From Halolamina sp. CBA1230 (lineage in GTDB: Archaea > Halobacteriota > Halobacteria > Halobacteriales > Haloferacaceae), in assembly GCF_002025255.2 (NCBI RefSeq), contig NZ_CP054587.1, positions 2,170,001 to 2,234,000 of the forward strand: a stretch of 64,000 nucleotides of DNA. Direction: 5' to 3'. Shown here one piece after another: positions 1 through 64,000 of the stretch. Under the pieces are notes generated by a model, which was given only the letters and a program-made list of their open reading frames with translations, ran no database searches and was not told the DNA's origin. The stretch's first letter is position 1; the number at the start of each line of letters is the position of its first letter. The position numbers were made by a program, and so were the translations under genes.

Positions 1-177
1 TTGGGGCGCCTCAGGGATCACGTCCTCCGCGACCAGCGAGCGGTCGTAGATCCCCCCTTTGTAGCGCTGGGCCACCTCGTCGGCGTTGCGCTCGGCGCTG
101 GCCTCGAACATCGCCGGCAGCGTGTCGTCGTCGATGACGGGGTGGTCGAACCCCCGCTCGGCCTCACGGATGTCCAT
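1..177 (-). CDS. Long-chain acyl-CoA synthetase (AMP-forming), N-terminal part
   Basis: Only the first 59 codons are present; the gene runs off the left edge. The ATG is at 175-177 on the minus strand and the frame stays open to base 1. The protein starts MDIREAERGF and contains NADEVAQRYKGGIYDRSL, which resembles the N-terminus of haloarchaeal AMP-dependent fatty acyl-CoA ligases. Such enzymes activate a free fatty acid with ATP and coenzyme A. The AMP-binding and catalytic motifs lie outside the window, so the substrate cannot be judged. The acyl-CoA dehydrogenase at 45790 and thiolase at 55336 could act in the same pathway, but they are not linked to it here. Confidence 0.65.
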   Translation of the reverse strand, partial: MDIREAERGFDHPVIDDDTLPAMFEASAERNADEVAQRYKGGIYDRSLVAEDVIPEAPQ

Positions 178-653
178 AAGGTGCGCGTGAGTCGGGAGCC
201 ACCATAAAGTTCCGTACACGACGGGGGGGTTGCTCGGGGTTGTGTCGGGCACGAGCGCGACCGGATCTAGCGCGCGCTGGACGCGATCGAAACCGCCACG
301 TGATCGCTATTCCGCCTGAAACGCCCGATTCCGTCGGTCTCGCGGCGTCCTGACTGTTCGCTGACCGTACCGAGTCTCCGTCAGTGGAGAGACACGTCAC
401 CAGCGTGTCCGTTCGGCCATCCAGCGAGCCCTGTGTCGGCCGTCGTCGACGCCGGTTCGACCACGTGAGTTCCGTTTCTCGGCGTTGTTCCCGGTATCGG
501 GGTGAATCGCCGAAAACGACCGACAGAACCGGTTTTAGTGAGTGTCTCAAGGCCGGCTTGAGGCGCGGTCAGGGCGGGGCTGTGGGTTCGGGAGTGGTTC
601 TCAGGGATGGTCCGAGACATTCAGGATATCTAACTGGTTAGGTCTGAATCGTG
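178..653. other. Long intergenic region without a recognisable gene
   Basis: About 480 bases lie between the divergent acyl-CoA synthetase and the first secreted-protein gene. The open frames here have low-complexity arginine/serine composition and no start signals, so I treat them as spurious. A palindrome-like CTCAAG...CTTGAG lies at 546-562. The DNA becomes richer in A and T from about 490. I see no RNA gene or mobile element. Confidence 0.5.
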
Positions 654-676
654 TCAGCCGAGTCATTACTACTTAC
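654..676 (+). promoter_or_regulatory. Shared upstream element, copy 1
   Basis: TCAGCCGAGTCATTACTACT begins at 654, 86 bases upstream of the ATG at 740. Close relatives begin at 2533 and 5219, upstream of two paralogous secreted-protein genes. The common core is TCAGYSRASTCAWTACTACY. Its AT-rich part could be a TATA-like promoter element and the flanking bases a BRE or operator. It is inferred to be a common promoter or regulator site because the surrounding intergenic DNA is otherwise dissimilar. Confidence 0.5.
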
Positions 677-739
677 AAAGGGGGGTATGTGGTGGATGAA
701 GCGTTCCCGGGGCAAGCTCGGGGCGCGGAGACTACGACA

Positions 740-1495
740 ATGGAACGACGCAAGTTCATCGCTGGTCTGGGATCGCTTACCGCTGCTGGCGCGGCGGGTA
801 TTGGTACGGGCGCGTTTACGAGTGTAACTGCGGAACGTGGTGTCAACGTTAACGTTGCGCCGGACGCTAACGCATACCTTGGACTTGACCAGATCTCCGG
901 CGAACCTAATAGTCAAGATTACACCAGTATCAACGATGGCGAGCTCAAGCTCTTTGATACGGGAACTGTCGACGGTTCTGGTTTTAATCTCGATGCGGTC
1001 ACGTTAGTCGATAACCTATTTAAGATCAAGAACCAGTCAAGCCAGAAACAGTATGTTTGGCTTTCAGAGATTGGGGATCCGAATGGTCCTGCGGGCGGCT
1101 CGCAGTTCACGAGTGGTCAACGGCCTACGGGAATGTTCTTTGTCGGATTCTACGCACCAGGAGACCGCAGCGGGACTTGGGACGGGATAAGTTATGGTAG
1201 TTCGCCGGAGGATCCCAATAATCCGAATAACCGAGGCCCCGATCAACCGAACGACAAGCGACCGGCCGATGCGGCCCCATTTAATGGCAACGGTGAAGTG
1301 GAGCAGCCAAGCGGGGACAGGGCAGCTGCGGTAGGTATTGCCGCCGGAGACGAAGTCAAAGTCGGGATGGCCGTCGATACGACGATGGCTGGGCAGTGGA
1401 TTGATTCAGATGTTGAACTTTCGCCAGGGGATCTCCTTGATAGGGTGATCGTCAAATCGGTAGCTGATTCGGCCGATACCCCGGTAACTCTGTAG
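740..1495 (+). CDS. Secreted Tat-signal protein, DUF1102-like family (paralogue 1)
   Basis: A 251-residue predicted exported protein. The ATG at 740 is preferred over the longer frame from 542, because it places a Tat/SipW-like signal at the N-terminus: MERRKFIAGLGSL, then a small-residue segment ending GTGAFTS. The mature part begins with ERGVNVNVAPDANAYLGL, which matches the haloarchaeal DUF1102-like pattern of a short beta-strand head after the signal. The middle contains NQSSQKQYVWL, equivalent to NQGTQPVYVW in its neighbours, and an extra loop rich in Pro, Asn and Asp (about residues 155-185). The signal region is nearly identical in DNA to that of the gene at 5307. The family's function is unknown; a cell-surface or fibre role is only inference. 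Confidence 0.7.
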   Translation: MERRKFIAGLGSLTAAGAAGIGTGAFTSVTAERGVNVNVAPDANAYLGLDQISGEPNSQDYTSINDGELKLFDTGTVDGSGFNLDAVTLVDNLFKIKNQSSQKQYVWLSEIGDPNGPAGGSQFTSGQRPTGMFFVGFYAPGDRSGTWDGISYGSSPEDPNNPNNRGPDQPNDKRPADAAPFNGNGEVEQPSGDRAAAVGIAAGDEVKVGMAVDTTMAGQWIDSDVELSPGDLLDRVIVKSVADSADTPVTL

Positions 1496-1559
1496 GCCAC
1501 TTCCCCCACTCTTTCCATATGGAATTACTTGGCTGAGGTTTATCCAGTAATTCAACTTT

Positions 1560-1602
1560 CCCACGCTGGCGCACGGCGGTTCGATTCCGCCGGTGGGTTT
1601 CC
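1560..1602 (+). repeat. tRNA-like hairpin and direct repeat, copy 1
   Basis: A stem GGCGG / CCGCC (1575-1579, 1587-1591) with the 7-base loop TTCGATT resembles a tRNA T-arm. It is enclosed by CCCAC (1560-1564) pairing with GTGGG (1593-1597). About 34 bases (1569-1602) recur with few changes at 4851-4884. No D-arm or anticodon arm is present, so it is not an intact tRNA. It lies 65 bases after the stop of paralogue 1, so a terminator role is also possible. Confidence 0.45.
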
Positions 1603-1614
1603 ATTGAACAAATT

Positions 1615-2277
1615 ATGAAGCGACGGACCCTCCTCGCCGGCATCGGGTGGAGCGCAGCAACTGGCATCGTTGGAACTGGCGCGTTCACCAGCGTAAGCGC
1701 TGATCGCTCCGTCTCAGTTGAAATTGCTACCGATAGTAGCGCATACCTCGCTATGAGTGCTGTCCCGGGAAGCGGGAATTCCGACTATGTAGAGACACAG
1801 AATGGTGAGTTCTCCGCCGATTTTTCGGACAGCAATGACGACCTGCTCGGAGACGGTGTGAACCCCAACGCCGTGACGGCTATCGCGGATCTGTTCCGCA
1901 TCGAGAACCAGGGAACCCAGCCCGTCTACGTCTGGCTCACCGAGGACGGCGGTCGGAACGGCAGCAAACAGCACGCGTTCTACGTCGGTTCGTGGAGCGA
2001 CGACGCCACGGCGATCAGTCTCGCGAACTTCAACAACGATCTCGACGACCTCCACGGTGACGGTCGACAGCGTCAACCCCAGTACGACGCCGGCATCGAC
2101 ACCGCCGCCGTCGAACTCAGTGTCGGAGACCACGTCGACGTCGGACTCGTCGTCGACACACCCCAAGGCAGCGCGGGGAGCCGCGTGCTCAAGGACGGGC
2201 AAGGGCCGACGATCCACGCCACCGCCGAGCAGTCTTCGCTCGCGGACGTGCTTACGCCGAGTATCACGCCCGACTGA
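1615..2277 (+). CDS. Secreted Tat-signal protein, DUF1102-like family (paralogue 2)
   Basis: A 220-residue member of the same family as the genes at 740, 2582 and 5307. The signal is MKRRTLLAGIGWSAATG... ending GTGAFTSVSADRSVSVEI. The conserved segment FRIENQGTQPVYVWL sits near residue 100. A C-terminal stretch (AAVELSVGDHVDVGLVVD) corresponds to the conserved strand LPVGETVEVGVHID in paralogue 3. This copy lacks the shared upstream element seen before the other three. It lies about 120 bases after paralogue 1, so it may be read from that promoter or from an unseen one. The likely location is outside the membrane. Function unknown. Confidence 0.7.
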   Translation: MKRRTLLAGIGWSAATGIVGTGAFTSVSADRSVSVEIATDSSAYLAMSAVPGSGNSDYVETQNGEFSADFSDSNDDLLGDGVNPNAVTAIADLFRIENQGTQPVYVWLTEDGGRNGSKQHAFYVGSWSDDATAISLANFNNDLDDLHGDGRQRQPQYDAGIDTAAVELSVGDHVDVGLVVDTPQGSAGSRVLKDGQGPTIHATAEQSSLADVLTPSITPD

Positions 2278-2532
2278 CTCTCATTCTGTTCGGACGTTCC
2301 CGTCCCTGCTCGGCCGACAGACGACAGCAGTCGAATCATTCCCGGCGTAACGTCGATCCGCTGTTGTCGGTGTGGAGGGTGGCCGTTCGGTGGTACGAGC
2401 GGTATATTTCCTCGATATTTTGCGGTTCAGGGTTCCTCTGACCGCCAATGTGGATACCGCAGCCGTTGTCTGTTGCTTGTCATTTATATCCATACAGGGT
2501 AGCATAGAGCAACAGGTTCGTGCTGATTTCTC
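2278..2532. other. Intergenic spacer between paralogues 2 and 3
   Basis: No credible gene is visible. The stretch contains AT-rich promoter-like sequences (TATATTTCC near 2403 and CATTTATATCC near 2480) and ends in the shared upstream element at 2533. Minus-strand frames here are shadows. Confidence 0.4.
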
Positions 2533-2554
2533 TCAGTGAACTCAATACTACCAC
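2533..2554 (+). promoter_or_regulatory. Shared upstream element, copy 2
   Basis: TCAGTGAACTCAATACTACC begins 49 bases before the ATG at 2582. It matches the copies at 654 and 5219 in the core TCAGYSRASTCAWTACTACY. It is closer to its start codon than the other two copies (86 and 88 bases). Confidence 0.5.
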
Positions 2555-2581
2555 CCTATGGTGGAATGGACCAAGCGGACA

Positions 2582-4804
2582 ATGGACCGACGCAAATTCA
2601 TCGCAGGGATCGGAGCGCTCAGCGCCGCCGGAGCAGTCGGAACGGGGGCGTTCACGAGTGCCTCCGCCGACCGAACAGTCAGTGTATCCGTCGCCGGGGA
2701 CGCCAGCGCGTTCCTCGCGATGGACACCAGTGGCACCGCCAACGGCGAGTTCGCATCGATAAACAGTGACCAAATCGAACTGGACTTCTCCGAAAGCAGT
2801 GCCGGTGGTGACGGCCTCGGACTCGACTCCACCTACGAGTTCGACGACGTGTTCCGCATCACGAACCAAGGCACCCAGCCCGTCTACGTCTGGGCGAACT
2901 TCAGCGGCGGGAGTCTGGACGACGACGACATTTGGTTCTACCCCGACAGTAATTCGGACCGTGAACTGAACGACGGGACAAACGAGGTCGTCACACTTCC
3001 GGTCGGCGAGACGGTGGAGGTGGGCGTCCACATCGACACGTCCACACTCAGTTCGACCGGGACGGAGAACCTGACGGCGACGCTGAGCGCGAGCGTCGGC
3101 GTGCCGAACAGCTCCAGCCCGACCGACCCGTCCGGGGAGGACGCCGCAGTCGTGAGCGAGAACCCGGACGACGGGGAATACAGTTCTATCCAGACCGCGA
3201 TCAACGAGGTAGACGGGACAACCATCTACGTCGAAGACGGCGTCTACGACGAACAGCTCCGAATCGGCAAGGATGATCTCACCATCGAAGGTGAAAGTCG
3301 AGACGGCGTCATCATCCGACCCACCAGCTTCGAGAGTGTCAACGCGAGAGGAAAGGAGGCAGTCACTATCAACCCCGTTGTACCTGAAGAGGCAGGCGGC
3401 GATCCTTCCCTCACTAACGAGAGTTGGTGGCGGAGCCAACGCGGTCACTACGAAGTGTCGGGTGTGACTCTTCGTAACCTTACCATCGATGGTGTTAACG
3501 ACGATGACAACCGGGCGGGTATCTACGCGGCGCACGCGGAGGACTACACTATCGAGAACGTCGTCTGTAAGAATCACGGCGAGCTAGGCACTAACGGTGG
3601 CGTCGGATCCGGTAACGGGTGGTGTCGGAATGCAACGTTCCGTAATGTCGAGTTCGTAGACAACGGCGACGGAGGCATGCTGGCCTTCCGGAGTGACGGA
3701 TTCACGATCGACGGCCTCACTGTCGAGAACTGTGGCGGCGACGGCGTCGACATCCACGGCGACGACCACACGCTGACCGACGTCACCGTGTACGGAAGCG
3801 GGACGAACGGTATCGAGTTCACGCAGGGCGGCAACAACGTCCTACAGGATAGCGAAGTCTACGACAACGGTACCGGAATCGACATCGAGAAGATCGGGAG
3901 CGATTCGATCGATCCGAAGCCTGGCGAGACGGAGATCACCATCGAATCGACCGATATCTACGACAACGGTACCGGTCTCAGGATCGGGAAGGGCGGCAGC
4001 CACGATCACGACGACCTCGGTGTCGATGCAGCCGGTAACTGGTGGGGTTCGGCGAACGGACCGAACAGTGCTGAGGGAGACGACATCGTGATCGCGGACG
4101 GCATCGATCCCGTCCTCAACCTCGCGACGTGGCTGGACGGTCCGGTTGGCAGCGGCAGTCCGGTCTACGGCGCCGGATTCGTCAAGCCCGGTGCCAACAC
4201 GCTGGACATCGACGGGGACGGAGTCACGGAGATGGGCGTCGAGTCCGCTTCGGACCCGGCCGACTCCGGGGACGTCGCACACGTCACGTCCGCGGGAAGT
4301 GAGACGACCGACTTCGCTACCTCGGCAGTCCAACTGAATCCCGATGACCCGCCGACGCTGGGAGAACTGACTGACGGAACGACGGACCTCGTCTACGAGT
4401 ATTACGAGGGCGTCGACAACTCGGGTGCCGCGCCCGACGAGGTGTACCTGCTCATCGCCGAGTCCGACGGTACCCGACATGTGGTCTTCCACACCTCAAA
4501 TGACAACAAGCACCTGAACTCACCGCCTTCGGACGAAACGTGGCTTAGCCGGAACGTCCACAAAGAGATCGCCGGTAACCCGGACCCGGAGGACAACCCG
4601 AACTACAACTGGCGAGAGTTCACTGCCGAGGGGTACCCGAGCCTCGGGAGCGCCGATGGAACCGATCTTTCCGACGAGTTCGGGGACGACGCCGAGCTCA
4701 TCACCGTCGCAGCGGGTCGCGGCGGAACGAGCGGTACCACGGCAGACGTGTACTACCGCGATCTGCAGTGTGACGGGGATACCTACGGGTTCCCGACTGA
4801 ATGA
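2582..4804 (+). CDS. Secreted fusion protein: DUF1102-like head, parallel beta-helix, C-terminal domain (paralogue 3)
   Basis: A 740-residue exported protein. The start at 2582 places MDRRKFIAGIGAL at the N-terminus; an in-frame ATG eight codons upstream (2558) is the alternative. Residues 1 to about 185 are the same family as the neighbouring paralogues, with signal ending GTGAFTSASADR and the conserved FRITNQGTQPVYVWANF. From about 190 to 510 the sequence is a right-handed parallel beta-helix of the pectate-lyase/NosD-like type: an entry SIQTAINEVDGTTIYVEDGV followed by repeated rungs such as NLTIDGVN, YTIENVVC, FTIDGLTVENC and IEFTQGGNN. The last 200 residues form a separate acidic domain containing LDIDGDGVTEMGV, which I do not recognise. 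Beta-helices of this kind usually bind or cut polysaccharide; no catalytic residues can be assigned. A surface or matrix role is inferred. Confidence 0.72.
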   Translation: MDRRKFIAGIGALSAAGAVGTGAFTSASADRTVSVSVAGDASAFLAMDTSGTANGEFASINSDQIELDFSESSAGGDGLGLDSTYEFDDVFRITNQGTQPVYVWANFSGGSLDDDDIWFYPDSNSDRELNDGTNEVVTLPVGETVEVGVHIDTSTLSSTGTENLTATLSASVGVPNSSSPTDPSGEDAAVVSENPDDGEYSSIQTAINEVDGTTIYVEDGVYDEQLRIGKDDLTIEGESRDGVIIRPTSFESVNARGKEAVTINPVVPEEAGGDPSLTNESWWRSQRGHYEVSGVTLRNLTIDGVNDDDNRAGIYAAHAEDYTIENVVCKNHGELGTNGGVGSGNGWCRNATFRNVEFVDNGDGGMLAFRSDGFTIDGLTVENCGGDGVDIHGDDHTLTDVTVYGSGTNGIEFTQGGNNVLQDSEVYDNGTGIDIEKIGSDSIDPKPGETEITIESTDIYDNGTGLRIGKGGSHDHDDLGVDAAGNWWGSANGPNSAEGDDIVIADGIDPVLNLATWLDGPVGSGSPVYGAGFVKPGANTLDIDGDGVTEMGVESASDPADSGDVAHVTSAGSETTDFATSAVQLNPDDPPTLGELTDGTTDLVYEYYEGVDNSGAAPDEVYLLIAESDGTRHVVFHTSNDNKHLNSPPSDETWLSRNVHKEIAGNPDPEDNPNYNWREFTAEGYPSLGSADGTDLSDEFGDDAELITVAAGRGGTSGTTADVYYRDLQCDGDTYGFPTE

Positions 4805-4823
4805 TCTGACTACGGCTATTTGA

Positions 4824-5036
4824 CCCCCACCGGTAGGCGCGGAAACGGTCCGCGACGGCGGTTTGACTCCGCCGTGGGTTTTCCGCGACGTTCCCGTCCG
4901 GAACGGTGAGACCTACTTCGGGATGATGCAACACTACCGTTCGAAGAACCTCGAAGGCGACGTAGACGACGTGCGGCTGTACGGCCGAGCGCTATCTGAC
5001 ACTAAACTGAGTAGCTTGTACGACGCGGCGAGGTAG
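4824..5036 (+). pseudogene. LamG/concanavalin-like C-terminal remnant
   Basis: An in-frame stretch without a start codon ends at TAG 5034-5036. Its last residues include DDVRLYGRALSDTKLSSLYD, the typical closing strand of a LamG/concanavalin A-like lectin domain (usual pattern DDVRVYDRALSDAEI). The upstream part of such a domain is absent, and a stop at 4821 closes the frame. It is therefore read as the tail of a deleted secreted or surface protein gene. Its position directly after the beta-helix gene fits a cluster of surface proteins that has undergone rearrangement. Confidence 0.55.
4826..4884 (+). repeat. tRNA-like hairpin and direct repeat, copy 2
   Basis: CCCAC (4826-4830) can pair with GTGGG (4874-4878). 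Inside are a 5-bp stem CGCGG / CCGCG with a 7-base loop (4838-4854) and a T-arm-like stem GGCGG / CCGCC with loop TTTGACT (4857-4873). Bases 4851-4884 match 1569-1602. The anticodon-like loop lacks U33 and there is no D-arm, so it is not a functional tRNA. It overlaps the remnant reading frame at 4824. Confidence 0.45.
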
Positions 5037-5218
5037 TCAGATCGTCGTCCAGGTCCCGAAATTCAGGGAAAATAGACAACCCTCGTTTTCTACTCCATCG
5101 TCGACGTATTTTCTCAGGCCTGACCTGAGGAGTGAACGGAACCGGGGCACAGCAGCAGGTACTGTGTTAGTGATAGCATCTCCCCAGCAAGCGAACCACA
5201 GGAACGGGCTGAACTCTA

Positions 5219-5243
5219 TCAGCCGACTCAATACTACCTACCC
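5219..5243 (+). promoter_or_regulatory. Shared upstream element, copy 3
   Basis: TCAGCCGACTCAATACTACC begins 88 bases before the ATG at 5307. It differs from the copy at 654 at very few positions although the sequences around both are unlike each other. Core shared with copies 1 and 2: TCAGYSRASTCAWTACTACY. Confidence 0.5.
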
Positions 5244-5306
5244 TTAGTTGTATGCTATTGTATAGCAATCACGGGATTGCTCGGAACCAACGAGGTACGA
5301 AATACA

Positions 5307-5840
5307 ATGGATCGACGAAAGTTCATCGCCGGGCTGGGATCGCTTACCGCTGCTGGCGCAGCGGGCATCGGCACGGGCGCATTCACGAGTGTAAGCGCGG
5401 ACCGAACAGTTTCAGTAAGCGTCGCCGACGACAGTAGTGCGTTCCTCACCCTGAAACAACACGTCGGCGGGAGACCAAACCAAGTGTTCTCCTCGTACGA
5501 AGACGGACAGTTGGTGCTCGACTTCGACGAGACGGACGTCGGCGGGGGAGGTGTGAACCAAGATGCAGTCACCGAGTTTGCGAACGTGTTCAAGCTGGAA
5601 AACCATGGCACGCAGGCTGTGAACGTTTGGTTCGAACACGACATCCCCGGTGTGACGTTCTATCGGTTCGACCCCGACTCGAACAGTCTCGATAGCCCGT
5701 CGAACGCAAAAATCGGCCTCGGTACGGGCGCACACATGAAGATCGGCGTCGAAGTCGACACGACCGCGTCGGGCGCCGGCGACGTCGACTCGCTCTCCGG
5801 AACGGTGACGATTCACGCGAGCGCGGAATCACCGACATAG
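5307..5840 (+). CDS. Secreted Tat-signal protein, DUF1102-like family (paralogue 4)
   Basis: A 177-residue exported protein and the shortest of the four paralogues, probably the basic form of the family. The ATG at 5307 gives MDRRKFIAGLGSLTAAGAAG and GTGAFTSVSADRTVSVSV; a TTG ten codons upstream is the alternative start. Conserved positions are the head strand DDSSAFLTL, the segment FKLENHGTQAVNVWF, and the closing strand AHMKIGVEVDTTASG. A 26-base stretch of the signal-coding DNA is identical to the gene at 740, which indicates recent duplication or gene conversion. Function unknown; a SipW-type signal peptidase or other assembly partner is not present in the window. Confidence 0.72.
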   Translation: MDRRKFIAGLGSLTAAGAAGIGTGAFTSVSADRTVSVSVADDSSAFLTLKQHVGGRPNQVFSSYEDGQLVLDFDETDVGGGGVNQDAVTEFANVFKLENHGTQAVNVWFEHDIPGVTFYRFDPDSNSLDSPSNAKIGLGTGAHMKIGVEVDTTASGAGDVDSLSGTVTIHASAESPT

Positions 5841-5876
5841 CCGGTACCGTGGGAGTCCGCCCACCCCTCCCCAATC

Positions 5877-6785
5877 TTACTTCTTCTGCTCCAAGTACGC
5901 CAACACCCCCCGCGTGTTCAGCCGCGCCTCCGCCTCGGCCTTCTCTTCGCCCCACACCTCGGCACCCGCCATCTCGTCCGCATGATCGACGAAGTGCTCG
6001 ATCACCGCCTCGTCGTCCTCCAACGCCGCCCGCTTCCGCCTCACAGCTTCGACCCACTCCATCAGCGTGCGCTTGTACCCCTGCAACATCTCCGCGTCGT
6101 ACGCCCGCGGGCCGAAGTGCGCGAACGCCAGGATCTCCGGCTCCAGCTCCGCGATCGTCGACGCGTCCCGGCGGGCCTGATCCAGGTCGAACTGCGGCGG
6201 CGGGGTGGTCTCCCGGATCGTGTCCACCTCGGGGACGTAGATCCCCGCGGCGTCGCCGGTGTAGACGATCCCCGCGTCGGCGTCGTGGAACACGTGCTGG
6301 TGGGGGGCGTGTCCCGGCGCCTCGTGGGCCGTGAGCGTCCGATCGCCCAGATCCACCGCGTCGCCGTCCGCGAGGCGGGTCAGTCGCTCCTCCGGCACCG
6401 GCACCGGTTCGGCGTAGTACTGCCACTGGTCGCCGACGGCCTCTTTCGTCCCGGCGACGAGTCGGTCGGGGTCGATCAGGTGCCGCGCGCCGCGCTCGTG
6501 GACGTACACCTGCGCGTCCGAGAAGTCCTCCAGCAGTCGCCCCGCGCCGCCGGCGTGGTCGAGGTGGACGTGCGTGAGCACTACCGCGTCGAGGCTGTCG
6601 ACCCCGAGTTCGTCGAGCGCGCCGACGATCTGCTCGTAGTCGCCGCCGGTGCCGGAGTCCACGACGGCGGTGCGCTCGCCGTCGATGACGTAGACGGACC
6701 CGTACTCGGCGGTGTCGTACATCCCGGTGTCGACGTAGTAGACGTCGGTCGCGTCCGCGACCGCCTGAACGTCGCCGATGGCCAT
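5877..6785 (-). CDS. Metallo-beta-lactamase-fold hydrolase
   Basis: A 302-residue predicted cytoplasmic metal-dependent hydrolase. The start MAIGDVQAVADATDV at 6785 is chosen because the in-frame extension upstream is cysteine/arginine-rich repeat DNA rather than protein. The metal-binding signature THVHLDHAGG lies near residue 79, followed by a second histidine site in EAPGHAPHQHVF and an aspartate in YTGDAAG; a late FAHFGPR may supply the last ligand. The C-terminal quarter is helical and acidic. The family includes glyoxalase II-like and lactonase enzymes; the substrate cannot be told from sequence. No neighbour suggests a pathway, and the gene appears to stand alone. Confidence 0.8.
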   Translation of the reverse strand: MAIGDVQAVADATDVYYVDTGMYDTAEYGSVYVIDGERTAVVDSGTGGDYEQIVGALDELGVDSLDAVVLTHVHLDHAGGAGRLLEDFSDAQVYVHERGARHLIDPDRLVAGTKEAVGDQWQYYAEPVPVPEERLTRLADGDAVDLGDRTLTAHEAPGHAPHQHVFHDADAGIVYTGDAAGIYVPEVDTIRETTPPPQFDLDQARRDASTIAELEPEILAFAHFGPRAYDAEMLQGYKRTLMEWVEAVRRKRAALEDDEAVIEHFVDHADEMAGAEVWGEEKAEAEARLNTRGVLAYLEQKK

Positions 6786-6839
6786 ACGTTGGTGGCCGGT
6801 GGGGCGGGAGAAAACGATTCTGGTGACGATTACTGATGG

Positions 6840-7240
6840 TCGGTTCAGTAGTTGGTACTTGGAACAGCAACCGCGACGTCTCAATCGCTGGCAACTGGAA
6901 CAGCAACCGCGACAGCAACAGCACCTCGTTTGTAGCACACTTGCGACGGCAGGGTGCCGGGCACGAGGCCCGACACAGCGTACAGTCCCCGTCCCTCCCC
7001 GTCGCCGCCGGCGCTCGCTCGTTTCACTCGCTCGCGCGTTGGCGGCGACGCTACCACCGCGACCGCAACCGCGGCGGCGGTGGCACGAAACGCTCGCGGC
7101 TCCGTCCGCGAGCAGGCGTGAGGGACGAACGAGCGAACGGACGTGAGCGAGAGAGTCGGCTGGGGAGGCGTGTGGGCTGTGCGGGGCGGTGCGGTCACAA
7201 GTGGTCTAGCCTCGAGATGCTGTTGCTGTCGCAGCCAGCG
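6840..7240. repeat. Dispersed structured repeat, copy A
   Basis: About 400 bases of non-coding DNA homologous in order and sequence to 26020-26478. Parts in order: TGGAACAGCAACCGCGAC repeats with a 36-base period (6857-6920); a hairpin GTGCCGGGC / GCCCGACAC (near 6955-6977); a GC-rich variable section; a stem CTCGCGG / CCGCGAG with loop CTCCGT (7093-7112); the core TCGGCTGGGGAGGCGTGTGG from 7156; and an end CACAAGTGGTC...TCGAGATGCTGTTGC near 7196-7223. The stem at 7093 pairs C-G at its base where copy B pairs T-A. Copy A is immediately upstream of the minus-strand hydrolase. The insertion sequence begins 56 bases past its right end. Confidence 0.6.
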
Positions 7241-7287
7241 CCCCCGTCGCAGTCGTTACCAACTCCGCAGACTACTCACGCAAAGAC

Positions 7288-7295
7288 AAACCGTC
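7288..7295. repeat. Target site duplication, left copy
   Basis: AAACCGTC directly abuts the left end of the insertion sequence and is repeated exactly at 8766-8773. An 8-bp duplication is typical of the ISH1 group of the IS5 family. Confidence 0.9.
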
Positions 7296-7402
7296 GGCTC
7301 TGTTGAAATCCTATTATCTCGATATTTTATCGCTGAAACAGCCATTAGTTAGTCCTGAAAAATGACCAGTATTCTTATTGACTCAGCAGAAGAAGGAGTG
7401 CT

Positions 7403-7843
7403 ATGAACGTGAAAGAGATGTCTCGAACGCGACTGGCAGAGCTGGGACTCTCAGCAGCCTGCTTGAGTCTCGTTATAGCGTTTTTTGCAATCCCTCCAGT
7501 TCTTCTTTCCAGTCTCAATAATTCACCAGTTGGACTGCTCTTTGGTGTCGGTATTTGGATTGTTCCATCCCTTCTCGCTCTTATCACGCTCTACTATATC
7601 ACATCAAGTGATCGGAATATCGAGACGTACATCCTTGGGGGCCTCAGTGTGATTACGATACTGACGTTCCTGTTGAACCTTCGAACAATCCTTACTTCTC
7701 CGGGATTTCTCACCTACGGAGGCAGGGGAGCGTTCTTCGGTCCACTTCTCACTCTCCTCATAGGATCGCTAATTGCACTCGTAGTGTTAACCAGTGAGAT
7801 GGCTACTGTCTTCTCCAATAGAAAACTAACGAAGGCGTCCTGA
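7403..7843 (+). CDS. Passenger membrane protein inside the insertion sequence
   Basis: A 146-residue protein with four predicted membrane helices (about residues 11-35, 42-66, 75-95 and 107-131). It has few charged residues, unlike the acidic host proteome. A Shine-Dalgarno-like AAGGAG precedes the ATG. It lies wholly between the inverted repeats at 7296 and 8765 and points towards the transposase gene, with 48 bases between their stops. Codon use is richer in A and T than the chromosomal neighbours. I do not recognise the family. It may be cargo, an immunity-like or accessory protein, or a captured gene; none of these can be chosen from the sequence. Confidence 0.72.
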   Translation: MNVKEMSRTRLAELGLSAACLSLVIAFFAIPPVLLSSLNNSPVGLLFGVGIWIVPSLLALITLYYITSSDRNIETYILGGLSVITILTFLLNLRTILTSPGFLTYGGRGAFFGPLLTLLIGSLIALVVLTSEMATVFSNRKLTKAS

Positions 7844-7891
7844 TCAGAATCTTCTTCACCAGATTTCACGGGAGGTACGCAATCTACAACA

Positions 7892-8713
7892 TCAAAGTGT
7901 CTGGTCAAGGTTATGAGTGAGACAGCCGATAACAAGTTCGCGGAATTGCTTCCACCAGTGTCGAGAACGGATGAACGTACCGTACTTGCGTTTGAGACGT
8001 GAATTTACGGTCTCGTTCTGACTTCGCTGTCCGTACAGATCTGCATCTAATCGTGCATTCCACGCTTTGTGGATCGACGAGAACTCGCGGTGTTTGATCA
8101 GCGGGCGTATCTTCTTATCACGGGCTAATGCCCGAACCTTCTGATCGTCGTATCCCTTGTCTCCAAGGAGAATCTCCACGCCGTCGGAATTTCGTTTGAT
8201 GAGCGATGGCGCGATCTGAGAATCGTGCTTTCTGGTCGTTGTCACGTGTAGGTCCAGAATCGCATTCGCTTCCGTATCAACCAACAGTGTGACCTTCAAC
8301 TGCTGAATTGTTAGCTTCGCTCGCTTTGTGTAGTGTTTCGAGGCGTGACTACGGTCGAAGCCTGAAGCATCGATACCGACGACACCATTCGTCGGAAGAA
8401 GGGTAGCTGAGAGGTTGAGCAGCACGCGCCAGACAGCCATATCAAGTCTATCGAACGCTTTGCACAGCGTTGACGGGTCCGGAAGTTCAGTGAGGTTGAT
8501 CGCGTTCCGAATACGAGGCATTTCGATGAGTTCGTCAAGGAGTGTTCGATAGGTCGTGTCCTTCCGCACTTTGAGACAGAGCAAGACGATGTGCTGATGG
8601 AGCGTGTAGCGTTGTTTCGAGTATTTTGAGGAATATCGTGAGACTGCTCGCTGGGCGAGGTGAAATGCTTGCTCGACAAATCGGAGTAACTGCGACTTTG
8701 GGAGGGTCTGCAT
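7892..8713 (-). CDS. IS5-family transposase (ISH1 group)
   Basis: A 273-residue DDE transposase that cuts and joins the ends of the surrounding element. The first catalytic aspartate is in VGIDASGFDRS, the second in LLGDKGYDDQK, and the glutamate in RSQNETVNSRLKRKYG; the last has the IS5 pattern of an Arg/Lys a few residues after the Glu. The length matches ISH1-type transposases of about 270 residues. The frame is intact from ATG 8713 to TGA or TAG at 7892, so the protein is probably active. The start lies 36 bases inside the right inverted repeat, leaving room for a short promoter. Confidence 0.93.
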   Translation of the reverse strand: MQTLPKSQLLRFVEQAFHLAQRAVSRYSSKYSKQRYTLHQHIVLLCLKVRKDTTYRTLLDELIEMPRIRNAINLTELPDPSTLCKAFDRLDMAVWRVLLNLSATLLPTNGVVGIDASGFDRSHASKHYTKRAKLTIQQLKVTLLVDTEANAILDLHVTTTRKHDSQIAPSLIKRNSDGVEILLGDKGYDDQKVRALARDKKIRPLIKHREFSSIHKAWNARLDADLYGQRSQNETVNSRLKRKYGTFIRSRHWWKQFRELVIGCLTHNLDQTL

Positions 8714-8765
8714 CCACTCACACTATCGACTGGATATGTAACTCCCCAAGGATTTCAACAGAGCC

Positions 8766-8773
8766 AAACCGTC
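8766..8773. repeat. Target site duplication, right copy
   Basis: AAACCGTC, identical to 7288-7295. Removing the element together with one copy restores a short spacer after the dephospho-CoA kinase gene. Confidence 0.9.
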
Positions 8774-8787
8774 CGAAAACCTGGAAC

Positions 8788-9318
8788 CTACACACCCAAC
8801 GCAGCAAGCGCGGCGTCCGCGTCGCCGTCGAACCGCACGAGCAGGTCGCGCATCTCCGCCCGCGCGTCCTCCGTCACGGGGATCAGCACCATCCCCTCGC
8901 CGGGCTGGCCGTAGACGACGCTTCCGCCAAGCGGCGCCGCCAGCACCGCCGGCAGCGTCGCGAGATCCTCCTCGCCCTCGACGACCAGGAGCGTGTCCGC
9001 CTCGGCGTCGACGGCCTCCCGCAGCGCGAGCAACAGGTCGCGGGAGAGCTCCGCGGGCTCGTTCACCACGTCGATCCGTCGCTCGCCCGCGTTCTCGAGT
9101 CCCTCGCGGACCTCGTCGGGGATGGCGGCGCGTTCGGTCAGCCCGTCGACGACCGAGACGTGTGGCTCGTGGCCCGCCTCCCGGAGGTGGTAGGTGACCA
9201 TGTCGCCCACCGCGATTATCGGCGGCTCGGCTTCGGCGAGCAGCGTCTCCACGTCGGTGAACAGCGGGCCGAACGGCTCCTTGAACTCCTCCCGAAGCTC
9301 CGGCGGCAGCGTGAGCAC
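8788..9318 (-). CDS. GTP-dependent dephospho-CoA kinase (DUF359)
   Basis: A 176-residue protein of the archaeal DUF359 family, shown in Thermococcus to phosphorylate dephospho-CoA with GTP, the last step of coenzyme A synthesis. Family features visible are PIIAVGDMVTYHL (about residues 33-45, with the functional GDxVT core), DVVNEPAELS, and VVEGEEDLATLPAVL followed by VVYGQPGEGMVLI near the C-terminus. It is the last gene of the aIF2-gamma/PIN/Rpo7/Spt4 operon and follows Spt4 after a single base, so translation is probably coupled. The insertion sequence lies 22 bases beyond its stop. Confidence 0.88.
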   Translation of the reverse strand: MLTLPPELREEFKEPFGPLFTDVETLLAEAEPPIIAVGDMVTYHLREAGHEPHVSVVDGLTERAAIPDEVREGLENAGERRIDVVNEPAELSRDLLLALREAVDAEADTLLVVEGEEDLATLPAVLAAPLGGSVVYGQPGEGMVLIPVTEDARAEMRDLLVRFDGDADAALAALGV

Positions 9319-9319
9319 C

Positions 9320-9517
9320 TTACCGGACCTTCAGCGCGTAGCTCCCCGGCTCGGTGACTTCCATCTCGTCGGCCACCTCGCTCTCCTCGGGGTGGTTGAT
9401 GATCACGTACCCCGCCCAGTCCTCGGTGAGGCTGGAGGAGCCACAGTAGTCACAGCTCTGGCTGTCGGGGTCGTTGACGTAGTGACACTCCCGACACGCC
9501 AGTCGCGGATCTGCCAT
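9320..9517 (-). CDS. spt4: Transcription elongation factor Spt4 (RpoE'')
   Basis: A 65-residue zinc-ribbon protein. Two metal-binding pairs are visible, LACRECHYV near residue 8 and CDYCGSSSL near residue 22; the rest includes DWAGYVIINHPEESEVA, the usual Spt4 core. Spt4 binds the NGN domain of Spt5 and clamps RNA polymerase during elongation. The length is normal for archaea. It starts one base from the stop of Rpo7 and precedes the dephospho-CoA kinase, a conserved archaeal arrangement. Confidence 0.93.
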   Translation of the reverse strand: MADPRLACRECHYVNDPDSQSCDYCGSSSLTEDWAGYVIINHPEESEVADEMEVTEPGSYALKVR

Positions 9518-10084
9518 CTACGCTTCCTCCTCCTGTCGTTGTTCGTACTCCTCGGCGAGCCACTCGTGCTTGCCGAGCCCCGGCTGCTTGGCCGTCAGGC
9601 CGATCTTGGAGTCCCGGGGGTTGCGTTCGTCGATGCTCTTGGTGACGATCCGGACGCGCACGGCGTCGTCGACGCCGAGCGTTCGATCCGAGTCCGAGGA
9701 GGCGAGCTGCTGGTTCTCGCCGTCGTACGCCAGATACTCGTTGGAGATCTGGGAGACGTGGAGCAGCCCGTCGATCGGGCCGATCCCGACGAACGCGCCG
9801 AACTCCACGACTTCGACGACCGTCCCGTCGACGACCTCCTGCATGTCCGGGTCGTAGGTGATGGCGTCGAACTCCGCCTCGTAGTAGACGCCCGGTCGGT
9901 TGGGGAGCACCGCGCCGTCGCCGATGTCGTGGACCTCGACGACGCTCACGACGCTGCCCACGTCCTCGTCCATCCGTCCTTCGAGCTTGTCCTGGAGCAG
10001 GGCCCGCACCCGCTCCTCCGTCACGTCGGCCAGGTTCCGCGGCGGCACCTCGACCGTGTCCTTGAGTCGTACCCGTTTGTACAT
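9518..10084 (-). CDS. rpo7: DNA-directed RNA polymerase subunit Rpo7 (E')
   Basis: A 188-residue subunit of the archaeal RNA polymerase stalk, the partner of Rpo4. The N-terminal tip domain begins MYKRVRLKDTVEVPP and continues through VGSVVSVVEV. From about residue 80 an S1/OB RNA-binding domain follows: GTVVEVVEFGAFVGIGPIDG, LLHVSQIS and SKIGLTAKQPGLG. The acidic glutamine/glutamate tail is typical of halophiles. It sits between the PIN-domain gene and Spt4 in one minus-strand operon. Confidence 0.94.
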   Translation of the reverse strand: MYKRVRLKDTVEVPPRNLADVTEERVRALLQDKLEGRMDEDVGSVVSVVEVHDIGDGAVLPNRPGVYYEAEFDAITYDPDMQEVVDGTVVEVVEFGAFVGIGPIDGLLHVSQISNEYLAYDGENQQLASSDSDRTLGVDDAVRVRIVTKSIDERNPRDSKIGLTAKQPGLGKHEWLAEEYEQRQEEEA

Positions 10085-10085
10085 G

Positions 10086-10472
10086 CTAGGTTTCAGTTAT
10101 CGCCAGTGTGTTCCGCCCCCTTAAACCGATTACGTCGACGCCCGCGTCGAGCAGGCGGTCTCGGAGTGGGCGGTCGTTGGTCACCGCGTACACCTCGCCC
10201 TCGGCCGCGACTGCGGCCGCGACGACGGCGTCGTCGGCGTACGATTCCTCGGTTTCGATCACGGTACAGCGTTCGGCCAGATCGCGGCCGACTGCGGCGG
10301 CGGTGCCTTCCTCGCCGTTGTCGTCACGGAGCTTCTCCAGCTCCGCGATCACCGCTCGGGGCGTCACGGCGTCGTACGCCCCGAGCAGCCGGTCGAGTTC
10401 GTCGAACACGCGCACGTCGAGTTCGACCGGCATCATCAGGGCGTTGGTGTCCAGCACCGCCGTCGTGCTCAT
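10086..10472 (-). CDS. PIN-domain protein, Fcf1/Utp24-like (rRNA processing)
   Basis: A 128-residue PIN nuclease. Acidic active-site residues appear in [11 protein letters not shown] (residue about 8), at AVIAELEKL, in [12 protein letters not shown], and in [16 protein letters not shown]. Its fixed place between aIF2-gamma and Rpo7 is conserved in archaea, which separates it from VapC toxins; such proteins are annotated as the archaeal counterpart of Fcf1/Utp24 and are thought to act in ribosomal RNA maturation. The start overlaps the 3' end of the aIF2-gamma gene by 4 bases, which indicates coupling. No antitoxin-like gene is adjacent. Confidence 0.8.
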
Positions 10473-11704
10473 TCCTTCAGCGTGCCGATGCCGATGAGCC
10501 GCCAGCGCGCGCCCACGCGGCGGTTGATCGCGATCTTCGCCCCGGGTTCGGCGCAGACGGGGCGCTTGAGCGACACCTCACACTCGCCGCCGCGGGCGCT
10601 GGTGACGGCGCCCACCGTGGTGGCGGTGCCGACGGTGAGCATCAGCGGCTCGCCCGTCGAGATCTCTTCGACGTCCTCTCCTTCGCCGACGACGCGGTCG
10701 AGCAGCTCCACGTCCATCTCGAACCCCTCGATCGTCGGGGGGAGCGTGCCGGGTTCGCCGGCGACCTGCCCCGCGAGCGCGTCACCCTTCGTGTAGGAGG
10801 GGTCCAGCCCGGTGCCGACGCCGAGCAGGCCGCCCGGTGTCGCCTCCTCGACGGGGTTGCCGCCGGCCTGGATCGAGCGAACGGTGGTCGTCATCGGGCG
10901 CCACTCGCTCTCGCCGCCCTCCTCGACCTCGCGGCCGGGGCGGAGCTCGATCTCGTCGTCCTCGCTCAGGGTACCCTTCGCGAGCGAGCCGCCGACGACG
11001 CCGCCGAGCAGCGAGTCCGCGGTCGTCCCCGGCTTGTTGATGTCGAAGCTCCGTGCCACGTACATCCGGGAGTCCGCAGTCGGGTCGCGCTCGGGCGTCG
11101 GGATCTCGCGCTCGATCGCGTCGATCAGCAGGTCGATGTTGACCTCCTGCTGGGCGCTGATCGGGACGACCGGCGCGTCCTCGGCGACGGTGCCCTCGAC
11201 GAACTCCTGGATCTGGCGGTAGTTCTCCCTCGCCCGATCCTGATCGACGAGGTCGACCTTGTTCTGGGCGATGACGACGTTCTCGATGCCGATGATGTCC
11301 AGCGCCATGAGGTGCTCCTCGGTCTGGGCCTGGGGCACGTCCTCGGTCGCGCTGACCACGAGCACCGCGCCGTCCATGATCGCCGCGCCGGCGAGCATCG
11401 TCGCCATCAGGGTCTCGTGACCCGGCGCGTCGACGAACGACACGTCGCGGACGATCTCGGTGTCCACGTCGTGCTCGTCGCAGTGCTCGTCGACCGTGTA
11501 GCACTCGGGCTCGTCTTCCTCGGGACACCGACGCAGCGTCGCGTCGGCGTACCCCAGTCGGATCGAGATCCCGCGTTTCATCTCCTCGCTGTGCTTGTCG
11601 GTCCACGAACCGCTCAGCGCCTGCACGAGCGTCGTTTTCCCGTGGTCGACGTGGCCGACCAGTCCGATGTTCACCTCCGGTTGTGTTGGATTCTCCGTCA
11701 CCAT
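10469..11704 (-). CDS. eif2g: Translation initiation factor aIF2 subunit gamma
   Basis: A 411-residue GTPase that carries initiator Met-tRNA to the small ribosomal subunit. The ATG at 11704 follows a strong Shine-Dalgarno AGGAGGT, which rules out the longer frame. Switch and nucleotide motifs: [17 protein letters not shown] (residue about 15), [10 protein letters not shown] and [10 protein letters not shown] reduced cysteine knuckle ([19 protein letters not shown]) replaces part of the usual zinc site. Beta-barrel domains II and III follow, ending in [15 protein letters not shown]. It is the first gene of the five-gene minus-strand operon. Confidence 0.95.
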
Positions 11705-11841
11705 ATGACCTCCTGAGAGGAATTCTACTCTAAATTCGCCCCGAGCGACTGATAAAGGTGCTGTTCTCCCCTCCTCGGGGTGTCGTGCGGATCGGGGACG
11801 AGTGGACCGCGCTGGACTGTGCGGACGTGGCGGGAACTCCA

Positions 11842-11861
11842 TAAATTGGGGACTCAATTTA
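11842..11861. promoter_or_regulatory. Palindromic candidate operator of the first VapBC module
   Basis: A perfect 7-bp inverted repeat TAAATTG-N6-CAATTTA overlaps the AT-rich promoter-like stretch and ends 26 bases before the vapB ATG. AbrB/SpoVT-type antitoxins bind such sites to repress their own operon. The role here is inferred from position and symmetry. Confidence 0.5.
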
Positions 11862-11887
11862 ACACTGTGTAGGCACAACCCCGGCGT

Positions 11888-12133
11888 ATGGCAGTCGAGG
11901 AAGCCGGCGAGACGACGGTGAACGCCAGCGGCGGCGTGACGATCCCGGCAGCGATCAGGGACGCGCTCGACGTCGAGGAGGGCGACAAGATCAGATGGAC
12001 GGCTGACGAAGACGGACGGCTCTCCGTCGAAGTGATCCACCAGCGAGAGCGGGTGTTCGAGGAGTTCGAGCCGATGACGCGGGGGGACGATCGGTCGGCG
12101 GACGAGGTCGCGGAATCGGCGTGGGAGCGATGA
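11888..12133 (+). CDS. AbrB/SpoVT-type antitoxin (VapB-like)
   Basis: An 81-residue DNA-binding antitoxin. The swapped-hairpin AbrB domain is visible as [20 protein letters not shown], then [19 protein letters not shown]. The C-terminal tail ([13 protein letters not shown]...ESAWER) is the usual segment that wraps and inhibits the PIN toxin. The stop overlaps the start of the toxin gene by 4 bases (ATGA). It resembles the antitoxin at 20656 in the GDKIRW segment. A palindrome just upstream may be its operator. Confidence 0.85.
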
Positions 12134-12573
12134 GCGGGCAGGTTCTACTGGACTCGAACGTCATCATCGCGGCGCTGTTCGAGGACGACCAGGAGCATCG
12201 CCGAGGGTTCGAGATAGTCGACGGCATCGACAGGGGAGAGCTCCCGGACGGACTCGTCCTCTCGTATGCACTTCCCGAAGTGCTACATCCGGTGCAACAG
12301 TCACACGGGTTCGAGCGAGCGTGCGACACGCTTCGACGGTTCGAGCAGAGCCCACGGTTCCACATCGAGTGGCTCCCGAAAGCCCAGTTCCGGGCGTCGC
12401 TCGGTGTCTGGGAGCGATCCGCCGGCGCGAACGGCGCCGAGTTCGTCGACACCACCATCGCCCAGTTCATGCGCTCGAACGACGTCGAGTACATCTACTC
12501 CTTCGACGACGACTTCGACGATTTCGACGACGTCACGCGTCTGAACACCGCGGTCGACCCGTTCGAACCGTAG
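12130..12573 (+). CDS. PIN-domain toxin (VapC-like)
   Basis: A 147-residue predicted ribonuclease toxin. The ATG at 12130 overlaps the antitoxin stop; a GTG three codons upstream is less likely. Active-site acids: [15 protein letters not shown] at the N-terminus, an acidic residue in [21 protein letters not shown], and the terminal [15 protein letters not shown]. The C-terminal pattern (YSFDDDFD...TRL) is shared with the toxin at 20228, so the two modules belong to the same subfamily. VapC toxins usually cleave tRNA or rRNA; the target here is unknown. Confidence 0.85.
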
Positions 12574-12626
12574 CGCCGACCGCCCGGACAGACGGCCTTT
12601 TGTCCGCTCCCCGCCCACCCCCGCCC

Positions 12627-13580
12627 GTGGAGGTCGCGTTCGAACTCGCGCTGTCGGCCCACCTCGAAGCCGAGACCGACTGGCTCCTCGCCCGCCAGCT
12701 CGGCGCCGCCGTCGACAACCCCGGCGCTCGCGTGATGGATATCGTCGGCGTCGTGCCGACCCCCGAGGTCACCGACCGCGCCGCTATCACGGGCGAGACG
12801 ATCCCGCCACTCGCAGTCGAGGGCGACGTCGGCGTCGGCGAGGCGGTACCCGTCACGGAGGCGCTGAACTGCGGCCCGGAACGCGCGGAGTCGGTCGCGG
12901 AACGCGCCGCCGAACTCGGCTTCGTCGAGCGTTCGCGCCGCGGCGGCCGCACGTACGTCCGGCAGACCACACGGTACCCCGACTGGGTCGACCGACTAGT
13001 GGGGATCGAGAACAAGCCCGACCTCGGCCGGCCGGGCGACCTGGACTTCCAGCTCCGCTTCGACGTCGAACTCGCGCTGTTCGACGAGATCTGGCTCGCG
13101 ACCGAGAGCTACGTCACCGGCGCGCATCTGAACCGCATCCCCGACCCGGTCGGCGTCTGGCGGTTCGACCCCGGTACCGGGGAGCGCGAGGTCGTGCGGG
13201 AGGCATCGACGCTGTCCGTCGACGAGCCGGGGGTCGAACTGCGCGCCGAGGAGGCGCTGCGGACTGACGTGACCCTCGTGAGCGCCGACGCGAAAGCTCG
13301 TCAGCGACGACGGATCGCCGAGCGGGCGTGGGGGAAGGGCTGGCGACCCGACGCGTTCCCGGGGTGTACGCAGTGTTCGGCGACGGATGCGGGCGTTCCG
13401 TACTGCGCGTTCCACGAGCGGCCGGTCGCGCCGTCGATGGACTGCGGGGCGGGCTGTCCGGGGTACGAACCGGGCGAGGAACCGGAGGTGGATCCCGAGG
13501 AACTGCGGGACGAGTGGAGCCCGTGGGTGCGGGACCCCGCGGGCGTCGCGCGCCGGCAGAGCGGGCTGGACCGGTTCTAG
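12627..13580 (+). CDS. Conserved haloarchaeal protein, DUF5787-like, with C-terminal Cys cluster
   Basis: A 317-residue protein probably starting at GTG 12627 (MEVAFELALSAHLEAE), since the longer frame overlaps the toxin gene. The body includes VMDIVGVVPTP, IGIENKPDLG-like and DFQLRFDVELALFDEIW; the ENKPD and later acidic residues resemble a nuclease-like fold in layout, but this is weak. Residues about 245-285 contain a cysteine/histidine cluster, CTQCS, CAFHERP and CGAGCPGY, likely to bind zinc. It resembles proteins annotated DUF5787 in haloarchaea. Function unknown. It converges on the DUF4260 gene with stops overlapping by a few bases. Confidence 0.6.
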   Translation: MEVAFELALSAHLEAETDWLLARQLGAAVDNPGARVMDIVGVVPTPEVTDRAAITGETIPPLAVEGDVGVGEAVPVTEALNCGPERAESVAERAAELGFVERSRRGGRTYVRQTTRYPDWVDRLVGIENKPDLGRPGDLDFQLRFDVELALFDEIWLATESYVTGAHLNRIPDPVGVWRFDPGTGEREVVREASTLSVDEPGVELRAEEALRTDVTLVSADAKARQRRRIAERAWGKGWRPDAFPGCTQCSATDAGVPYCAFHERPVAPSMDCGAGCPGYEPGEEPEVDPEELRDEWSPWVRDPAGVARRQSGLDRF

Positions 13581-13981
13581 CGGCCGTCGACGGGTTTCGC
13601 GTCGAGCACCTCGGCGGTGTCGGCGACCGGAACGTCGGTCGAGAGGTGGGTGTGTTTGAACCCGATCGGGTACTTCAGCCCGTAGCCGACGGCGCGGTCG
13701 GCGCCGATGTGGGCTGCCCAGACGAGCGCGACCCACGACGCCGGCGGGACGCCCAGCACGACCCCGGCGGTCCCGAGCGCGATCGGGCCGACGTAGGTGT
13801 GGAACGCGTTGTAGACGCGACTTCCGAGACGAACGCCGGCGAGATACCCGAGTATCGAGAGGTCGGGCGCCAGCGCGAGGACGAGGAACAGCCACAGCGG
13901 TCCGTCGACCGCGAAGTACGCTGCCGTGGCCGCGAGGAAGACGGCGACACCTTCGAGTCTGAGGACGGTTCTGGGCTCCAT
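13577..13981 (-). CDS. DUF4260 family membrane protein
   Basis: A 134-residue membrane protein with three to four helices. The start MEPRTVLRLEGVAVFL at 13981 is used because residues before it are not conserved in type. The characteristic C-terminal block is AAHIGADRAVGYGLKYP followed by GFKHTHLS, matching the DUF4260 signature. The family has no established function. Its stop overlaps the stop of the convergent DUF5787-like gene. Confidence 0.75.
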   Translation of the reverse strand: MEPRTVLRLEGVAVFLAATAAYFAVDGPLWLFLVLALAPDLSILGYLAGVRLGSRVYNAFHTYVGPIALGTAGVVLGVPPASWVALVWAAHIGADRAVGYGLKYPIGFKHTHLSTDVPVADTAEVLDAKPVDGR

Positions 13982-14051
13982 ACGCAGTAGAGGGCCCGCG
14001 AGGAGAAATAGCCGTAGTGACACGAGCGGGCACGGCGACACCCGAGCCGGC

Positions 14052-14873
14052 TCAGAGCTCGTACACCTCGCCGTCGACCGCCAGCGGTTCCTCGAACGCC
14101 TCCTCGGGCGGGTAGAAGTGGGCGAGGTGGACGAGCCGTGTCTCGTCGGCGTTCAGGTCCTCGCCCAGCCTGATCGCCCCCTCGCGGGTCATGTGCTTCG
14201 TGCCGAACGTCATCGGCACGTCGTCCACGAAGTCCGACCCGCCCATGGGGTGTTTCGGCGCCAGCGACGCCGGGACGATCGCGTCGGCGAGCAGCAGGTC
14301 CGGATCGCGGAGCGCGTCGCGGGACGCCTCGGGGATGTCGTAGCTCGTGTCGCCCGAGAGCGAGAGCTTCGCGCCGGTCTCGGGGTCCTCGACGACCAGC
14401 CCGTAACACGCCATCGGCGGGTGGTCGACCGGGACGAGCGTGAGGTCGAACCCGCAGGCGGAGAAGGTGGAGAGGGGCTCCTGCCCGTGGACTTCCACCA
14501 CGTCGAGGTAGTCGTACCGCTCGCGAACGGAGTCAGCCACGCTCTCGCCGGTAAAGGGGTCGACCTCGCTGGCGGCGTGGACCGGCAGGTCGTCGACCAG
14601 GCGGTAGAAGTTCCCCAACCCGTCGAGGTGATCGAAGTGGATGTGGGTGATGACCGCCTCGTCGGGCAGGTCCGCGCCCGTTTCGGCGAACTGGTGGCGG
14701 AAGTCGGGCGAGGCGTCGATCAGCAGACAGTCGCCGGTGCGCTCGTTCTCGACGTGGACCGAGAACCGCGAGCGCTCGACGCCGCGTTCCCGGGCCCGCT
14801 CGCAGGTGGCACAGTCACAGCCGACCGTCGGGGTGCCGGTGGTGTCGCCGGTGCCGAGGAGGGTGACACGCAT
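14052..14873 (-). CDS. PhnP-like metallo-beta-lactamase-fold phosphodiesterase
   Basis: A 273-residue enzyme of the PhnP/RNase Z-like branch. The N-terminus VTLLGTGDTTGTPTVGCDC ATC has the glycine-rich start and cysteine pair typical of PhnP-like proteins. Metal ligands are in THIHFDHLDGL (residue about 80), PVDHPPMACYG, LSGDTSYD and the late LVHLAHFYP. PhnP acts on 5-phosphoribosyl 1,2-cyclic phosphate; no phosphonate genes are nearby, so the substrate here is uncertain. The gene is monocistronic. Confidence 0.8.
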   Translation of the reverse strand: MRVTLLGTGDTTGTPTVGCDCATCERARERGVERSRFSVHVENERTGDCLLIDASPDFRHQFAETGADLPDEAVITHIHFDHLDGLGNFYRLVDDLPVHAASEVDPFTGESVADSVRERYDYLDVVEVHGQEPLSTFSACGFDLTLVPVDHPPMACYGLVVEDPETGAKLSLSGDTSYDIPEASRDALRDPDLLLADAIVPASLAPKHPMGGSDFVDDVPMTFGTKHMTREGAIRLGEDLNADETRLVHLAHFYPPEEAFEEPLAVDGEVYEL

Positions 14874-15002
14874 TCGGGTGGAGGGCGGTGGGCGGAGGAC
14901 TTAGTGGTCGGGGTCGCGTCCGGAACGGTTCCCCTGTGCGATCTACCGCAGCCACTTCCTGCCCCCAGAAAGGATTTCTCTTGGACACGACACGTGAGAC
15001 GC

Positions 15003-15413
15003 GTGTCCCCGATTACCCTCCGTGAGTACGTCCACGCACGACCCCTCGCGTCGAGCCTCGCAGTCGGTGTGGGTCACGCCCTGTTGTCGACCGCCCTGTC
15101 CTCGTTCTTCGGGTTCGCGAGTCTCCTTGCTCAGGCCGATACCGAACCGCTGTACGTGTTCTATTCCCTGTGTGGGCTGTTCGTACTGGGGTTCGTGCCG
15201 GCGGTACTTTACTCGAAGTACCGCTCCCGTGTGCCGCTCGCACTCTCGGTGTTCCTCTTCGTCGGTTCCGCCTTCGGGACGTACCGAGTCGTCGCCTCCG
15301 GGCTGACTCCTGTGGATCCAACGCCGTTCGGCTGGTACCTCCTCCTCTGGCCCGCCTGTGTGGTGCTCTACGCGGCGATCAGCGTGGTCGAGAAGCTAGC
15401 TCTGGGCAGCTAG
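15003..15413 (+). CDS. Small polytopic membrane protein
   Basis: About 136 residues with four predicted membrane helices (near residues 18-38, 50-70, 78-98 and 108-128). GTG 15003 (MSPITLREYVHARP) is used; GTG 14994 three codons earlier is equally possible. The sequence is hydrophobic with short acidic loops. I do not recognise the family. The stop is followed immediately by the decayed copy of the agmatinase 3' end. Confidence 0.6.
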   Translation: MSPITLREYVHARPLASSLAVGVGHALLSTALSSFFGFASLLAQADTEPLYVFYSLCGLFVLGFVPAVLYSKYRSRVPLALSVFLFVGSAFGTYRVVASGLTPVDPTPFGWYLLLWPACVVLYAAISVVEKLALGS

Positions 15414-15414
15414 C

Positions 15415-15527
15415 TCACCCGTCAGCGTGGGCGAACACGAACTACTTCAGGAGTTTCCCCCGCCAGCGCGGCGGCCTACCCGTCGTCGCGGTCGTTCACC
15501 TCGACGGTGAAGCCGAACGACTCCATC
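15415..15527 (-). pseudogene. Decayed duplicate of the agmatinase-like gene 3' end
   Basis: On the minus strand this reads MESFGF, then TVEVNDRDDG, a stop, then AAALAG and a frame-shifted tail. It corresponds to MEPFGL ... AVEVNDRDDGQAAALAGKLL at the C-terminus of the intact gene at 16150-16992. About 60 bases are missing between the two blocks, one base has been inserted near the end, and in-frame stops interrupt it. DNA identity remains high, for example CGTCGTCGCGGTCGTTCACC in both. The segment between the two copies holds the membrane protein gene at 15552. Confidence 0.8.
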
Positions 15528-15551
15528 AGTGCTGTCGAGACAGTTACGTCG

Positions 15552-15998
15552 TCATGAGGGTTCGTCAGGGGAACGACTCGAACGGACGCGGTGTTCGAGG
15601 TAGCCAACCGCGACAGCCGCACCGAGGAGGGGGGGCCAGCCAATGAGGTACAGGTCGTACGGTTTCCCGGGTAACAGCACTCCTCGTGCTTGCATCGCTT
15701 GCCACATGAAGTACGTCATCACAGCGTATACGGCTGCGACGACAACGAGCGGGGACAGCAGATCATATCGGACGAACGAGATCGCCAGCACTGCGCCGAC
15801 CAACGCTCCGCCGAGAATTGCCCACCAGAGCCACGGGCCGACCTGTACTGAGAGCAGGAGTGCCCCCAGTTCCGCGACCGAACCGTAGGCCCAATACCAC
15901 GAGCCCAGCAAGACCAAGAGGTATCCGAGCGCACCGCCGAGGGCTGCGGTTCGTGTTTCCGACGAAAGGTCCGATGGACGGGGGAGAGTGATTGACAC
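15552..15998 (-). CDS. Four-helix membrane protein
   Basis: A 148-residue protein with four predicted helices (about residues 19-42, 55-78, 82-103 and 117-137). It has an N-terminal polar segment (SITLPRPSDLSSETRT) and a basic tail. I do not recognise the family. It lies between the intact agmatinase-like gene and a broken copy of that gene's 3' end, which suggests it arrived with a local duplication or insertion. Confidence 0.62.
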   Translation of the reverse strand: MSITLPRPSDLSSETRTAALGGALGYLLVLLGSWYWAYGSVAELGALLLSVQVGPWLWWAILGGALVGAVLAISFVRYDLLSPLVVVAAVYAVMTYFMWQAMQARGVLLPGKPYDLYLIGWPPLLGAAVAVGYLEHRVRSSRSPDEPS

Positions 15999-16149
15999 AC
16001 TTTTGGAAGATGGCAGGCAATGATAAATCTGGTGGAGGTGGGAAAAAAGCCGGTTCGATCAGTGAGCAGGCCGGTCCGAGAACCGTCGCGCCGAGCGCAG
16101 GCAGTCCGTTTCAGCCTGAACACCGCCGCCGGCCGGCCTCGACGCGAAC

Positions 16150-16992
16150 TCAGCCCTCTGCGTGCGAGAACACGAACTCCTTGAGCAGTTTGCCCGCCAG
16201 CGCAGCGGCCTGTCCGTCGTCGCGGTCGTTCACCTCGACGGCGTCGAAGCCGACGGCGTGTGGCGCGACCTGCCGGACCGCTTCCCGCATCTCCCGGGCT
16301 GAGAGGCCGAACGGCTCCATCGTCCCGGTGCCGGGGGCGACCGAGGGATCGGCGCCGTCGATATCCACGGAGAGGTAGACCGACTCGTCGCCGAAGTCGG
16401 GCGTCCAGTCGCCCACCGCCTCGGGCGGAACGACCGTCACGTCGTCGCGGTCGGCGCGTTCCCACTCGGCTTCGGAGCCTGTCCGCGCGCCGAGGATCAC
16501 CGCGCGGTCGGCGGTCCCCGAGACGGTCGAGAGCGGTTCGTCCTCGGGGTCGCCGTCGAGCGCGCGTCGCGTGACGGCCGCGTGGCTCCAGGGGTTGCCG
16601 TCGTACGCCTCCCGGAGGTCGAGGTGGGCGTCGAGCACGACCAGCGTGTCGGGGTCGGTCGCGCGGACGCCCGCGGCGGTGACGGTGTGCTCGCCGCCGA
16701 GCAGGAGCGGCGTGACGCCGTCACGAACGAGATCGGCGAGGCTACCGCCGAGGAACTCGAGGTACTCGACCGCGTCGTCCCACGCCCGCACGTCGCCGGC
16801 GTCGTGGACGCCGCAGTCGGAGAAGCGCTGGTCGGTGCGGCGGTCGTAGTCGTCGAACGTTCGGGCGAACCGCCGAATCTGTTCCGGGCCGAACCGGGCT
16901 CCCGGCTGGAACGTCGTCGAGACGTCGAGCGGGGCGCCGACGACCGCGTAGTCGGCGTGCTCGCGCTCGGCGACGGCGCCGGGGAACCCCAT
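16150..16992 (-). CDS. speB: Agmatinase-like ureohydrolase
   Basis: A 280-residue arginase/agmatinase-family enzyme. Manganese-binding motifs: LLLGGEHTVT (residue about 97), LDAHLDLREAYDG, and SVDIDGADPSVAPGTGTMEP near residue 200. Such enzymes hydrolyse a guanidino group, releasing urea. The ATG at 16992 overlaps the aIF5A stop (TGATG), so the two genes are translationally coupled. In Haloferax an agmatinase-like protein has been linked to the agmatine-based route to hypusine on aIF5A, which this coupling supports. A broken second copy of the 3' end lies at 15415. Confidence 0.85.
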   Translation of the reverse strand: MGFPGAVAEREHADYAVVGAPLDVSTTFQPGARFGPEQIRRFARTFDDYDRRTDQRFSDCGVHDAGDVRAWDDAVEYLEFLGGSLADLVRDGVTPLLLGGEHTVTAAGVRATDPDTLVVLDAHLDLREAYDGNPWSHAAVTRRALDGDPEDEPLSTVSGTADRAVILGARTGSEAEWERADRDDVTVVPPEAVGDWTPDFGDESVYLSVDIDGADPSVAPGTGTMEPFGLSAREMREAVRQVAPHAVGFDAVEVNDRDDGQAAALAGKLLKEFVFSHAEG

Positions 16993-17366
16993 CACACGAT
17001 CTTCCGCTGGCCCTCGTACTCGAGGTACTCGATCTCGTCGTCGGGACTGAGGTCCTCGTCGTCGGGGATGCGCATCGTGAACGTCTCGTAGGTGTCGAGG
17101 TCCATCACCTGCGCGTCGTTGCCGTCGACGGAGACGACCTGGCCGCCCTTGCGCTCGACGATGGGGACCCAGATCTTCGCGTCGACCGGCTGGGAGAGGC
17201 TGCGCTTCTTATCGTCGAACACGCCCTCCCCCTCGATCCGGGCCTTCGCGCTGCCGTGTTTGCCGGGCTTGGCGGTGCTGTAGGCGTTGATCTCGCAGGG
17301 GGACTCCTCCATCATCACGTAGCTCCCCTCCTGCAGTTCACGCACCTGCTTCTGCTCTTTCGCCAT
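16992..17366 (-). CDS. eif5a: Translation factor aIF5A
   Basis: A 124-residue elongation/initiation factor. The ATG at 17366 ([19 protein letters not shown]) is used; the longer frame is arginine-rich and unlikely. The modification loop [11 protein letters not shown] contains the lysine expected to become hypusine (or deoxyhypusine). The C-terminal OB fold runs through [17 protein letters not shown] to [12 protein letters not shown]. aIF5A relieves ribosome stalling at difficult peptide bonds. It is followed without a gap by the agmatinase-like gene. The deoxyhypusine synthase gene is not in the window. Confidence 0.93.
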
Positions 17367-17442
17367 GCCTGCAGATTCCCGGGTGAGCGGTATAAACCTC
17401 TTGGAACGGGCCGGGAGCCCCGCCGTGGACGCGGTTCCGCGG

Positions 17443-17985
17443 TCACTCGAAGCCGACCGACCGGTCGTGGAGTTCACGGAAGCGCGCGAGCGTCTCCGAG
17501 GCGAGCACGTCCGGCACGACACCGGTGACGTGCCGGAGCCGTCGCTCGCGGGCACGGCTGATGAGGTGTGAGAACAGCCGATAGAGCCGCTCCTCCTCGT
17601 TGTACATCAGCAACGTCCCGAGCCCGTCGGCGACGACCCAGCCCGACCCCTCCCGTAGGTAGCGCTCGCCGCGGGCGTACTGGATGCTGATCCCCGTCAG
17701 GTCCGACGGCGACACTCGCTCGGCGGTCCAGCAGGGGCCGTCGTAGCGCAGGGGTGACGCCGACACCGGGACGACACCGACGTTCTCGGGGTCGCCGCCG
17801 CCCGCCCTGACTGCCTCCTCGACACGCTTCGGGCCGTCGACGGTGACGACGAGCAGGTTCCCGTAGGCGTCCCGCGGGAGGTACTCGACCGGCGACGCGC
17901 GGTTCGACAGCCGGGTCAGCGCCGCCTCGGCAGGGGCGAGGTCGAGCGGCGCCCCGGCTGGAGCGCCCTGCTCGCTACTCGCCAT
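17443..17985 (-). CDS. Conserved haloarchaeal protein, DUF7504-like
   Basis: A 180-residue soluble protein. It shows [17 protein letters not shown], a central [13 protein letters not shown], then [22 protein letters not shown] and a late HVTGVVP. This resembles RecA/KaiC-like degenerate domains (DUF7504) that haloarchaea often encode beside small membrane proteins. Walker motifs are not evident, so ATP binding is doubtful. The start lies 11 bases inside the preceding membrane-protein gene, so it is the last gene of a coupled three-gene operon. Function unknown. Confidence 0.55.
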
Positions 17986-18367
17986 CCGCCTCCTCCGACG
18001 CGTCGGCGAACCCGCCCTCGGCCGGCTCCTCGGACGCGTCAGCGAACCCGGGCATCGAACCCGGTTCGGGATCGTCGTCGACGCCGAACGCGGTCTCGCC
18101 GGGGCGGACGAACTCTCGCGCGAACAGCCAGACGGCGAGGCCGAACGCGACGGCCGAGAGGAGGTAGATCCCTTCCGCGACGACGGGGCGGCCGAGCGCC
18201 TGCTCGATAACCGAGCCGACGGTGAACGCGAACGTCGACAGCGCGAGCGCCACGATCGCCTCGGTGTGCAGCACCGACCGCGAGTAGGCGACCACGGGGT
18301 AGAGCACCGCCAGCGAGATGCCGATCAGCACGGCCGTCTGGACCGTCAACAGGAGGTGGCTGCTCAT
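17975..18367 (-). CDS. Small membrane protein with acidic repeat tail (DUF7521-like)
   Basis: A 130-residue protein from ATG 18367 with three predicted helices (about residues 5-27, 33-58 and 66-88) and a cytoplasmic-type acidic tail. The tail contains a direct repeat, GFADASEEPAEG then [12 protein letters not shown], encoded by a tandem 36-base unit. The start overlaps the stop of the upstream gene by 4 bases and the end overlaps the next gene. The arrangement of two small membrane proteins and a DUF7504-like protein suggests one complex. Function unknown. Confidence 0.6.
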   Translation of the reverse strand: MSSHLLLTVQTAVLIGISLAVLYPVVAYSRSVLHTEAIVALALSTFAFTVGSVIEQALGRPVVAEGIYLLSAVAFGLAVWLFAREFVRPGETAFGVDDDPEPGSMPGFADASEEPAEGGFADASEEADGE

Positions 18368-18651
18368 AGCTCCCTCCGCCCGCTCAGCAGCAGGATCGCC
18401 TGAAACGCGGCCCACGCAATCAGGGCGACGGCGACGGTGCCGAGCAGCCGGCTGGCGGCGGTGCTCGCGGCGGGCGCCACCAGCTTGGTGGCGACGATCG
18501 CGAGGTAGGCGGCGGTGATCGGCACGAGCGGGCGAACGACCCGCCCGAACGGCGTCTCGCGGAACCCGCGGGCGGCGACGACGGCGAACGGCAGCGCCGC
18601 CGCCAGCACGAGCAGTTGTCCGAGCTGGAACAGTTCGACGAGCGACGGCAT
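18364..18651 (-). CDS. Small three-helix membrane protein (DUF7521-like)
   Basis: A 95-residue protein, mostly hydrophobic, with helices near residues 8-26, 41-60 and 67-90. It starts MPSLVELFQLGQLLVLAAAL. It is the first gene of a three-gene minus-strand operon and overlaps the next start by 4 bases. It has an overall layout similar to its downstream neighbour and may be paralogous. The promoter is shared with the divergent gcvT within 85 bases. Confidence 0.6.
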   Translation of the reverse strand: MPSLVELFQLGQLLVLAAALPFAVVAARGFRETPFGRVVRPLVPITAAYLAIVATKLVAPAASTAASRLLGTVAVALIAWAAFQAILLLSGRREL

Positions 18652-18735
18652 ACGACCCGGCTGGACCGTGCGGTAGTTAGCCTTTGTGACGTTGGGGATG
18701 GCAAGACATTACTTCCCGCCACCGACACTGCCCCT

Positions 18736-19845
18736 ATGGCCACACGGCGACCACCGCTGTACGGGGTCCACGAGGACCGCGGCGCGGGGTTCACCGACTT
18801 CGGCGGGTGGGAGATGCCCGTGGAGTTCGACTCCATCCGGGCCGAACACACCGCTGTCCGCGAGGCCGCCGGGATCTTCGACGTCTCCCACATGGGGGAG
18901 ATACGCGTCGAGGGGCCCGACGCCGAGACCCTGATGCAACGGCTCACGACCAACGACGTGTCCTCGATGGGCAGCGGCGACGCCCAGTACACCTGCATCA
19001 CCGACGAGGCGGGGATCATCCAGGACGACACGATGATCTACAAACTCCCCGACGGTGACTACCTGTTCGTCCCCAACGCGGGTCACGACGAGGAGGCGGA
19101 GGCACGCTGGGTCGACTACCGCGACGAACACAACCTCGACGCGGCGGTCACCAACGAGACCGAGGACTGGGCGATGTTCGCGGTGCAGGGTCCCGAGGCG
19201 ATCGACCTCGCCGGCGAGGCGGTCGACTCGATCGGCGCGCCGCTGTCCGAGGAGAGCGACGACATCGCCGATCTCTCGCGGTTCACTGCGACCGAGGCCG
19301 GGATCGCCGGCGCGGACTGTCTGGTGGCCCGGACGGGCTACACCGGCGAGGACGGCGTCGAGGTGCTCTGCTCGGTCGACGACGCCGAGGCGGTCTGGGG
19401 CGCGTTCGACTGCCAGCCCTGCGGGCTCGGCGCCCGTGACACCCTCCGGATGGAGGCCGGCCTGCTCCTCTCGGGGCAGGATTTCCACCCCGAGGAGAAC
19501 CCCCGGACCCCCTACGAGGCCGGCGTCGGCTTCACTGTCGACCTCGACACGGAGTTCGTGGGCCGCGACGCGCTGGCGGCCCAGAACGAGGCCGGGGTCG
19601 ACGAGACGTTCACCGGGCTCACGATGCTGGACCGCGGCGTCGCCCGGCACGGTTACGAGATCACCCACGACGGCGAGACGGTCGGCGAGGTCACGAGCGG
19701 GACGATGAGCCCCACGCTGGGCGAGGCGATCGCGCTGGGCTACCTCCCGACCGATCTGGCCGAGGACGGCACCGTCGTCGACGTCGTGATCCGCGGCGAG
19801 GAGAAGCGAGCGGAAGTCACCATACCCCCCTTCATCGACCAATGA
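18736..19845 (+). CDS. gcvT: Glycine cleavage system aminomethyltransferase (T protein)
   Basis: A 369-residue folate-dependent enzyme that takes the aminomethyl group from the lipoylated H protein, releases ammonia and forms methylene-tetrahydrofolate. The ATG at 18736 gives [19 protein letters not shown]. Family features: [39 protein letters not shown] with the catalytic aspartate region, [25 protein letters not shown], and the C-terminal [20 protein letters not shown]. Length is normal. It overlaps gcvH by 4 bases. Confidence 0.95.
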
Positions 19846-20222
19846 GCTTCGACGTACCCGACGACCGGAAGTATCTCGCATCGCACGAATGGGCGACCAC
19901 CGACGCGCCGATCCGGATCGGCATCTCCGACTTCGCGCAGGACGAACTCGGCGACGTGGTGTTCGTCGAACTGCCCGACGAGGGCGACGAGCTCGTCCAC
20001 GACGAGGCGTTCGGCGTCGTCGAGTCGATCAAGGCCGTCTCGGACCTCTACGCTCCCGTCTCGGGCGAGGTCGTCGCCGTGAACGGGGCCCTCCACGACC
20101 AGCCCGAACTGGTCAACGAGGATCCCTACGGCGACGGCTGGCTGCTCGAGATCGAGCCCAGCGACGAGTCGGAGTTCGAGGAGCTGATGGACGCCGAGGA
20201 GTACGAGGAGCAGATCGCCTGA
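19842..20222 (+). CDS. gcvH: Glycine cleavage system H protein
   Basis: A 126-residue lipoyl carrier that shuttles the aminomethyl intermediate between the P, T and L proteins. The lipoylated lysine is in [15 protein letters not shown] (residue about 62). Other family blocks are [19 protein letters not shown] and [13 protein letters not shown]. It is coupled to gcvT by an ATGA overlap. gcvPA and gcvPB, usually next in haloarchaea, begin 2.7 kb further on. Confidence 0.95.
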
Positions 20223-20227
20223 ACCGG

Positions 20228-20656
20228 CTACGAGAACGGGTTTTCCGCGCTGTCGAGCCGAGTCAGCTCCGAGACGGCGTCGAAGTCGTCGTCGAAACTG
20301 TAGAGGTACTCGATCCCTTCGCGACGCATGTACGCGGCCATCGTCGCGTCGCCGAACGCGAGTCCGTCGTGCTGGCGGAACAGTGACCGCCCGCTCGTGA
20401 AGTCGCTCCGCGGCGCGTGGACGAGTTCGAACCCCGCACTCTCGACGAGGCGGTCGAGGAGACCGGTCGCCGTGCGGTGATTCATCCGTTCGTGGACGAA
20501 GTTCAGCGTCTCCGTGAGCGTGTAGTTCGTGACGTACCCCGTCGGGAGGTCGTCGTTGTCGAACGCGTGGACGATCTCGCTGGCGGCGTCGTGGTGCTGG
20601 TCACGCGCGCTCGTCGCACCGATCAGGACTGTCGAGTCCACCAGGGCGACCGCCAT
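20228..20656 (-). CDS. PIN-domain toxin (VapC-like), second module
   Basis: A 142-residue predicted toxin ribonuclease. Acidic sites: VALVDSTVLIGATSARD at the N-terminus, the glutamate in NYTLTETLNF, LAFGDATMAAYM, and [15 protein letters not shown] near the end. The C-terminus matches the toxin at 12130 (YSFDDDFD). The start codon overlaps the antitoxin stop (TGATG). The gene converges on gcvH with only 5 bases between stops. Confidence 0.84.
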   Translation of the reverse strand: MAVALVDSTVLIGATSARDQHHDAASEIVHAFDNDDLPTGYVTNYTLTETLNFVHERMNHRTATGLLDRLVESAGFELVHAPRSDFTSGRSLFRQHDGLAFGDATMAAYMRREGIEYLYSFDDDFDAVSELTRLDSAENPFS

Positions 20657-20886
20657 CAGCGCGCTCCGTAAGCGTCGTGCTCCTCGACGGCGTCGGTTTC
20701 GCCGATATCGACCGGATCGAAGTCGTCGAACGCACCGTATCGCTGCTTGACGACCGTGATCTGCACCCCCCCCTCGTCGTCGATCTCCCAGCGGATCTTG
20801 TCGCCGGGCTGAATGTCGAGGCGCTCACGGATCTCGGATGGGACGGTCACGGCCCCGCGGTCGCTCACGGTCGTCTCGGCGCTCAT
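20656..20886 (-). CDS. AbrB/SpoVT-type antitoxin (VapB-like), second module
   Basis: A 76-residue DNA-binding antitoxin from ATG 20886. The AbrB hairpin reads TTVSDRGAVTVPSEIRERLD, then GDKIRWEIDDEGGVQI. The tail (YGAFDDFDPVDIGETDAVEE) is the toxin-neutralising part. It is similar to the antitoxin at 11888 in GDKIRW and in the FDDFDP/FEEFEP segment. An inverted repeat at its promoter is a likely autoregulatory site. Confidence 0.84.
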   Translation of the reverse strand: MSAETTVSDRGAVTVPSEIRERLDIQPGDKIRWEIDDEGGVQITVVKQRYGAFDDFDPVDIGETDAVEEHDAYGAR

Positions 20887-20916
20887 ACTGCGGGGTACGT
20901 GTCGTAGCCCTTTAAT

Positions 20917-20936
20917 CTCATGTGGTGGCTCATGAG
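20917..20936. promoter_or_regulatory. Palindromic candidate operator of the second VapBC module
   Basis: A perfect 6-bp inverted repeat CTCATG-N8-CATGAG next to a TATA-like TTTAAT, 31-50 bases upstream of the antitoxin start (transcription to the left). Position and symmetry parallel the palindrome before the first module, though the half-sites differ. That fits separate, non-cross-reacting autoregulation. Confidence 0.45.
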
Positions 20937-21013
20937 GCACGTCCCGCTGCGTTTGGTACCACCGGTTCGAGGGTCGGGACAACACTGATACGATAACCGA
21001 GTGACGGGACCGT

Positions 21014-22387
21014 ATGCGCCGCCGAACCGTCCTCGCGACGGCGGGTGCCCTCCTGACCGGAACGGTCGCCGGCTGTACGTCGGCGAGCGCGCCGACAGCG
21101 ACCGCGTCACCGACCGACACGCCGGTGGAGGCAACCACGATGCCGGCCGACACGCCGGATGAGACGACCACGACGTCGACCGACCCAGTCTCAACGGACG
21201 GGGCGTGGCCACAGGTCGGTCACGACGCCCAGCACACCCGCCACGTCGACGCTCGGGGTCCCCGTGACGGCGCCGAGATCACGTGGGAGGCGCTGAGTTC
21301 TCCGTTCCCGCCGGTCGTCGACGACGCGCTGTACCTCACTGGGAAATGGACTAGCGGCGCTACCGTCTCGATCGGGGCCGCCGAGGGGGCTGAACGCTGG
21401 ACGAACGGGGATCTCCCGCCCTCACGGTTTGCACCGGCGCTCGGTGCGGGTCGGCTGTTCGTGTTCAGTCGTGCCGAGGGGAACGTCGTTCGCCTCCACA
21501 CACTGGACACCGAAACGGGGGAGCAGGTGTGGGTCCGCGAGGCGGGGATCACTGCCTCCAGCGGTACTCCGCCGAGCGGGCCGACCGTCGAGGGGGAAAC
21601 GGTGTACGTCCCCTCGAACCGTGGCGTCGTCGCCGTCGACGCCGCGACCGGCGACGTGGAGTGGACGGCGACCCTCGGCCCGCACGTGGTCGACACCGAC
21701 GGCCCGATGTGGCGGACTGACTGGGCGAAGCCGACCGTCACCGCCGGACGGGCGATCACGTTCGACGTCAACGATAGCTACCAGCAGGGTCGGGAGGTGT
21801 ACGCGGTCGACACCGAGAGCGGCGAACGGGACTGGACGACGGAGTTGGATCTCTCCGGTGGCTGGTCCCTGAAGTGGCGGGCCGTGGCCGGCAACGGCCG
21901 CGTGTTCGTCTCGGCGCTTCGCCCCGCCACGGGGGCGGGCGGCGGTGCTGGTGGCGGAGACGACGACGAGGCGGACGAGTGGACGGGCGCCGAACGCGTG
22001 TTCGCGCTGGCGGCCGACTCGGGGACCGTCGTGTGGGATCGGGCGCTCACCGGGAAGACCCTCCGCCCGGTCGCGTACGCCGACGACACGCTGTACGTCG
22101 GTGAGTGGCTGCCCGACCCCGACACCGGCCGCCTGCACGCGCTCGACGCCGTCGACGGGAGCGTCGTGTGGCGCTACGAGACCGACGCTGGTGCCGTGCT
22201 CTCGCCGACTGTCGCCCCGGATACGGTGTACGTCGGACAGGGGGAGGAGCTGGCCGCCGTCTCCCGGGAGAGCGGGGAGCGCCGCTGGCGGTTAGGGGTC
22301 GGCGGCCGTCCCGGTTCGCCGGTCGTCGTCGGCGACACCGCGTACGTCCGGACGAACTCCGGGCTCCTCGCGATCAGGGAGCCGTGA
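21014..22387 (+). CDS. Tat-type lipoprotein with PQQ-like beta-propeller repeats
   Basis: A 457-residue exported protein. The signal RRRTVLATAGALLTG ends in a lipobox, VAGC (Cys about 21), so the protein is probably lipid-anchored outside the cell. A Thr/Ser/Ala-rich linker follows to about residue 60. Then come repeats of the PQQ-like propeller type: YLTGKWTSGATVSI, LHTLDTETGEQVWV, VAVDAATGDVEW, YAVDTESGERDWT, HALDAVDGSVVWRYETD and AVSRESGERRW. Bound PQQ or enzyme activity cannot be shown from these repeats. It resembles the lipoprotein at 32779 in layout. It sits between the two halves of the glycine cleavage genes. Confidence 0.8.
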   Translation: MRRRTVLATAGALLTGTVAGCTSASAPTATASPTDTPVEATTMPADTPDETTTTSTDPVSTDGAWPQVGHDAQHTRHVDARGPRDGAEITWEALSSPFPPVVDDALYLTGKWTSGATVSIGAAEGAERWTNGDLPPSRFAPALGAGRLFVFSRAEGNVVRLHTLDTETGEQVWVREAGITASSGTPPSGPTVEGETVYVPSNRGVVAVDAATGDVEWTATLGPHVVDTDGPMWRTDWAKPTVTAGRAITFDVNDSYQQGREVYAVDTESGERDWTTELDLSGGWSLKWRAVAGNGRVFVSALRPATGAGGGAGGGDDDEADEWTGAERVFALAADSGTVVWDRALTGKTLRPVAYADDTLYVGEWLPDPDTGRLHALDAVDGSVVWRYETDAGAVLSPTVAPDTVYVGQGEELAAVSRESGERRWRLGVGGRPGSPVVVGDTAYVRTNSGLLAIREP

Positions 22388-22445
22388 CCGACCGTGCGAC
22401 AGCCAGTCCCGCAATAGCTATCTCCTGAGCCGTCGATAGGGAAGC

Positions 22446-22766
22446 ATGAGTACCGTGAGTAAATCCCCCCAGCGGTCGGTCGGTTTCCTGCCCGTCGTCG
22501 TCGCCGCGCTCGGCGTCGTCCTGCTCGGCTACGGCGCGCTCGCGTTCGCGTCGTCGCCGCTCGGCGGCGCGTGGCTCGGGCTCGCGGGCCTGTGCCTGCT
22601 GCTCTCGGGCGTCGTCGCGACGCCGTGGGCCGCCGACCGCTTCGACCTGACGCCCGCTCAGCAGCGCACCACCGCGCTCGTCTTCGGCGTCGGCGGCGCC
22701 GCGCTACTGGCGCTGTTCGTCCTCGTGAACGTCGCGAGCTTCGAGGGCGGGAGCAGCAGCTCCTGA
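22446..22766 (+). CDS. Small membrane protein
   Basis: A 106-residue protein with three predicted helices (about residues 14-33, 38-60 and 76-97) and a serine-rich end (EGGSSSS). I do not recognise the family. It lies just upstream of gcvPA but ends about 150 bases before it, so co-transcription is possible but not evident. Confidence 0.6.
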
Positions 22767-22912
22767 GCCGTTTCGCCCCCACGACCCTGCACAGCCACCC
22801 CCCGCAACGCACCGGAGTCGGCACGTCTTTGTCCCCGAAGTACCTCGCGTTCGAGCATGAGCCACGGCAGTTCGCAGCACGGAACGGACCCATCTCGCCA
22901 CGGAGGGACACC

Positions 22913-24235
22913 ATGAGCGGAAGCCCGTACGCCCCCCACACCGAGACCGAGACGGCGGCGATGCTGGACGCCGTCGGCGCTGACGACGAGGCCGCCCTGT
23001 TCGACATCCCCGACCCCGTCGCGTTCGACGGCGAGTTCGGGATCGAGCCCCGGAGCGAGCAGGCGCTCCGGCGGGAGCTCGGCGACCTCCTCGCCCGGAA
23101 CGACGACCTGACGGAGTTCCTCGGCCGCGGCCACTACGCGCACTACGTGCCGAGCGTCGTCGACAGCCTCTCGAAGCGCTCGGAGTTCCTGACCTCCTAC
23201 ACCCAGTACCAGCCCGAGATCACGCAGGGGTTCCTGCAGGCGCTGTTCGAGTACCAGTCGATGCTGGTCGAACTGACGGGCCTCGAGATCGCCAACTGCT
23301 CGATGTACGACGCCGCGACCGCGCTGGGCGAGGCCGCCCTGCTCGCGGATCGCGTCCGAAGCGCCGACGGCGAGGTCGTGCTCGTGCCCGAGGACCTGCG
23401 CGAGGGGAAACGCTCCGTGCTCGCGAACTACGTTGACGGCGCGGACCTGCGGATCGAGGAGTACCCCTTCGCGGAGGGGACCGCCGACCTCGACGCCCTG
23501 GAGGACGCCGTGAGCGAGGAGACGCTGTTCGTCTACGCCGAGACGCCGACCGTCCGGGGCTGTATCGAGCCCAGCCTCGCGGAGATCGGCGAGATCGCCG
23601 ACGCGGACGGAGCGTTGTTCTGTCTCGGCTCCGACCCCGTCGCGCTGTCGATCCTGGAGGAGCCGGCGAGCGTCGGCGCCGACGTGGTCGTCGGCGAGGC
23701 GGGCGTGCTCGGCCTTCCAGCGGCGTACGGGATGGGGCTGGGAATGTTCGCCTGCGACGAAGAGTTCCTCCGGCAGGTGCCGGGGCGTCTCGTCGGCGCC
23801 AGCGAGGACGCCGACGGGACGCGGGCGTACACGCTCACGCTCCAGACCCGCGAGCAGCACATCCGGAAGGAGCGCGCCACCTCGAACATCTGCACCAATC
23901 AGGCCTGGGTCGCGCTGCGGGCGGCGATGCACGCCGCATATCTCGGCGCCGACGGCCTCGTCGACCTCGCGGAGGACTGCGTGACGCTCGCCCGTGAGTT
24001 GGCCGACGAGATCGACCCCATCACCGGCCTGCGCGCGCCCGTTGACGACCGCCACCACTTCCGGGAGTTCGTCGTCGGCACCGACCAGCCCGCGCAGGCG
24101 ATCGCGGACGATCTGGCGGCGGAGGGGTTCGCGGTCCACGTGATCGGCGACCACCGGCTGCAGGTCTGCATCACTGACGCGAACGCCCACGCGGCCGAGG
24201 ACCTCGTCGCGGCGTTCGAGGAGGTGGCAGCATGA
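22913..24235 (+). CDS. gcvPA: Glycine dehydrogenase (decarboxylating) subunit 1
   Basis: A 440-residue N-terminal half of the split P protein. With subunit 2 it decarboxylates glycine and loads the aminomethyl group onto GcvH. The ATG at 22913 ([13 protein letters not shown]) is chosen over the longer frame. Blocks: [52 protein letters not shown], and a C-terminal [15 protein letters not shown]. It does not carry the PLP lysine, which is in subunit 2. It overlaps gcvPB by 4 bases. Confidence 0.94.
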
Positions 24236-25728
24236 GCGACGACGGCGCGGCCGGCAACGGACACGACACGGGGCCCGGCGCCACGGGTGGCCGAACCGAC
24301 CGCGACGCCGGCCGCACGTACGACCAGGCGACGTACGCGGTCAGCGACGAGGAGAACGAACCGCTCCTCAGCGAGAAGCGCAGCGAGACGGTCGAACCCG
24401 GCGACGCGCTCCCCGACGACCTGACCCGGGACGAACTCACGCTCCCGAACCCGGCGGAGCCGGAGGTCGCGCGGCACTACACCCGGCTCTCCCAGATGAA
24501 CTGGAGCATCGAGTCCGGGCCGTACCCGCTGGGCTCGTGTACGATGAAGTACAACCCACCCGTGACGGAGGACGTGGCTGCCGACCCCAACGCGGCGATC
24601 CACCCCGACCGCCCGGACTCGTCGATCCAGGGAACGCTCGGCCTGCTCGCGGGGCTGCAGGACTACCTCGGCCGCATCGGCGGGATGGACGCCGTGACGC
24701 TCCAGCCGCCGGCGGGCGCGGCGGGGGAGTTCACCGGCATCGCCATCGCCCGCGCCTACCACCGCGCGAACGGTGAGGACCGCAGCGAGGTGCTGATCCC
24801 CAGCTCAGCGCACGGCACCAACTTCGCGACGGCCGCGCTGGCGGGGTACGACGTGGTCGAACTCCCCTCCGCCGAGGACGGCCGCGTCGACATGGAGGCG
24901 CTCGAAGCCGCCGTCTCGGAGGACACGGCGGCGCTGATGCTCACCAACCCCAACACGGTGGGGCTGTTCGAGCGCGACATCGAGGAGATCGCGGATATCG
25001 TCCACGACGCCGGCGGCCTGCTGTACTACGACGGCGCGAACCTCAACGCCCTGCTCGGCCGCGCACGGCCCGGGGATATGGGGTTCGACATCATGCACTA
25101 CAACGTCCACAAGACGTTCGCGACGCCCCACGGCGGCGGCGGGCCGGGTGCGGGCCCGGTCGGCGTCGTCGAGGAGCTCGAACCGTTCCTTCCGAACCCC
25201 CGCGTCACCGAGACGGAGTCGGGGTACGAACTCACCGGGAGCGAGGACGCCATCGAGCGCGTCCACGGGTTCCAGGGGAACTGGCTCGTGCTCGTGAAGG
25301 CGTACGCCTACATCGCCCGGCTGGGCGACTCGGGGCTGCGCGACGCCAGCGCGAAGGCGGTGCTGAACGCCAACTACCTCGCCGAGCGGATCGACCTCGA
25401 CGTGCCGTACGGGCCGTTCCACCACGAGTTCGCCGCCACGTCGGGCGACGCCGAGGCCGCGGACGTGGCCAAGCGGATGCTCGACTTCGGCGTCCACCCG
25501 CCGACGACGAACTGGCCGGAGATGGTGCCCGAGGCGATGCTGACGGAGCCGACCGAGATCGAGAGCAAGCAGTCGCTCGACGATCTGGCTGCGGCGTTCG
25601 ACGCCGCGCTGGGCTCGACCGACGAGGAGCGCCACGAGGCGCCGAGTCGGACGACCGCGAAGCGGATCGATCAGACGAGCGCCGCGCGGGACCCGCGGCT
25701 CTCGTGGCAGGCGCTGAGCGAGGAGTAG
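24232..25728 (+). CDS. gcvPB: Glycine dehydrogenase (decarboxylating) subunit 2
   Basis: A 498-residue PLP-dependent C-terminal half of the P protein. The PLP-binding lysine is in [18 protein letters not shown] (residue about 288). Other blocks: [50 protein letters not shown] and [12 protein letters not shown]. The N-terminal 35 residues are a low-complexity acidic extension. It is coupled to gcvPA. Confidence 0.94.
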
Positions 25729-25753
25729 CGGCGCGAGAAACGAGCGATCCGGT

Positions 25754-25921
25754 TCAGGCGGTCTGCTGGGTGCTGATCCCGTCGATCTGGATGAAGCCGT
25801 AGTCGCAGTCCTCGCACTGCCACTTCGTCTTCTTCCCGAGGTGGAGGTTCATCGCCGCGGTCTTCCAGAACGTCCGTGTTCCCCCACACTCCGGGCACTC
25901 GTGTTCGGCTTCGAGGGTCAT
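25754..25921 (-). CDS. Small zinc-ribbon protein (DUF7838-like)
   Basis: A 55-residue protein starting MTLEAEHECPECGG at 25921. Two CxxC pairs, CPECGG and CEDCDY, form a zinc ribbon. The intervening segment TRTFWKTAAMNLHLGKKTKW is typical of small haloarchaeal zinc-finger proteins. It is probably soluble. Role unknown; nucleic-acid or protein binding are both possible. The dispersed repeat copy B lies directly upstream of its start, as copy A does for the hydrolase at 5877. Confidence 0.65.
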   Translation of the reverse strand: MTLEAEHECPECGGTRTFWKTAAMNLHLGKKTKWQCEDCDYGFIQIDGISTQQTA

Positions 25922-26019
25922 GACTGTGGAGTTCGGTCGTGGGCGTGTTGAAGATATCGCTTCAGTTGTTGGTTGGTGTTTGTGGATGGTGTTCTGCGGT
26001 TGTTCGTGGGCGACTGCTG

Positions 26020-26478
26020 GACAGCGACGGCGACAGCAGCTTGATCGTTGGCTACTGGGACAGCAACCGCTCCGGCGACAGCATCTCGATCCTGGGTTAC
26101 TGGAACAGCAACCGCTACGGCGACAGCATCTCGTTCGTTGGCCACTTGTGACCGCAAGGTGCCGGGCACGAGGCCCGGCACGGTATGGAGTCCCCACCCC
26201 TCCCCCCGCGGGCGCGACCGTCGCGCCCGCGAGGCGTCCACCGCCACCGCACCGCCGTGGCTGTCGGCGCGAGGCGTTCGCGGCTCCGTCCGCGAACCGA
26301 GCGCGAGGTCCTCGCGAGCAACGCGAGCGAGGGCACGAGAGAGCTTGCTCTCTCGGAGGACGAACGAGCGAACGGATGTGAGCGAGTGAGTCGGCTGGGG
26401 AGGTGTGAGGGCTGCGCGTGGCGGTTGCGGTCACAAGTGGTCATGCTTCGAGATGCTGTTGCCGTTCGCAGTCGAAAC
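26020..26478. repeat. Dispersed structured repeat, copy B
   Basis: Homologous in order to 6840-7240. It has two or three 45-base units beginning TACTGGRACAGCAACCGC (26058-26150); a perfect hairpin GTGCCGGGC / GCCCGGCAC (near 26159-26181); a GC-rich variable part longer than in copy A; the stem TTCGCGG / CCGCGAA with loop CTCCGT (26277-26296); the core TCGGCTGGGGAGGTGTGAGG from 26391; and the end CACAAGTGGTCATGCTTCGAGATGC split near 26431-26455. The loop CTCCGT is identical to copy A while the outer stem pair changes from C-G to T-A. No credible long gene is present, although the 45-base units are open in one frame. Confidence 0.6.
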
Positions 26479-26604
26479 ACCGGAACTCCGGATCGCGTTC
26501 GCAGTTACGGTCGACCCACTCACGTCGTCGATTCACTGAACAGATCCACTCCACCCCACACCGCCGTAACAAGCTACTTCCCCCGTCCCACCCAACCACG
26601 GCCC

Positions 26605-26844
26605 ATGTCCGTCACACTCTACGCACTGGACGGCTGCCCGTGGTGTGAGAAAGCCCACGACGCCCTCGAGGAGCACGACGTCGAGTACGACACGGTCTGG
26701 GTCGACGCGCTCCACTCCGAGCGCGACGAGGTCGCCCGCGTGAGCAACCAGCGCGCGGTACCCGTCCTGATCGACGAGGCCCACGGCGTCACGATGGGCG
26801 AGAGCGCGAACATCGTCGAGTACGTGAAGCGCACCCTAGCGTGA
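26605..26844 (+). CDS. Glutaredoxin-like protein
   Basis: A 79-residue thioredoxin-fold protein. The redox motif CPWC lies at residues about 10-13 in LDGCPWCEKAHDALEEH. NQRAVPVLID supplies the cis-proline and GESANIVEYVK the C-terminal helix. It probably reduces disulfides or mixed disulfides in the cytoplasm; haloarchaea use gamma-glutamylcysteine rather than glutathione, so the thiol partner may be that. The stop overlaps the start of the adenosyltransferase gene. Confidence 0.85.
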   Translation: MSVTLYALDGCPWCEKAHDALEEHDVEYDTVWVDALHSERDEVARVSNQRAVPVLIDEAHGVTMGESANIVEYVKRTLA

Positions 26845-27380
26845 CGGTCTACACCGGCCGCGGCGACGAGGGCCAGACGGACCTCGGCAACGCCGAACGC
26901 GTCTCGAAGACCAGCCACCGCATCGAAGCCTACGGAACCGTCGACGAGGCCAACGCGCTCGTCGGCCGCGTGCGCCCGACGGGCCACGACGACGTCGACG
27001 ACCAGCTCAAACAGGTCCAGAACTGCCTCCACGTCGTGCAGGCGGAGTTCGCCAACCCCGACACCGGTGAGGACGACCCCCAGATCGACGAGGACGACGT
27101 CGAGCAACTGGAGGACTGGATCGACGAGGCCGACGAGGAGCTCGAACCGCTCACCTCGTTCATCCTCCCCGGCGGCGGCGACGCCGGCGCACGGCTCCAC
27201 CAGGCTCGCGCCGTCACCCGCCGTGCGGAACGCCGCGCGGTCGCGCTCGGCGAGCAGGACGACGAGGACGTCAACGCCGAGGCGATCTCCTACCTCAACC
27301 GCCTCTCGGACTACCTGTTCACCGCCGCACGCCTCGTGAACCAGCGCGAGGGCGTCCCCGAGGAGTCGCCGACGTACTAA
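26841..27380 (+). CDS. Cob(I)alamin adenosyltransferase (PduO type)
   Basis: A 179-residue enzyme that transfers the adenosyl group of ATP to reduced corrinoid to make adenosylcobalamin. The GTG start at 26841 overlaps the preceding stop. PduO-type features: VYTGRGDEGQTDLGNAERVS at the N-terminus, RIEAYGTVDEANALVGRV, FILPGGGDAGARLHQARAV with the ATP and cobalamin-binding Arg region, and a C-terminal LNRLSDYLFTAARLVN. The length is normal. Halophile-type acidic insertions are present around residues 70-85. Confidence 0.9.
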   Translation: MTVYTGRGDEGQTDLGNAERVSKTSHRIEAYGTVDEANALVGRVRPTGHDDVDDQLKQVQNCLHVVQAEFANPDTGEDDPQIDEDDVEQLEDWIDEADEELEPLTSFILPGGGDAGARLHQARAVTRRAERRAVALGEQDDEDVNAEAISYLNRLSDYLFTAARLVNQREGVPEESPTY

Positions 27381-27423
27381 GCCGGCCTCAAGGCTTTTTG
27401 ACCTCGCGGAACCAACGTAGGGT

Positions 27424-27687
27424 ATGGCCAACCACTTCGAGGACGCACGCTACTACATGGGTCGTGCCGTCGACCACGCGAAAGCCGGGATCAAGGAGGA
27501 GCTCGAACCGCTGGAGCAGCGGGTCCGGGAGCTCACCGGACAGGAGAAAGAGCCCGAACCCGGCCGGCTGGAGAAGCTCCAGGCCGACCTGAAGGAGCTC
27601 GAGGACCGCGCCTCCGGCGAGGCCCGCGAGGCGGTGCAGAACGCCCGGAAGCGCGTGACCGCCTACCGCGAGCAGCGCGAGCAGTGA
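27424..27687 (+). CDS. Small coiled-coil protein (DUF7553-like)
   Basis: An 87-residue, highly charged protein beginning MANHFEDARYYMGRAVDHAK. Residues 20-80 are heptad-rich and strongly helical (EPLEQRVRELTGQ, LEKLQADLKELEDRAS). It resembles small haloarchaeal DUF7553 proteins of unknown function. It is probably soluble and oligomeric. The tRNA-Val gene follows after about 40 bases. Confidence 0.62.
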   Translation: MANHFEDARYYMGRAVDHAKAGIKEELEPLEQRVRELTGQEKEPEPGRLEKLQADLKELEDRASGEAREAVQNARKRVTAYREQREQ

Positions 27688-27729
27688 GACAGTACGCTTA
27701 AGTCTGCCCTCGACGTTGTTCGTGGTGAA

Positions 27730-27804
27730 GGGTCGGTGGTCTAGTCCGGTTATGACGGCTCCTTCACACGGAGCAGGCCCCAAGTTCAAATCTTGGCCGA
27801 CCCA
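27730..27804 (+). tRNA. tRNA-Val (anticodon CAC)
   Basis: A full cloverleaf can be drawn. Acceptor GGGTCGG (27730-27736) pairs with CCGACCC (27797-27803), with discriminator A at 27804. The anticodon stem GCTCC / GGAGC has loop TTCACAC, giving anticodon CAC. The T-stem CCAAG / CTTGG has loop TTCAAAT. CCA is not encoded and no intron is seen. It reads valine GUG codons. Confidence 0.95.
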
Positions 27805-27937
27805 CTTCTCGCGGAACCGATCGACGAGCCGTCGCCGTCGCTCCGCCGTCTCGGCCGTTCGCGACACCCTCGAACGCGACGGTAGCGGGTAGGCTCCTCA
27901 CCCAAACATCCATTCCGCTCTCGCCACAACGGGGAGC

Positions 27938-29281
27938 ATGGACCGCCGTCAGTTCCTCGCCGCCGGCCTCGCTACCGCCCTCGCCGGCTGCAACGGGAGC
28001 CCCACGGAGACCGCCACGTCCTCCCCGTCGCCGTCGGCGACCGCCACCGAGACGGCCGGAGCGGAAACCGAGACGTCCGGGACGGAATCCCCGACACCCA
28101 GCGTCCCTGAGTCCGTCGGCCTCACCCCAATCGCCACTGGACTGGAACGCCCACTCGACCTGACGTTCGTCCCCAACGAGAACCTCCGGTACGTCGCCCA
28201 GCAGGGCGGGGAGATCGCGGTCGTCGGCAGCGACGGGCGCCGCGAGGCGCCGCTGCTGGACGTCGCCGGTCGGCTCTCCACGGGGTACGAGAAGGGGCTG
28301 CTCGGTATCGCCGTCCACCCCGATTTCGCGAACACTCGGCGGCTGTTCGTGCGCTACTCCGCCCCCGCCCGGGAGCGTACGCCCGAGGGGTACAGCCACA
28401 CGTTCGTGCTCTCGGAGTTCCGGGTCGACGTCGGCGGCTACCGGGTCCAACCCGGCTCCGAGCGGGAGATCCTCACCATCCCACAGCCCCAGCCCAACCA
28501 CAACGCCGGGTCGGTGCTGTTCGGCCCGGACGGCTACCTCTACGTCGGCGTCGGCGACGGCGGCGGCGCGGGTGATCAGGGCCAGGGCCACGTCGACGAC
28601 TGGTACGACGCCGTCGCCGGCGGGAACGGGCAGGACGTGACCGAGAACCTCCTCGGGAGCGTCCTCCGCATCGACGTCGACGCGGAGACGGACGGGCAGC
28701 CGTACGCCGTCCCCGAGGACAACCCTCTCGTCGGCGAGGACGGCCTCGACGAGCAGTACGCGTGGGGGTTCCGGAACCCCTGGCGGCTCTCGTTCGACGG
28801 CGAGGAGCTCTACGCCGGCGACGTGGGCCAGTCCGCCTACGAGGAGATCGCCCGCGTGGAGCGGGGCGGCAACTACGGCTGGAACGTGAAGGAGGGGACC
28901 CACTGCTTCCGGGCCGAGGAGTGTCCCGACGAGACGCCGCCGGACGTCCGCGGCGGCGAACCCCTGCGCGACCCCGTCATCGAGTACCCCCACGACGGCG
29001 CGCCCGTCTCCGGCATCTCGGTCGTCGGCGGGAACGTCTACCGCGGCGACGACGTGCCCGGGCTCCGGGATCGGTTCGTGTTCGGCGACCTGAACGCCCG
29101 CGGGGAGCTGTTCCTCGCCGACCCGACCGAGGAGGGGGTGTGGCCGACGGAGCCGCTCCCGATCGCCGAGGACGACGCCGACAGGCTGCGACAGCTCTAC
29201 TCCGTCTCCCGCCACAACGGGGAGATCTACGTGCTCTGTCGCGGTGCGGAGACGGACGGCGTCTACCGGCTCACGGGCTGA
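27938..29281 (+). CDS. PQQ-dependent sugar dehydrogenase-type lipoprotein
   Basis: A 447-residue exported protein with a Tat-type signal (MDRRQFLAAGLATALAGC); the Cys at about 18 is the lipid anchor. A Thr/Ser-rich linker follows to about residue 55. The soluble glucose/aldose sugar dehydrogenase propeller follows: YVAQQGGEIAVVG, GIAVHPDFANTRRLFVRYSA, HNAGSVLFGPDGYLYVGVGD, YAWGFRNPWRLSFDG and ARVERGGNYGWNVKEG. It probably oxidises sugars outside the cell using PQQ; the preferred sugar is unknown. Monocistronic. Confidence 0.85.
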   Translation: MDRRQFLAAGLATALAGCNGSPTETATSSPSPSATATETAGAETETSGTESPTPSVPESVGLTPIATGLERPLDLTFVPNENLRYVAQQGGEIAVVGSDGRREAPLLDVAGRLSTGYEKGLLGIAVHPDFANTRRLFVRYSAPARERTPEGYSHTFVLSEFRVDVGGYRVQPGSEREILTIPQPQPNHNAGSVLFGPDGYLYVGVGDGGGAGDQGQGHVDDWYDAVAGGNGQDVTENLLGSVLRIDVDAETDGQPYAVPEDNPLVGEDGLDEQYAWGFRNPWRLSFDGEELYAGDVGQSAYEEIARVERGGNYGWNVKEGTHCFRAEECPDETPPDVRGGEPLRDPVIEYPHDGAPVSGISVVGGNVYRGDDVPGLRDRFVFGDLNARGELFLADPTEEGVWPTEPLPIAEDDADRLRQLYSVSRHNGEIYVLCRGAETDGVYRLTG

Positions 29282-29345
29282 CCGGGAGGTCTCGACGCCG
29301 GCTCGAGAGCCGACGCTTTATCACTCCTCGTGGTAACCGGTAGCT

Positions 29346-30524
29346 ATGAACGGTCCAGAGGACGACCAGGAGCCTGGAACGGGGGAGGTCCACGCCGCCG
29401 AGCCGGACGACAAGCACGGCGCGCTCGTGACGCCCATCTACGCCAACGCGACGTACGAGTACGACACGACCGACGCGCCGCGGGGCGCTCACCGCTACTC
29501 CCGGATGTCCAGTCCGACGCGGGACAGCCTGGAAGCTGCCGTCGCGAAGCTTGAGCGCGGGGACCACGCTTCCGCGTTCGCCAGCGGGATGGCCGCCATC
29601 GACGCGACGCTCTCGCTGCTCGACCCCGGCGACCACGTCGTCACGGGGCGGAGCCTCTACGCCGAGACCCACGAACTCCTGACGGGGGTGTACACGGAGT
29701 ACGGCGTCGACGTGTCGGCCGTCGACGTGACCGACCCCGAGGCGGTCGCCGCGGCCGCCGGGCCGGAGACCGCGATGATCTACCTCGAGACGCCCGCGAA
29801 CCCGACGCTCCGGATCGCGGATATCGAGGCCGCCGCGGCGGTCGCCGACGAGCACGACGCGGTGCTGGCGGTGGACAACACGTTTGCCTCCCCGGCGCTC
29901 CAGCGCCCGCTCGAACTGGGGGCGGATATCGCCATCGAGTCGCTCACGAAGTATCTCGGCGGCCACTCCGACGCCATCGCGGGCGCGGTCGCCACCCGGG
30001 ACGACGACCTCGCCGAGGCGATCGCCTACTACCAGTACGCCCGCGGCGGGATCCCCGGCCCGTTCGAGTGTTTCCTCGTCCTCCGGGGGATCAAGACGCT
30101 GTCGGCGCGGATGGAGCGCCACTGTCGGAACGCGACTGCCGTCGCCGCGCTGCTCGACGGCCACGACGCGGTCGATCGCGTCCACTACCCCGGGCTCGAA
30201 TCGCACCCCAACCACGAGGTCGCGCGCCGGCAGATGCGGGACTTCGGCGGGATGGTGAGCGTCGAGCTCGCCGGCGGGCTCGAGGCGGCGACCGCGTTCG
30301 TCTCGACGCTCGACGTGTTCACGCTCGCGGAGAGCCTCGGCGGCGTCGAGAGCCTCGCCGAACACCCGGGGACGATGACCCACCAGGACCATTCAGCGGC
30401 GGAACTCCGCGAGGCGGGCATCCCGCCGGGCCTCGTCCGCCTCAGCGTCGGGATCGAGGGCGAACGGGACCTGCTCGCCGACGTCGAGCGCGCACTCGAC
30501 GCCGCGAGCGAGGCGTCGCGGTAG
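29346..30524 (+). CDS. Trans-sulfuration enzyme (cystathionine gamma-synthase/lyase family)
   Basis: A 392-residue PLP enzyme of the Cys/Met metabolism family. The PLP lysine is in IESLTKYLGGHSDAI (residue about 201); upstream blocks are YSRMSSPTRDSLEAA, FASGMAAIDATLSLLDPGD and LETPANPTLRI, and the C-terminus has SLGGVESLAEHPGTMTH. Members make or break cystathionine or use O-acetyl- or O-succinylhomoserine. The sequence alone does not decide which. The N-terminal 25 residues are an acidic extension. Confidence 0.87.
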   Translation: MNGPEDDQEPGTGEVHAAEPDDKHGALVTPIYANATYEYDTTDAPRGAHRYSRMSSPTRDSLEAAVAKLERGDHASAFASGMAAIDATLSLLDPGDHVVTGRSLYAETHELLTGVYTEYGVDVSAVDVTDPEAVAAAAGPETAMIYLETPANPTLRIADIEAAAAVADEHDAVLAVDNTFASPALQRPLELGADIAIESLTKYLGGHSDAIAGAVATRDDDLAEAIAYYQYARGGIPGPFECFLVLRGIKTLSARMERHCRNATAVAALLDGHDAVDRVHYPGLESHPNHEVARRQMRDFGGMVSVELAGGLEAATAFVSTLDVFTLAESLGGVESLAEHPGTMTHQDHSAAELREAGIPPGLVRLSVGIEGERDLLADVERALDAASEASR

Positions 30525-30810
30525 CGGCACCGCGAGCCCCAGCACGACGACCAGCAGGAACGAGAGCAGCAGCGTCAGTGTGAACAGCGTCGCGATCCCC
30601 TGCGCAGACCCACCGATGCTGGCGCGGGCGAGATACCGCTGCGCCGGCCGGCGGTCGAGCGCCGGGGAGGGAGGTTTGCACGCTCGGCAACTCGGCCGAA
30701 GCTATATCCTTCCGCTCGCCGAACATCTCTCCCATGACTCCCCGAGACGGTCGTCCTGACCCCTCCACGACAGCACAGCACGCGTGCCGCTACCGCCGGA
30801 GGGCGAGCCG

Positions 30811-31821
30811 ATGACGCTGGCTGCCCTCGACGACATCGACGACGCGATCGACGCCACGCGGTCGTTCCTCTGGCCGTTCGACCTCGGCCGCTGGCTCAAA
30901 CTCGTGTTCGTCGTGTTCTTCCTCGGCGGCACCGGCTTCGTCAACCCCGTCCAGTTCGGTGGGGGGATGCCGCCGAGTGATACGCCGAGTGATATGCCAA
31001 GCGATCCCGGACAGCTCCCGAACGTTTCGGAGATCATCAGCTCCATCACCACGACCGAGTGGCTGATCATCGGCGCCGTCGTCGGCACGTTCCTGCTGAT
31101 CGGCCTCGCGTTCGCGTTCGTCGGCGCGGTGATGGAGTTCGTGTTCGTCGAGTCGCTCAGACACGAGCGCGTGTCGATCCGGGAGTACTGGGGCGGGCGC
31201 TGGCGGCAGGGGAGCCGGCTGTTCGGCTTCCGGCTGGTCGTCGGCCTGCTCTCGTTCGCACTCGTCATCGGGCCGATCGCCGCCGCGCTCTGGCCGCTGC
31301 TGACCGGCGGCGGCTTCTCGCTCGTGACCCTGCTGCTCGCCGTGGCGCTCGCGATGATCGTGGCGATGGTGAGCGCGCTGTTCAACGGGTTCACGACGCA
31401 GTTCGTCGTCCCCGTGATGATCGCGGAGGACCGGACCGTCCTCGGCGCGTGGCGGCGGTTCTGGCCCACGATGACCGGCCAGTGGAAGGAGTACGTCGCC
31501 TACGCGTTCGTCCGGATCGTGCTCTCGATCGCGGTGTCGGTGGTCGTCGGCGTCGTCACCGCGATCGGCGCGGTGCTGTTCGCGATCCCGTTCGTGATCG
31601 TCGGCCTGATCGGCGCCGCACTGCTCGGCGTCTCGGGGATCGTCGGCTGGGCGGTGATCGCGCTCGCGATCGTGCTGTTCACGCTGACGATGATCGCCGT
31701 CTCGCTGGTGGTCGCCGTCCCGGTCCAGGCGTACCTGCGCTACTACGCGCTGCTGGTGCTGGGTGACACCGAGGAAGCGTTCGACCTGGTGGCCGAGCGC
31801 CGGCGGGCGATCCGGGAGTAG
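30811..31821 (+). CDS. Polytopic membrane protein, DUF7544-like
   Basis: A 336-residue integral membrane protein. The ATG at 30811 (MTLAALDDIDDAIDATRSFL) is preferred to the GTG nine codons upstream. After a first helix near residue 33 comes a Pro/Ser-rich loop (about 55-85), then five or six further helices in the glycine/valine-rich remainder. The sequence ATRSFLWPFDLGRWLKL is characteristic of a haloarchaeal membrane family annotated DUF7544. Function unknown. It converges on the ArsR-type regulator. Confidence 0.68.
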   Translation: MTLAALDDIDDAIDATRSFLWPFDLGRWLKLVFVVFFLGGTGFVNPVQFGGGMPPSDTPSDMPSDPGQLPNVSEIISSITTTEWLIIGAVVGTFLLIGLAFAFVGAVMEFVFVESLRHERVSIREYWGGRWRQGSRLFGFRLVVGLLSFALVIGPIAAALWPLLTGGGFSLVTLLLAVALAMIVAMVSALFNGFTTQFVVPVMIAEDRTVLGAWRRFWPTMTGQWKEYVAYAFVRIVLSIAVSVVVGVVTAIGAVLFAIPFVIVGLIGAALLGVSGIVGWAVIALAIVLFTLTMIAVSLVVAVPVQAYLRYYALLVLGDTEEAFDLVAERRRAIRE

Positions 31822-31826
31822 GATCG

Positions 31827-32729
31827 CTACTCCCCTATCGCCGTCTCGACGACCGACAGCGACTCGTCGACCGTCACCGTGAGCTCGTCGCCGTCGATCT
31901 CGTAGCTGACGCTCGCCCGAACGGGATCGCGTCGCTCGAAGCGCACGCTGTCGGTGTCGAGCGCCTGGCGGTGCCAGATCGGGACCGCCGTCACGTCGAC
32001 GCCGCGCTCGTAGTGGAACGAGACGACGGCGGGGTGCTCCGAGAGCGCCGTCCCGAGATCGACGACGGTCCGCTCCCCGCAGCGATCGCAGTCGAACTCG
32101 CAGGTCGGCACCTGCTCGACCCACGCCGGGATTTCGGGGAGCTCCGCGAGATCGCCGCGGATCGTCTCGACGATCGGCAGCACGGTCGCCCGCACCTGCC
32201 CGTCGCACAGCGGGCAGAACCCGTCACGGCTGCTCCGGACGAACCGCCGGCCGTAGCGCGCGGCGACCTGGGGGAGCTCGTCGGTGTCGTAGCCGGCGAA
32301 CGCCCCCGGCGGGATCCAGAACCGGGTGACGTGCGGGCAGTTGTCACAGGAGACCGTGGCCGTCCCCTCCTCGTAGGCGAACTGGAGCGGCGATCCACAT
32401 TTCTGACAGTCGTCGTTCACGTCGATCGTCCCCACGTCGACGGTCTTGGTGTACGCGCCGCTCAACAGCGCGCCGACCAGCTGGGTTCCCGCTGTCGTGA
32501 GCCGGTAGCCGTCGTCGTCGTCGGCGACGAACTGCCCGTCGAACTTCCCGAGATGGTAGTTGAACCGGCCTGAGTCGTGTGCCCCGACGGCCTCGCGGAG
32601 CTCCGAGAACGCCGCCGTCCGGTCGTCGGTCGCCCAGAGCGCACGCATGATCTCGATCCGTGTCTCGTCGGAGAGCACGGCGAACGCGTCGTCGGGGTCG
32701 ACGGCGTCCGCGACGGTCGTGTCGCTCAT
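31827..32729 (-). CDS. ArsR-type HTH regulator with zinc ribbons (DUF7351-like)
   Basis: A 300-residue regulator. Residues about 10-90 form a winged helix: DAFAVLSDETRIEIMRALW, FSELREAVG, RFNYHLGKFDGQFV and YRLTTAGTQLVGAL. The rest holds paired cysteines, CQKCGSPLQF, CDNCP, CPLCDGQV and CDRCGERT, consistent with two or more zinc ribbons. Haloarchaeal relatives are annotated as helix-turn-helix proteins with a DUF7351 domain. A metal or redox sensing role is possible but unproven. Targets are unknown. Confidence 0.8.
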   Translation of the reverse strand: MSDTTVADAVDPDDAFAVLSDETRIEIMRALWATDDRTAAFSELREAVGAHDSGRFNYHLGKFDGQFVADDDDGYRLTTAGTQLVGALLSGAYTKTVDVGTIDVNDDCQKCGSPLQFAYEEGTATVSCDNCPHVTRFWIPPGAFAGYDTDELPQVAARYGRRFVRSSRDGFCPLCDGQVRATVLPIVETIRGDLAELPEIPAWVEQVPTCEFDCDRCGERTVVDLGTALSEHPAVVSFHYERGVDVTAVPIWHRQALDTDSVRFERRDPVRASVSYEIDGDELTVTVDESLSVVETAIGE

Positions 32730-32778
32730 ACCCGGGGAGTACGGCGACGACGAATTAGTTCTACTGGTGACATCCCGC

Positions 32779-33963
32779 TCAGTCGGCTCCCGTCGCCGGC
32801 GGGAGGTCGCCCAGCGCGACCACCCCGTCGCTCTCGTTGCTGGCGTAGAACACCGCGCCCTCGGCCAGCACCGGCGCCGTGCTGGGGGACGCGTCGAACC
32901 CCTCGATCTCGTGCTCCCAGCGCGGCGCGCCGTCGTCCCGCTCGTAGGCGGCGATCCCCGCGAGATCCCCCTCGGGGAGGTCGGTCACCGACGCGACGAC
33001 CGCGTCCCGACCTACGCCCACGCCGGTTCCGGCGACGACGCCGACCGCCCGTCGCCAGCGCTCAGTCCCCTCGTCGATCTCGACCGCGACGAGATCGCCC
33101 TCGCTCGACGTGACGAACGCCGTCCCGTCGGCGACCGCGGGCGTCTCCGGGATGCGGTCGCCGAACGTCCCGAGCGTGCGAACGCGCTCGCCGTCCGCGG
33201 GGTCGTGGAGCGCGAGTGTCCCCCCGTCGCCGACGAGGACCCCCGCGTCCGCGACGACGGGGGCCGTGTCGGGGCCGTCGAGTTCGCGCTCCCACTGTCG
33301 GCCGCCGTCGGTCACCGAGAGCCGACGGAGAACGCCGGTGTTCCCGTCCTGCAGGTACCCCGTGACGGACACCGCGTCGCCGTCGATCGCCGTGGCACGC
33401 GCCGCGAGCGTGTCGTCGGCCCACAGTCGCTCGCCGGCGGTATCGTACGCGACGAGCCCTGCCGCTCCCCGGCGGCCGGCGAGCGGGACCGTGATCGTTT
33501 CCGACGCCGGATCGACTGTGAGCGCGGCGTCGGCGGGGCGCGGGAGGCCGACGTTCCAGCGTTCCTCGCCGTCCGCGCGATCGAGTGCGAGCAGGCGGTC
33601 GTCCGCGGCGACGACGAGCAGGTCGTCGGTCAGCACTGGCGTCCGGTCGGCGGTCGCCGGGAGCTCGGTCGCCCACAGTTCCTCGCCGGTCCGGGCCTCG
33701 AGCGCCGTGGCCGAGTCGGCGACCGAGTAGACGGCGTCGCCGTCGACCAACGGCGTCGCACTGCCCGCCGCGCCGCGGTCCCACGCGGGCGTGCCGCGCG
33801 GCGGAACGCCGACGGTCGCGGCACCGCTGTTGCGGGCGTCGTGAGCGTGGTGGGTCCAGTCGCCGTCGGGCGTCGAGGGGAGCTCCCGCCCCGTCCCGCT
33901 CGAGCAGCCAGCCAGCGCCGCCGCCGCGCCGACGGCGGTCGCGAGGAACGCGCGCCTTCGCAT
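32779..33963 (-). CDS. Tat-type lipoprotein with PQQ-like beta-propeller repeats
   Basis: A 394-residue exported lipoprotein. The start MRRRAFLATAVGAAAALAGC at 33963 gives a twin-arginine signal and lipobox with the Cys at about 20; an ATG nine codons upstream is possible. Repeats of propeller type follow: YSVADSATALEARTGEELWA, LLALDRADGEERW, LVAYDTAGERLWAD, LALHDPADGERVR and VAVEIDEGTERWRR. There is no sign of a catalytic domain. It may act as a surface scaffold or BamB-like protein. It is similar in plan to the protein at 21014. Confidence 0.8.
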   Translation of the reverse strand: MRRRAFLATAVGAAAALAGCSSGTGRELPSTPDGDWTHHAHDARNSGAATVGVPPRGTPAWDRGAAGSATPLVDGDAVYSVADSATALEARTGEELWATELPATADRTPVLTDDLLVVAADDRLLALDRADGEERWNVGLPRPADAALTVDPASETITVPLAGRRGAAGLVAYDTAGERLWADDTLAARATAIDGDAVSVTGYLQDGNTGVLRRLSVTDGGRQWERELDGPDTAPVVADAGVLVGDGGTLALHDPADGERVRTLGTFGDRIPETPAVADGTAFVTSSEGDLVAVEIDEGTERWRRAVGVVAGTGVGVGRDAVVASVTDLPEGDLAGIAAYERDDGAPRWEHEIEGFDASPSTAPVLAEGAVFYASNESDGVVALGDLPPATGAD

Positions 33964-34080
33964 ACGGCCCGCTTGGGGGAACGCCACCATCAGTCTCGTG
34001 GTGACCGCAGTGGCTACTTGTCCGACGACCGCGGCGTCGGAGCGACAAACGGTAAGGGGTGGGGGCGCGAACCGCCGCAC

Positions 34081-34968
34081 ATGTACGATCACATCCTGGT
34101 CGGCGTCGACGGAAGCGAGGAGGCAGAGCGAGCGGCACGCTACGCGCTCGAACTCGCCTCGCGGGTCGATGCGTCGGTGACCGCGCTCCACGTCGTCGAG
34201 GCGGGGACGCTCGACCTCGCGAGGGGGTCGGGCGAGGAGACCGAACTCCGGCGGGAGCGGGCGGCCGTCCTCGCGGATATCGAGGCGGTCGCGGAGGAGG
34301 TCGGTCACCCAATCGACGACGAACTGGCCGAGGGCGATCCCGCCACGCAGTTGACCGAGCACGCAAGCGAGCGTGACGCCGATCTCGTCGTGGTCGGCCG
34401 GCAGGGGCTGACGGGCGTGAAGCGGCGCCTGCTCGGCGGCGTGACCGAGCAGGTGCTCCGGCACAGCGCGGTGCCGGTGCTGGTCGTCCCCGACGAGGCC
34501 GACGTGTTCGCGGCCGACCGCCTGCTCGTGCCGACCGACGGGAGCGAGAACGCCGAACGGGCGCTGCCCCACGCCGCCGCGCTCGCACGGATCGACGGCG
34601 GCGCGGTCGACGTGCTGAACGTGATCGACCTCCACGACGCCGGCGGGGCGTTCGACGCCGGCGGCCTCCCCCCCGAGTTCGTCGAGCGACTGGAGGAGCG
34701 CGGCGAGGAGGCGGTCGACCGCGCCGCGGACGGGATCAGAGCGGAGTACGCCGAGGCGGCGGTCCGGACCGCCGTCGAGCGTACCACCGCCATGGGCGGC
34801 GTCGCCGCCGAGATCGAGGAGTACGTCGCGGAGAACGGCGTCGACGCGGTCGTGATGGGGTCACACGGCCGCGGGAACCTGGAGCGGGCGCTGCTGGGGA
34901 GCGTGGCGTCGAAGGTGCTCCGGAGCGTCGACGTGCCGACCCTGGTCGCGGTCCGGGACGGGCGCTGA
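34081..34968 (+). CDS. Universal stress protein with two UspA domains
   Basis: A 295-residue tandem UspA protein. Domain 1 (residues 1-140) begins MYDHILVGVDGSEEAERAA and carries the ATP-binding loop GRQGLTGVKRRLLGGVTEQV. Domain 2 (about 148-295) begins DRLLVPTDGSENAERALPHA and carries GSHGRGNLERALLGSVASKV. Both G-2x-G-9x-G type loops are intact, so nucleotide binding is likely. Tandem forms are frequent in halophiles. The start is the ATG at 34081; the long upstream frame is a shadow of the antisense lipoprotein gene. Confidence 0.9.
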   Translation: MYDHILVGVDGSEEAERAARYALELASRVDASVTALHVVEAGTLDLARGSGEETELRRERAAVLADIEAVAEEVGHPIDDELAEGDPATQLTEHASERDADLVVVGRQGLTGVKRRLLGGVTEQVLRHSAVPVLVVPDEADVFAADRLLVPTDGSENAERALPHAAALARIDGGAVDVLNVIDLHDAGGAFDAGGLPPEFVERLEERGEEAVDRAADGIRAEYAEAAVRTAVERTTAMGGVAAEIEEYVAENGVDAVVMGSHGRGNLERALLGSVASKVLRSVDVPTLVAVRDGR

Positions 34969-34971
34969 GCG

Positions 34972-36714
34972 CTACTCGGTGGCGGTGATCTCGAAGCGGG
35001 CGCCGCCGTCGTCGCTCTCGGTCAGCGAGACCGTCCAGCCGTGGGCATCGGCGACGCTCCGGACGATGTTCAGCCCGAACCCCGTCCCGTCCGAGGCGGT
35101 GGAGTACCCCGGATCGAACACCTGCTTGCGCTCGCCCTCCGGGATACCCGGGCCGTCGTCGGCGACGTAGAACCCCTCGGGGAGCGCGCCGACTGTCACC
35201 GTGCAGTCGGGGCCGGCGTGCTCTACACTGTTCCGGAACAGGTTCTCGAACAGCTGACGCAGCTGGTCCCGATCCGCCTCGATCCGGCGATCCACGTCGA
35301 CGACGAGCGATGCGCCGCCGGTCTCGACGGTGCCCCACGCCTCGCGGGCGACTTCTTCGACGGAAACGTGCTCGAACTCCATCGCCTCCGTGCCCTCCTG
35401 GGCGATCGCGAGCAGGTCGTCGATCAGCGTCCCCATCCGGTCGAGGGCGCCGCGGATGTCGTCGACGTGCTCGCTGTCGACCTCCTCGGCGAGCAGTTCG
35501 AGCCGGCCCTGTGCGACCTGCAGGGGGTTCCGGAGGTCGTGGCTCACGACGCTCGAGAACTCCTCTAAGCGCTCGTTCTTTCGGAGCAGCTCCTCCTCGC
35601 GGGCTTTCCGCTCGGTGATGTCGCGAATGATCGCGACGAACCGCTCCTCGTCGTCGATCTCCACCCGGATCAGGTGGATCTCGACGGGGAACGTCGAGCC
35701 GTCGGCGCGTTCGAGCCGGCCCTCGAACCGCCGTGGCGTGTCCATCGGCAGGTCCTCCCAGAACGAGAGCGCGCGGTCGGGGTCGGCGGTCGCGTCGATG
35801 TCCCAGATCGACGTCCCCACTAGCTCGTCCCGGTCGTAGCCGAGCTCCTCGCAGGCCTGGCGGTTCGCGTCGAGGACGGTCCCCTCGACGTCGTGGACCA
35901 CGAGGATGTCCGGCGAGAGCTCGAACAGCGCGTCGCCGCGCTCCCCCCGGCCGATCTCCTGGGTGATACAGACGTGACCGCCGTCGGCCATGCGCGTCAA
36001 CACGAGCCGTTCCGGCACCCGCTCGCCGTCCTTGGTGAGCCCGGTCGAGAGCCCCCGCCACGACCCCTCGTCCTCGAGTTCGCCGAGCACGTCGTCGTGG
36101 AAGCGCTTGATCTCCTCGTCGGGGTAGAGTCGCTCCCAGCTCTCGCCGAGCAGTTCGTCGCGTTCGTAGCCGTGCATCGAGGCGTACGCCCGGTTGAGGT
36201 AGCGATAGATCCCGTTCTCGTCGATGATCCCGATCCCCTCCTCGGCCGACTCCAGCGCTCGGTACCCCCGGCGGACCTCCTGCTCGGCCCAGTGTTTCTC
36301 GACGAGGTTCTCGACCGCGTTCGCGAGCACGGGGTACTCCTCGGGGCCGCCCTTCTGGAGGTACTCGTCGACCCCGGCGGAGATGGCGCGGCTGGCGATC
36401 TCCTCGCTCCCCTTCCCCGTGAACAGCACGAACGGGAGCTCGAACCCCGCCCCGCGGACCCGCTCTAACAGTTCGAGCCCGGAGAACGGCGGCATGTCGT
36501 AGTCGCTCACGATACAGTCGAACGACTCCGCTCGCAGCAGCGGGACCGCCTCGTCCGGATCGGTCACCGCCGTCGTTCGAGCGTCCGCGAGCTCCCGTTC
36601 GAGGAACGTCGCCGTCATCTCCGCCACCTGCTCGTCGTCGTCGACGACCAGCACGTCGATACGGCGTTCGCCCGCCTCGAACGGGATCAGTTCGCGCAGC
36701 GGGGCCGTCGGCAT
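34972..36714 (-). CDS. Receiver-PAS-PAS-histidine kinase hybrid
   Basis: A 580-residue cytoplasmic signalling protein from ATG 36714. Domains in order: a receiver (about 18-130) with DVLVVDDDEQVAEM, phosphoacceptor region DCIVSDYDMPP and FVLFTGKGSEE; PAS 1 (about 150-260) with GIGIIDENGIYRYLNRAYAS; PAS 2 (about 270-385) with DILVVHDVEGTVLDANRQA and IIRDITERKAREEEL; a HisKA helix with SSVVSHDLRNPLQVAQ (the phosphorylated His); and a HATPase with ENLFRNSVEHA, ADDGPGIPEG and GTGFGLNIVRSV. No membrane helices, so it senses an internal signal or input phosphorylated onto the receiver. The ligand is unknown. Confidence 0.9.
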   Translation of the reverse strand: MPTAPLRELIPFEAGERRIDVLVVDDDEQVAEMTATFLERELADARTTAVTDPDEAVPLLRAESFDCIVSDYDMPPFSGLELLERVRGAGFELPFVLFTGKGSEEIASRAISAGVDEYLQKGGPEEYPVLANAVENLVEKHWAEQEVRRGYRALESAEEGIGIIDENGIYRYLNRAYASMHGYERDELLGESWERLYPDEEIKRFHDDVLGELEDEGSWRGLSTGLTKDGERVPERLVLTRMADGGHVCITQEIGRGERGDALFELSPDILVVHDVEGTVLDANRQACEELGYDRDELVGTSIWDIDATADPDRALSFWEDLPMDTPRRFEGRLERADGSTFPVEIHLIRVEIDDEERFVAIIRDITERKAREEELLRKNERLEEFSSVVSHDLRNPLQVAQGRLELLAEEVDSEHVDDIRGALDRMGTLIDDLLAIAQEGTEAMEFEHVSVEEVAREAWGTVETGGASLVVDVDRRIEADRDQLRQLFENLFRNSVEHAGPDCTVTVGALPEGFYVADDGPGIPEGERKQVFDPGYSTASDGTGFGLNIVRSVADAHGWTVSLTESDDGGARFEITATE

Positions 36715-36812
36715 GGCCCGGTCTCTGGGCTCCCTGTACAAATAAACCGCCTTCGGCGGACTGCACGGCGAGAGGGAGAAAGTACTTGCCCGCAGAACAC
36801 CCGCGTTCGGAG

Positions 36813-37130
36813 GTGTCCCGTCTCCCCGCCGTGGCCGTCGTCATCGCGCTGCTCGCCCTGAGCGGCTGTCTCTCGGGCGGACCCACCGAGACCCCCTCCC
36901 CCACGCCGAACACCGACTGCCCGTACGTGCTCTCGGTCGACCCCGCGGGCGAGGCGTCGGGCGACCGGATCGAGTACGCCGACCTCCCCGAGCAACGCCA
37001 GGGGGAGTTCGACCGCGCGCTCGCCGACGGCTCGGTCGAACTCGGTGAGACGCTGCCCGAAGAGTGGAGCGAACCGCGGATCGTCGAGTACGAGGGGGCG
37101 GAGTACTACGCCGTGGCGTCGGTCTGCTGA
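36813..37130 (+). CDS. Small lipoprotein
   Basis: About 105 residues. GTG 36813 gives MSRLPAVAVVIALLALSGC, a compact signal with lipobox LSGC; the frame is open from a TTG nine codons earlier. The mature part has a Thr/Pro linker (GGPTETPSPTPNTD) and an acidic domain ending EYEGAEYYAVASVC. Cysteines at TDCPYVL and the C-terminus could form a disulfide. Family not recognised. Confidence 0.62.
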   Translation: MSRLPAVAVVIALLALSGCLSGGPTETPSPTPNTDCPYVLSVDPAGEASGDRIEYADLPEQRQGEFDRALADGSVELGETLPEEWSEPRIVEYEGAEYYAVASVC

Positions 37131-37168
37131 CCGGACCCTTCTTGCGCGGGCCGCCCAGAACAGTCGCC

Positions 37169-38380
37169 ATGACCCGCGTCTGCTGGCAGTGCGGGAGCCG
37201 AACCGACGACGACCGTCGGGTCCGGTGTGGCTGCGGCGAACCGCTCTGGCTCGACACCGCCCCCGGCGCAGTCCCCGACTCGTGGCCCGACCGCGTCGAG
37301 TCGATGTGGGACGTCCTGCCGCTGCTGGGGGTCGAGCAGCCCGAGCCGTCCGCGGGGCTGTCGACCGCCGCCGGCGGGACGCCGCTGCTCCGGACGCCGT
37401 CGCTCGACACCGACGGCGTCGCCGTCCACGTCAAACACGAGGGGGTGAACCCCACGGGGAGCTTCAAGGACCGCGGGACGGCGTTCGGCGTCGCCGCCGC
37501 CGCTGCCCGCGGCGAGTCGCGGATCGGCACCGTCTCCCACGGCAACATGGCCGAGAGCGTCGCCGCGTACGCCGCCGCGGCCGGGATGGGCTGTACGGTG
37601 CTCGTCCCGGCGGATATCGCCGACGAGCGGTTGGCCGCCATCGCGCGCTACGACCCGCGGCTGGTGCGCGTCGACGGCGACTACGGACGACTCTACCACG
37701 AGGCCCTGGAGGTGGGGCGGGAGGCGGGCGTGCGGTTCCTGAACAGCGACGCCCCGTGGCGCGTGGCGGGGCAGGCGACGACGGCGCTGGAGGTGCTGGC
37801 GCAGTTCGCTCGGACGGACGAGATAGCGGACGCCTCCGGCGCCGGCAGGCGGTCGCCGGCGCCCGACGTGCTGATCCTCCCGGTGAGCAGTGGCGGCCAC
37901 GCGAGCGGCGCCTGGCAGGCGGTGCGGGCGCTGACCGCCGCCGGCCTGCTCGACGCGGCGCCGACGCTCTGCTTCGTACAGGCGGCCGCCTGCGCCCCCA
38001 TCGCCGAGGCGTTCGAACGCGGTGACGACGAGGTGACGGCTGTCGACGGCGGTGAGACGGTCGCCTACTCGATCGCCAACGCGGACCCGCCGAGCGGGAA
38101 CCGGGCGCTGGCGGCGGCGCGGGCGACCGGCGGCGCCGTCGTCGCGGTCGACGACGACGCGATCGAGCGGGCGGGCGAGCGGTTCGCGGGCGCGGGGCTG
38201 GCGGTCGAACCCGCCTCCGCGACGACGCTCGCGGCGCTGTCACCCCTCCGGGAGAACGGGACGCTCGCGGCTGGCGACACTGTCGCGCTGGTCGCCACCG
38301 GCCGGGGGTTCGGCGGCGCCGACGCGTCGGTCACGGCCGACTGCGTCGACCTGTCGGCGCTGGGGTCGCTGTTCGGCTGA
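37169..38380 (+). CDS. Threonine synthase-like PLP enzyme
   Basis: A 403-residue fold-type II PLP enzyme. An N-terminal zinc-ribbon-like segment (VCWQCGSRT...RCGCGEPLW) is followed by the PLP lysine in EGVNPTGSFKDRGTAFGV (residue about 99), then VSHGNMAESVAAYAAAAG and a glycine-rich phosphate site ILPVSSGGHASG. Threonine synthase converts O-phosphohomoserine to threonine; paralogues of this shape are common in haloarchaea and some act as other beta-replacing or cysteate-type enzymes. No threonine pathway genes are nearby, so the reaction is uncertain. Confidence 0.78.
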   Translation: MTRVCWQCGSRTDDDRRVRCGCGEPLWLDTAPGAVPDSWPDRVESMWDVLPLLGVEQPEPSAGLSTAAGGTPLLRTPSLDTDGVAVHVKHEGVNPTGSFKDRGTAFGVAAAAARGESRIGTVSHGNMAESVAAYAAAAGMGCTVLVPADIADERLAAIARYDPRLVRVDGDYGRLYHEALEVGREAGVRFLNSDAPWRVAGQATTALEVLAQFARTDEIADASGAGRRSPAPDVLILPVSSGGHASGAWQAVRALTAAGLLDAAPTLCFVQAAACAPIAEAFERGDDEVTAVDGGETVAYSIANADPPSGNRALAAARATGGAVVAVDDDAIERAGERFAGAGLAVEPASATTLAALSPLRENGTLAAGDTVALVATGRGFGGADASVTADCVDLSALGSLFG

Positions 38381-38456
38381 TCTCCCCTCGTGCCGGGTGG
38401 CTACGTCTGCCAGCCCGTCCGACCACCTTTATGACGGGGAGCCGAACACTCAGTCA

Positions 38457-39152
38457 ATGAGCCTGATCGCGGAACTCCGCGTCGCCGGCAAGCCGTTCGC
38501 GCTGAGCGAGGCGCTCGGGGCAGCTCCCGGGATGCGTGCCGAGACCGAGTACAGCGTCTCCGCGCCCGCGGGCCCCGTCGTGTTCGCCTGGGTGTGGGGC
38601 GGCGACTTCGACGCGTTCGAGTCGGCGTTACCCGAGGACTCCACGGTCGAGGCGTTCGAACTGATCGAGGACGATGGCGACCGACGACTCTACCAGATCG
38701 TACTCGCCGACGTCCCCGCGCTCATCGATCCCGGACGGCTCCACCGGCGGGCAAGCGCCTCCCAACTCCGGATCGTGACGGGGCCGAACTACTCGATCGT
38801 CACCGAGCGGCTCCCCGACCGCGAGTCGCTCGCGGAGTACATCCGGCTCTGCCGGGAGCACGGCTACGACGTGGATCTGCTCCGTGCCCACCCTCCCGAG
38901 GAGGAACACGCACAGTACGACCTCTCGGAGAAGCAGGTCGATGCGCTCGGGGCGGCGCTTGCGGCGGGCTACTTCGAGACGCCCCGACGAACGGATCTCG
39001 ACACGCTGGCCGAGGAGTTCGACATCTCCGAGCAGGCGCTCTCGGAACGGCTCCGCCGCGGGGTCGCCGCAGTGTTGGAGTCGACGATCGGCGAGCTCTA
39101 CGAACCCCCCGGTGATGAACGGGCCGACACGCCGGGAACGCTGTCGGGTTGA
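38457..39152 (+). CDS. HTH-10 (Bat-type) transcriptional regulator, paralogue 1
   Basis: A 231-residue regulator. The C-terminal HTH-10 domain is clear: YDLSEKQVDALGAALAAGYF, then TDLDTLAEEFDISEQALSER and LRRGVAAVLESTIG. The N-terminal 150 residues (MSLIAELRVAGKPFALSEAL...FAWVWGGDFDAF) form the bacterioopsin-activator-like sensory region without a PAS or GAF domain. The gene at 39355 is a close paralogue with the same plan. Targets unknown. Confidence 0.85.
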   Translation: MSLIAELRVAGKPFALSEALGAAPGMRAETEYSVSAPAGPVVFAWVWGGDFDAFESALPEDSTVEAFELIEDDGDRRLYQIVLADVPALIDPGRLHRRASASQLRIVTGPNYSIVTERLPDRESLAEYIRLCREHGYDVDLLRAHPPEEEHAQYDLSEKQVDALGAALAAGYFETPRRTDLDTLAEEFDISEQALSERLRRGVAAVLESTIGELYEPPGDERADTPGTLSG

Positions 39153-39354
39153 ACCAATCGCCCGCCGGTAGCTTATAAAACCCGGATTAGACAAGCCAAA
39201 GGACTACGCCGGTCCGCACGAAACAGTAGTTCGTCCTCCGACGGCCGTACGTCGGATGGGCTGCCTCTGACAGCGGGGGTGTGACCCCCTTCCCGTCCAC
39301 CCCTTTTCGTTTCCGCCGCATAACCTTAGTAATTGGACGACGAACAGGAACTGT

Positions 39355-40065
39355 GTGAGCCTCATCGCCGAACTCCGCCTGACCGACGCGCAGCTGGTGC
39401 TGCGCCCGTCGCTGCAGGCGGCCCCCGGGATGACCCTGGAGCGGGAGTGGGCGACTGCCGCCGACCGCGCCGCCGACCCCGTGCTGTTCGTGTGGGCCTC
39501 GGGTGGCGACTTCGAGGCGTTCGAGGCCGCGCTCCCGGCGGACCCGACGATCGGTGACCACGAATGTATCGACGACCGCGGCGCCCGGCGGCTCTACCGC
39601 GTCGTCGTCAACCGCGACGTCACCACGAACCCCGCGCCGATCGACCGGGAGACCGGCGCCTCCCGGCTCTCGGTCGAGACGACCGTCGACGGCGCGGTGC
39701 TCGAGGTCCGGCTCCCCGACCGCGGGTCGCTGCGGGAGTACATCAGCCTCCTCCGGGAGCACGGGTTCTCCGTCGAACTGCTGCGAGCCCACGACGCCGC
39801 CGACGGCGACCGGGCGTACGACCTCTCGGAGAAGCAGGCCGAGGCGCTGCGGGCGGCGCTGCACGCGGGCTACTTCGAGGTGCCCCGCGGGACCGACCTC
39901 GCAACGCTGGCCGGGCAGTTCGACATCTCCGAGCAGGCGTTCTCGGAACGGCTCCGGCGTGGCGTCTCGTCGGTACTCGCGTCGACTGTCGGCGAACCGA
40001 AAAAGCCCCTGTCGGGGATCGACCCCGGGAGCGAGGCAGCCCCCGACGGCGGCACCGACGAGTAG
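39355..40065 (+). CDS. HTH-10 (Bat-type) transcriptional regulator, paralogue 2
   Basis: A 236-residue protein starting at GTG 39355 (MSLIAELRLTDAQLVL). The HTH-10 block reads YDLSEKQAEALRAALHAGYF, TDLATLAGQFDISEQAFSER and LRRGVSSVLASTVG. The N-terminal region parallels the gene at 38457 position by position (for example FVWASGGDFEAFEAALP). The two arose by tandem duplication and have diverged. A separate promoter region of 200 bases (39153-39354) lies between them, with AT-rich GCATAACCTTAGTAATTGG near 39319. Confidence 0.85.
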   Translation: MSLIAELRLTDAQLVLRPSLQAAPGMTLEREWATAADRAADPVLFVWASGGDFEAFEAALPADPTIGDHECIDDRGARRLYRVVVNRDVTTNPAPIDRETGASRLSVETTVDGAVLEVRLPDRGSLREYISLLREHGFSVELLRAHDAADGDRAYDLSEKQAEALRAALHAGYFEVPRGTDLATLAGQFDISEQAFSERLRRGVSSVLASTVGEPKKPLSGIDPGSEAAPDGGTDE

Positions 40066-40066
40066 C

Positions 40067-40939
40067 TTAGAGGAAGCTCTCGACGTGGTCGGCGACCTCC
40101 TCGGGGGTGTCGCCGACGGGGACGCCCGCGTCGTTGAGCGCGTCGATCTTGCTCTGGGCGGTGCCGGTGCCGCCGCCACCGGAGACGATGGCGCCGGCGT
40201 GGCCCATCCGCTTGCCCGGCGGCGCCGTGCGACCGGCGATGAAGCCCGCCACGGGGGTGTCCATGTTCTCGCCGATGAACTCGGCGGCCTGCTCCTCGTC
40301 TTCGCCGCCGATCTCGCCGCACATCACGACGGCCTCGGTCTCCTCGTCCGCCTCGAACAGTTCGAGCGCGTCGACGAACGAGGTGCCGATGATCGGGTCG
40401 CCGCCGATGCCGACGGCGGTCGTCTGGCCGATGCCGCGCTGGGTGAGGCTGTCGACCACTTGGTAGGTCAGCGTGCCCGAGCGCGAGACCAGGCCGACGT
40501 TGCCGTCGGCGAAGATGTTCCCCGGCAGGATGCCGAGTTTGGCCTCGCCGGGGGTGATGATCCCCGGACAGTTCGGGCCGATCAGGCGCGTGTCGACCTC
40601 CGAGAGGCGCTTGTTCACCTTCGCCATGTCCTGGGTGGGGACACCCTCGGTGATCGCGACTGCCAGGTCCAGCGACGCGTCGAGCGCCTCGAAGATCGCG
40701 TCGCCCGCAAAGGCCGGCGGCACGAAGATCACGGAGGCGTCGGCGTCCTCCTCGACGGCCGCCTCCTCGACGGTGTCGTAGACGGGGACGCCCGCGGCCT
40801 CCTGTCCGCCCTTGCCGGGGACGGCGCCGGCGACCACGTTGGTGCCGTACTCGATCATCTGTTCGGCGTGGAAGTTCCCCTCCCCGCCCGTGATGCCCTG
40901 CACCACGACTCGGGTGTCGTCGTCGACGAGAATACTCAT
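40067..40939 (-). CDS. sucD: Succinyl-CoA synthetase subunit alpha
   Basis: A 290-residue subunit that binds CoA and carries the phosphohistidine of the ADP-forming reaction succinyl-CoA to succinate. The CoA domain is visible as [18 protein letters not shown] near the N-terminus and [15 protein letters not shown]; the phosphohistidine is in [18 protein letters not shown] (residue about 247). Other blocks: [17 protein letters not shown] and [14 protein letters not shown]. It overlaps sucC by 4 bases in a two-gene minus-strand operon of the citric acid cycle. Confidence 0.96.
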
Positions 40940-42090
40940 TGGTTCACCTCCTCGGCGTCGGCAACGGCTCGCTGGACTGCGTCCTCGAGGGTCTTCTCGA
41001 CCGTCACGAGGTCGGTGTTCAGGATCTCCATCCCCTCCTCGGCGTTGGTGCCCGCCAGCCGGACGGTGACCGGCTTGGGGATCTCGTCGAACTGCGAAAG
41101 CGCCTCGTTGATCCCCTTGGCGACCTCGTCGCCGCGGGTGATCCCGCCGAAGATGTTGAACACGACCGAATCGACGTTCTCGTCGGAGAACACCAGATCC
41201 AGCGCCTTCGCCACGCGGTCGGCTTTCGCGCCGCCGCCGATGTCGAGGAAGTTCGCGGGTGTGCCGCCGTAGTAGTCGACGAGGTCGAGCGTGGCCATCA
41301 CGAGGCCGGCGCCGTTGCCGATGATCCCCACGTCGCCGTCGAGGCGGACGTAGTTCGCGCCTTCGAAGCCGTACTCGCTGGCCTTGCGCTCGAGCTCGTC
41401 CTCGAAGCTCTCCTCCTCCATCTCCGCGAGGTCGGGGTGACGGAACAGCGCGTCGTCGTCGATGTTCATCACCGCGTCCGCGGCGACCACGTCGTCATCG
41501 GCCGTGATCATCACGGGGTTGACCTCGATCTCGGAGGCGTCTTTCTCCTCGTAGAGGTCGAACAGCGTCCGGAGGATCGACGCGACCTCGCCGGCGAACT
41601 GCTGCTCGACGCCGGCCTCGTACACGACCTTCCGGGACTCGTAGGGATGCATGCCGAAGGCGGGGTCGACGTGCTCGCGGGCGATCGCCTCGGGGGTCTC
41701 CTCGGCGACCTGCTCGATGTCGACGCCGCCCTCGGTCGAGACCATCGCGACCGGCTCGCCGGCCGCGCGGTCCATCGTCACGCCGACGTACAGTTCGTCG
41801 ACGAAGTCGACGCCAGCCTCCACGAGCACACGATCCACGGTGTACCCCTTCAGGTCCATGCCGAGGATCGACTCGGCGGCCTCGCGGGCCTCGTCCTCGC
41901 TCGTGACGATCTCGATGCCGCCGGCCTTGCCGCGGCCGCCGACGTGGACCTGTGCCTTGATCGCGGCGGGATACCCGATCTCGCCCACCGCATCGACGAC
42001 CTCGTCGACCGAAGAGGCGAGCCGGGAGTCCGGCACCGGGATGCCGGCCTCGGCGAACACCTCCTTCGCCTGGTACTCGTGTAGTTTCAT
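40936..42090 (-). CDS. sucC: Succinyl-CoA synthetase subunit beta
   Basis: A 384-residue ATP-grasp subunit that binds the nucleotide. It starts [23 protein letters not shown]-grasp features are [20 protein letters not shown] (residue about 40) and the metal-binding region FEVNP-equivalent, [14 protein letters not shown]. The C-terminal ligase domain includes [20 protein letters not shown] and [14 protein letters not shown]. It is the first gene of sucCD. Confidence 0.96.
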
Positions 42091-42209
42091 CGCCTAAAGG
42101 AACTCGGGACCGTCGGGCGCATAATCCCGTCGGTACGCGACGGCGTGACGGGTGTCAGGAGTGGCCACGCCCTGCCGCGATCGACGGCCCCTTGTAGCGG
42201 GCGACGGAG

Positions 42210-43145
42210 ATGCCCACGATGGCAGACGCGCTGGCCGCGCCGCCGGTGGTGTACGCGCTTGCGCTGCTGCCCGCGCTTTTGTGGGGGTTCTCGCCGGTGC
42301 TCTCCAAGCGCGGGATGGCCGCCGGCGGCGGCTCGCTGCAGGCGTCGCTGGTCGTCGTGATCGTCGACAGCGCGCTCTACCTCGTCGCGCTCGCCGTGCT
42401 CCAGGGTGGGAACGCGTTCGCCGACCTCTCGCCCGAGACGCTGGGCATCTTCCTGCTGGCCGGCGTCGTCGGCACCGCGCTGGGTCGGCTGTCGACGTTC
42501 GCGGGCGTCGACCGCGTGGGCGCGAGCGTGAACAGCGCCGGCATCTCCGCGCGACCGCTGTTCGCCACGCTGCTGGCGGTCGTCTTCCTCGGCGAGCCGG
42601 CGGCGCTCACGACCGCCGTCGGCGTCGTCGTGCTCGTTGTCGGCCTCGCCGCGCTCGCGCTGGCGAAAGGCGGCGACATCGGCGGCTGGGAGCCGTACGA
42701 ACTGCTCTTTCCCGTGGCCGCGGCGGTCTGTTTCGCGATCGGGAACGTGCTCCGGCGCTACGGGCTGACCAGTTCGAGCGTGAGTTCGCTGGAGGCGGTC
42801 GCGCTCAACGAGCTGGCCGCGCTGGCGGTGCTCGCGGGGTACGCGGTCGCCCGCGGGCGGCTGCGCGACCTCCGGGAGGCGCCGAAGGAGACGTGGGCGT
42901 ACTTCGCGGGCAGCGGGACGATCACCGCGTTCGCGCTGCTGTCGCTGTTCGCGGCGCTGGGCCACCCGCAGGGCACTGTCGCGGTCGTCGACCCGCTGGC
43001 GGCGACGGCGCCGCTTTTCACTACGGTGTTCGCGTACTTCCTGCTGGGCGATCTGGAGCGGGTGACGCGCGGCGTCGTCGTCGGCGCGGCGCTGATCGTG
43101 CTCGGCGTCGCGTTGGTGACGGCGGGGCCGGCGCTGCTGCCGTAA
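42210..43145 (+). CDS. EamA/DMT-family transporter
   Basis: A 311-residue integral membrane protein with about ten predicted helices arranged as two EamA repeats. The first repeat begins near LALLPALLWGFSPVLSKRGM and ends near residue 150; the second begins near ELLFPVAAAVCFAIGNVLRR and contains a late TTVFAYFLLGDLERVTRG, the usual signature of the penultimate region. The ATG at 42210 is used; 42219 is an alternative. Such carriers export metabolites or amino acids; the substrate cannot be predicted. Confidence 0.85.
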   Translation: MPTMADALAAPPVVYALALLPALLWGFSPVLSKRGMAAGGGSLQASLVVVIVDSALYLVALAVLQGGNAFADLSPETLGIFLLAGVVGTALGRLSTFAGVDRVGASVNSAGISARPLFATLLAVVFLGEPAALTTAVGVVVLVVGLAALALAKGGDIGGWEPYELLFPVAAAVCFAIGNVLRRYGLTSSSVSSLEAVALNELAALAVLAGYAVARGRLRDLREAPKETWAYFAGSGTITAFALLSLFAALGHPQGTVAVVDPLAATAPLFTTVFAYFLLGDLERVTRGVVVGAALIVLGVALVTAGPALLP

Positions 43146-43225
43146 ACTACCCCGTCCTACTCGCTCCCTCCCGCCTTGCGGCGGTCGGTCACTCCTTGAG
43201 GGCGGGGCTTTACCGCAACGACATT
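43146..43225. repeat. Probable IS200/IS605-type right-end remnant
   Basis: On the minus strand this reads AAAGCCCCGCCCTCAAGGAG, a CCGCC/GGCGG hairpin, then GCGAGTAGGACGGGGTAGTT. Sequences of this kind are commonly seen next to haloarchaeal tnpB (IS1341-type) genes at the element's right end. No TnpB gene is present here, so this would be a solitary or decayed end. The assignment rests on recall of the pattern, not on an alignment. Confidence 0.35.
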
Positions 43226-43660
43226 GTGCCCCACAACCTCATGCATGGGCGCGGCCCGGCTTCCTCTTACCGTCCTTGCCTCGGCGTGGGCGCGATTTGA
43301 TACGCCTCCCACTCCGACCGAGGCCGGGATGTCCCGCCGATTTAATTCCCGGTGTTCTCGCGCTCGATCCCCAAACGGGGAACGGGAGTCGAACCCGTTC
43401 GCGGTCGTCGTTCCCGAGTGCAGGGCGCGATACACTCGCGCCACAGGAGCCAGTTTACTCGTGGCTCCTGCCGTCCTCGACGTGTGCGAGGGCGACAGTA
43501 GCACGGGGTACGTCGCGGGCAGAGTTAAACCTGTGCGAACGCGCTTCCTCCCCGACCTGCTCGCTCCGCTCGCTGAGGCCGGAGGCTCCGCGCTACCGTT
43601 TGGTGAGCCGAGTTTGCGGGTTCCGGCGACCACGATTTAATACCGGGCGGGAACGTAGTC
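43226..43660. other. Intergenic region with no recognisable gene
   Basis: About 430 bases between the transporter and aMBF1. Open frames on both strands are of low quality. A T-arm-like inverted sequence lies at 43381-43400, but no other tRNA arms accompany it. The composition and the IS-end-like sequence at 43146 suggest a decayed mobile element. The aMBF1 promoter is probably ACGATTTAATACC near 43632. Confidence 0.4.
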
Positions 43661-43666
43661 GATCCC

Positions 43667-44182
43667 ATGACCAAGTACTCGACCGGCGGTGGCGGCGGCG
43701 GCGACGACGGCGACGCGTGTGAACTCTGCGGGACGGCGTCGTCGTCGCTCCGGAAAGCCAACGTCGCGGGCGCGGAGCTGCTCGTCTGTTCGGACTGCGA
43801 GCCGATGGGCGCCAACCGCAACAAGGACGAGAAGAAACGCGAACAGCAGGAGGGTACCCGGGACGGCGAGCGCACGAACCGGAAGAAGCGCGCGGCCCAG
43901 AACACCGCGAAGCTGATGGACTCGAACCAGCCCGACACCGAGTGGGTCGAGGGCGCCGAGTACGACGAGGACAGCCTCCCCTACCTCGTCTCCGACTACG
44001 GCGAGCGCGTGACCGAGGCCCGGCAGGACGCCGGTCTCACGCCCGAGGAGGTGGCCGACGAACTGGAGATCGACGAGGACGACCTGCTCGCCGTGGAGGA
44101 GGGACGGGCGATCCGCGCCGACGTCGGCGGGAGCGTGATCGCGAAGCTGGAGGATCGGTTCGGGCTCGAGTTGGCCGAGTAG
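43667..44182 (+). CDS. mbf1: Multiprotein-bridging factor aMBF1
   Basis: A 171-residue transcription coactivator homologue. An N-terminal zinc ribbon has ACELCGTAS and LLVCSDCEPMG; a basic linker (NKDEKKREQQEG, NRKKRAAQ) follows. The C-terminal cro-type helix-turn-helix reads LVSDYGERVTEARQDAGL, TPEEVADELEIDEDDLLAVE and VIAKLEDRFGLELAE. Archaeal MBF1 binds the small ribosomal subunit and may act in transcription or translation. A glycine-rich stretch near the N-terminus (STGGGGGGDDGD) is a local oddity. Confidence 0.88.
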   Translation: MTKYSTGGGGGGDDGDACELCGTASSSLRKANVAGAELLVCSDCEPMGANRNKDEKKREQQEGTRDGERTNRKKRAAQNTAKLMDSNQPDTEWVEGAEYDEDSLPYLVSDYGERVTEARQDAGLTPEEVADELEIDEDDLLAVEEGRAIRADVGGSVIAKLEDRFGLELAE

Positions 44183-44243
44183 GCTCACCGCGACGATGGC
44201 CGGAGCCCACGGGTTTTTGCTGGCCGCGGCGTTTCCCGCAGCC

Positions 44244-45437
44244 ATGGAGACGCTCGCACCGGACAACCCGGAGACGCTATCCTTCGACACCGAGGTCGCG
44301 GCCGTCGACGGCCGCGAGGTCCTGCTCCACGAGACGTACTTCTACCCCGAGGGCGGCGGCCAGCCCGCCGACCGCGGCGTGATCGACGATATCGACGTCG
44401 TGGACGTCCAGAAATCGCCCGCAGGCGTCGCCCATACGCTGGCCGAGGAGCCCGAGTTCGAGACGGGCGAGACGGTCCACTGCGTCGTCGACGCCGCCTT
44501 TCGCACGTACTGCAAGCGCGCCCACACCGCCAGCCACGTGCTGTTCGGCGCCGGCCGGCGCGTGCTCGACGACGTGGGGTACGCCGGCTTCGACATCGGC
44601 GAGGAGACCGTCCGCGTCGACTTCACCGCCGACACGGAGATCACCGACGAACGCATGGTCGAGATGGAGCGCCTCGCCAACCGCGCGGTGTGGGACTCCC
44701 TGCCCGTCTCGTGGGAGTACGAGGATCCCGAGACCGCCCGCCAGCGCGAGGAGGTGGCGTTCAACACGAAGACCGAGGAGGGCGCGATGGCCGAGTCCGA
44801 CGAGGTGCGCATCGTCACCGTCGAGGGCTGGGACGTGGCGGCCTGTGGCGGCACGCACGTCGCCAACACCCAGGAGATCGGGCCGATCCACGTCATCGAT
44901 CGCTCGAACCCCGGCGAGGGGGCGACCCGCGTCGAGTTCGCCGTCGGGCCGAAAGCCATCGACGCCGCCGCGGAACTCCACGAGGCCGCCCGCGAAGCCT
45001 CGCGAGCGCTGGACGTGGCGGTGCCCGCGATCCCCGGTGCAGTCGGTCGACTCACGAGCGAGCGCGACGAGCTCCGGGCGGAGGTCGCCGATCTGAAGTC
45101 CGAACTGCTCGGCCACCGGCTCGACGACCTCGACCCCGTGGAGCGCGACGACGGGCGCTGGCTGATCGGCACCATCGAGGACGCGGCGCCGAACGACCTC
45201 GATGGCGAACTGGAGGGGTACGTCGACGAGGAGATCGACGGGGTCGCGGTCGCGGGCACCTCCGGCGAGACGTTCGTCGTCGTCGCGACAGACGGCGACG
45301 CCGACGCCAACGCGATCGTCCAGGACGTCACCGACGAGTTCGGCGGCGGTGGCGGCGGCAGTCCGACGTTCGCCCAGGGTGGCGGCATCCCGGTGTCGCC
45401 CTTGGAGGTCGTGGGCTACCTGCGGAACGGCGACTGA
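44244..45437 (+). CDS. alaX: Alanyl-tRNA editing protein AlaX (long form, with DHHA1 domain)
   Basis: A 397-residue trans-editing enzyme that hydrolyses mischarged Ser- or Gly-tRNA(Ala). The ATG at 44244 (METLAPDNPETLSFDTEV) is chosen; an ATG 16 codons upstream is possible. Zinc-site motifs are RAHTASHVLFGAG (HxxxH, residue about 95) and AACGGTHVANTQEIG (the CxxxH motif, about 205). The region from about 260 includes a coiled coil (LTSERDELRAEVADLKSEL) and a DHHA1-type domain ending GGGGGSPTFAQGGG. This is the long AlaX form that resembles the C-terminal half of AlaRS. Confidence 0.9.
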   Translation: METLAPDNPETLSFDTEVAAVDGREVLLHETYFYPEGGGQPADRGVIDDIDVVDVQKSPAGVAHTLAEEPEFETGETVHCVVDAAFRTYCKRAHTASHVLFGAGRRVLDDVGYAGFDIGEETVRVDFTADTEITDERMVEMERLANRAVWDSLPVSWEYEDPETARQREEVAFNTKTEEGAMAESDEVRIVTVEGWDVAACGGTHVANTQEIGPIHVIDRSNPGEGATRVEFAVGPKAIDAAAELHEAAREASRALDVAVPAIPGAVGRLTSERDELRAEVADLKSELLGHRLDDLDPVERDDGRWLIGTIEDAAPNDLDGELEGYVDEEIDGVAVAGTSGETFVVVATDGDADANAIVQDVTDEFGGGGGGSPTFAQGGGIPVSPLEVVGYLRNGD

Positions 45438-45479
45438 GCGATAGCTGCTAGTTCTGCTAGGGGATTTCGAAACGGTTCT

Positions 45480-45701
45480 TGGCGCGAAACGGGCGCGGCC
45501 TCGTGCCGCGTCCCAGCGCGAGGGATGAGCGACCGAACGAAGTGAGGGAGCGAATCGGCTGGGGAGGCGTGTGGACTGTGCGGGCGGGTGGGACTGAAAG
45601 GGGCTGGCCGCTCGGGGAAGCACGGCGACGCAAGCACTGGAACGACCGAAGGGAGTGAAGGGCGCAGCGAGCCGCGCGATCCGAGCGGCCAGGGGCTTTC
45701 A
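45480..45701. repeat. Dispersed structured repeat, copy C, with long hairpin
   Basis: The core TCGGCTGGGGAGGCGTGTGG at 45555 is shared with copies A (7156) and B (26391). It is followed by a different 3' part: TGAAAG (45595-45600), GGG, CTGGCCGCTCGG (45604-45615), a 65-base apical region, CCGAGCGGCCAG (45681-45692), GGG, CTTTCA (45696-45701). This pairs as 12 bp plus 6 bp with a symmetric GGG/GGG internal loop. It lies in the 350-base spacer upstream of the acyl-CoA dehydrogenase. It may be a structured RNA or a mobile repeat; no gene is evident. Confidence 0.55.
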
Positions 45702-45789
45702 CGGTGTTGGTGGCCAACGAACGGTCCCCGACACCTCCGAATATTCAGAAGTCGGACCGCTTTTGCGCCGCCCGGCCCACCACCCGCCC

Positions 45790-46935
45790 ATGCACGTCCA
45801 GACCGACTCCGCGCTGACCGACGAGCAGCGCGCGTTCCGGGACGCCGTCGAGGAGTTCGCGCTCGAGGAGCTCCGCCCCGAGGCCCAGCAGCTCGACGCC
45901 GACGAGACGTTCCCCGAGGACGCGTGGGACGACCTGGCCGAACTCGACCTCACCGGGCTCACCGTGCCCGCGGAGTACGGCGGTTTCGACGCCGACAAGA
46001 CCACCTACGCGGTCGTGAACGAGGCGGTCGCCTACGGCCACCTCGCGGTCGCGACCGCGCTCTCGGTCCACTGCCTCGCGACCTCCTGTATCGCGGAGTT
46101 CGGCAGCGACGACGTCAAAGAGGAGTGGCTGCCGGAGATGGTCGACGGCCGCCCGGTCGGCGCGTTCTGTCTCTCCGAACCCGGCGCGGGCTCGAACCCC
46201 GCCGAGATGACCACCACCGCCGAGAAGACCGACGACGGCTACCGCATCTCCGGCGAGAAGCAGTGGATCACCAACGGCCAGCGCGCCGGCGTGTACATCG
46301 TGTTCGCCAAGACCGACCCCGAGGACGAGGGGTCGATCACGCAGTTCCTCGTCCCCGCCGACTACGACGGCGTCGAGGTCGGGAAGAAGGAGCACAAACT
46401 CGGCCTCCGAGCCAGCGACACGACGGGGATGACGTTCGACGGCGTCGAGATCCCGGAGAAGTACCGGCTCACGCCGGAGGGGAAAGGGCTCTCCGCGGCG
46501 TTCAAGATCCTCACCGGCGGCCGACTCGGCATCGCCTCGCAGGCCGTCGGCGTCGCCCAGGCCGCGCTGGACGAGGCGATCGCCTACGCGGGCGAGCGCG
46601 AGCAGTTCGGCAAGCCCATCGGCGACATCGGTGCGATCCGGCAGAAGGTCGCCGACATGGCCACGCAGGTCGAGGCGTCGCGGCTGCTCTGTCGGGAGGC
46701 CGCCCGGCAGGCCGACGCCGGGGAGGACTCCCGCGTGATCGCGTCGATGGCGAAGTACTTCGCGAGCGAGGCCGCGGTCGACGTGACCAACGAGGCGGTC
46801 CAGATCCACGGCGGCTACGGCTACATGAGCGAGTTCGACGTCGAACGGTTCTACCGCGACGCGAAGATCACCACGATCTACGAGGGGACCAGCGAGATCC
46901 AGAAGACGATCATCGCGCGGGCGCTGCTCGATTAG
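45790..46935 (+). CDS. Acyl-CoA dehydrogenase
   Basis: A 381-residue FAD enzyme that introduces a trans-2 double bond into acyl-CoA. The ATG at 45790 (MHVQTDSALTDEQRAFRDAV) is used. FAD and substrate blocks: FCLSEPGAGSNPAEMTTTAE, YRISGEKQWITNGQRA, and YAGEREQFGKPIGDIGAIRQ; the catalytic glutamate is in ITTIYEGTSEIQKTIIAR near the C-terminus. Full length. It could act with the thiolase at 55336 in fatty-acid or branched-chain degradation. The chain-length preference is unknown. Confidence 0.94.
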   Translation: MHVQTDSALTDEQRAFRDAVEEFALEELRPEAQQLDADETFPEDAWDDLAELDLTGLTVPAEYGGFDADKTTYAVVNEAVAYGHLAVATALSVHCLATSCIAEFGSDDVKEEWLPEMVDGRPVGAFCLSEPGAGSNPAEMTTTAEKTDDGYRISGEKQWITNGQRAGVYIVFAKTDPEDEGSITQFLVPADYDGVEVGKKEHKLGLRASDTTGMTFDGVEIPEKYRLTPEGKGLSAAFKILTGGRLGIASQAVGVAQAALDEAIAYAGEREQFGKPIGDIGAIRQKVADMATQVEASRLLCREAARQADAGEDSRVIASMAKYFASEAAVDVTNEAVQIHGGYGYMSEFDVERFYRDAKITTIYEGTSEIQKTIIARALLD

Positions 46936-46938
46936 GGG

Positions 46939-47496
46939 CTAAAACTCGGTCACTTTCGACTGGATCCGGCCGTCGTCGACGGTTTCGTCGTCGGCGACGT
47001 AGCGCGCCAGCCGGTCCCGGCTCACGTCGTCGTGGCCGTGGAGGTACGCCAGTTCCGTCAGTGACAGCTCCTCGCCGTTCTCCAGCTTGTGGAGCAGGCT
47101 TTCGGGGCTCAGTCGCTCGTAAGTCACGTCCAGATCGACCGCCGCCGCCCGCCCCTCGCCGGCCTCGGCGACGTTGACCGCCTCGTGGAGCGCCGCCTCG
47201 AACTCGAGGCCGGCGTCGTCGATCCCCTGGTACAGCAGCGCGAGCGCCGACACCAGCGCGTCGAACGCCGCCGGCCCGTTCGCGTTCCCGAACCGCTTCC
47301 CGAACACCAGCTCCCGGTCGTGGTCGTCCAGCCCCTCGACGAGCAGTTCGAAATCCCTGACCCCCTCGTACAGCCGGTCCCGGATCCGCGCCCGGGCGTT
47401 GCGCTCGGACTGAACGCTCGAGAACGTCGACTCGCCGCGCAGGTACGCGCGGTCGGCCTCGCTCAGGATCCCGCGTTCTCTGTCGCCGTCGGTCAT
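46939..47496 (-). CDS. Conserved haloarchaeal protein
   Basis: A 185-residue soluble acidic protein from ATG 47496 (MTDGDRERGILSEADRAYLR). The N-terminal motif ILSEADRAYLRGES followed by SERNARARIRDRLYEGV recurs at the start of several haloarchaeal proteins of unknown function. The C-terminal part is helical and includes SLTELAYLHGHDDVSRDRL, which may be a small helical DNA- or protein-binding unit. No enzyme motif is visible. It converges on the acyl-CoA dehydrogenase with 3 bases between stops. Confidence 0.62.
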   Translation of the reverse strand: MTDGDRERGILSEADRAYLRGESTFSSVQSERNARARIRDRLYEGVRDFELLVEGLDDHDRELVFGKRFGNANGPAAFDALVSALALLYQGIDDAGLEFEAALHEAVNVAEAGEGRAAAVDLDVTYERLSPESLLHKLENGEELSLTELAYLHGHDDVSRDRLARYVADDETVDDGRIQSKVTEF

Positions 47497-47609
47497 AACT
47501 CGAAACAGAGTATGAGTGTCGATAAAGGTGGCGTTCAATACTCGAATATCGATTATCTACCGGACAGCTGTGAAAAACGCTTATGCGCCATCCGGCCACG
47601 GATCCCTCC

Positions 47610-48398
47610 ATGCCCGAAGCCGTCTCCCCCACCGTCTCGTTGCCTCAGGATCCGGCCGTCGACGCGACGATCGACGCCGGGCGACTGGACGACACCCTCG
47701 CGGTGCTCGGCGCGCTGGTCGACGAGTGTCGGCTCGAACTCGCCGACGCCGGCCTGCGTGTGCGCGCGGTCGACCCCGCGAGCGTCGCTGCCGTCGCGCT
47801 CGACCTGCCCGCCGACGCGTTCGAGGCGTACACGGCCGGCGGCGAGACGGTCGGCGTCGACGTCGACCGACTCGCCGACGTGGTGGGCCTGGCCGACCCG
47901 GGCGACACGGTGCGTCTCGTGCTGGACACCGAACGCCGCCAACTCCACGTCCTCGTGGGCGAACTCGCCTACACGCTCGGCCTGATCGACCCCGAGGCGA
48001 TCCGCGAGCCGCTGGACCCCGCGGAGATGAACTACGACTGCCCGGCCGAGCTGACGATCGCGGGGCGGGACGTGTCGCGGATCGTCGACGCCGCCGACAT
48101 GGTGTCGAGCCATCTCACGCTGGGCGTCGAGGGGGAGACGTTCTACGCCGAGGCCGCCGGCGACACCGACGACGTGGCGCTCGCGTTCGGCCGCGACGAC
48201 CTCGCGGCGCTGTCGCCGGCCGACGTCGAGTCGCTGTTCAGCCTCGACTACCTCCGGGAGATGGTCCGTCCGATCCCGGCCGAGAGTGAGGTCGCGATGG
48301 AGCTGGGGACCGAACAGCCGGTGACGCTCTCCTTCCCGGTCGCCGACGGCGCGGGGGAAGCGACGTTCCTGCTCTCCCCCCGCCGTTCGGTGGCGTGA
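47610..48398 (+). CDS. pcn: DNA polymerase sliding clamp (PCNA)
   Basis: A 262-residue replication clamp that forms a ring around DNA. The start MPEAVSPTVSLPQDPAVDA at 47610 is slightly extended for the family; an internal start is possible. Typical blocks: LDDTLAVLGALVDECRLEL, GLRVRAVDPASVAAVALDL, ETVGVDVDRLADVVGLADP, LDPAEMNYDCPAELTI, and the interdomain and C-terminal strands SLDYLREMVRPIPAESEVAM and FLLSPRRSVA. Position next to a promoter ending GTGAAAAACGCTTATG fits a single gene. In Halobacteria PCNA is essential. Confidence 0.93.
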   Translation: MPEAVSPTVSLPQDPAVDATIDAGRLDDTLAVLGALVDECRLELADAGLRVRAVDPASVAAVALDLPADAFEAYTAGGETVGVDVDRLADVVGLADPGDTVRLVLDTERRQLHVLVGELAYTLGLIDPEAIREPLDPAEMNYDCPAELTIAGRDVSRIVDAADMVSSHLTLGVEGETFYAEAAGDTDDVALAFGRDDLAALSPADVESLFSLDYLREMVRPIPAESEVAMELGTEQPVTLSFPVADGAGEATFLLSPRRSVA

Positions 48399-48439
48399 GT
48401 CGGCCGGGGTTTGATAGTCCTGCCCCGAGAACGTCCGGT

Positions 48440-48676
48440 ATGAGCATCGAAGAGCCGACTGAACAGTGCTACTCCGAGATCGTCTCCAAGCTCGAGGAGG
48501 GGGAGCGGGAGACGGTCGCGGAGGCGGCGGCGCTGCTCGCGAGCACCGCCGACCGAATGGCCCAGGTCAAGAGCGACGAGGATGCCGAGGGGATGGCGGT
48601 CGAACTCCGGCGGATCGCGAACGAGCAGGCTCGGATCGAGGAGATCGCCGTCTCGCCCTGCTCCGGGGCGAACTGA
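48440..48676 (+). CDS. Small helical hypothetical protein
   Basis: A 78-residue acidic protein beginning MSIEEPTEQCYSEIVSKLEE. Residues 12-70 are predicted helical with heptad-like spacing (EGERETVAEAAALLASTADR, MAVELRRIANEQARIEE). Cysteines are at CYSEI and SPCSGAN. It has good haloarchaeal codon use and composition, so I treat it as real. Family not recognised. It lies 15 bases upstream of the TrkH gene and may share its transcript. Confidence 0.55.
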   Translation: MSIEEPTEQCYSEIVSKLEEGERETVAEAAALLASTADRMAQVKSDEDAEGMAVELRRIANEQARIEEIAVSPCSGAN

Positions 48677-48691
48677 CTCTCCCCGCGCTCG

Positions 48692-50242
48692 ATGGGGTTC
48701 GCTCCGACCACGTACGTCGAGTACCGGGTGAGCGTCGGGTTCCTCGGCCGCGTCCTCCAGTATCTCGGCCTCGCACCCCTCGTCCCGCTGCTGGCTGCAC
48801 TGTACTACGGCGAGAGCCCCGTCCCGTTCGTCGCCACGAGCGCGGTCATGCTCGGGGCGGGGCTCCTCTTCGAGCGCGTCCTCGGTCGTGAGGACGACCT
48901 CGGCCGGCGTGAGGCGTTCCTGCTGGTCAGCCTCGCGTGGTTGGTCGTCCCGCTGGCGGGCACCGTCCCCTACCTCGTCGCCGGCACCGGGACGGTCGCC
49001 ACGCCGATCAACGCGCTGTTCGAGAGCATGAGCGGGTTCACGACCACCGGCGCGACCGTGCTGGGGCAGATCTCCGTCGAGCGCCACGGCCACGCGATGC
49101 TGCTGTGGCGACAGCTCACCCAGTGGCTCGGCGGGATGGGGATCCTCGTCCTCATGGTCGCGATCCTGCCCGAGATCTCCGTCGGCGGCGCGCAGGTGAT
49201 GAACCAGGAGGCGCCGGGGATCTCGCTGGAGAAGCTCACCCCCCGGATCCAGGAGACCGCCCGCGCGCTGTGGGGGATCTACGCCGGATTCACGCTGCTC
49301 GCCGCGCTGGTGTACGCCGCCCTCGGCGCTGCGGAGATCGCGCCCAACATGGGTCTGTACAACGCGCTCGCCCACGCGCTGACCACCCTGCCCACTGGCG
49401 GCTTCTCGCCGGAACCCCGCAGCGCGGAGGCGTTCGCGCCGGCGATCCAGTGGGCGATGATGCCGTTCATGCTGATCGCGGGCACGAACTTCGCGCTGTT
49501 CTGGCACGTCCTCCGGGGGAACCCGCGCAAGCTTACGGACAACGCCGAGTTCCGGGCGTACCTGCTCGCGGTGCTCGGCGTCGGCGCCGTCGTCTCGGCG
49601 GTGCTGTACTTCGGCGTCGGCATCGCCGAGACGCCGACGAACGTCGACGCGATCGCGGGCAACGTCGAGAACGCGCTCCGGCAGGGGCTGTTCCAGACCA
49701 TCGCGATCGTCACCACCACCGGCTACGCGAGCATGGATCTCAACACCTGGGACGCCTCGGCCCAGACGATCCTGCTGTTCGCGTACTTCCTCGGCGGCTC
49801 GGCTGGCTCCGCAGCAGGGTCGATCAAGATCGTGCGCTGGGTGATCGTCAAGCGGGCGACCGACCGCTCGCTGTTCGTCGCCGCCCACCCCGACGCCGTC
49901 AGGCCGGTCCGGCTGAACGACGGCGTGGTCGACGAGGAGACGATCCGGGAGGTGCTCGTGTTCGTGCTGCTGTTCCTCGCCCTGTTCGCCGTCTCGACGG
50001 TGCTGCTCTACCTCGACAGCTTCCGGACGCCCGACCTGACGCTGTCGGGGCTGGAGGCGATGAGCGTCGCCATCGCCACGCTTGGCAACGTCGGCCCGGG
50101 GTACGGTCCCGTGGGGCCGATGGACAGCTTCCTGCGGTTCTCCGACACCGCGAAGCTGTACATGACGTTCCTGATGTGGATCGGGCGGCTGGAGATCCTC
50201 TCGGTGCTGGTGCTGTTCACGCCGTCGTTCTGGCGGCGCTAG
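48692..50242 (+). CDS. trkH: TrkH-type potassium uptake protein
   Basis: A 516-residue integral membrane protein with about ten helices plus four re-entrant selectivity loops. The loop motifs are SGFTTTGATV (residue about 115), TLPTGGFSPEP, IVTTTGYASMD and ATLGNVGPGYG, one in each of the four repeats. The second conserved motif GGSAGSAAGSIKIVRW is complete. It moves K+ (or Na+) inward and needs a TrkA/RCK partner, which is not in the window. Potassium accumulation is central to osmotic balance in halophiles. Confidence 0.92.
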   Translation: MGFAPTTYVEYRVSVGFLGRVLQYLGLAPLVPLLAALYYGESPVPFVATSAVMLGAGLLFERVLGREDDLGRREAFLLVSLAWLVVPLAGTVPYLVAGTGTVATPINALFESMSGFTTTGATVLGQISVERHGHAMLLWRQLTQWLGGMGILVLMVAILPEISVGGAQVMNQEAPGISLEKLTPRIQETARALWGIYAGFTLLAALVYAALGAAEIAPNMGLYNALAHALTTLPTGGFSPEPRSAEAFAPAIQWAMMPFMLIAGTNFALFWHVLRGNPRKLTDNAEFRAYLLAVLGVGAVVSAVLYFGVGIAETPTNVDAIAGNVENALRQGLFQTIAIVTTTGYASMDLNTWDASAQTILLFAYFLGGSAGSAAGSIKIVRWVIVKRATDRSLFVAAHPDAVRPVRLNDGVVDEETIREVLVFVLLFLALFAVSTVLLYLDSFRTPDLTLSGLEAMSVAIATLGNVGPGYGPVGPMDSFLRFSDTAKLYMTFLMWIGRLEILSVLVLFTPSFWRR

Positions 50243-51081
50243 TAGCCCAGCCCGTCCAGCGTCTCCCGGATCGGATCGAGGTACTCCCCGCCGAAGTGGC
50301 GCAGATGCACGAGTAGTGGGAGCAGCTGGTAGATCGGCTGGCGCTCGGCGACCCCGTCGGGGAGCCCCGCCCGCTCGTGGTAGCGCTCGAAGAACGCGTC
50401 GCCGCCGACGCCGGTCCAGTGGACGTACGCCAGCTCCACCTCCGGATCGGCGTAGTAACAGGCGGGGTCGAGGAACGCACACACCGCCTCGCCGTCGGTG
50501 AGCAGGTTCTCGGCCCACACGTCGCCGTGGATCAGCGTCGGGTTCGGCTCGTGGTCAAGCAGCGCGGGCAGATCGTCGACGAGGGCGTCGATACGGTCGG
50601 CGCAGTCCGCCGGGAGAACCCCCTCCTCCTCAGCGTGGTAGCGCATGTAGCCGAGCCGGTGCTGGCCGAAAAAGGTCGCCCAGTCCCCGGTCCGGGGGTT
50701 CGGGAGGTCGAGCGCCCCGGTGAGCGTGTCGAACGGGAAGCCGAACGTCGGCTCCTCGTGGGTGTGCAGCGTCGCGAGTCGGTCGGCCAGATCCCGCTCG
50801 ACGGCCGGCGTGACGGTCGACTCGCCCTCGACGAACGCGAGCACCAGCAGGTCCTCGGTCACGTGATGGACCTCCGGCACCGCGAGGCCGTGGTCCGCAA
50901 GGTAGCGGAGCATCCCCGCCTCGACCCGGAGATCCGTCCCGGCGGTCTTGACGGCGACCCGCCGACCGTCCGTGAGGTCGACGCGGTAGACGCTGCCGAT
51001 CTCGCCGCCGCCGAGGTCGCTCGCTGTCTCGACCCGCGTGTCGGCCCACAGCTCGACCGCTGCGGTGGTTTCTGCGTCCAT
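50239..51081 (-). CDS. Fructosamine kinase-like protein
   Basis: A 280-residue kinase of the fructosamine/aminoglycoside-type fold. Blocks: GEIGSVYRVDLTDGRRVAVK with the ATP lysine, LLVLAFVEGESTVTP in the hinge, PTLIHGDVWAENLLTDGEAV with the catalytic aspartate (residue about 195), and AFLDPACYYADPEVELAYVH with the metal-binding Asp. Fructosamine kinases repair glycated proteins; other substrates are possible. The gene overlaps the end of trkH by 4 bases on the opposite strand. Confidence 0.85.
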   Translation of the reverse strand: MDAETTAAVELWADTRVETASDLGGGEIGSVYRVDLTDGRRVAVKTAGTDLRVEAGMLRYLADHGLAVPEVHHVTEDLLVLAFVEGESTVTPAVERDLADRLATLHTHEEPTFGFPFDTLTGALDLPNPRTGDWATFFGQHRLGYMRYHAEEEGVLPADCADRIDALVDDLPALLDHEPNPTLIHGDVWAENLLTDGEAVCAFLDPACYYADPEVELAYVHWTGVGGDAFFERYHERAGLPDGVAERQPIYQLLPLLVHLRHFGGEYLDPIRETLDGLGY

Positions 51082-51179
51082 TCAGGCCCCCTGTCCGTTC
51101 GTCCCGGCGGCGATCGTCCCCTCGTGCTCGCTCATACACGCCACTCGTGTCGGCACTGGCTTGAAGACCCCGACGGCGA

Positions 51180-51947
51180 TCAGAGCCCGGTCGGGTGATC
51201 CACGAACGCCGTCTCCAGCCCCCACTCCTCGACGAGTTCCTGCAACGACCGGACGCCGAACGTCTCCGTCGCGTAGTGGCCCGCCAGCACGACGTTGATC
51301 CCCGCCTCCCGCGCTTCGTGGTAGGCCTGCTGTTTCCCCTCGCCGGTGATCAGCACGTCGGCGTCGGCCGCCACGGCCTCGTCCAGCCAGTCGACGCCGC
51401 TACCCGTCAGCACCGCGACGCGCTCGATCGTCTCGGGACCGAACGCGAGCGTCTGCACGCCCTCGCCGCCCGTGTCGAGTTCGTCGGCCAGCAGCTCCGA
51501 CAGCGCGCCGAGGTCGATCGACTCCGCGCGCTCGCCCAGCAGTCCCACTGTCTCCGGGCCGATCTCGCCGAACGGCTCCCGACCCGTGAGGTCGAGCAGG
51601 TCGGCGACGCCGGCGGCGTTGCCCAGCGTCGGGTGGCCGTCGAGCGGCAGGTGGGAGACGTACAGCGGGAGGTCGTTCCGGATCAGCGGTTCGATCCGGT
51701 CGTACTCGCGGCCGGTCACGCGATCCAGCCCGCCCCAGACGACCCCGTGGTGGGTGACCAGCGCGTCCGCGCCGGCGTCGAGCGCGGCGTCGATCGTCGC
51801 TTCCGCGGCGTCGACGGCGAACGCGACGCGTTCGATCTCGCCGTCGCGGCGGCCCACCTGCAGGCCGTTGGGGCTGGCGTCCACGTCGGCGTAGTCGTCG
51901 GTGCGGAGCTCCTCGTCGAGTTTGTCGAAGAAGTCGGCGCGGTCCAT
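51180..51947 (-). CDS. Nif3-like dinuclear metal centre protein
   Basis: A 255-residue Nif3/GTP cyclohydrolase 1 type 2-like protein. Metal ligands are suggested in ALVTHHGVVWGGLDRV (His-His, residue about 65), LYVSHLPLDGHPTLGN, and the late VVLAGHYATETFGV with the third histidine and glutamate. The family forms hexamers with a two-metal centre; its biochemical role is unresolved. The start at 51947 (MDRADFFDKLDEELRTD) is clear. Confidence 0.85.
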   Translation of the reverse strand: MDRADFFDKLDEELRTDDYADVDASPNGLQVGRRDGEIERVAFAVDAAEATIDAALDAGADALVTHHGVVWGGLDRVTGREYDRIEPLIRNDLPLYVSHLPLDGHPTLGNAAGVADLLDLTGREPFGEIGPETVGLLGERAESIDLGALSELLADELDTGGEGVQTLAFGPETIERVAVLTGSGVDWLDEAVAADADVLITGEGKQQAYHEAREAGINVVLAGHYATETFGVRSLQELVEEWGLETAFVDHPTGL

Positions 51948-51995
51948 GCCCGGCCGGTGGGACGCGGGCGGTTTGTACCCCGCGGCTCGGCGTCG

Positions 51996-53336
51996 CTAGT
52001 GGTCGTGATCGTGCCCGTGCTCGTGCTCCTGGCCGCCGTCGCCGGCGATCGCGGCGCCCTCGCCGTCGATCATGTCCATGTTCTTGAGGTTGTCACGCTC
52101 CTCGAACCCCTGGACGGCGTCCATCACGTCCTGCTGGGTGAGTTCGCGCCGGCCCTCGGTGAGCGCCTGGAGCACGGCTTCGCGCAGCACCATCCGGAGG
52201 TCCGAGCCGGTGAGCCCCTCGGTCTCGTCGGCGATCTCCTCGGGGTCGAACTCGGCCATCTGCATGTCCCGGGTGATGATCCGGAGGATGTCCGCCCGCA
52301 TCTGGTGGTCGGGTTTGGGGAAGTTCACGACCTCGTCGAAGCGGCGCCAGGCGGCGGCGTCGAGCTGGTCGGGGTGGTTCGTCGCGGCGACGGTCAGCAC
52401 CTCGTCGCGGACCAGCGAGATGTCGTCGATGCTCTTGAGCAGCGTGTTGACGGCGCGCTTGAGCGCGGCGTGCTCGTCGGATTTCCGGGTCTTGGCGACG
52501 GAGTCGAACTCGTCGATGAACAGGATACAGGGGGAGAGCCGCTTCGCGACCTCGAACGTCTTCTCGACGTTCTTCGCGGTCTCACCCAGGTACTGGCTGG
52601 TGACCATCGACAGCTTCACCTCGACGAAGGGGAGGCCGAGCTCGTGGGCCAGCCCCCGGGAGATGGTGGTCTTCCCCGTCCCGGGCGGGCCGACGAACAG
52701 GATCTTCCCGATCTCGCTCAGCCCGATGCTGGCGAGGTAGTCGCGGTTCTCGATCGCGGTGACGATCTTCTGGACCTCGTTGCTCTGGTCCTCGGTCAAC
52801 ACGAGGTCGTCGAGCGTGGTCTCGATCTCCTCGGGCGCGAGGATCTGGACCAGATCGAGCATCTCCGCGTCCTCGTCCTCGTCGAAGTACTCGTCGAGCA
52901 GCGAGTCGATCCAGACGCGGTCGGCCTGGATCGGCTGGTTGTCCTCGCGGGCCTGCTCGCGGCTGACGTCGACCTCGATGTCGTCGGCGTTCTCGGCGGC
53001 GTACGCGACCGTCGGGTTGGTGGCGAGGCGGTCGTCGTCGGCGACGCGGTCGAGATACCACTCCAGCGCCATCTCCGGTTGGGTCAGCGAGATCTCGCCG
53101 GAGAACTCCGTGCGCTGGGTGAAGAGGAGATCGGAGACGGCGTCCCAGGGGTGATCGACGCTGGTGGCGGTGCGTGCGCGGTCCTGCGTGACTGCCAGCG
53201 GACGCTCGATCGACCCGTCGGACCAGAACACCTGGCGGTATCGTGGCGGGAGGTCGTCCTCGTCAAGCTCGTCCTCCTCAGTGTAGGTGTGGGCGGTCAA
53301 CAGGAACTCTACGACGTCGACGGCGGGGTCGCTCAT
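51996..53336 (-). CDS. AAA+ ATPase with histidine-rich C-terminal tail
   Basis: A 446-residue ATPase of the Cdc48/FtsH/proteasome-ATPase type. The ATG at 53336 (MSDPAVDVVEFLLTAHTY) is chosen. The N-terminal 190 residues are family-specific, with YTEEDELDEDDLPPRYRQVF and repeated acidic stretches. Walker A is FVGPPGTGKTTISRGL (residue about 230), Walker B ILFIDEFDSVAKTR, sensor 1 LTVAATNHPDQLD and the arginine-finger region AAWRRFDEVVNFP. The C-terminus ends GGQEHEHGHDHDH, a possible metal-binding tail. Only one AAA module is present and no protease domain follows. Substrates unknown. Confidence 0.85.
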   Translation of the reverse strand: MSDPAVDVVEFLLTAHTYTEEDELDEDDLPPRYRQVFWSDGSIERPLAVTQDRARTATSVDHPWDAVSDLLFTQRTEFSGEISLTQPEMALEWYLDRVADDDRLATNPTVAYAAENADDIEVDVSREQAREDNQPIQADRVWIDSLLDEYFDEDEDAEMLDLVQILAPEEIETTLDDLVLTEDQSNEVQKIVTAIENRDYLASIGLSEIGKILFVGPPGTGKTTISRGLAHELGLPFVEVKLSMVTSQYLGETAKNVEKTFEVAKRLSPCILFIDEFDSVAKTRKSDEHAALKRAVNTLLKSIDDISLVRDEVLTVAATNHPDQLDAAAWRRFDEVVNFPKPDHQMRADILRIITRDMQMAEFDPEEIADETEGLTGSDLRMVLREAVLQALTEGRRELTQQDVMDAVQGFEERDNLKNMDMIDGEGAAIAGDGGQEHEHGHDHDH

Positions 53337-53389
53337 CCCGATAGGGTTGCCGGGCCAGTCGGTTAAGCGCGTCGAACGCCCATCCCCGT

Positions 53390-55222
53390 TCAGGACTGCA
53401 CAGATCTGTTCGTCGGGCCGTCGTCCAGTCTGGACTCGTCGACGAACATCACCACCGCCTGCTCGTGGTAGAGGCCGAGGTCGTAGCGCGTTCGCTCGTA
53501 GCCGCGCTCGGCCAGCACCGGCGCCGCACCGTCGGCATCGGGGGGTGCGGCGAACACGACTGGCGGGATCGACTCCCGCTCCCGCAGCGCGTCGGCGTCG
53601 CGGGCGTACGACGACGGCGCGTCGGCGCGCTCGACGTACCACGCCATCGGCAGGCGGTTCAGCCACCAGCCCAGCCAGTCCTCCCCCTCGGTCGGCGGGT
53701 CGTCGTCGATCGACTCGTTGGGGAGGTAGTACTCCTCGCCGTAGAACAGCACGCCGCCGTCGTCGGACTGCGTCCGACTGCCAGCCGAGCTCCGCTCGGC
53801 GACGTCGTCGGCCGCGTCCGCGACGGTCGTCTTCACCGGCGAGAGATCGTCCGACGGCTGGGCCGACTGGGCGAGCACGTTCACGTACAGCGGCGGCGTG
53901 ACCGAGGAGGCAGCGATCACGAGCGGCACCTGCACTGCCGAGAGCACCACCAGCGCGGCCAGCGCGTAGCGGGCGTAGCGCCGGCGTGTCTCGGCGTCGG
54001 GAACGTCGGGCGGATCGAGTTTCCACGCCCGATCACGAACGATCGCCACCCACCCGACTCCGGCGGGGACGAGCAGCGGGAGGACGATGTGGATCGAGAT
54101 CCAGGGCGCGGGGATGTCCGTCGCCAGCGGGTAGCCCAGCATCGACGCGATCCCCCACGCGACGAGCGGCACGACCAGCGGCCGCGACGGCGAGCGAAGC
54201 TCACGGACGAACGCGTAGCCGGCGCCGACGACGGCCGGGAGCGCACCCACGAACAGGTAGCCCAGGAGCTTGCCCGCGTAGATCGGGTAGGAGTGGCTCC
54301 GGCCGCCGGTCCAGAGGCTCGACCGGAACGTCTCCCACGTCCCGACGGTCGCGCGCTCGATCAGCGCGAGCCAGCCCGCCTCGCCGGCCAGCGCGGCACC
54401 CAGCGTTGGGTCGCCTGTGGGACCGCGCGGCGCGAGGAAGAACACGACCGGGACGAGTCCGAGCAGGAGCGCCAGCGGCACTGCGGGCAGGTGACGGGCG
54501 AGCACAGCACGGGCACGGCCGAGGGAACCCCTGAACGCCGTCGTCGCCGCGTTCCGTGGCTGGTCCGCCTCGCGCCACGGGAGCAACGGAGTCACGGCGG
54601 GCCAGCCGACCGCGACCACGGTCGTCCCGGCGGCACAGGCGGCGTACAGCAGGACGTTCTCCTTCGTCGGGATCGCGAGGCCGACGAACAGCCCCGCGGC
54701 GAGAACGTTGCGCCGGCGTCCGGTCGCGAGCGCGCGAACCGCGAAGCCAAGCGCGAACAGGGCGAAGATCGCGAGCGGGATATCCGAGCGCATGAACCGC
54801 GAGTAGTAGACGAAACTGGGCGTGACCGAAAGCAGCGTAGCGAGCGCGACTGTCTCGGCGTCGTCGAGGCCGATATCGAGCGCGCTCGGGTGGGAGGGGG
54901 CGGCAGGGCGGCGGAACAGCAGCGCCGACAGCGGCGCGAGCCCGCCGACGACCGCGACCGGGAGCCGGGCCGCGAACGCCGTCGGGCCGAGGTGTTCGAA
55001 CAGCGGCGCGACCGTGATCGGGACGAACGGGCCGTGGATCACCGGCCGGTAGGCGAAGCCGGCGCCGCGGACGTACCGCAGCGTCCAGTAGGCGACGCGG
55101 GCCTCGTCCCAGTGCATCGTCCGGTCGCCCAGCGCGACCAGTCGGAGGAGGAGGGCGAGCGCCGTCAGCGCCAGCACGGCCGCGACGGGGCGACGGCGCG
55201 CCCAGCGAGCGGGGCGGGACAC
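53390..55222 (-). CDS. Agl23-like membrane glycosyltransferase homologue (TIGR03663 type)
   Basis: About 610 residues; a large polytopic membrane protein. GTG 55222 (MSRPARWARRRPVAAVLALT) lies about 25 bases after an AT-rich promoter-like AAAGTACTTAC; the frame is open from 55285. The first loop motif RTMHWDEARVAYWTLRYVRG, with conserved D and E, is typical of GT-C-fold enzymes, then PVIHGPFVPITVAPLFEH. About ten helices follow, and the C-terminal 170 residues are a soluble external domain. In haloarchaea these are annotated flippase activity-associated protein Agl23. A lipid-linked sugar transfer role is inferred. No agl cluster is nearby. Confidence 0.75.
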   Translation of the reverse strand: MSRPARWARRRPVAAVLALTALALLLRLVALGDRTMHWDEARVAYWTLRYVRGAGFAYRPVIHGPFVPITVAPLFEHLGPTAFAARLPVAVVGGLAPLSALLFRRPAAPSHPSALDIGLDDAETVALATLLSVTPSFVYYSRFMRSDIPLAIFALFALGFAVRALATGRRRNVLAAGLFVGLAIPTKENVLLYAACAAGTTVVAVGWPAVTPLLPWREADQPRNAATTAFRGSLGRARAVLARHLPAVPLALLLGLVPVVFFLAPRGPTGDPTLGAALAGEAGWLALIERATVGTWETFRSSLWTGGRSHSYPIYAGKLLGYLFVGALPAVVGAGYAFVRELRSPSRPLVVPLVAWGIASMLGYPLATDIPAPWISIHIVLPLLVPAGVGWVAIVRDRAWKLDPPDVPDAETRRRYARYALAALVVLSAVQVPLVIAASSVTPPLYVNVLAQSAQPSDDLSPVKTTVADAADDVAERSSAGSRTQSDDGGVLFYGEEYYLPNESIDDDPPTEGEDWLGWWLNRLPMAWYVERADAPSSYARDADALRERESIPPVVFAAPPDADGAAPVLAERGYERTRYDLGLYHEQAVVMFVDESRLDDGPTNRSVQS

Positions 55223-55335
55223 GTCCGGAACGGTCCCGGCCGCGCTGTAAGTACTTTCTCCGTCGGGTCGAAAACCCTCGACCACGCACGCCGCGTTCGG
55301 TCGGATTTATCCCCGTGCCGCCCGCATCCCGAACC

Positions 55336-56472
55336 ATGTCGACACCTGTCGTCGTACACGCTCGACGGACCCCGCAGGGGAAAGAGGACGGCGTCTTCGC
55401 CGACACCAGGAGCGAGGACCTCTCGGTTCCGCTGATCGAGGACGCGCTCGACACCACCGGCGTCGACCCCGAGCAGGTCGAGGACCTGATGTGGGGCGTC
55501 GCCCAGCAGCGCGGCGAGCAGGACAACAACGTCGCCCGCGTCATCGCGCTGCTCTCGCCGCTGGGCGAGGGGACGCCCGCGACCAGCATCAACCGCTGGT
55601 GTGCCTCCTCGATGCAGGCGATCATCTCCGCCTCGGACGCCGTCGCGGCGGGCAACCGTGAGTGCATCATCGCCGGCGGCGTCGAGAACATGAGCCGCGT
55701 GCCGATGGACGGCGACTCCTACGAGCATCTCCACCCCGGGATGTCTGAGCAGTACAACGTGTTCCAGCTCCAGATGGGGCTGACCGCCGAGAAGGTCGCC
55801 GAGGAGTACGGCGTCTCCCGGGAGGCACAGGACGAGTACGCCGCCCGCAGCCAGCAGCGCGCGGTCGAGGCCACGGAGTCGGGTCGCTTCGCCGACGAGA
55901 TCCTCCCCATCGAAACCGAGGACGGCGTCGTCGAGGAGGACGAGGGACTGCGACCCGGAACGACCGCCGAGAAGCTCGCCGACCTCCCGCCGGCCTTTAC
56001 GGGTGACGGCACCGTCACGGCCGGCAACTCCAGCCAGATCTCCGACGGCGCGTCGCTGGTGATGGTCACCTCGAAAGCGTTCGCCGAGGAGAACGACCTC
56101 GACGTGATGGCCGAGATCGGCACGAACGAGGTCGTCGGCGTCGACCCGACGGTGATGGGGATCGGTCCCGTGCCGGCGACGAAAGGGTTGCTCGACCGCG
56201 CCGGGACGGATATCGAGGAGTACGACCTCGTCGAACTCAACGAGGCCTTTGCCTCCCAGTGTGTGTACGCCCAGGAGGAGCTGGGGATCGACGACGACCA
56301 GTTCAACGTCAACGGCGGCGCCATCGCGATCGGCCACCCGCTGGGCGCCAGCGGCGCGCGACTCCCGGTGACGCTGCTGCACGAGATGGAGAAGCGCGGC
56401 GACGACCGCGGGCTGGCGACGCTCTGTGTCGGGTTCGGCCAGGGTGCCGCGATCGAGTTCCTGATGGAGTGA
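55336..56472 (+). CDS. Thiolase (acetyl-CoA C-acyltransferase)
   Basis: A 378-residue thiolase starting at ATG 55336 ([19 protein letters not shown]). The nucleophilic cysteine is in [16 protein letters not shown] (residue about 92). Other catalytic residues are in [17 protein letters not shown] (His about 335) and [16 protein letters not shown] (second Cys). The family cleaves 3-ketoacyl-CoA or condenses two acetyl-CoA. Full length. In haloarchaea it may serve beta-oxidation or isoprenoid/PHA supply; the neighbours do not decide. Confidence 0.93.
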
Positions 56473-56557
56473 GGGCGACGCGGTCGCCGTCACGCGGCCG
56501 ACAGGAGCCCTTCGAAATCCTTTTGCCGTTTTCCGGCCCATCTTCGGGCAACTGACC

Positions 56558-56881
56558 ATGGAGATCGAAATCGTCGACGAGACCGAGAACCCGATGTTGC
56601 ACCGCACCGACGTCCGATTCGAGCTGACCCACGAGGACGCCACGCCCTCGCGCCTGCAGGTCCGTGACAGCCTCGCGGCGACGCTGGACAAGGACTCGGA
56701 CGAGGTCGTGATCCGCAAGCTGGACACGAAGTTCGGCATGCGCAAGACGATCGGCGACGCGAAGGTGTACGACTCGCCCGACGACGCCCGCGACGTCGAG
56801 CAGGACCACATGCTCGAGCGGAACAAGATCGAAGCCGACACCGACGCCGAGGCCGAGGAAGCCCCCGCCGACGGCGAGTAA
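56558..56881 (+). CDS. rps24e: Ribosomal protein S24e
   Basis: A 107-residue small-subunit protein. It begins MEIEIVDETENPMLHRTDVR and carries VVIRKLDTKFGMRKTIGDAK, the hallmark S24e block. The acidic tail (ADTDAEAEEAPADGE) is halophile-type. It is followed after 6 bases by kae1-bud32. In many haloarchaea rps27ae lies between them, but there is no room for it here. Confidence 0.94.
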   Translation: MEIEIVDETENPMLHRTDVRFELTHEDATPSRLQVRDSLAATLDKDSDEVVIRKLDTKFGMRKTIGDAKVYDSPDDARDVEQDHMLERNKIEADTDAEAEEAPADGE

Positions 56882-56887
56882 CGCCGG

Positions 56888-58477
56888 ATGCGCGTTCTGG
56901 GTGTCGAGGGCACGGCGTGGTGTGCAAGCGCCGCCGTCCACGACACCACGACCGACGAGACGTTCATCGAGTCCGACGCGTACGAGCCCGACAGCGGCGG
57001 CATTCACCCGCGCGAGGCCGCCGAGCACATGGGCGACGCGATCCCGCGGGTGATCGAGACGGCGCTCGAGCGAGCCGACGGCGAGATCGACGTTGTCGCG
57101 TTCTCACAGGGCCCCGGACTGGGCCCGTGTCTGCGCGTCGCGGGCACTGGCGCGCGCGCGCTCGCCGGCACGCTCGACGTGCCGCTCGTCGGCGTCAACC
57201 ACATGGTCGCCCACCTCGAGATCGGGCGCCACGAGTCCGGCTTCGACTCGCCGGTCTGTCTCAACGCCTCGGGCGCGAACGCCCACCTGCTCGGCTTCCA
57301 CGACGGGCGCTACCGCGTGCTGGGTGAGACGATGGACACCGGCGTCGGCAACGCGATCGACAAGTTCACGCGCCACCTCGGCTGGAGCCACCCCGGCGGG
57401 CCGAAAGTCGAGGAGGCGGCCGCGGACGGCGAGTACGTCGACCTCCCCTACGTCGTGAAGGGGATGGACTTCTCCTTCTCGGGGTTGACGAGCGCCGCGA
57501 AGGACGCGGTGGACGACGGCACGCCCGTCGAGAACGTCTGCTTCTCGCTGCAGGAGCACGTGTTCGCGATGCTCACGGAGGTCAGCGAGCGCGCGCTCTC
57601 GTTGACGGGCAGCGACGAACTCGTGCTCGGCGGCGGCGTCGGGCAGAACGACCGCCTGCGGGAGATGCTCGCGGGGATGTGCGAGCAGCGCGGCGCCGAG
57701 TTCTACGCGCCCGAGCCGCGGTTCCTCCGGGACAACGCCGGGATGATCGCCGTCCTCGGCGCGGAGATGGCGGCCGCGGGCGACACGATCGCCATCGAGG
57801 ACAGCGCGATCGACCCGGACTTCCGCCCCGACGAGGTGCCCGTGACGTGGCGGGAGAACGAGTCCGTCGCCGTCGGCCACGGCGCCGGGAGCGGCGCGTC
57901 GGGGCTCACCGATCCCCGGCGCGGCGCGGAGGCGGTCGTCGACGTGCAGGACGGCGTGGTCGTGAAGCGCCGGATCCCCAAGGAGTACCGCCACCCCGAA
58001 CTCGACGCGAAGCTCCGCCGGGATCGGACCGTGCTGGAGGCACGCCTGCTGAGCGAGGCGCGGAAGGCGGGCGTGCCGACGCCGCTGGTCCACGACATCG
58101 ACGTGCCCGAAGCCACGCTTCGACTCCAGCACGTCGGCGACACGGACCTCGCGGACGCGCTCACGACCGAGCGGGCCCGCGAACTCGGCGAGCATCTGGC
58201 ACGGCTGCACGGCCGGGAGGTGGTCCACGGCGACCCGACGACGAAGAACGTCCGCGTCGGCGACCGGCTCTCCCTGATCGACTTCGGGCTGGGCTACCAC
58301 TCCGGCCACCCCGAGGACCACGCGATGGATCTCCACGTGTTCGAGGGCTCGGTGGCGGGGACGGCGACCGAGCCGGAGTCGCTCTGTCGGGCGTTCGAGG
58401 CGGGGTACGCCGCCGTCGGCGACGAGACGGTGCTGGAGCGGCTGGCGGAGATCCGCGGGCGCGGCCGGTACCAGTAG
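56888..58477 (+). CDS. kae1: Bifunctional Kae1-Bud32 (tRNA threonylcarbamoyltransferase and kinase)
   Basis: A 529-residue fusion. Residues 1 to about 325 are Kae1/TsaD: VLGVEGTAWCASAAVHD, SQGPGLGPCLRVAGTGARAL, metal ligands NHMVAHLEIGRH, and LVLGGGVGQNDRLREMLAGM. It attaches threonylcarbamoyl to A37 of ANN-reading tRNAs. From about 335 is Bud32: AEAVVDVQDGVVVKRRIPKE, REVVHGDPTTKNVRVGDRLS with the catalytic Asp, and LIDFGLGYHSGHPEDHA. Bud32 is a small atypical kinase/ATPase that regulates Kae1 in the KEOPS complex. The fusion is common in Euryarchaeota. Confidence 0.95.
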   Translation: MRVLGVEGTAWCASAAVHDTTTDETFIESDAYEPDSGGIHPREAAEHMGDAIPRVIETALERADGEIDVVAFSQGPGLGPCLRVAGTGARALAGTLDVPLVGVNHMVAHLEIGRHESGFDSPVCLNASGANAHLLGFHDGRYRVLGETMDTGVGNAIDKFTRHLGWSHPGGPKVEEAAADGEYVDLPYVVKGMDFSFSGLTSAAKDAVDDGTPVENVCFSLQEHVFAMLTEVSERALSLTGSDELVLGGGVGQNDRLREMLAGMCEQRGAEFYAPEPRFLRDNAGMIAVLGAEMAAAGDTIAIEDSAIDPDFRPDEVPVTWRENESVAVGHGAGSGASGLTDPRRGAEAVVDVQDGVVVKRRIPKEYRHPELDAKLRRDRTVLEARLLSEARKAGVPTPLVHDIDVPEATLRLQHVGDTDLADALTTERARELGEHLARLHGREVVHGDPTTKNVRVGDRLSLIDFGLGYHSGHPEDHAMDLHVFEGSVAGTATEPESLCRAFEAGYAAVGDETVLERLAEIRGRGRYQ

Positions 58478-58522
58478 TCGCCGGACCAAAACGATTTATC
58501 GCCGCCGGCCCACGGTTGGGGT

Positions 58523-58813
58523 ATGGAAGACAACGAGAGCGGCAAGCCCCAGTCCGGCGAGCTGTTCGGCGTCCCGTACAACTTCGAGCAACCGAGCGTC
58601 AGCCGGATGCTTTCGTCGTACTGGCAGCCCGGCGAGGGGATGCTGGTCGAGAAACCGTTCGGCGTGGGGTACACGCTCAACCTCGCCAACTGGCGCTCCT
58701 GGGTGATCGGCGTCGTCGTGCTCGGCCTGCTCTGGCAGGAGAGCCAGAAGGAGCGCGACGGCGAGGCCGACGAGGGCGAGGATCCGGTCGAAGTGATCGT
58801 GGACGACGACTGA
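58523..58813 (+). CDS. DUF5808 domain protein
   Basis: A 96-residue protein. The DUF5808 block is clear: GELFGVPYNFEQPSVSRML, SSYWQPGEGMLVEKPFGVGY and TLNLANWRSW. A single membrane helix follows (about 62-73), then an acidic cytoplasmic tail. The family occurs widely in haloarchaea; its function is unknown. Position between kae1-bud32 and the RdgB-type gene is typical. Confidence 0.8.
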   Translation: MEDNESGKPQSGELFGVPYNFEQPSVSRMLSSYWQPGEGMLVEKPFGVGYTLNLANWRSWVIGVVVLGLLWQESQKERDGEADEGEDPVEVIVDDD

Positions 58814-58841
58814 GCGGCATTTTGTCAGCCGCGAAGTTCGA

Positions 58842-58932
58842 CGACTGAGGCGCGGCGACGGTCAGCCGCGCCTCTGTGACGACTGATCTCGCCGGCGAGG
58901 TGAGCCGGCAAGGGCGACTGAGGCGCGGCGAC
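58842..58932. repeat. Short direct repeats with hairpin
   Basis: CGACTGAGGCGCGGCGAC occurs at 58842-58859 and again at 58915-58932. The first copy overlaps a perfect 9-bp inverted repeat, GAGGCGCGG (58847-58855) with CCGCGCCTC (58866-58874). The hairpin lies 35 bases after the DUF5808 stop and could end transcription. The second copy lies 60 bases before the next gene. Confidence 0.45.
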
Positions 58933-58991
58933 CGATCTTACTGACTACCGAACCGCACCCTTCTTTCCGGAACCACCCCGACCCCCGGTAG

Positions 58992-59618
58992 ATGCTGCGC
59001 TACGTCACCACCAACCCCGGGAAGGTCCGGGAGGCCGAGGAGTACCTCGGCGACGATTCCGTCGCCCAGCTCGACTACGACTACACCGAGATCCAGAGCG
59101 ACGACCTCGGCACGATCGCCGCCCGCGGCGCGCGCGAGGCGTACCGCCACGCCGGCGAGCCAGCCCTCGTCGACGACGCGGGGCTGTTCGTCCGCGCCCT
59201 CGACGGGTTCCCGGGTCCGTACTCCTCCTACGTCGAGGATACCGTCGGCATCGAGCGGACGTGGGAGCTCGCCAGCGCCGAGGAGGATCGCGCCGCGTCG
59301 TTCCGCTGCGTGCTGGCCTACTGCGACGGCGAGGGGTTCGACGCCTCGCCCGACCCCGTCGACAAGGACGACCGCGTCGCCGCTGCCGCGGCAGGACCCG
59401 ACGAGGACGACGAGGCGGAGGCGCTCCCCGTCAAGCTGTTCGAGGGGCGCGTGCGCGGGACGCTCGTGGAACCGCGCGGCGAGGGCGGGTTCGGTTTCGA
59501 CCCGATCTTCGAACACGAGGGGACGACGTTCGCGGAGATGAGCGAGGCCGAGAAGAACGCCATCTCCCACCGCGGGCGGGCGCTGGCCAAGTTCGGGGAG
59601 TGGTACGCCGAGCGGTAG
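58992..59618 (+). CDS. Non-canonical purine NTP pyrophosphatase (RdgB/HAM1 type)
   Basis: A 208-residue hydrolase that removes dITP, XTP and similar nucleotides. It begins MLRYVTTNPGKVREAEEYLG, with the nucleotide-binding T/SxNxxK. Metal and base-binding blocks: ALVDDAGLFVRALDGFPGPY (residue about 60), GFGFDPIFEHEGTTFAEM and KNAISHRGRALAKFGEW. An acidic insert (PVDKDDRVAAAAAGPDEDDE, about 120-140) is a halophile addition. The stop codon lies within the first unit of a 35-base tandem repeat. Confidence 0.9.
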   Translation: MLRYVTTNPGKVREAEEYLGDDSVAQLDYDYTEIQSDDLGTIAARGAREAYRHAGEPALVDDAGLFVRALDGFPGPYSSYVEDTVGIERTWELASAEEDRAASFRCVLAYCDGEGFDASPDPVDKDDRVAAAAAGPDEDDEAEALPVKLFEGRVRGTLVEPRGEGGFGFDPIFEHEGTTFAEMSEAEKNAISHRGRALAKFGEWYAER

Positions 59619-59726
59619 CGTTCAGCGTGAGGCTGTGGTACACCGAACGGTAGCGTTCAACGTGAGGCTGTGGTACGCCGAGCGGTAACCGTGGACCGCG
59701 AGGCTGTGGTACGCCGAGCAGGCGAG
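59601..59726. repeat. Tandem 35-base repeat over the end of the NTP pyrophosphatase gene
   Basis: TGGTACGCCGAGCGGTAGCG begins a unit of 35 bases at 59601. It recurs with changes at 59636 (35 bases), 59671 (36 bases) and, truncated, at 59707. The first unit encodes the last residues and stop of the gene (WYAER). Later units keep the same end-like sequence but are untranslated. This is best read as tandem duplication of the gene's 3' tip. Confidence 0.75.
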
Positions 59727-59758
59727 CGATTTTTGCCGAACCCGGTCACGGGTCCGGT

Positions 59759-60229
59759 ATGGAGACCCGTTCGCTCCACGCGTCGGAAGTCCCCGCGTTC
59801 GTCGACGACCTCTGGGTGCCGTTCTGCCGGGAGATGGCCGAACACGACCCCTACCACGCCCTCGCCGACGAGTACCGCGAGGGCGTGATCGAGTTCCGCC
59901 GCGAACGACTGACCGAGGACGATCGGATCGACCGCGTGACAGTCGTCGACGACGAGCTTGCCGGCTTCGTCTCCGCCGAGGTTCAGGAGGCGCCGCCGGT
60001 GTTCGCTCACGACGACACTGCCCACGTCAACGAGATCTACGTCCGGCCGAGGTTCCGCCGTGAGGGGATCGCGGACGAACTGATGGCGACTGCCGAGTCG
60101 TGGGGCGAGCAGCGGGGCTGTGCCCACGTGACGCTCAGCGTCGACGCCTGGAACGAGTCCGCACAGGCGCTCTACGAGGAGCGAGCGTTCGACGTGACGC
60201 GACACACCATGCGCAAGTCGCTGGAGTGA
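59759..60229 (+). CDS. GNAT-family acetyltransferase
   Basis: A 156-residue N-acetyltransferase fold protein. The acetyl-CoA-binding loop is in IYVRPRFRREGIADELMATA (R/QxxGxG/A-type, residue about 97). The C-terminal strand SVDAWNESAQALYEERAF has the usual NxxAxxLYxxxGF pattern. The N-terminal half (LHASEVPAFVDDLWVPFCRE) supplies the acceptor site. Acceptor unknown; it may modify a small molecule or a protein N-terminus. Confidence 0.87.
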   Translation: METRSLHASEVPAFVDDLWVPFCREMAEHDPYHALADEYREGVIEFRRERLTEDDRIDRVTVVDDELAGFVSAEVQEAPPVFAHDDTAHVNEIYVRPRFRREGIADELMATAESWGEQRGCAHVTLSVDAWNESAQALYEERAFDVTRHTMRKSLE

Positions 60230-60244
60230 CTCCGGACGGACCGC

Positions 60245-60715
60245 TCAGGACCGTGGGTCCCGATCCGGGCCGGGGTACTCCCCGTCCACCACTTCGGGGT
60301 AGAGCTTCGCAGGGTCGAACAGGCGGGCGAACGCGTGTGGCGTCCGGACTGTGGTCTCGACGCGGTCGCGAACCATCCGGTTCCCCGTCGTGCTCGTGAG
60401 TCGGTCGTCGAAGGAGAGCACGTGCATCGCGCCGCCGTGGTACGCCGACGCCAGCGCGGGGTGGTCATCGTCGGGCTGGTCGACCGGCTCGCGGAGCTCC
60501 TCGATCCGTTCGCGCCAGTCCGCCGCGAGTTCCGCGTCGGCGAGGCGTTCGATCACTTCCTCGGCGTCGTCGAGCAGCGGGTCGCTGGCGACGAGCGTGA
60601 CCCAGGAGTTGCTGCGGACGTGGTCGAGACACGTCCGCGCGTCGCCGCCGACCAGCAGATCCGCCGCGAGCACGTCGCTGTCGGCGACGATCCGTGCGGG
60701 GGATGGCTCACTCAT
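60245..60715 (-). CDS. PIN-like domain protein (DUF7384-like), possible toxin
   Basis: A 156-residue protein from ATG 60715. Acidic residues of a PIN-like fold appear in RIVADSDVLAADLLVGG, SDPLLDDAEEVIERLAD, DDDHPALASAYHGG and VLSFDDRLTS. The pattern differs from classical VapC but matches haloarchaeal PIN-like proteins. The start codon lies inside the last codons of a 32-residue gene, so the two are coupled like a toxin-antitoxin pair. A nuclease role is inferred. Confidence 0.68.
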   Translation of the reverse strand: MSEPSPARIVADSDVLAADLLVGGDARTCLDHVRSNSWVTLVASDPLLDDAEEVIERLADAELAADWRERIEELREPVDQPDDDHPALASAYHGGAMHVLSFDDRLTSTTGNRMVRDRVETTVRTPHAFARLFDPAKLYPEVVDGEYPGPDRDPRS

Positions 60716-60806
60716 CTCGGACCTCCGCGAGCGCGTCCCTGACGGCCGCCTCGTCCACCTCGTACTCGGCGCCGCGGGCGAACAGCGACTCCCAGCGTTC
60801 GGGCAT
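60708..60806 (-). CDS. Very small coupled protein, possible antitoxin
   Basis: A 32-residue protein reading MPERWESLFARGAEYEVDEA then AVRDALAEVRDE. ATG at 60804-60806, TGA at 60708-60710. It overlaps the start of the PIN-like gene by 8 bases. It is acidic and predicted to be one or two short helices, with no DNA-binding domain. Composition and coupling suggest it is real; the antitoxin role rests only on arrangement. Confidence 0.5.
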   Translation of the reverse strand: MPERWESLFARGAEYEVDEAAVRDALAEVRDE

Positions 60807-60866
60807 GCCTCCGTTGTCGGCCGGCCGGCGTATCGGTGTTGTGGGTCCGGACGTTCGACGCGGATT

Positions 60867-61007
60867 GTGAGCGAGGCGGACGTCTGACGCGGTTCACGGC
60901 CGGGAGCCGTGAGCAAGCCAGTCGTGAGCGAAGCGGACGTCTGACGCGGTTCACGGCCGGGAGCCGTGAGCAAGTCAGTCGCGAGCGAAGCGAGCGTCTG
61001 ACGCGGG
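60867..61007. repeat. Tandem 57-base repeat
   Basis: Two full units (60867-60923 and 60924-60980) and a partial third (60981-61007). The unit begins GTGAGCGAGGCGGACGTCTG and includes the hairpin TTCACGGCCGGGAGCCGTGA. The two full units differ at only about two positions. The length, 19 codons, keeps a minus-strand frame open across it, but that frame has no other sign of being a gene. The repeats end beside a degenerate tRNA-like GGGTTTAAGTCGTCCC. Confidence 0.75.
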
Positions 61008-61204
61008 TTTAAGTCGTCCCAACCGCTGTACCCGATTGGGCGCACACACCCCATCCATCTCTTGAGGTGCGCCTGACACGACTCCCCACGGACGACGCCC
61101 ACCCCGTCGACCTCTCCCCACTCCCCCGGTGACGGACCCGGGCGTCGTCGTCTTTCCCACGTCGGCGTGAACGTTATCCGGAACTGGCGCCTATCTCCGA
61201 GGAG
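61008..61204. other. Intergenic region after the tandem repeat
   Basis: No gene is seen. GGGTTTAAGTCGTCCCAACC at about 61007-61026 resembles the 3' part of a tRNA gene but has no pairing arms. The rest is pyrimidine-rich on the plus strand up to the ATG of the DUF457 gene. Confidence 0.35.
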
Positions 61205-61816
61205 ATGATGGCCACTACCCACGCGTTGGCGGGGCTCCTGCTCGCGGTTCCGGTCGCGCTGGTCGCGCCGGAGTTCGCGGTCGTCGCCGCCGTCGCGGGG
61301 TTCGCTGGCGGGGTGTTCCCGGACCTCGACATGCCCGGCGAGCACCGCCGAACGCTCCACTTCCCGGTGTACTACACGCTGGCCGCCGGAGCGGTGGGTG
61401 TCGCTGCCCTCGTCGTCCCGTCGGCGTGGACCGTCGGCAGCGTGATGTTCCTCGCTGCCGCGGCGGTTCACTCTCTCAGCGACGCGCTCGGCGGCGATCT
61501 CGAACTCCGGCCGTGGGAGGGCACCGGCGACCGCGGGGTGTACAGCCACTACCACCGCCGGTGGTGGCGGCCGCGGCGCTGGGTTCGGTACGACGGCGCG
61601 CCGGAGGACGCCGTGGCGACGGTCGGGCTAGGACTGCTCGCGCTGCTGGCCTACGACGGCGCGTTCGACGCCCTCGTCCTCGGGACGATCGCCGTCGGGG
61701 TCGTGTATGCAGCCCTCCGGCGCCGGATCGTCGACTGGGGGGAGCAGGCCGTCGACGCGCTCCCCGAGGAGACGGTCGATCGGCTGCCCGACACGCTGGT
61801 CGAGGACCTGCGCTGA
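61205..61816 (+). CDS. DUF457/YdjM-type membrane-bound metal-dependent hydrolase
   Basis: A 203-residue membrane protein. The family signature is an early histidine in MATTHALAGLLLAVP, then GGVFPDLDMPGEHRRTLHFP with conserved acids and histidines, and VHSLSDALGGDLELRPW. About four helices. YdjM-like proteins are predicted metal-dependent hydrolases with one member (LexA-regulated) in bacteria; the substrate is unknown. An extra ATG one codon downstream may be the true start. Confidence 0.82.
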   Translation: MMATTHALAGLLLAVPVALVAPEFAVVAAVAGFAGGVFPDLDMPGEHRRTLHFPVYYTLAAGAVGVAALVVPSAWTVGSVMFLAAAAVHSLSDALGGDLELRPWEGTGDRGVYSHYHRRWWRPRRWVRYDGAPEDAVATVGLGLLALLAYDGAFDALVLGTIAVGVVYAALRRRIVDWGEQAVDALPEETVDRLPDTLVEDLR

Positions 61817-61861
61817 GTTCGCTGCCGACGTGCTTTTCGCCCCGGATCGCCGTCATCGACC

Positions 61862-62233
61862 ATGGAGACCGTCGATATCGACGCCGCGTTCGACAGCTTC
61901 GAGGAGCGCTGGGCGCCCCGACTGCTCGCCTCGCTCAACGGGCAGGCGCTGAAAGCCGCCAAACTCGAGGGGGAGTTCGTCTGGCACAGCCACCCCGACG
62001 CGGACGAACTGTTCTGGGTGATCGAGGGGGAGCTGACGCTCGAACTCCGGGGCGAGCCCGACAAGCAGCTCTCCGGGGGCGAACTCGGCGTCGTCCCGGC
62101 GGGCGTCGAGCATCGCCCCGTCGCCGACGGGTTGGCGAAGGTCGTCCTTTTCGAGCCCGCCGGGACGGAGAACACCGGCGACGCCGACGCCGAGGAGCGG
62201 AAAAGCGAGGTACGGACGCTGGACGAGAGCTAG
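61862..62233 (+). CDS. Cupin-domain protein
   Basis: A 123-residue single cupin. Motif 1 reads WHSHPDADELFWVIEGELTL with the metal-binding HxH and Glu (about residues 40-60); motif 2 reads GVVPAGVEHRPVADG with the last His. Small cupins of this kind have varied roles, from sugar isomerisation to ligand binding. It converges on the gene at 62230 with overlapping stops. Confidence 0.85.
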   Translation: METVDIDAAFDSFEERWAPRLLASLNGQALKAAKLEGEFVWHSHPDADELFWVIEGELTLELRGEPDKQLSGGELGVVPAGVEHRPVADGLAKVVLFEPAGTENTGDADAEERKSEVRTLDES

Positions 62234-62829
62234 AGCGGGTCGACCCCGTCGTCTTCCTCGCCGGGTAGTCGGCCGAGTGCGAGCGCGCTGCCGAGGACGG
62301 CCGCGGCGACGACTAGCCCGCCCACCGCCTCGTCGACGGTGTGGGCGTCGGTGGCGATCCGGCTCCAGATGAGCAGCGGCGCGACGAGGAACAGCGGCGC
62401 GAACCGTCGATCGACGGCGGTCAGCGCGCCCGCCGGGACGGCGGCGTAGATGACGTGGCTCGACGCGTCCCATAGCGGGACGACGACGAGGTGGAGCAGC
62501 GAGGTCGCGACCAGGAGGGCGGCGTACGGCGGCAGCAGCGACCCCCACTCGAACCGTCGCCACGCGAGCGCGATGCCGGCGAAGGCGGCGATCAACCCGA
62601 CTGCAGCGAAGAAGTCGTCGCCGCCAGGGATCGCGGTGCCCAGGAGTTCGGGACCACCCTGATAGACGGCGAACGCGACAACCCACGCGCCGGCAACGAC
62701 GCCCAGACGCGCGGCGAGTGGTTTCGCTGCGAGGTCGCCGCGTCGCTCGTAGCCGAGAAGCAGCAGCGTCGCGAGGAGGACGAACAGTTCGGGCGCGAAC
62801 ACGGTGGCGACGGTGTCGGCGACGCTCAT
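62230..62829 (-). CDS. PAP2-like membrane protein
   Basis: A 199-residue membrane protein with five or six helices. A PAP2-type second and third motif can be seen: DASSHVIYAAVPAGALTAVD (SxxH form) and IWSRIATDAHTVDEAVGG (SRxxxxxHxxxD). The first KxxxxxxRP motif is not evident, so activity is doubtful. PAP2 enzymes dephosphorylate lipid phosphates. It starts MSVADTVATVFAPELFVLLA. Confidence 0.58.
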   Translation of the reverse strand: MSVADTVATVFAPELFVLLATLLLLGYERRGDLAAKPLAARLGVVAGAWVVAFAVYQGGPELLGTAIPGGDDFFAAVGLIAAFAGIALAWRRFEWGSLLPPYAALLVATSLLHLVVVPLWDASSHVIYAAVPAGALTAVDRRFAPLFLVAPLLIWSRIATDAHTVDEAVGGLVVAAAVLGSALALGRLPGEEDDGVDPL

Positions 62830-63035
62830 ACGCGTGGGGGTGGGGCGAGCCCGAAAAGGCGTTTCGTCACGGCGTGGCTGCAGCTCGTGGGTTTCGAGTG
62901 ACGGGGACTACGAAGACCGGCAGAACCGCATCACTCGATCGACAACTGTCAGCCGAAGGTCCCAACTAGATAGCGCCGCTCTGACGACGCGCTCCCGCTG
63001 TGGCGAGAGGACGCGTGCCGTGGTCATCGGTGCGG

Positions 63036-63572
63036 TCAGCCGTTCGTAAACCGGTCCAACCACGGGCTACCCTGGCCACGTATTTGATACGCTATCGACA
63101 CGAGGAGCACGACGAGTGCGCCGGACGCATACGCCGCCGGATCGAGTGTGGCCAGCACCGGCGTATCGATGACGCTGGCGAGCGTAGCGACGAGGCCGAG
63201 TACGACAACCCCGAGATGATACTCGCTCCAGGAGAGATGGCCGCGTTCGACGGCTTCGAGATAGATGTCGATTTCGTTCGCCCGGCCGCCGAGCGCCACC
63301 ATCTTCGACGTATCGTCGTACTGGACGAGATCTAGCGAGTCGAGTTTCGGAAGGTGGTTCTGGTGCAGCGTTACGTAAACGCTTTGTCGTACTTTCCGCG
63401 GCGCGGGCGACTTACCCGATTCGGCGGCGGCGATGTCGTTGGCGAGCGATCGGAGGTCCCGTGGATCTTCGTCGCTGAGGAGATTAAGAACGTGATACCG
63501 ACGGTTGTTACTCAACACATCGTGAATCTCTGCCCGATTTAGCGGCTCGTTCCTTCTTCGTTGTTTGAGCAT
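63036..63572 (-). CDS. Membrane-anchored winged-helix protein (DUF7344-like)
   Basis: A 178-residue protein. Residues about 10-95 form the haloarchaeal DUF7344-type winged helix: AEIHDVLSNNRRYHVLNLLS, VRQSVYVTLHQNHLPKLDSL and VQYDDTSKMVALGG. Two membrane helices follow (about 120-140 and 145-165). It is a predicted regulator tethered at the membrane. It diverges from the HTH gene at 63769 across a 196-base AT-rich spacer that probably holds both promoters. Confidence 0.72.
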   Translation of the reverse strand: MLKQRRRNEPLNRAEIHDVLSNNRRYHVLNLLSDEDPRDLRSLANDIAAAESGKSPAPRKVRQSVYVTLHQNHLPKLDSLDLVQYDDTSKMVALGGRANEIDIYLEAVERGHLSWSEYHLGVVVLGLVATLASVIDTPVLATLDPAAYASGALVVLLVSIAYQIRGQGSPWLDRFTNG

Positions 63573-63768
63573 TTTGTGTTTTCCTCATATACGGTTCTGC
63601 CTCCCACTTCCCTATCCCAGAGGGACTGGTACTCTTCCCATAATTGTACGTTGAGTAAGAGATTGTATAGTTAATTGCTGAGAGTAGTGTCACCTTGTGA
63701 AATTCCACCCATAATTGGTATGAAATTGACACGAGGAACTATTGCAGGTGTTACAAATATCTTGGGGT

Positions 63769-64000
63769 ATGGGAGACGGCGATGCGGCTCACATCCTCCG
63801 AACTGCTGCCCGTCGGCAGCGGGTGTTCGCGGAGTTCGAGGAGGGGAACGCGACGCGATCGGATATACAGGACGCGCTCGGCGTGTCCCGTTCGACTGCA
63901 TTTCGCGTCGTCAACACCTTCGAATCTCTCGGGCTGATCTCCCGCCAGAACGGCACCTATGAACTCACCCCGTTCGGCGACGTCGTTCACTGTGAGACTT
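63769..64000 (+). CDS. Helix-turn-helix transcriptional regulator, N-terminal part
   Basis: The first 77 codons of a gene that runs off the right edge. The protein starts MGDGDAAHILRTAARRQRVF; RSDIQDALGVSRSTAFRVVN is the recognition part of a winged helix, and SLGLISRQNGTYELTPFGDV the wing. It resembles MarR/IclR-like haloarchaeal regulators with a C-terminal effector domain, here missing. A TATA-like TTACAAATAT precedes the ATG. Confidence 0.75.
   Translation, partial: MGDGDAAHILRTAARRQRVFAEFEEGNATRSDIQDALGVSRSTAFRVVNTFESLGLISRQNGTYELTPFGDVVHCET

Follow-up and report, generated by a model that had tools for sequence, protein, structure and literature searches.

The window analysed here, a stretch of 64,000 nucleotides from the haloarchaeon Halolamina sp. 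CBA1230, contains an insertion element of 1470 bp (positions 7296–8765), delimited by its inverted repeats and a flanking target duplication. Comparison of the two arms and of the flanks confirmed the boundaries given in the original prediction. The terminal repeats, GGCTCTGTTGAAATCCT on the cargo side (7296–7312, plus strand) and its counterpart on the transposase side (8749–8765, minus strand), are 17 nt each and 100% complementary, and the 8-bp duplication AAACCGTC is exact in its left (7288–7295) and right (8766–8773) copies. The cargo-side repeat forms part of a type-A end domain (7296–7357, plus strand), consisting of the repeat and about 45 bp of conserved subterminal sequence (GCTGAAACAGCC). 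Further inside lie a passenger gene (7403–7843, plus strand) for a protein of 146 aa with four predicted transmembrane (TM) helices, a junction running from the passenger stop to the transposase stop (7844–7891), the gene of an apparently intact IS5-family transposase of 273 aa (7892–8713, minus strand), and a type-R end domain (8714–8765, minus strand), a type recognized by subterminal clustering and seen on the transposase side only. The two genes are arranged tail to tail, wholly inside the element, and have G+C contents of 48% (passenger) and 51% (transposase), compared with 68% for the whole window.

The element is present as a single copy in the host genome. Its insertion is recent, since five of the genus mates searched have no such inverted repeat at the orthologous site or in the roughly 1.5 kb around it. 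A search for an empty site with the joined window flanks showed that the right-hand gene alone is conserved in the genus mates, so that the pre-insertion site can be called empty just approximately. To the left of the element (window positions 7200–7235) lies a dispersed short repeat of some 33 bp, AGTGGTCTAGCCTCGAGATGCTGTTGCTGTCGC, listed at about 40 places in the host genome and at 28 in a genus mate with 88–100% identity.

The transposase gene has no internal stop and encodes, in order, the motifs IDASGFD, LLGDKGYDD, and ETVNSRLKRKYG. Its product matches the NCBIfam model NF033579.1 (transpos_IS5_2) with 221 bits (cut-off 140) as well as PF01609 (DDE_Tnp_1). An IS5-type DDE transposase, 17-bp perfect repeats, and an 8-bp duplication place the element in the IS5 family, for which cutting by the transposase at the element ends with duplication of the target is established. 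The enzyme had been described as an intact ISH1-type transposase. Its integrity, the IS5 family, and the 8-bp duplication are upheld, but a close relationship to ISH1 is not: the protein is 39% identical to that of ISH1A over 85% of its length, too distant for the strict ISH1 subgroup, which is based on close transposase relationship, whereas the nearest ISfinder-named transposases are those of ISHla2 (82% identity) and ISHxa2 (80%). Membership of the ISHla2/ISHxa2 group, taken as at least 75–80% transposase identity together with the same ends, is thus the appropriate assignment, the ends of ISHla2 being GGCTCTGTTGAAATCCT (0 mismatches) and AGGATTTCAACAAAGCC (1 mismatch). ISH28, described as a sister element, encodes a transposase 44% identical to that of the window and bears out the expectation that a plain IS5-family element carries a transposase alone: it measures 938 bp and has no slot for additional genes. 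Its copy in L156 has related ends (GGCTCTGGTGAATCGC) and is flanked by GTAAATTC as an 8-bp duplication. Relatives of neither the transposase nor the passenger were found in the viral contigs searched.

The passenger gene was likewise correctly recognized beforehand as a four-helix gene wholly inside the element. Its reading frame of 441 nt, stop included, encodes four hydrophobic segments, a ribosome-binding site (GAAGGAG, 7392–7398) stands just ahead of its ATG, and it has relatives with 32–54% identity in other haloarchaeal genomes (matches in 12 of 394 genomes, that of the window included); these features mark it as a real gene. The relatives share a well-conserved core, FLLNLRTVxxSPGxLTYGGRGAFxGPLLTL. 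No Pfam or NCBIfam family matched the protein, and a weak single-sequence structure model (mean pLDDT 66, pTM 0.45) consists of helices only. Judged from its sequence, the product is predicted to be an integral membrane protein. There is no second copy of the passenger in the window genome, and a full-length element carrying it was found only at the window locus. The only relative located beside a transposase or ends of the group is a decayed copy next to a broken transposase (L014). In two genomes of one genus (L006 and L007), the homologue is chromosomal and has native composition (GC3 of 0.85 and 0.91), and no inverted repeats resembling the element ends surround the chromosomal relatives. 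The window passenger belongs to this haloarchaeal family of chromosomal membrane-protein genes and is most readily read as captured from it. In both L006 and L007, the four-helix gene has a DUF7139 gene on one side and a PHP-domain gene on the other, a conserved neighbourhood that constitutes an uncharacterised membrane operon. The idea that the four-helix cargos of the various elements form one diverged family was abandoned, as a profile of the passenger family gave just marginal matches beyond the known relatives.

Elements of this kind are widespread. Of 394 Halobacteria genomes, 261 contain the exact 17-bp repeat, and the reversed sequence, used as a control, matched in none of the genomes listed. 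A scan of haloarchaeal genomes yielded 80 loci with transposases about 80–88% identical to that of the window, to which loci from earlier scans were added; many come from draft genomes, and cargo reading frames were called by length and hydropathy. Both ends were located for 64 relatives, which share a common build: an R end of about 52 bp, the transposase gene, a short motif after its stop, a slot, and a distal end domain. Read outward from the transposase stop, the junction motif is typically TGAACGTTAGATATAGAG or TGAACGGTCAATACAGG. The slot, from transposase stop to distal end, is loaded in 63 relatives, of which 35 have exact 8-bp duplications; it spans 289–1971 bp, and its contents fall into 52 nucleotide clusters. 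In the remaining relative, L036, the junction motif leads directly into an A end; this locus was considered as a spurious short pairing, an explanation discarded in favour of an empty-slot element. With 63 of 64 relatives loaded and the sister ISH28 plain, the slot emerges as a nearly always filled property of the ISHla2/ISHxa2 group. Not all DNA in large slots is functional cargo, some of them, such as that of L072, holding other IS insertions.

The host genome itself harbours three further kin of the window element. One, of 1450 bp (C3:186386-187835; duplication GAGGATGT), encodes a transposase with 81% identity, and its slot holds a four-helix reading frame different from the window passenger; the second is a MITE-like element of 307 bp (C3:230253-230559; duplication AAGAACTC), and the third a transposase-less cassette of 554 bp. 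The named element ISHla2 is built in the same way, its copy in pHLAC01 having the same ends and, in the slot, a cargo other than the window passenger, namely a hydrophobic reading frame of 57 aa. This ISHla2 passenger (L154 2342-2515; NC_012030.1 285841-286014) is annotated as a separate hypothetical protein, HLAC_RS19060.

The same ends also enclose DNA that lacks a transposase gene. Close inverted pairs of the exact repeat gave 31 transposase-less pairs of 307–1433 bp. Exact 8-bp duplications flank 16 of them; the other 15 have none, so that some pairs may be remnants. Clustering of the subterminal 48 nt separated several end types. R ends lie on the transposase side in all 62 cases and never on cassettes; A ends are found on 44 cargo sides of transposase elements and at 15 cassette ends; B ends account for 8 cargo sides and 30 cassette ends, with a B variant at 14 further cassette ends. 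Cassette cargo includes a 344-aa SBF transporter (L110), a DNA methylase (L105, no duplication), and a 72-aa CxxC protein (L113) that has a 91% identical relative (L145) in another family of the order; many other cassettes encode proteins of one to three helices. A cassette of 554 bp in the host genome (C1:1708283-1708836; duplication TGATTTCT) encodes a membrane protein of 100 aa, of a family found in 150 of the 394 genomes. In a second genome, a 94% identical protein is encoded beside a decayed transposase, in an element that measures 1263 bp and has the duplication AATGGCGA. A third genome encodes an 86% identical one in a transposase-less cassette of 663 bp (duplication ACTCAGGA).

Alignment of the 554-bp cassette with the 1263-bp element reveals how such units differ. 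Nucleotide identity amounts to 88–100% in the cargo core and 63% in the left end domain, and falls to about 25–35% past the right junction, with the collapse located 21 nt after the cargo stop. At that point, the cap is a B end (CTCTGTACTTACTGATCA) in one unit and the transposase 3' end (CTCTATATCTAATGTTCA) in the other. The two caps have a degenerate junction motif in common, at which recombination would most simply be placed. Pairs of transposase-bearing elements display the complementary patterns. L078 and L088 have transposase halves 99.3% identical and unrelated cargo, whereas the cargo is 98.8% identical in L046 and L018 and 94.1% identical in L050 and L062, with transposase halves of 82.7% and 83.9% identity, respectively. 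A walk along these alignments shows that the change in identity falls at the transposase stop codon, a place that corresponds to the junction 7844–7891 of the window element. In such pairwise comparisons of sequence, transposase half and cargo thus behave as independent modules. Recombination explains both patterns, which rapid divergence cannot, and the junction motif, about 18 bp long and degenerate in the window element, is a plausible place for it. One locus, L077, has two tandem transposase genes of the group with one common cargo and distal end, and an 8-bp duplication around the larger unit; it is a possible intermediate of transposase exchange.

Other loci are nested or composite. In L130, a 659-bp cassette with its own duplication lies inside a 1368-bp one with another duplication; L143 is a 1279-bp element with a duplication, two membrane genes and, between them, an internal end with one mismatch; and in L129/L098 a 354-bp cassette with a duplication adjoins a transposase. 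These arrangements are plausible intermediates of cargo gain. Nested or adjoining elements with same-strand repeats 90–96 bp apart were also noted in L130, L126, L127, and L129, and the 90-bp spacing of the pairs on both sides in L126 and L127 suggests that an element inserted into a short MITE. The outer end of the apparently mobile composite L143 (positions 1440–1479) has the 17-bp repeat but lacks an A, B, or R subterminal domain, which hints that an end may need nothing beyond the repeat.

What the cargo encodes is extremely varied. In total, 119 cargo reading frames match 55 Pfam families, mostly once each, among them a PLP-dependent enzyme, luciferase-like, TrmO, SnoaL, Usp, PS decarboxylase, thioredoxin, TrmB, DNA methylase, and SBF. 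Small membrane proteins are nevertheless over-represented by comparison with shuffled DNA: a reading frame with at least two TM segments is present in 27 of 42 slots shorter than 1 kb (0.3 expected from dinucleotide shuffles) and in 8 of 25 small cassettes (0.03 in shuffles). In a set of 32 small annotated genes from two stretches of haloarchaeal plasmid, 4 have at least two such segments (p of about 1e-5 against the 27 of 42 slots, in a small sample). A search of the cargo with an anti-phage library returned DNA methyltransferase models and scattered single matches, and no clear defence system.

The window element very probably belongs to a modular group of haloarchaeal IS that exchange their cargo, the ISHla2/ISHxa2 group of the IS5 family, whose slot is loaded with short genes that would be exchanged by recombination and whose cassettes are presumably moved in trans. 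Such an element consists of three modules: a transposase module (R end, transposase, and junction motif), the cargo slot, and a distal end of the A or B type. Its transposase would cut at the common 17-bp ends and generate the 8-bp duplications, as the duplications themselves suggest. The slot holds almost any short gene, most often one for a small integral membrane protein, and cargo would pass between backbones by homologous recombination in the conserved stretches that flank it. On one side these are the 3' end of the transposase gene with the junction motif, or alternatively a B-end motif of similar sequence; on the other, the A end. The products would be new pairings of cargo and transposase, and transposase-less cassettes of the A-cargo-B type, for which the common ends and duplications point to mobilisation in trans. 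New genes are probably gained when an element lands within or next to another one and the outermost ends come to serve the whole unit.

According to the original prediction, copies lacking the passenger gene would indicate a one-time capture, in which an ordinary IS took up a host gene once, in the window lineage only. Copies without the window passenger do exist, and the full-length element with this passenger is indeed confined to the window, with a distant broken homologue by the decayed transposase of L014. Yet in 63 of the 64 relatives the slot is occupied by a different gene or other DNA, and recombination takes place between cargo and transposase. The passenger is therefore no fixed part of the element, and one-time capture is already refuted and almost certainly wrong. 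Hardly better placed is the idea that the passenger is a fast-diverging accessory or regulator of transposition, not exchangeable cargo. It would account for the small membrane protein encoded by most small slots, but the cargo also includes unrelated enzymes and transporters, the empty-slot L036 exists, ISH28 has no extra gene, and unrelated genes stand beside near-identical transposases.

A third reading is less probable than modular exchange of genes but has to be taken more seriously: the slot may be a neutral hitch-hiking site, in which ends are lost and replaced by chance and any host DNA located between the transposase and a new end is swept up, with no selection on the cargo. The extreme variety of the cargo, its occurrence in either orientation, and cargo that is decayed (L014) or holds other insertions would all fit. 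On the other hand, cargo reading frames are much longer and more hydrophobic than those of shuffled DNA, cargo families at 59–94% identity keep open frames in different genera, and the A and B end domains are conserved for about 45 bp beyond the repeat. A benefit of the cargo is presumed, and selection for cargo genes and neutral pick-up could both act. Of about the same, limited probability is an extension of the modular-exchange reading, by which the group would be a class-wide, integron-like exchange platform built from a simple IS5-type transposase: a common pool of short genes, many of them for small membrane proteins, would cross genera as cassettes that receive a new cap at a fixed junction, either a B end or a transposase module. 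The membrane proteins would be kept for changing the cell surface, for instance against viruses.

IS are usually treated as transposase-only elements, with passenger-bearing ones as rare exceptions. In the ISHla2/ISHxa2-type group, whose ends are present in two thirds of the sampled genomes of haloarchaea, a gene is almost always carried and exchanged, and the family would thus be better regarded as a gene-shuttling system than as a plain insertion sequence. It offers a definite route for the extensive traffic of genes seen among haloarchaea, accounts for many orphan small membrane-protein genes that are annotated as host hypotheticals, HLAC_RS19060 being an example, and opens cassette exchange to experiment in an archaeon amenable to genetics.

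Among systems already described, IS231/MIC231 of Bacillus cereus, in the IS4 family (Chen 1999, De Palmenaer 2004, via PMC2266710), comes closest. It too comprises many elements with diverse passenger genes and transposase-less cassettes with common ends, a modularity stated in PMC2266710 to be unseen in other IS families. Cassettes related to the window element correspond to a mobile insertion cassette (MIC), with a non-transposase gene between IS ends, no transposase, and a duplication; the window element, which has a transposase, does not. The two groups differ in host (Bacillus versus Archaea), in transposase (IS4-family versus IS5-type with 8-bp duplications, the window enzyme having an IS5-type model as its best match), and in slot position, which is between left repeat and transposase gene in IS231 and between transposase 3' end and distal repeat in the haloarchaeal group. 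The haloarchaeal group is also set apart by 63 of 64 loaded slots, swaps at a defined junction, and a bias for small membrane proteins. The term transporter IS (tIS; usage of Siguier and Chandler, cited in PMC3129680) covers individual elements with passenger genes unrelated to transposition. The window element answers to this description, with a passenger that lies between the ends together with a transposase and has chromosomal relatives outside such elements, but its group adds exchanged cargo and transposase-less partners with the same ends. Integron gene cassettes rely on an integrase and attC, whereas no integrase is found among the parts of the haloarchaeal element, which has DDE-type inverted repeats with duplications.

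ISHla2 was not mentioned in the literature searched, where passenger-bearing IS of haloarchaea appeared as single cases only; the priority of the modular haloarchaeal group is not certain. The haloarchaeal precedents are a transposase-less ISH2-type element with a reading frame in Haloquadratum and Halobacterium (PMC3119063), ISH2 being mobilised by the ISH8 transposase (PMC10264941), and the transposon passenger Hlac_3088, proposed as a virus-exclusion factor (PMC10544981); both are single cases for which no modular exchange was described. One cargo of the present collection resembles the Hlac_3088 passenger: in L134 (positions 987–1688 of the element), a protein of 233 aa has an N-terminal signal-like segment and, at its C-terminus, a PGF motif and a hydrophobic tail, of the archaeosortase type.

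Follow-up and report, generated by a model that had tools for sequence, protein, structure and literature searches.

The locus and the architecture of T3

The window, that is, the whole stretch of 64,000 nucleotides analyzed here, spans C1:2170001-2234000 of the source genome (G000), which measures 3.47 Mb and is divided into four contigs. All features described below for the junction lie on the + strand. The upstream gene (44196-45437), which from its protein sequence we take to be an alaX-like alanyl-tRNA editing gene, is followed by a gene at 45790-46935 that, again judged from the protein sequence, presumably is acyl-CoA-dehydrogenase-like (acd). Between them lies a stretch (45438-45749) that occurs in the source genome and in the congener G279 and is missing from the alaX-acd junction of the congeners G292, G042, and G089. 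It consists of a head module (45480-45589), a hairpin domain named T3 (45590-45708), and about 40 bp of additional flank on each side. The head contains hairpins and the core TCGGCTGGGGAGG at 45555, while T3 runs from GGGACTGAAAGGGG to GGGGCTTTCACGGTGTT. The last segment before acd (45750-45789) is promoter-proximal sequence that is kept in congeners without the element.

T3 is closed by an outer 6-bp stem formed by TGAAAG (45595-45600) and CTTTCA (45696-45701), which is separated by an unpaired spacer, GGG at 45601-45603 opposite GGG at 45693-45695, from a covarying 13-bp stem (45604-45616 with 45680-45692). A preliminary description of this DNA had noted a 12-bp plus 6-bp stem around a GGG/GGG loop; this stem is indeed there (45595-45701), and the longer part has one G·T pair in addition to its 12 Watson-Crick pairs, the whole belonging to the larger T3 fold. 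The enclosed region of about 65 bases, reported in the same description, is likewise present (inner part, 45617-45679), but it is not unstructured, as it carries further short covarying helices between A/G-rich internal loops. In the predicted folds, the tip of the window copy is a C(GAA)G loop by RNA parameters and a four-base loop by DNA parameters. The window T3 folded better than 200 of 200 dinucleotide shuffles on both strands.

The head is shared with a T1/T2 sister element

The core TCGGCTGGGGAGGCGTGTGG occurs exactly at 7156 and 45555 of the window and with two mismatches at 26391, against a chance expectation of 0.02. Across the whole genome, the head pattern gave 77 exact matches, all 77 of them on contig C1, which under an even spread by length has a probability of 1e-6; at up to two mismatches there were 99 matches versus 11 for a reversed control. 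Intergenic positions accounted for 82 of the 83 matches examined, the sole genic one (2179896) being a chance match. Nineteen head copies continue into a T3 end, and the other 63 intergenic heads were assigned by eye, among the matches listed, to T1/T2 ends (GCGGTCACAAGTGGTC...). The latter include both further copies in the window, copy A (head core 7156-7175, + strand, followed by the T1-type end GCGGTCACAAGTGGTC) and copy B (26391-26410, + strand, also with a T1-type end). Thus, the core that had been described as common to copies A and B and the acd-proximal copy is shared as head core, but A and B lack T3 and end in other modules.

The T1/T2 sister, found at about 63 places on C1, has a multi-hairpin core of about 250 nt with inverted closing arms, CCACTTGTGACCGCA and TGCGGTCACAAGTGG. 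By pattern, 50 of the 63 copies also possess a left arm reverse-complementary to their right end; these measure 226 to 639 nt (median, 251), and the closing stem was counted as formed in 49. Some T1/T2 copies carry outer units such as CAGCATCTCGATCGTTGAC in tandem repeats. The next gene runs towards the end of the element in 47 of 63 T1/T2 copies versus 5 of 19 T3 copies (Fisher p 0.00025); in these 47 T1/T2 copies, the right end of the sister faces the 3′ end of a gene.

T3 pairing is conserved by compensatory change

The source genome contains 20 full T3 copies by pattern and 22 matches to the covariance model described below, one of which is weak and lies on C3. Fourteen of the 20 were aligned without a structure model, copies with large inserts being left out; as the pattern used fixes both ends, the invariance of the ends in this alignment is partly a product of selection. 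RNAalifold on the 14 copies yielded 33 pairs, 19 of them with two-sided changes, and the purines of the inner loops were invariant. A covariance model (R1) built on these copies was then run on 96 loci, namely, 95 loci of other haloarchaea, congeners among them, and one from the source genome (L117, with two matches), and returned 115 matches. Some of the loci came from a 17-mer scan, from which we took the 80 of 120 stretches that were listed and dropped 14 bacterial ones as chance 17-mer matches.

In the 115-copy alignment, which is fitted to the covariance model and leans towards it, 95.9% of the cells were paired versus 71.5% after shuffling, and two-sided changes were found in 808 cells versus 219, with at least one such change in 32 of the 33 pairs. 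None of 500 shuffles attained any of the five observed covariation values, and sliding the partners by 1 to 3 columns lowered the pairing to 28 to 52%. The inner five pairs of the outer TGAAAG/CTTTCA box are nearly fixed in these copies, and the GGG/GGG spacer is kept in 102 of 115. Because the scan loci are biased towards carriers of the 17-mer, the spacer was checked separately on the 56 copies without it, where GGG/GGG was found in 45, and in 47 the spacer was 3+3 and allowed no more than one pair. These data showed that the pairing of T3 is conserved by compensatory change, and the alignment of homologous copies with structure prediction that the preliminary description had proposed as a check thus came out clearly on the side of conserved pairing.

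A hairpin-less form, ACTGAAAGGGGCTTTCAC, with a single GGGG left, was found in 5 of 292 genomes, at one site in each (C1:989105 of the source genome in L352, and the loci L351, L353, L354, and L355). Slippage between the GGGG repeats on either side, or a deletion from one to the other, would be expected to give such a form. Nested perfect palindromes (around GAGAGCTTCGCTCTC and AGAAATCTCCGATTTCT) lie inside the T3 loops at 988776, 2020718, 2131900, 2140474, 2679873, and 1647762, and some of them are common to several copies. At three places on C1, the T3 tail recurs once, 51 to 66 bp further on and with zero to two mismatches (1052306/1052372, 1647909/1647960, and 2131655/2131721).

Distribution of T3 and inverted pairs

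The preliminary description had mentioned TGGGACTGAAAGGGG sequences in several haloarchaeal genomes and supposed that they were widespread. Such sequences are present in other haloarchaea, and at E ≤ 0.001, with up to 12 candidates scored per genome, R1 matched 242 of 292 genomes sampled from the class and 65 of 77 genera. In a sample of the phylum, 58 of 392 genomes matched at E ≤ 1e-6, all 58 in the order of the window; the 314 negatives of this sample are given only as a total, so that those outside the order are not counted apart. Among plasmids, 33 records matched; 30 were haloarchaeal among the matches listed, and in 26 of these the matched stretch overlaps no annotated feature. Phages gave no T3 match, and a phage-borne element was dismissed on this ground.

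In other genera, 17 of the 96 loci carry T3 in inverted pairs, with the 5′ ends facing each other 23 to 36 bp apart; the head-linked T3 copies of the source genome do not form such pairs. T3 pairs and the T1/T2 sister element are both inverted repeats. The center of the T3 pairs, GTCCCACCC..GGGTGGGACTGAAAG (e.g., L122:1449-1516), may resemble a haloarchaeal CRISPR repeat, and ..GTGGGACTGAAAG.. may be similar to the 3′ end of such repeats.

Occupied and empty junctions among congeners

The alaX-acd junction was compared in seven genomes of the genus. Two of them, the source genome and G279, carry the element. In G292, G042, and G089, the same two genes lie about 48 to 59 bp apart and there is no element, and in G240 and G190, the element is missing and another gene lies upstream of acd. 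The acd promoter-proximal sequence, AGTCGGACCG[C/T]TTTTGCGCC, is conserved throughout the seven genomes, and in the window it sits between T3 and acd. By eye, the elements of the source genome and G279 at this junction differ in their stems while the pairing is largely kept; the stem of the G279 orthologue resembles that of other copies in the source genome.

Further junctions were checked where both flanks could be aligned in the fetched stretches. G292 is empty at no fewer than 10 sites occupied in the source genome, including two convergent gene pairs that overlap there by 7 to 8 bp, and its gap of 953 bp at site 2196391 contains no element motif. Its fetched 300 kb contained neither head nor T3, and its whole genome gave three model matches (77, 37, and 33 bits). 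In the fetched 300 kb of G042, sites 2131936, 2140439, 2165389, 2329877, 2364676, and 2196391 of the source genome are occupied, 2215555 is compactly empty, and 2309077 and 2324758 correspond to gaps of 887 and 1701 bp without motifs. Loci around T3 of G042 and G240 also match occupied junctions of the source genome. The number of T3 model matches per genome in the genus was 22, 18, 14, 5, 3, 3, and 1; the three matches of G292 stand against up to 22 in congeners at similar distance.

T3 is thus mobile at the scale of the genus, as seen from its presence and absence at orthologous junctions. The tree of the seven congeners has no supported fork and does not separate gain from loss at a given junction. 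The preliminary description had named random placement with transposon-like target duplications as contrary evidence; no target duplication was recognizable at the empty sites, where the ends of the element could not be fixed exactly.

The + strand of T3 and the nature of its tip

The non-Watson-Crick cells of the 115 copies comprised 183 G·T, 35 A·C, and 114 others, or 127 G·T and 34 A·C after removal of the outermost pair; three columns give much of this G·T excess, and the model-fitted alignment may lean to G·U. Counted by pair, G·T exceeded A·C in 22, the reverse held in 4, and 7 were ties (sign test p 0.0005). The 14 copies of the source genome showed 13 G·T versus 3 A·C. Selection on a double-stranded palindrome should give no preference between G·T and A·C, and we therefore conclude that it is probably the + strand of T3 that folds. 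Folding energies support this conclusion, the + strand being lower in 116 of 131 distinct copies as RNA and in 97 of 131 as DNA. The window copy itself is a counter-case, as against its own dinucleotide shuffles the − strand (z −6.7 as RNA and −4.9 as DNA) scored at least as strongly as the + strand (−5.6 and −3.8).

RNA folding parameters are not known to give a bonus for GNA loops. By these parameters, the 131 distinct copies had 130 triloops, 91 of which were C(GNA)G (GAA, 54; GGA, 19; GTA, 10; GCA, 8), along with 14 tetraloops, and the mirror types C(TTC)G and C(TCC)G together numbered 10 among the matches listed. DNA parameters gave 88 triloops, with at least 37 C(GNA)G and, among the matches listed, 11 C(TNC)G, and 47 tetraloops. 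When exact stems were counted instead, C(GNA)G outnumbered its mirror by 220 to 11 (stems of at least 2 bp), 57 to 11 (3 bp), and 22 to 10 (4 bp). As background, triloop hairpins closed by C-G on a stem of at least 6 were counted in 300 kb of G292 that contain neither head nor T3, where 5 of 120 were C(GNA)G, in 300 kb of G042, which bears the element (15 of 123), and in the window (1 of 24). GNA loops are described as giving rise to extraordinarily stable DNA mini-hairpins in the excerpted text of PMC4686876. The G·T excess and the C(GNA)G tips together therefore lead us to prefer single-stranded DNA to RNA as the form in which T3 would work.

Search for a partner enzyme and for known families

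Around T3, we grouped 260 proteins from 80 loci, those of the source genome included. No cluster was present in more than 4 loci, and none looked transposase-like by eye; the clusters appeared, again by eye, to be orthologous neighbors of related species or members of common superfamilies (e.g., short-chain dehydrogenases). On this count, a recurrent neighboring transposase was ruled out, and the same proteins included no parent transposon for T3 or for the sister inverted repeats. Neither a T3 start nor a head lies within about 1.5 kb of any of the 10 Y1_Tnp matches of the genome, and one of these loci (L328) carries a T1-type end motif. TnpB-domain matches number 50, of which 33 lie on C2-C4; the 12 loci taken from them likewise lack both over the same distance, and one (L276) has a short tail motif. 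R1 gave no match at E ≤ 0.01 in these 12 loci, the best one, a partial match, having E 0.028. The genome also has 13 Phage_integrase (tyrosine-recombinase) matches, the closest of which, judged by coordinates, is separated from a T3 by about 6.5 kb.

At the gathering threshold, Rfam 15 yielded only a tRNA at 27730 in the window, and the segment 45440-45800 had no match at E ≤ 10; with no covariance-model match, a known Rfam family was excluded. The preliminary description had held the repeat to be probably undescribed in function; in the open-licence literature searched (supplements excepted), no description of it was found, and a search of printed papers for six element strings returned, among the matches listed, no title on haloarchaeal repeats. 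Papers reportedly exist on integrons in Archaea and on archaeal tyrosine recombinases.

Interpretation and competing explanations

We consider that head and T3 at the alaX-acd junction represent a single copy in a family of haloarchaeal mosaic repeats, order-wide and intergenic, with a BIME/REPIN-like layout, in which T3 serves as a strand-specific single-stranded-DNA hairpin for a putative enzyme, a reading to which we give about an even chance of being right. In such a scheme, the + strand of T3 would fold once exposed as a single strand, as may happen in incoming DNA or at a replication fork. A putative enzyme would recognize the folded strand and cut or rejoin single-stranded hairpins, in the manner of Y1/HUH enzymes on REPs and of IntI on attC, and this enzyme, or recombination between copies, may carry the element into gene junctions. 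A bolder version, which we hold only tentatively and regard as rather doubtful in its entirety, is that haloarchaea possess a hairpin recombination or transposition system of their own for single-stranded DNA, related by descent neither to IntI/attC nor to RAYT/REP, of which T3 would be the strand-specific site, and that a putative archaeal enzyme moved and maintained T3 at junctions across the order.

Strong covariation with a conserved GGG/GGG spacer is also what one would look for in a structured RNA, either a multi-copy non-coding RNA or a transcript element whose fold is selected at the RNA level, and the G-U-type intermediates on one strand, as well as the + strand z value of −5.6, fit such an RNA. 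However, T3 lies beside many unrelated genes and comes and goes between congeners, the acd promoter-proximal sequence sits between it and acd, and only 10 of the 19 copies in the source genome have their upstream gene on the same strand. Moreover, the tips are mostly C(GNA)G triloops, with only 14 tetraloops in 131 copies by RNA parameters, and Rfam is blank even at E 10. We thus regard a structured RNA as unlikely, if somewhat less so than the other alternatives.

Less probable still is a passive, functionless palindrome in DNA that involves no enzyme, its arms staying complementary through gene conversion among copies and template-switch (quasi-palindrome) correction. The recurrence of stem types, with the G279 orthologue resembling other copies of the source genome, the nested palindromes in the loops, and the single-GGGG forms in 5 of 292 genomes, as slippage would give, all accord with such a process. 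Template switching would, however, erase mismatches, yet GGG/GGG is retained in 45 of the 56 copies without the 17-mer; the 14 copies do not vary in their inner-loop purines, the G-T intermediates suggest stepwise change, and T3 has been kept over 65 genera.

Haloarchaea commonly carry elements of the IS200/IS605 type, which have palindromes near their ends, as set out in an excerpt of PMC3119063, and the genome has 50 TnpB-domain matches, with a short tail motif at 1 of the 12 loci taken. T3 might on these grounds be the end of such an element (a PATE, or a solo TnpB omegaRNA or right end). This identification was rejected and seems very improbable, since R1 was blank at E ≤ 0.01 in the 12 TnpB loci taken, the ten Y1 loci lack T3 start and head, and the contig distributions differ: all 77 exact heads and 21 of the 22 T3 matches are on C1 versus 33 of the 50 TnpB matches on C2-C4.

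The weakest candidate is control of the downstream metabolic gene by T3 as an attenuator or, as the preliminary description had considered, a regulatory leader: the gene downstream of T3 is on the same strand in 14 of 19 copies of the source genome, but elsewhere the count is 35 same versus 24 opposite (61 copies by a strict T3 pattern that finds fewer than the model, 2 of them without a gene), the downstream genes are varied, and at acd itself the junction is empty in three congeners that keep intact the promoter-proximal sequence lying between T3 and the gene, so that a leader is rejected for acd and very improbable in general. We found no support for regulation of acd by T3. Among the possibilities originally raised, small RNA, leader, or mobile repeat, a mobile-type repeat is therefore the one best supported, a small RNA being less so in view of the G·T excess and the C(GNA)G tips.

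If T3 is a strand-specific hairpin in single-stranded DNA, as we prefer to think, a covarying structure present in about four-fifths of the sampled haloarchaeal genomes, reaching about 20 copies per genome in the genus examined, and with DNA-type tips would be a natural site for an archaeal single-stranded DNA enzyme and would give a direct handle on change in haloarchaeal intergenic regions. The covariance model, together with the empty and occupied junctions, makes the idea testable. There is also a warning for annotators here: covariation by itself is no proof of RNA, because a hairpin in single-stranded DNA can covary likewise.

Comparison with known systems

With the REP/REPIN/BIME elements of RAYT systems, as presented in an excerpt of PMC6006769, the family shares intergenic hairpins in tens of copies, a mosaic make-up, inverted pairs with a short spacer, and the logic of a hairpin formed in a single strand. 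The definition in that excerpt names a GT[AG]G foot and a TnpA-REP gene beside the repeats (PMC6006769). T3, by contrast, has no GT[AG]G foot and usually begins with GGGAC; its stem is longer, and it spans an archaeal order. In the 56 copies without the 17-mer, the 5′ feet were GGGAC (34), GGGAA (6), GAGAG (3), and others, with no GT[AG]G start among the ten commonest feet listed, while the copies of the source genome, having been picked with GGG[AG]C fixed, are uninformative on this point. T3 further differs from RAYT systems in that, in this genome, neither T3 nor head lies beside Y1 genes.

The outer-box core of attC sites is AAC/GTT. T3 has instead TGAAAG/CTTTCA as its outer box, and its spacer is a symmetric GGG/GGG; it is dispersed rather than arranged in cassette arrays, and in this genome there is no adjacent integrase. 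What it has in common with attC, as portrayed in an excerpt of PMC2727003, is a variable sequence with a conserved single-strand fold, a short outer box, an unpaired central spacer, a longer inner box, a variable tip, and one active strand.

The PATEs, MITEs, and SMRs of Haloquadratum, according to the excerpt of PMC3119063, are also haloarchaeal repeats free of transposase, several of them with palindromes or inverted repeats. In contrast to these, T3 has an order-wide covarying fold, and neither a link to IS605 ends nor a target duplication was found for it. The C(GNA)G tip on the + strand of T3 is shared with the GNA-loop DNA mini-hairpins, which in the excerpted part of PMC4686876 are put to use in aptamers, whereas here the loop caps a natural genomic hairpin. 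Thus, T3 is REPIN-like and attC-like in logic and falls under neither definition.
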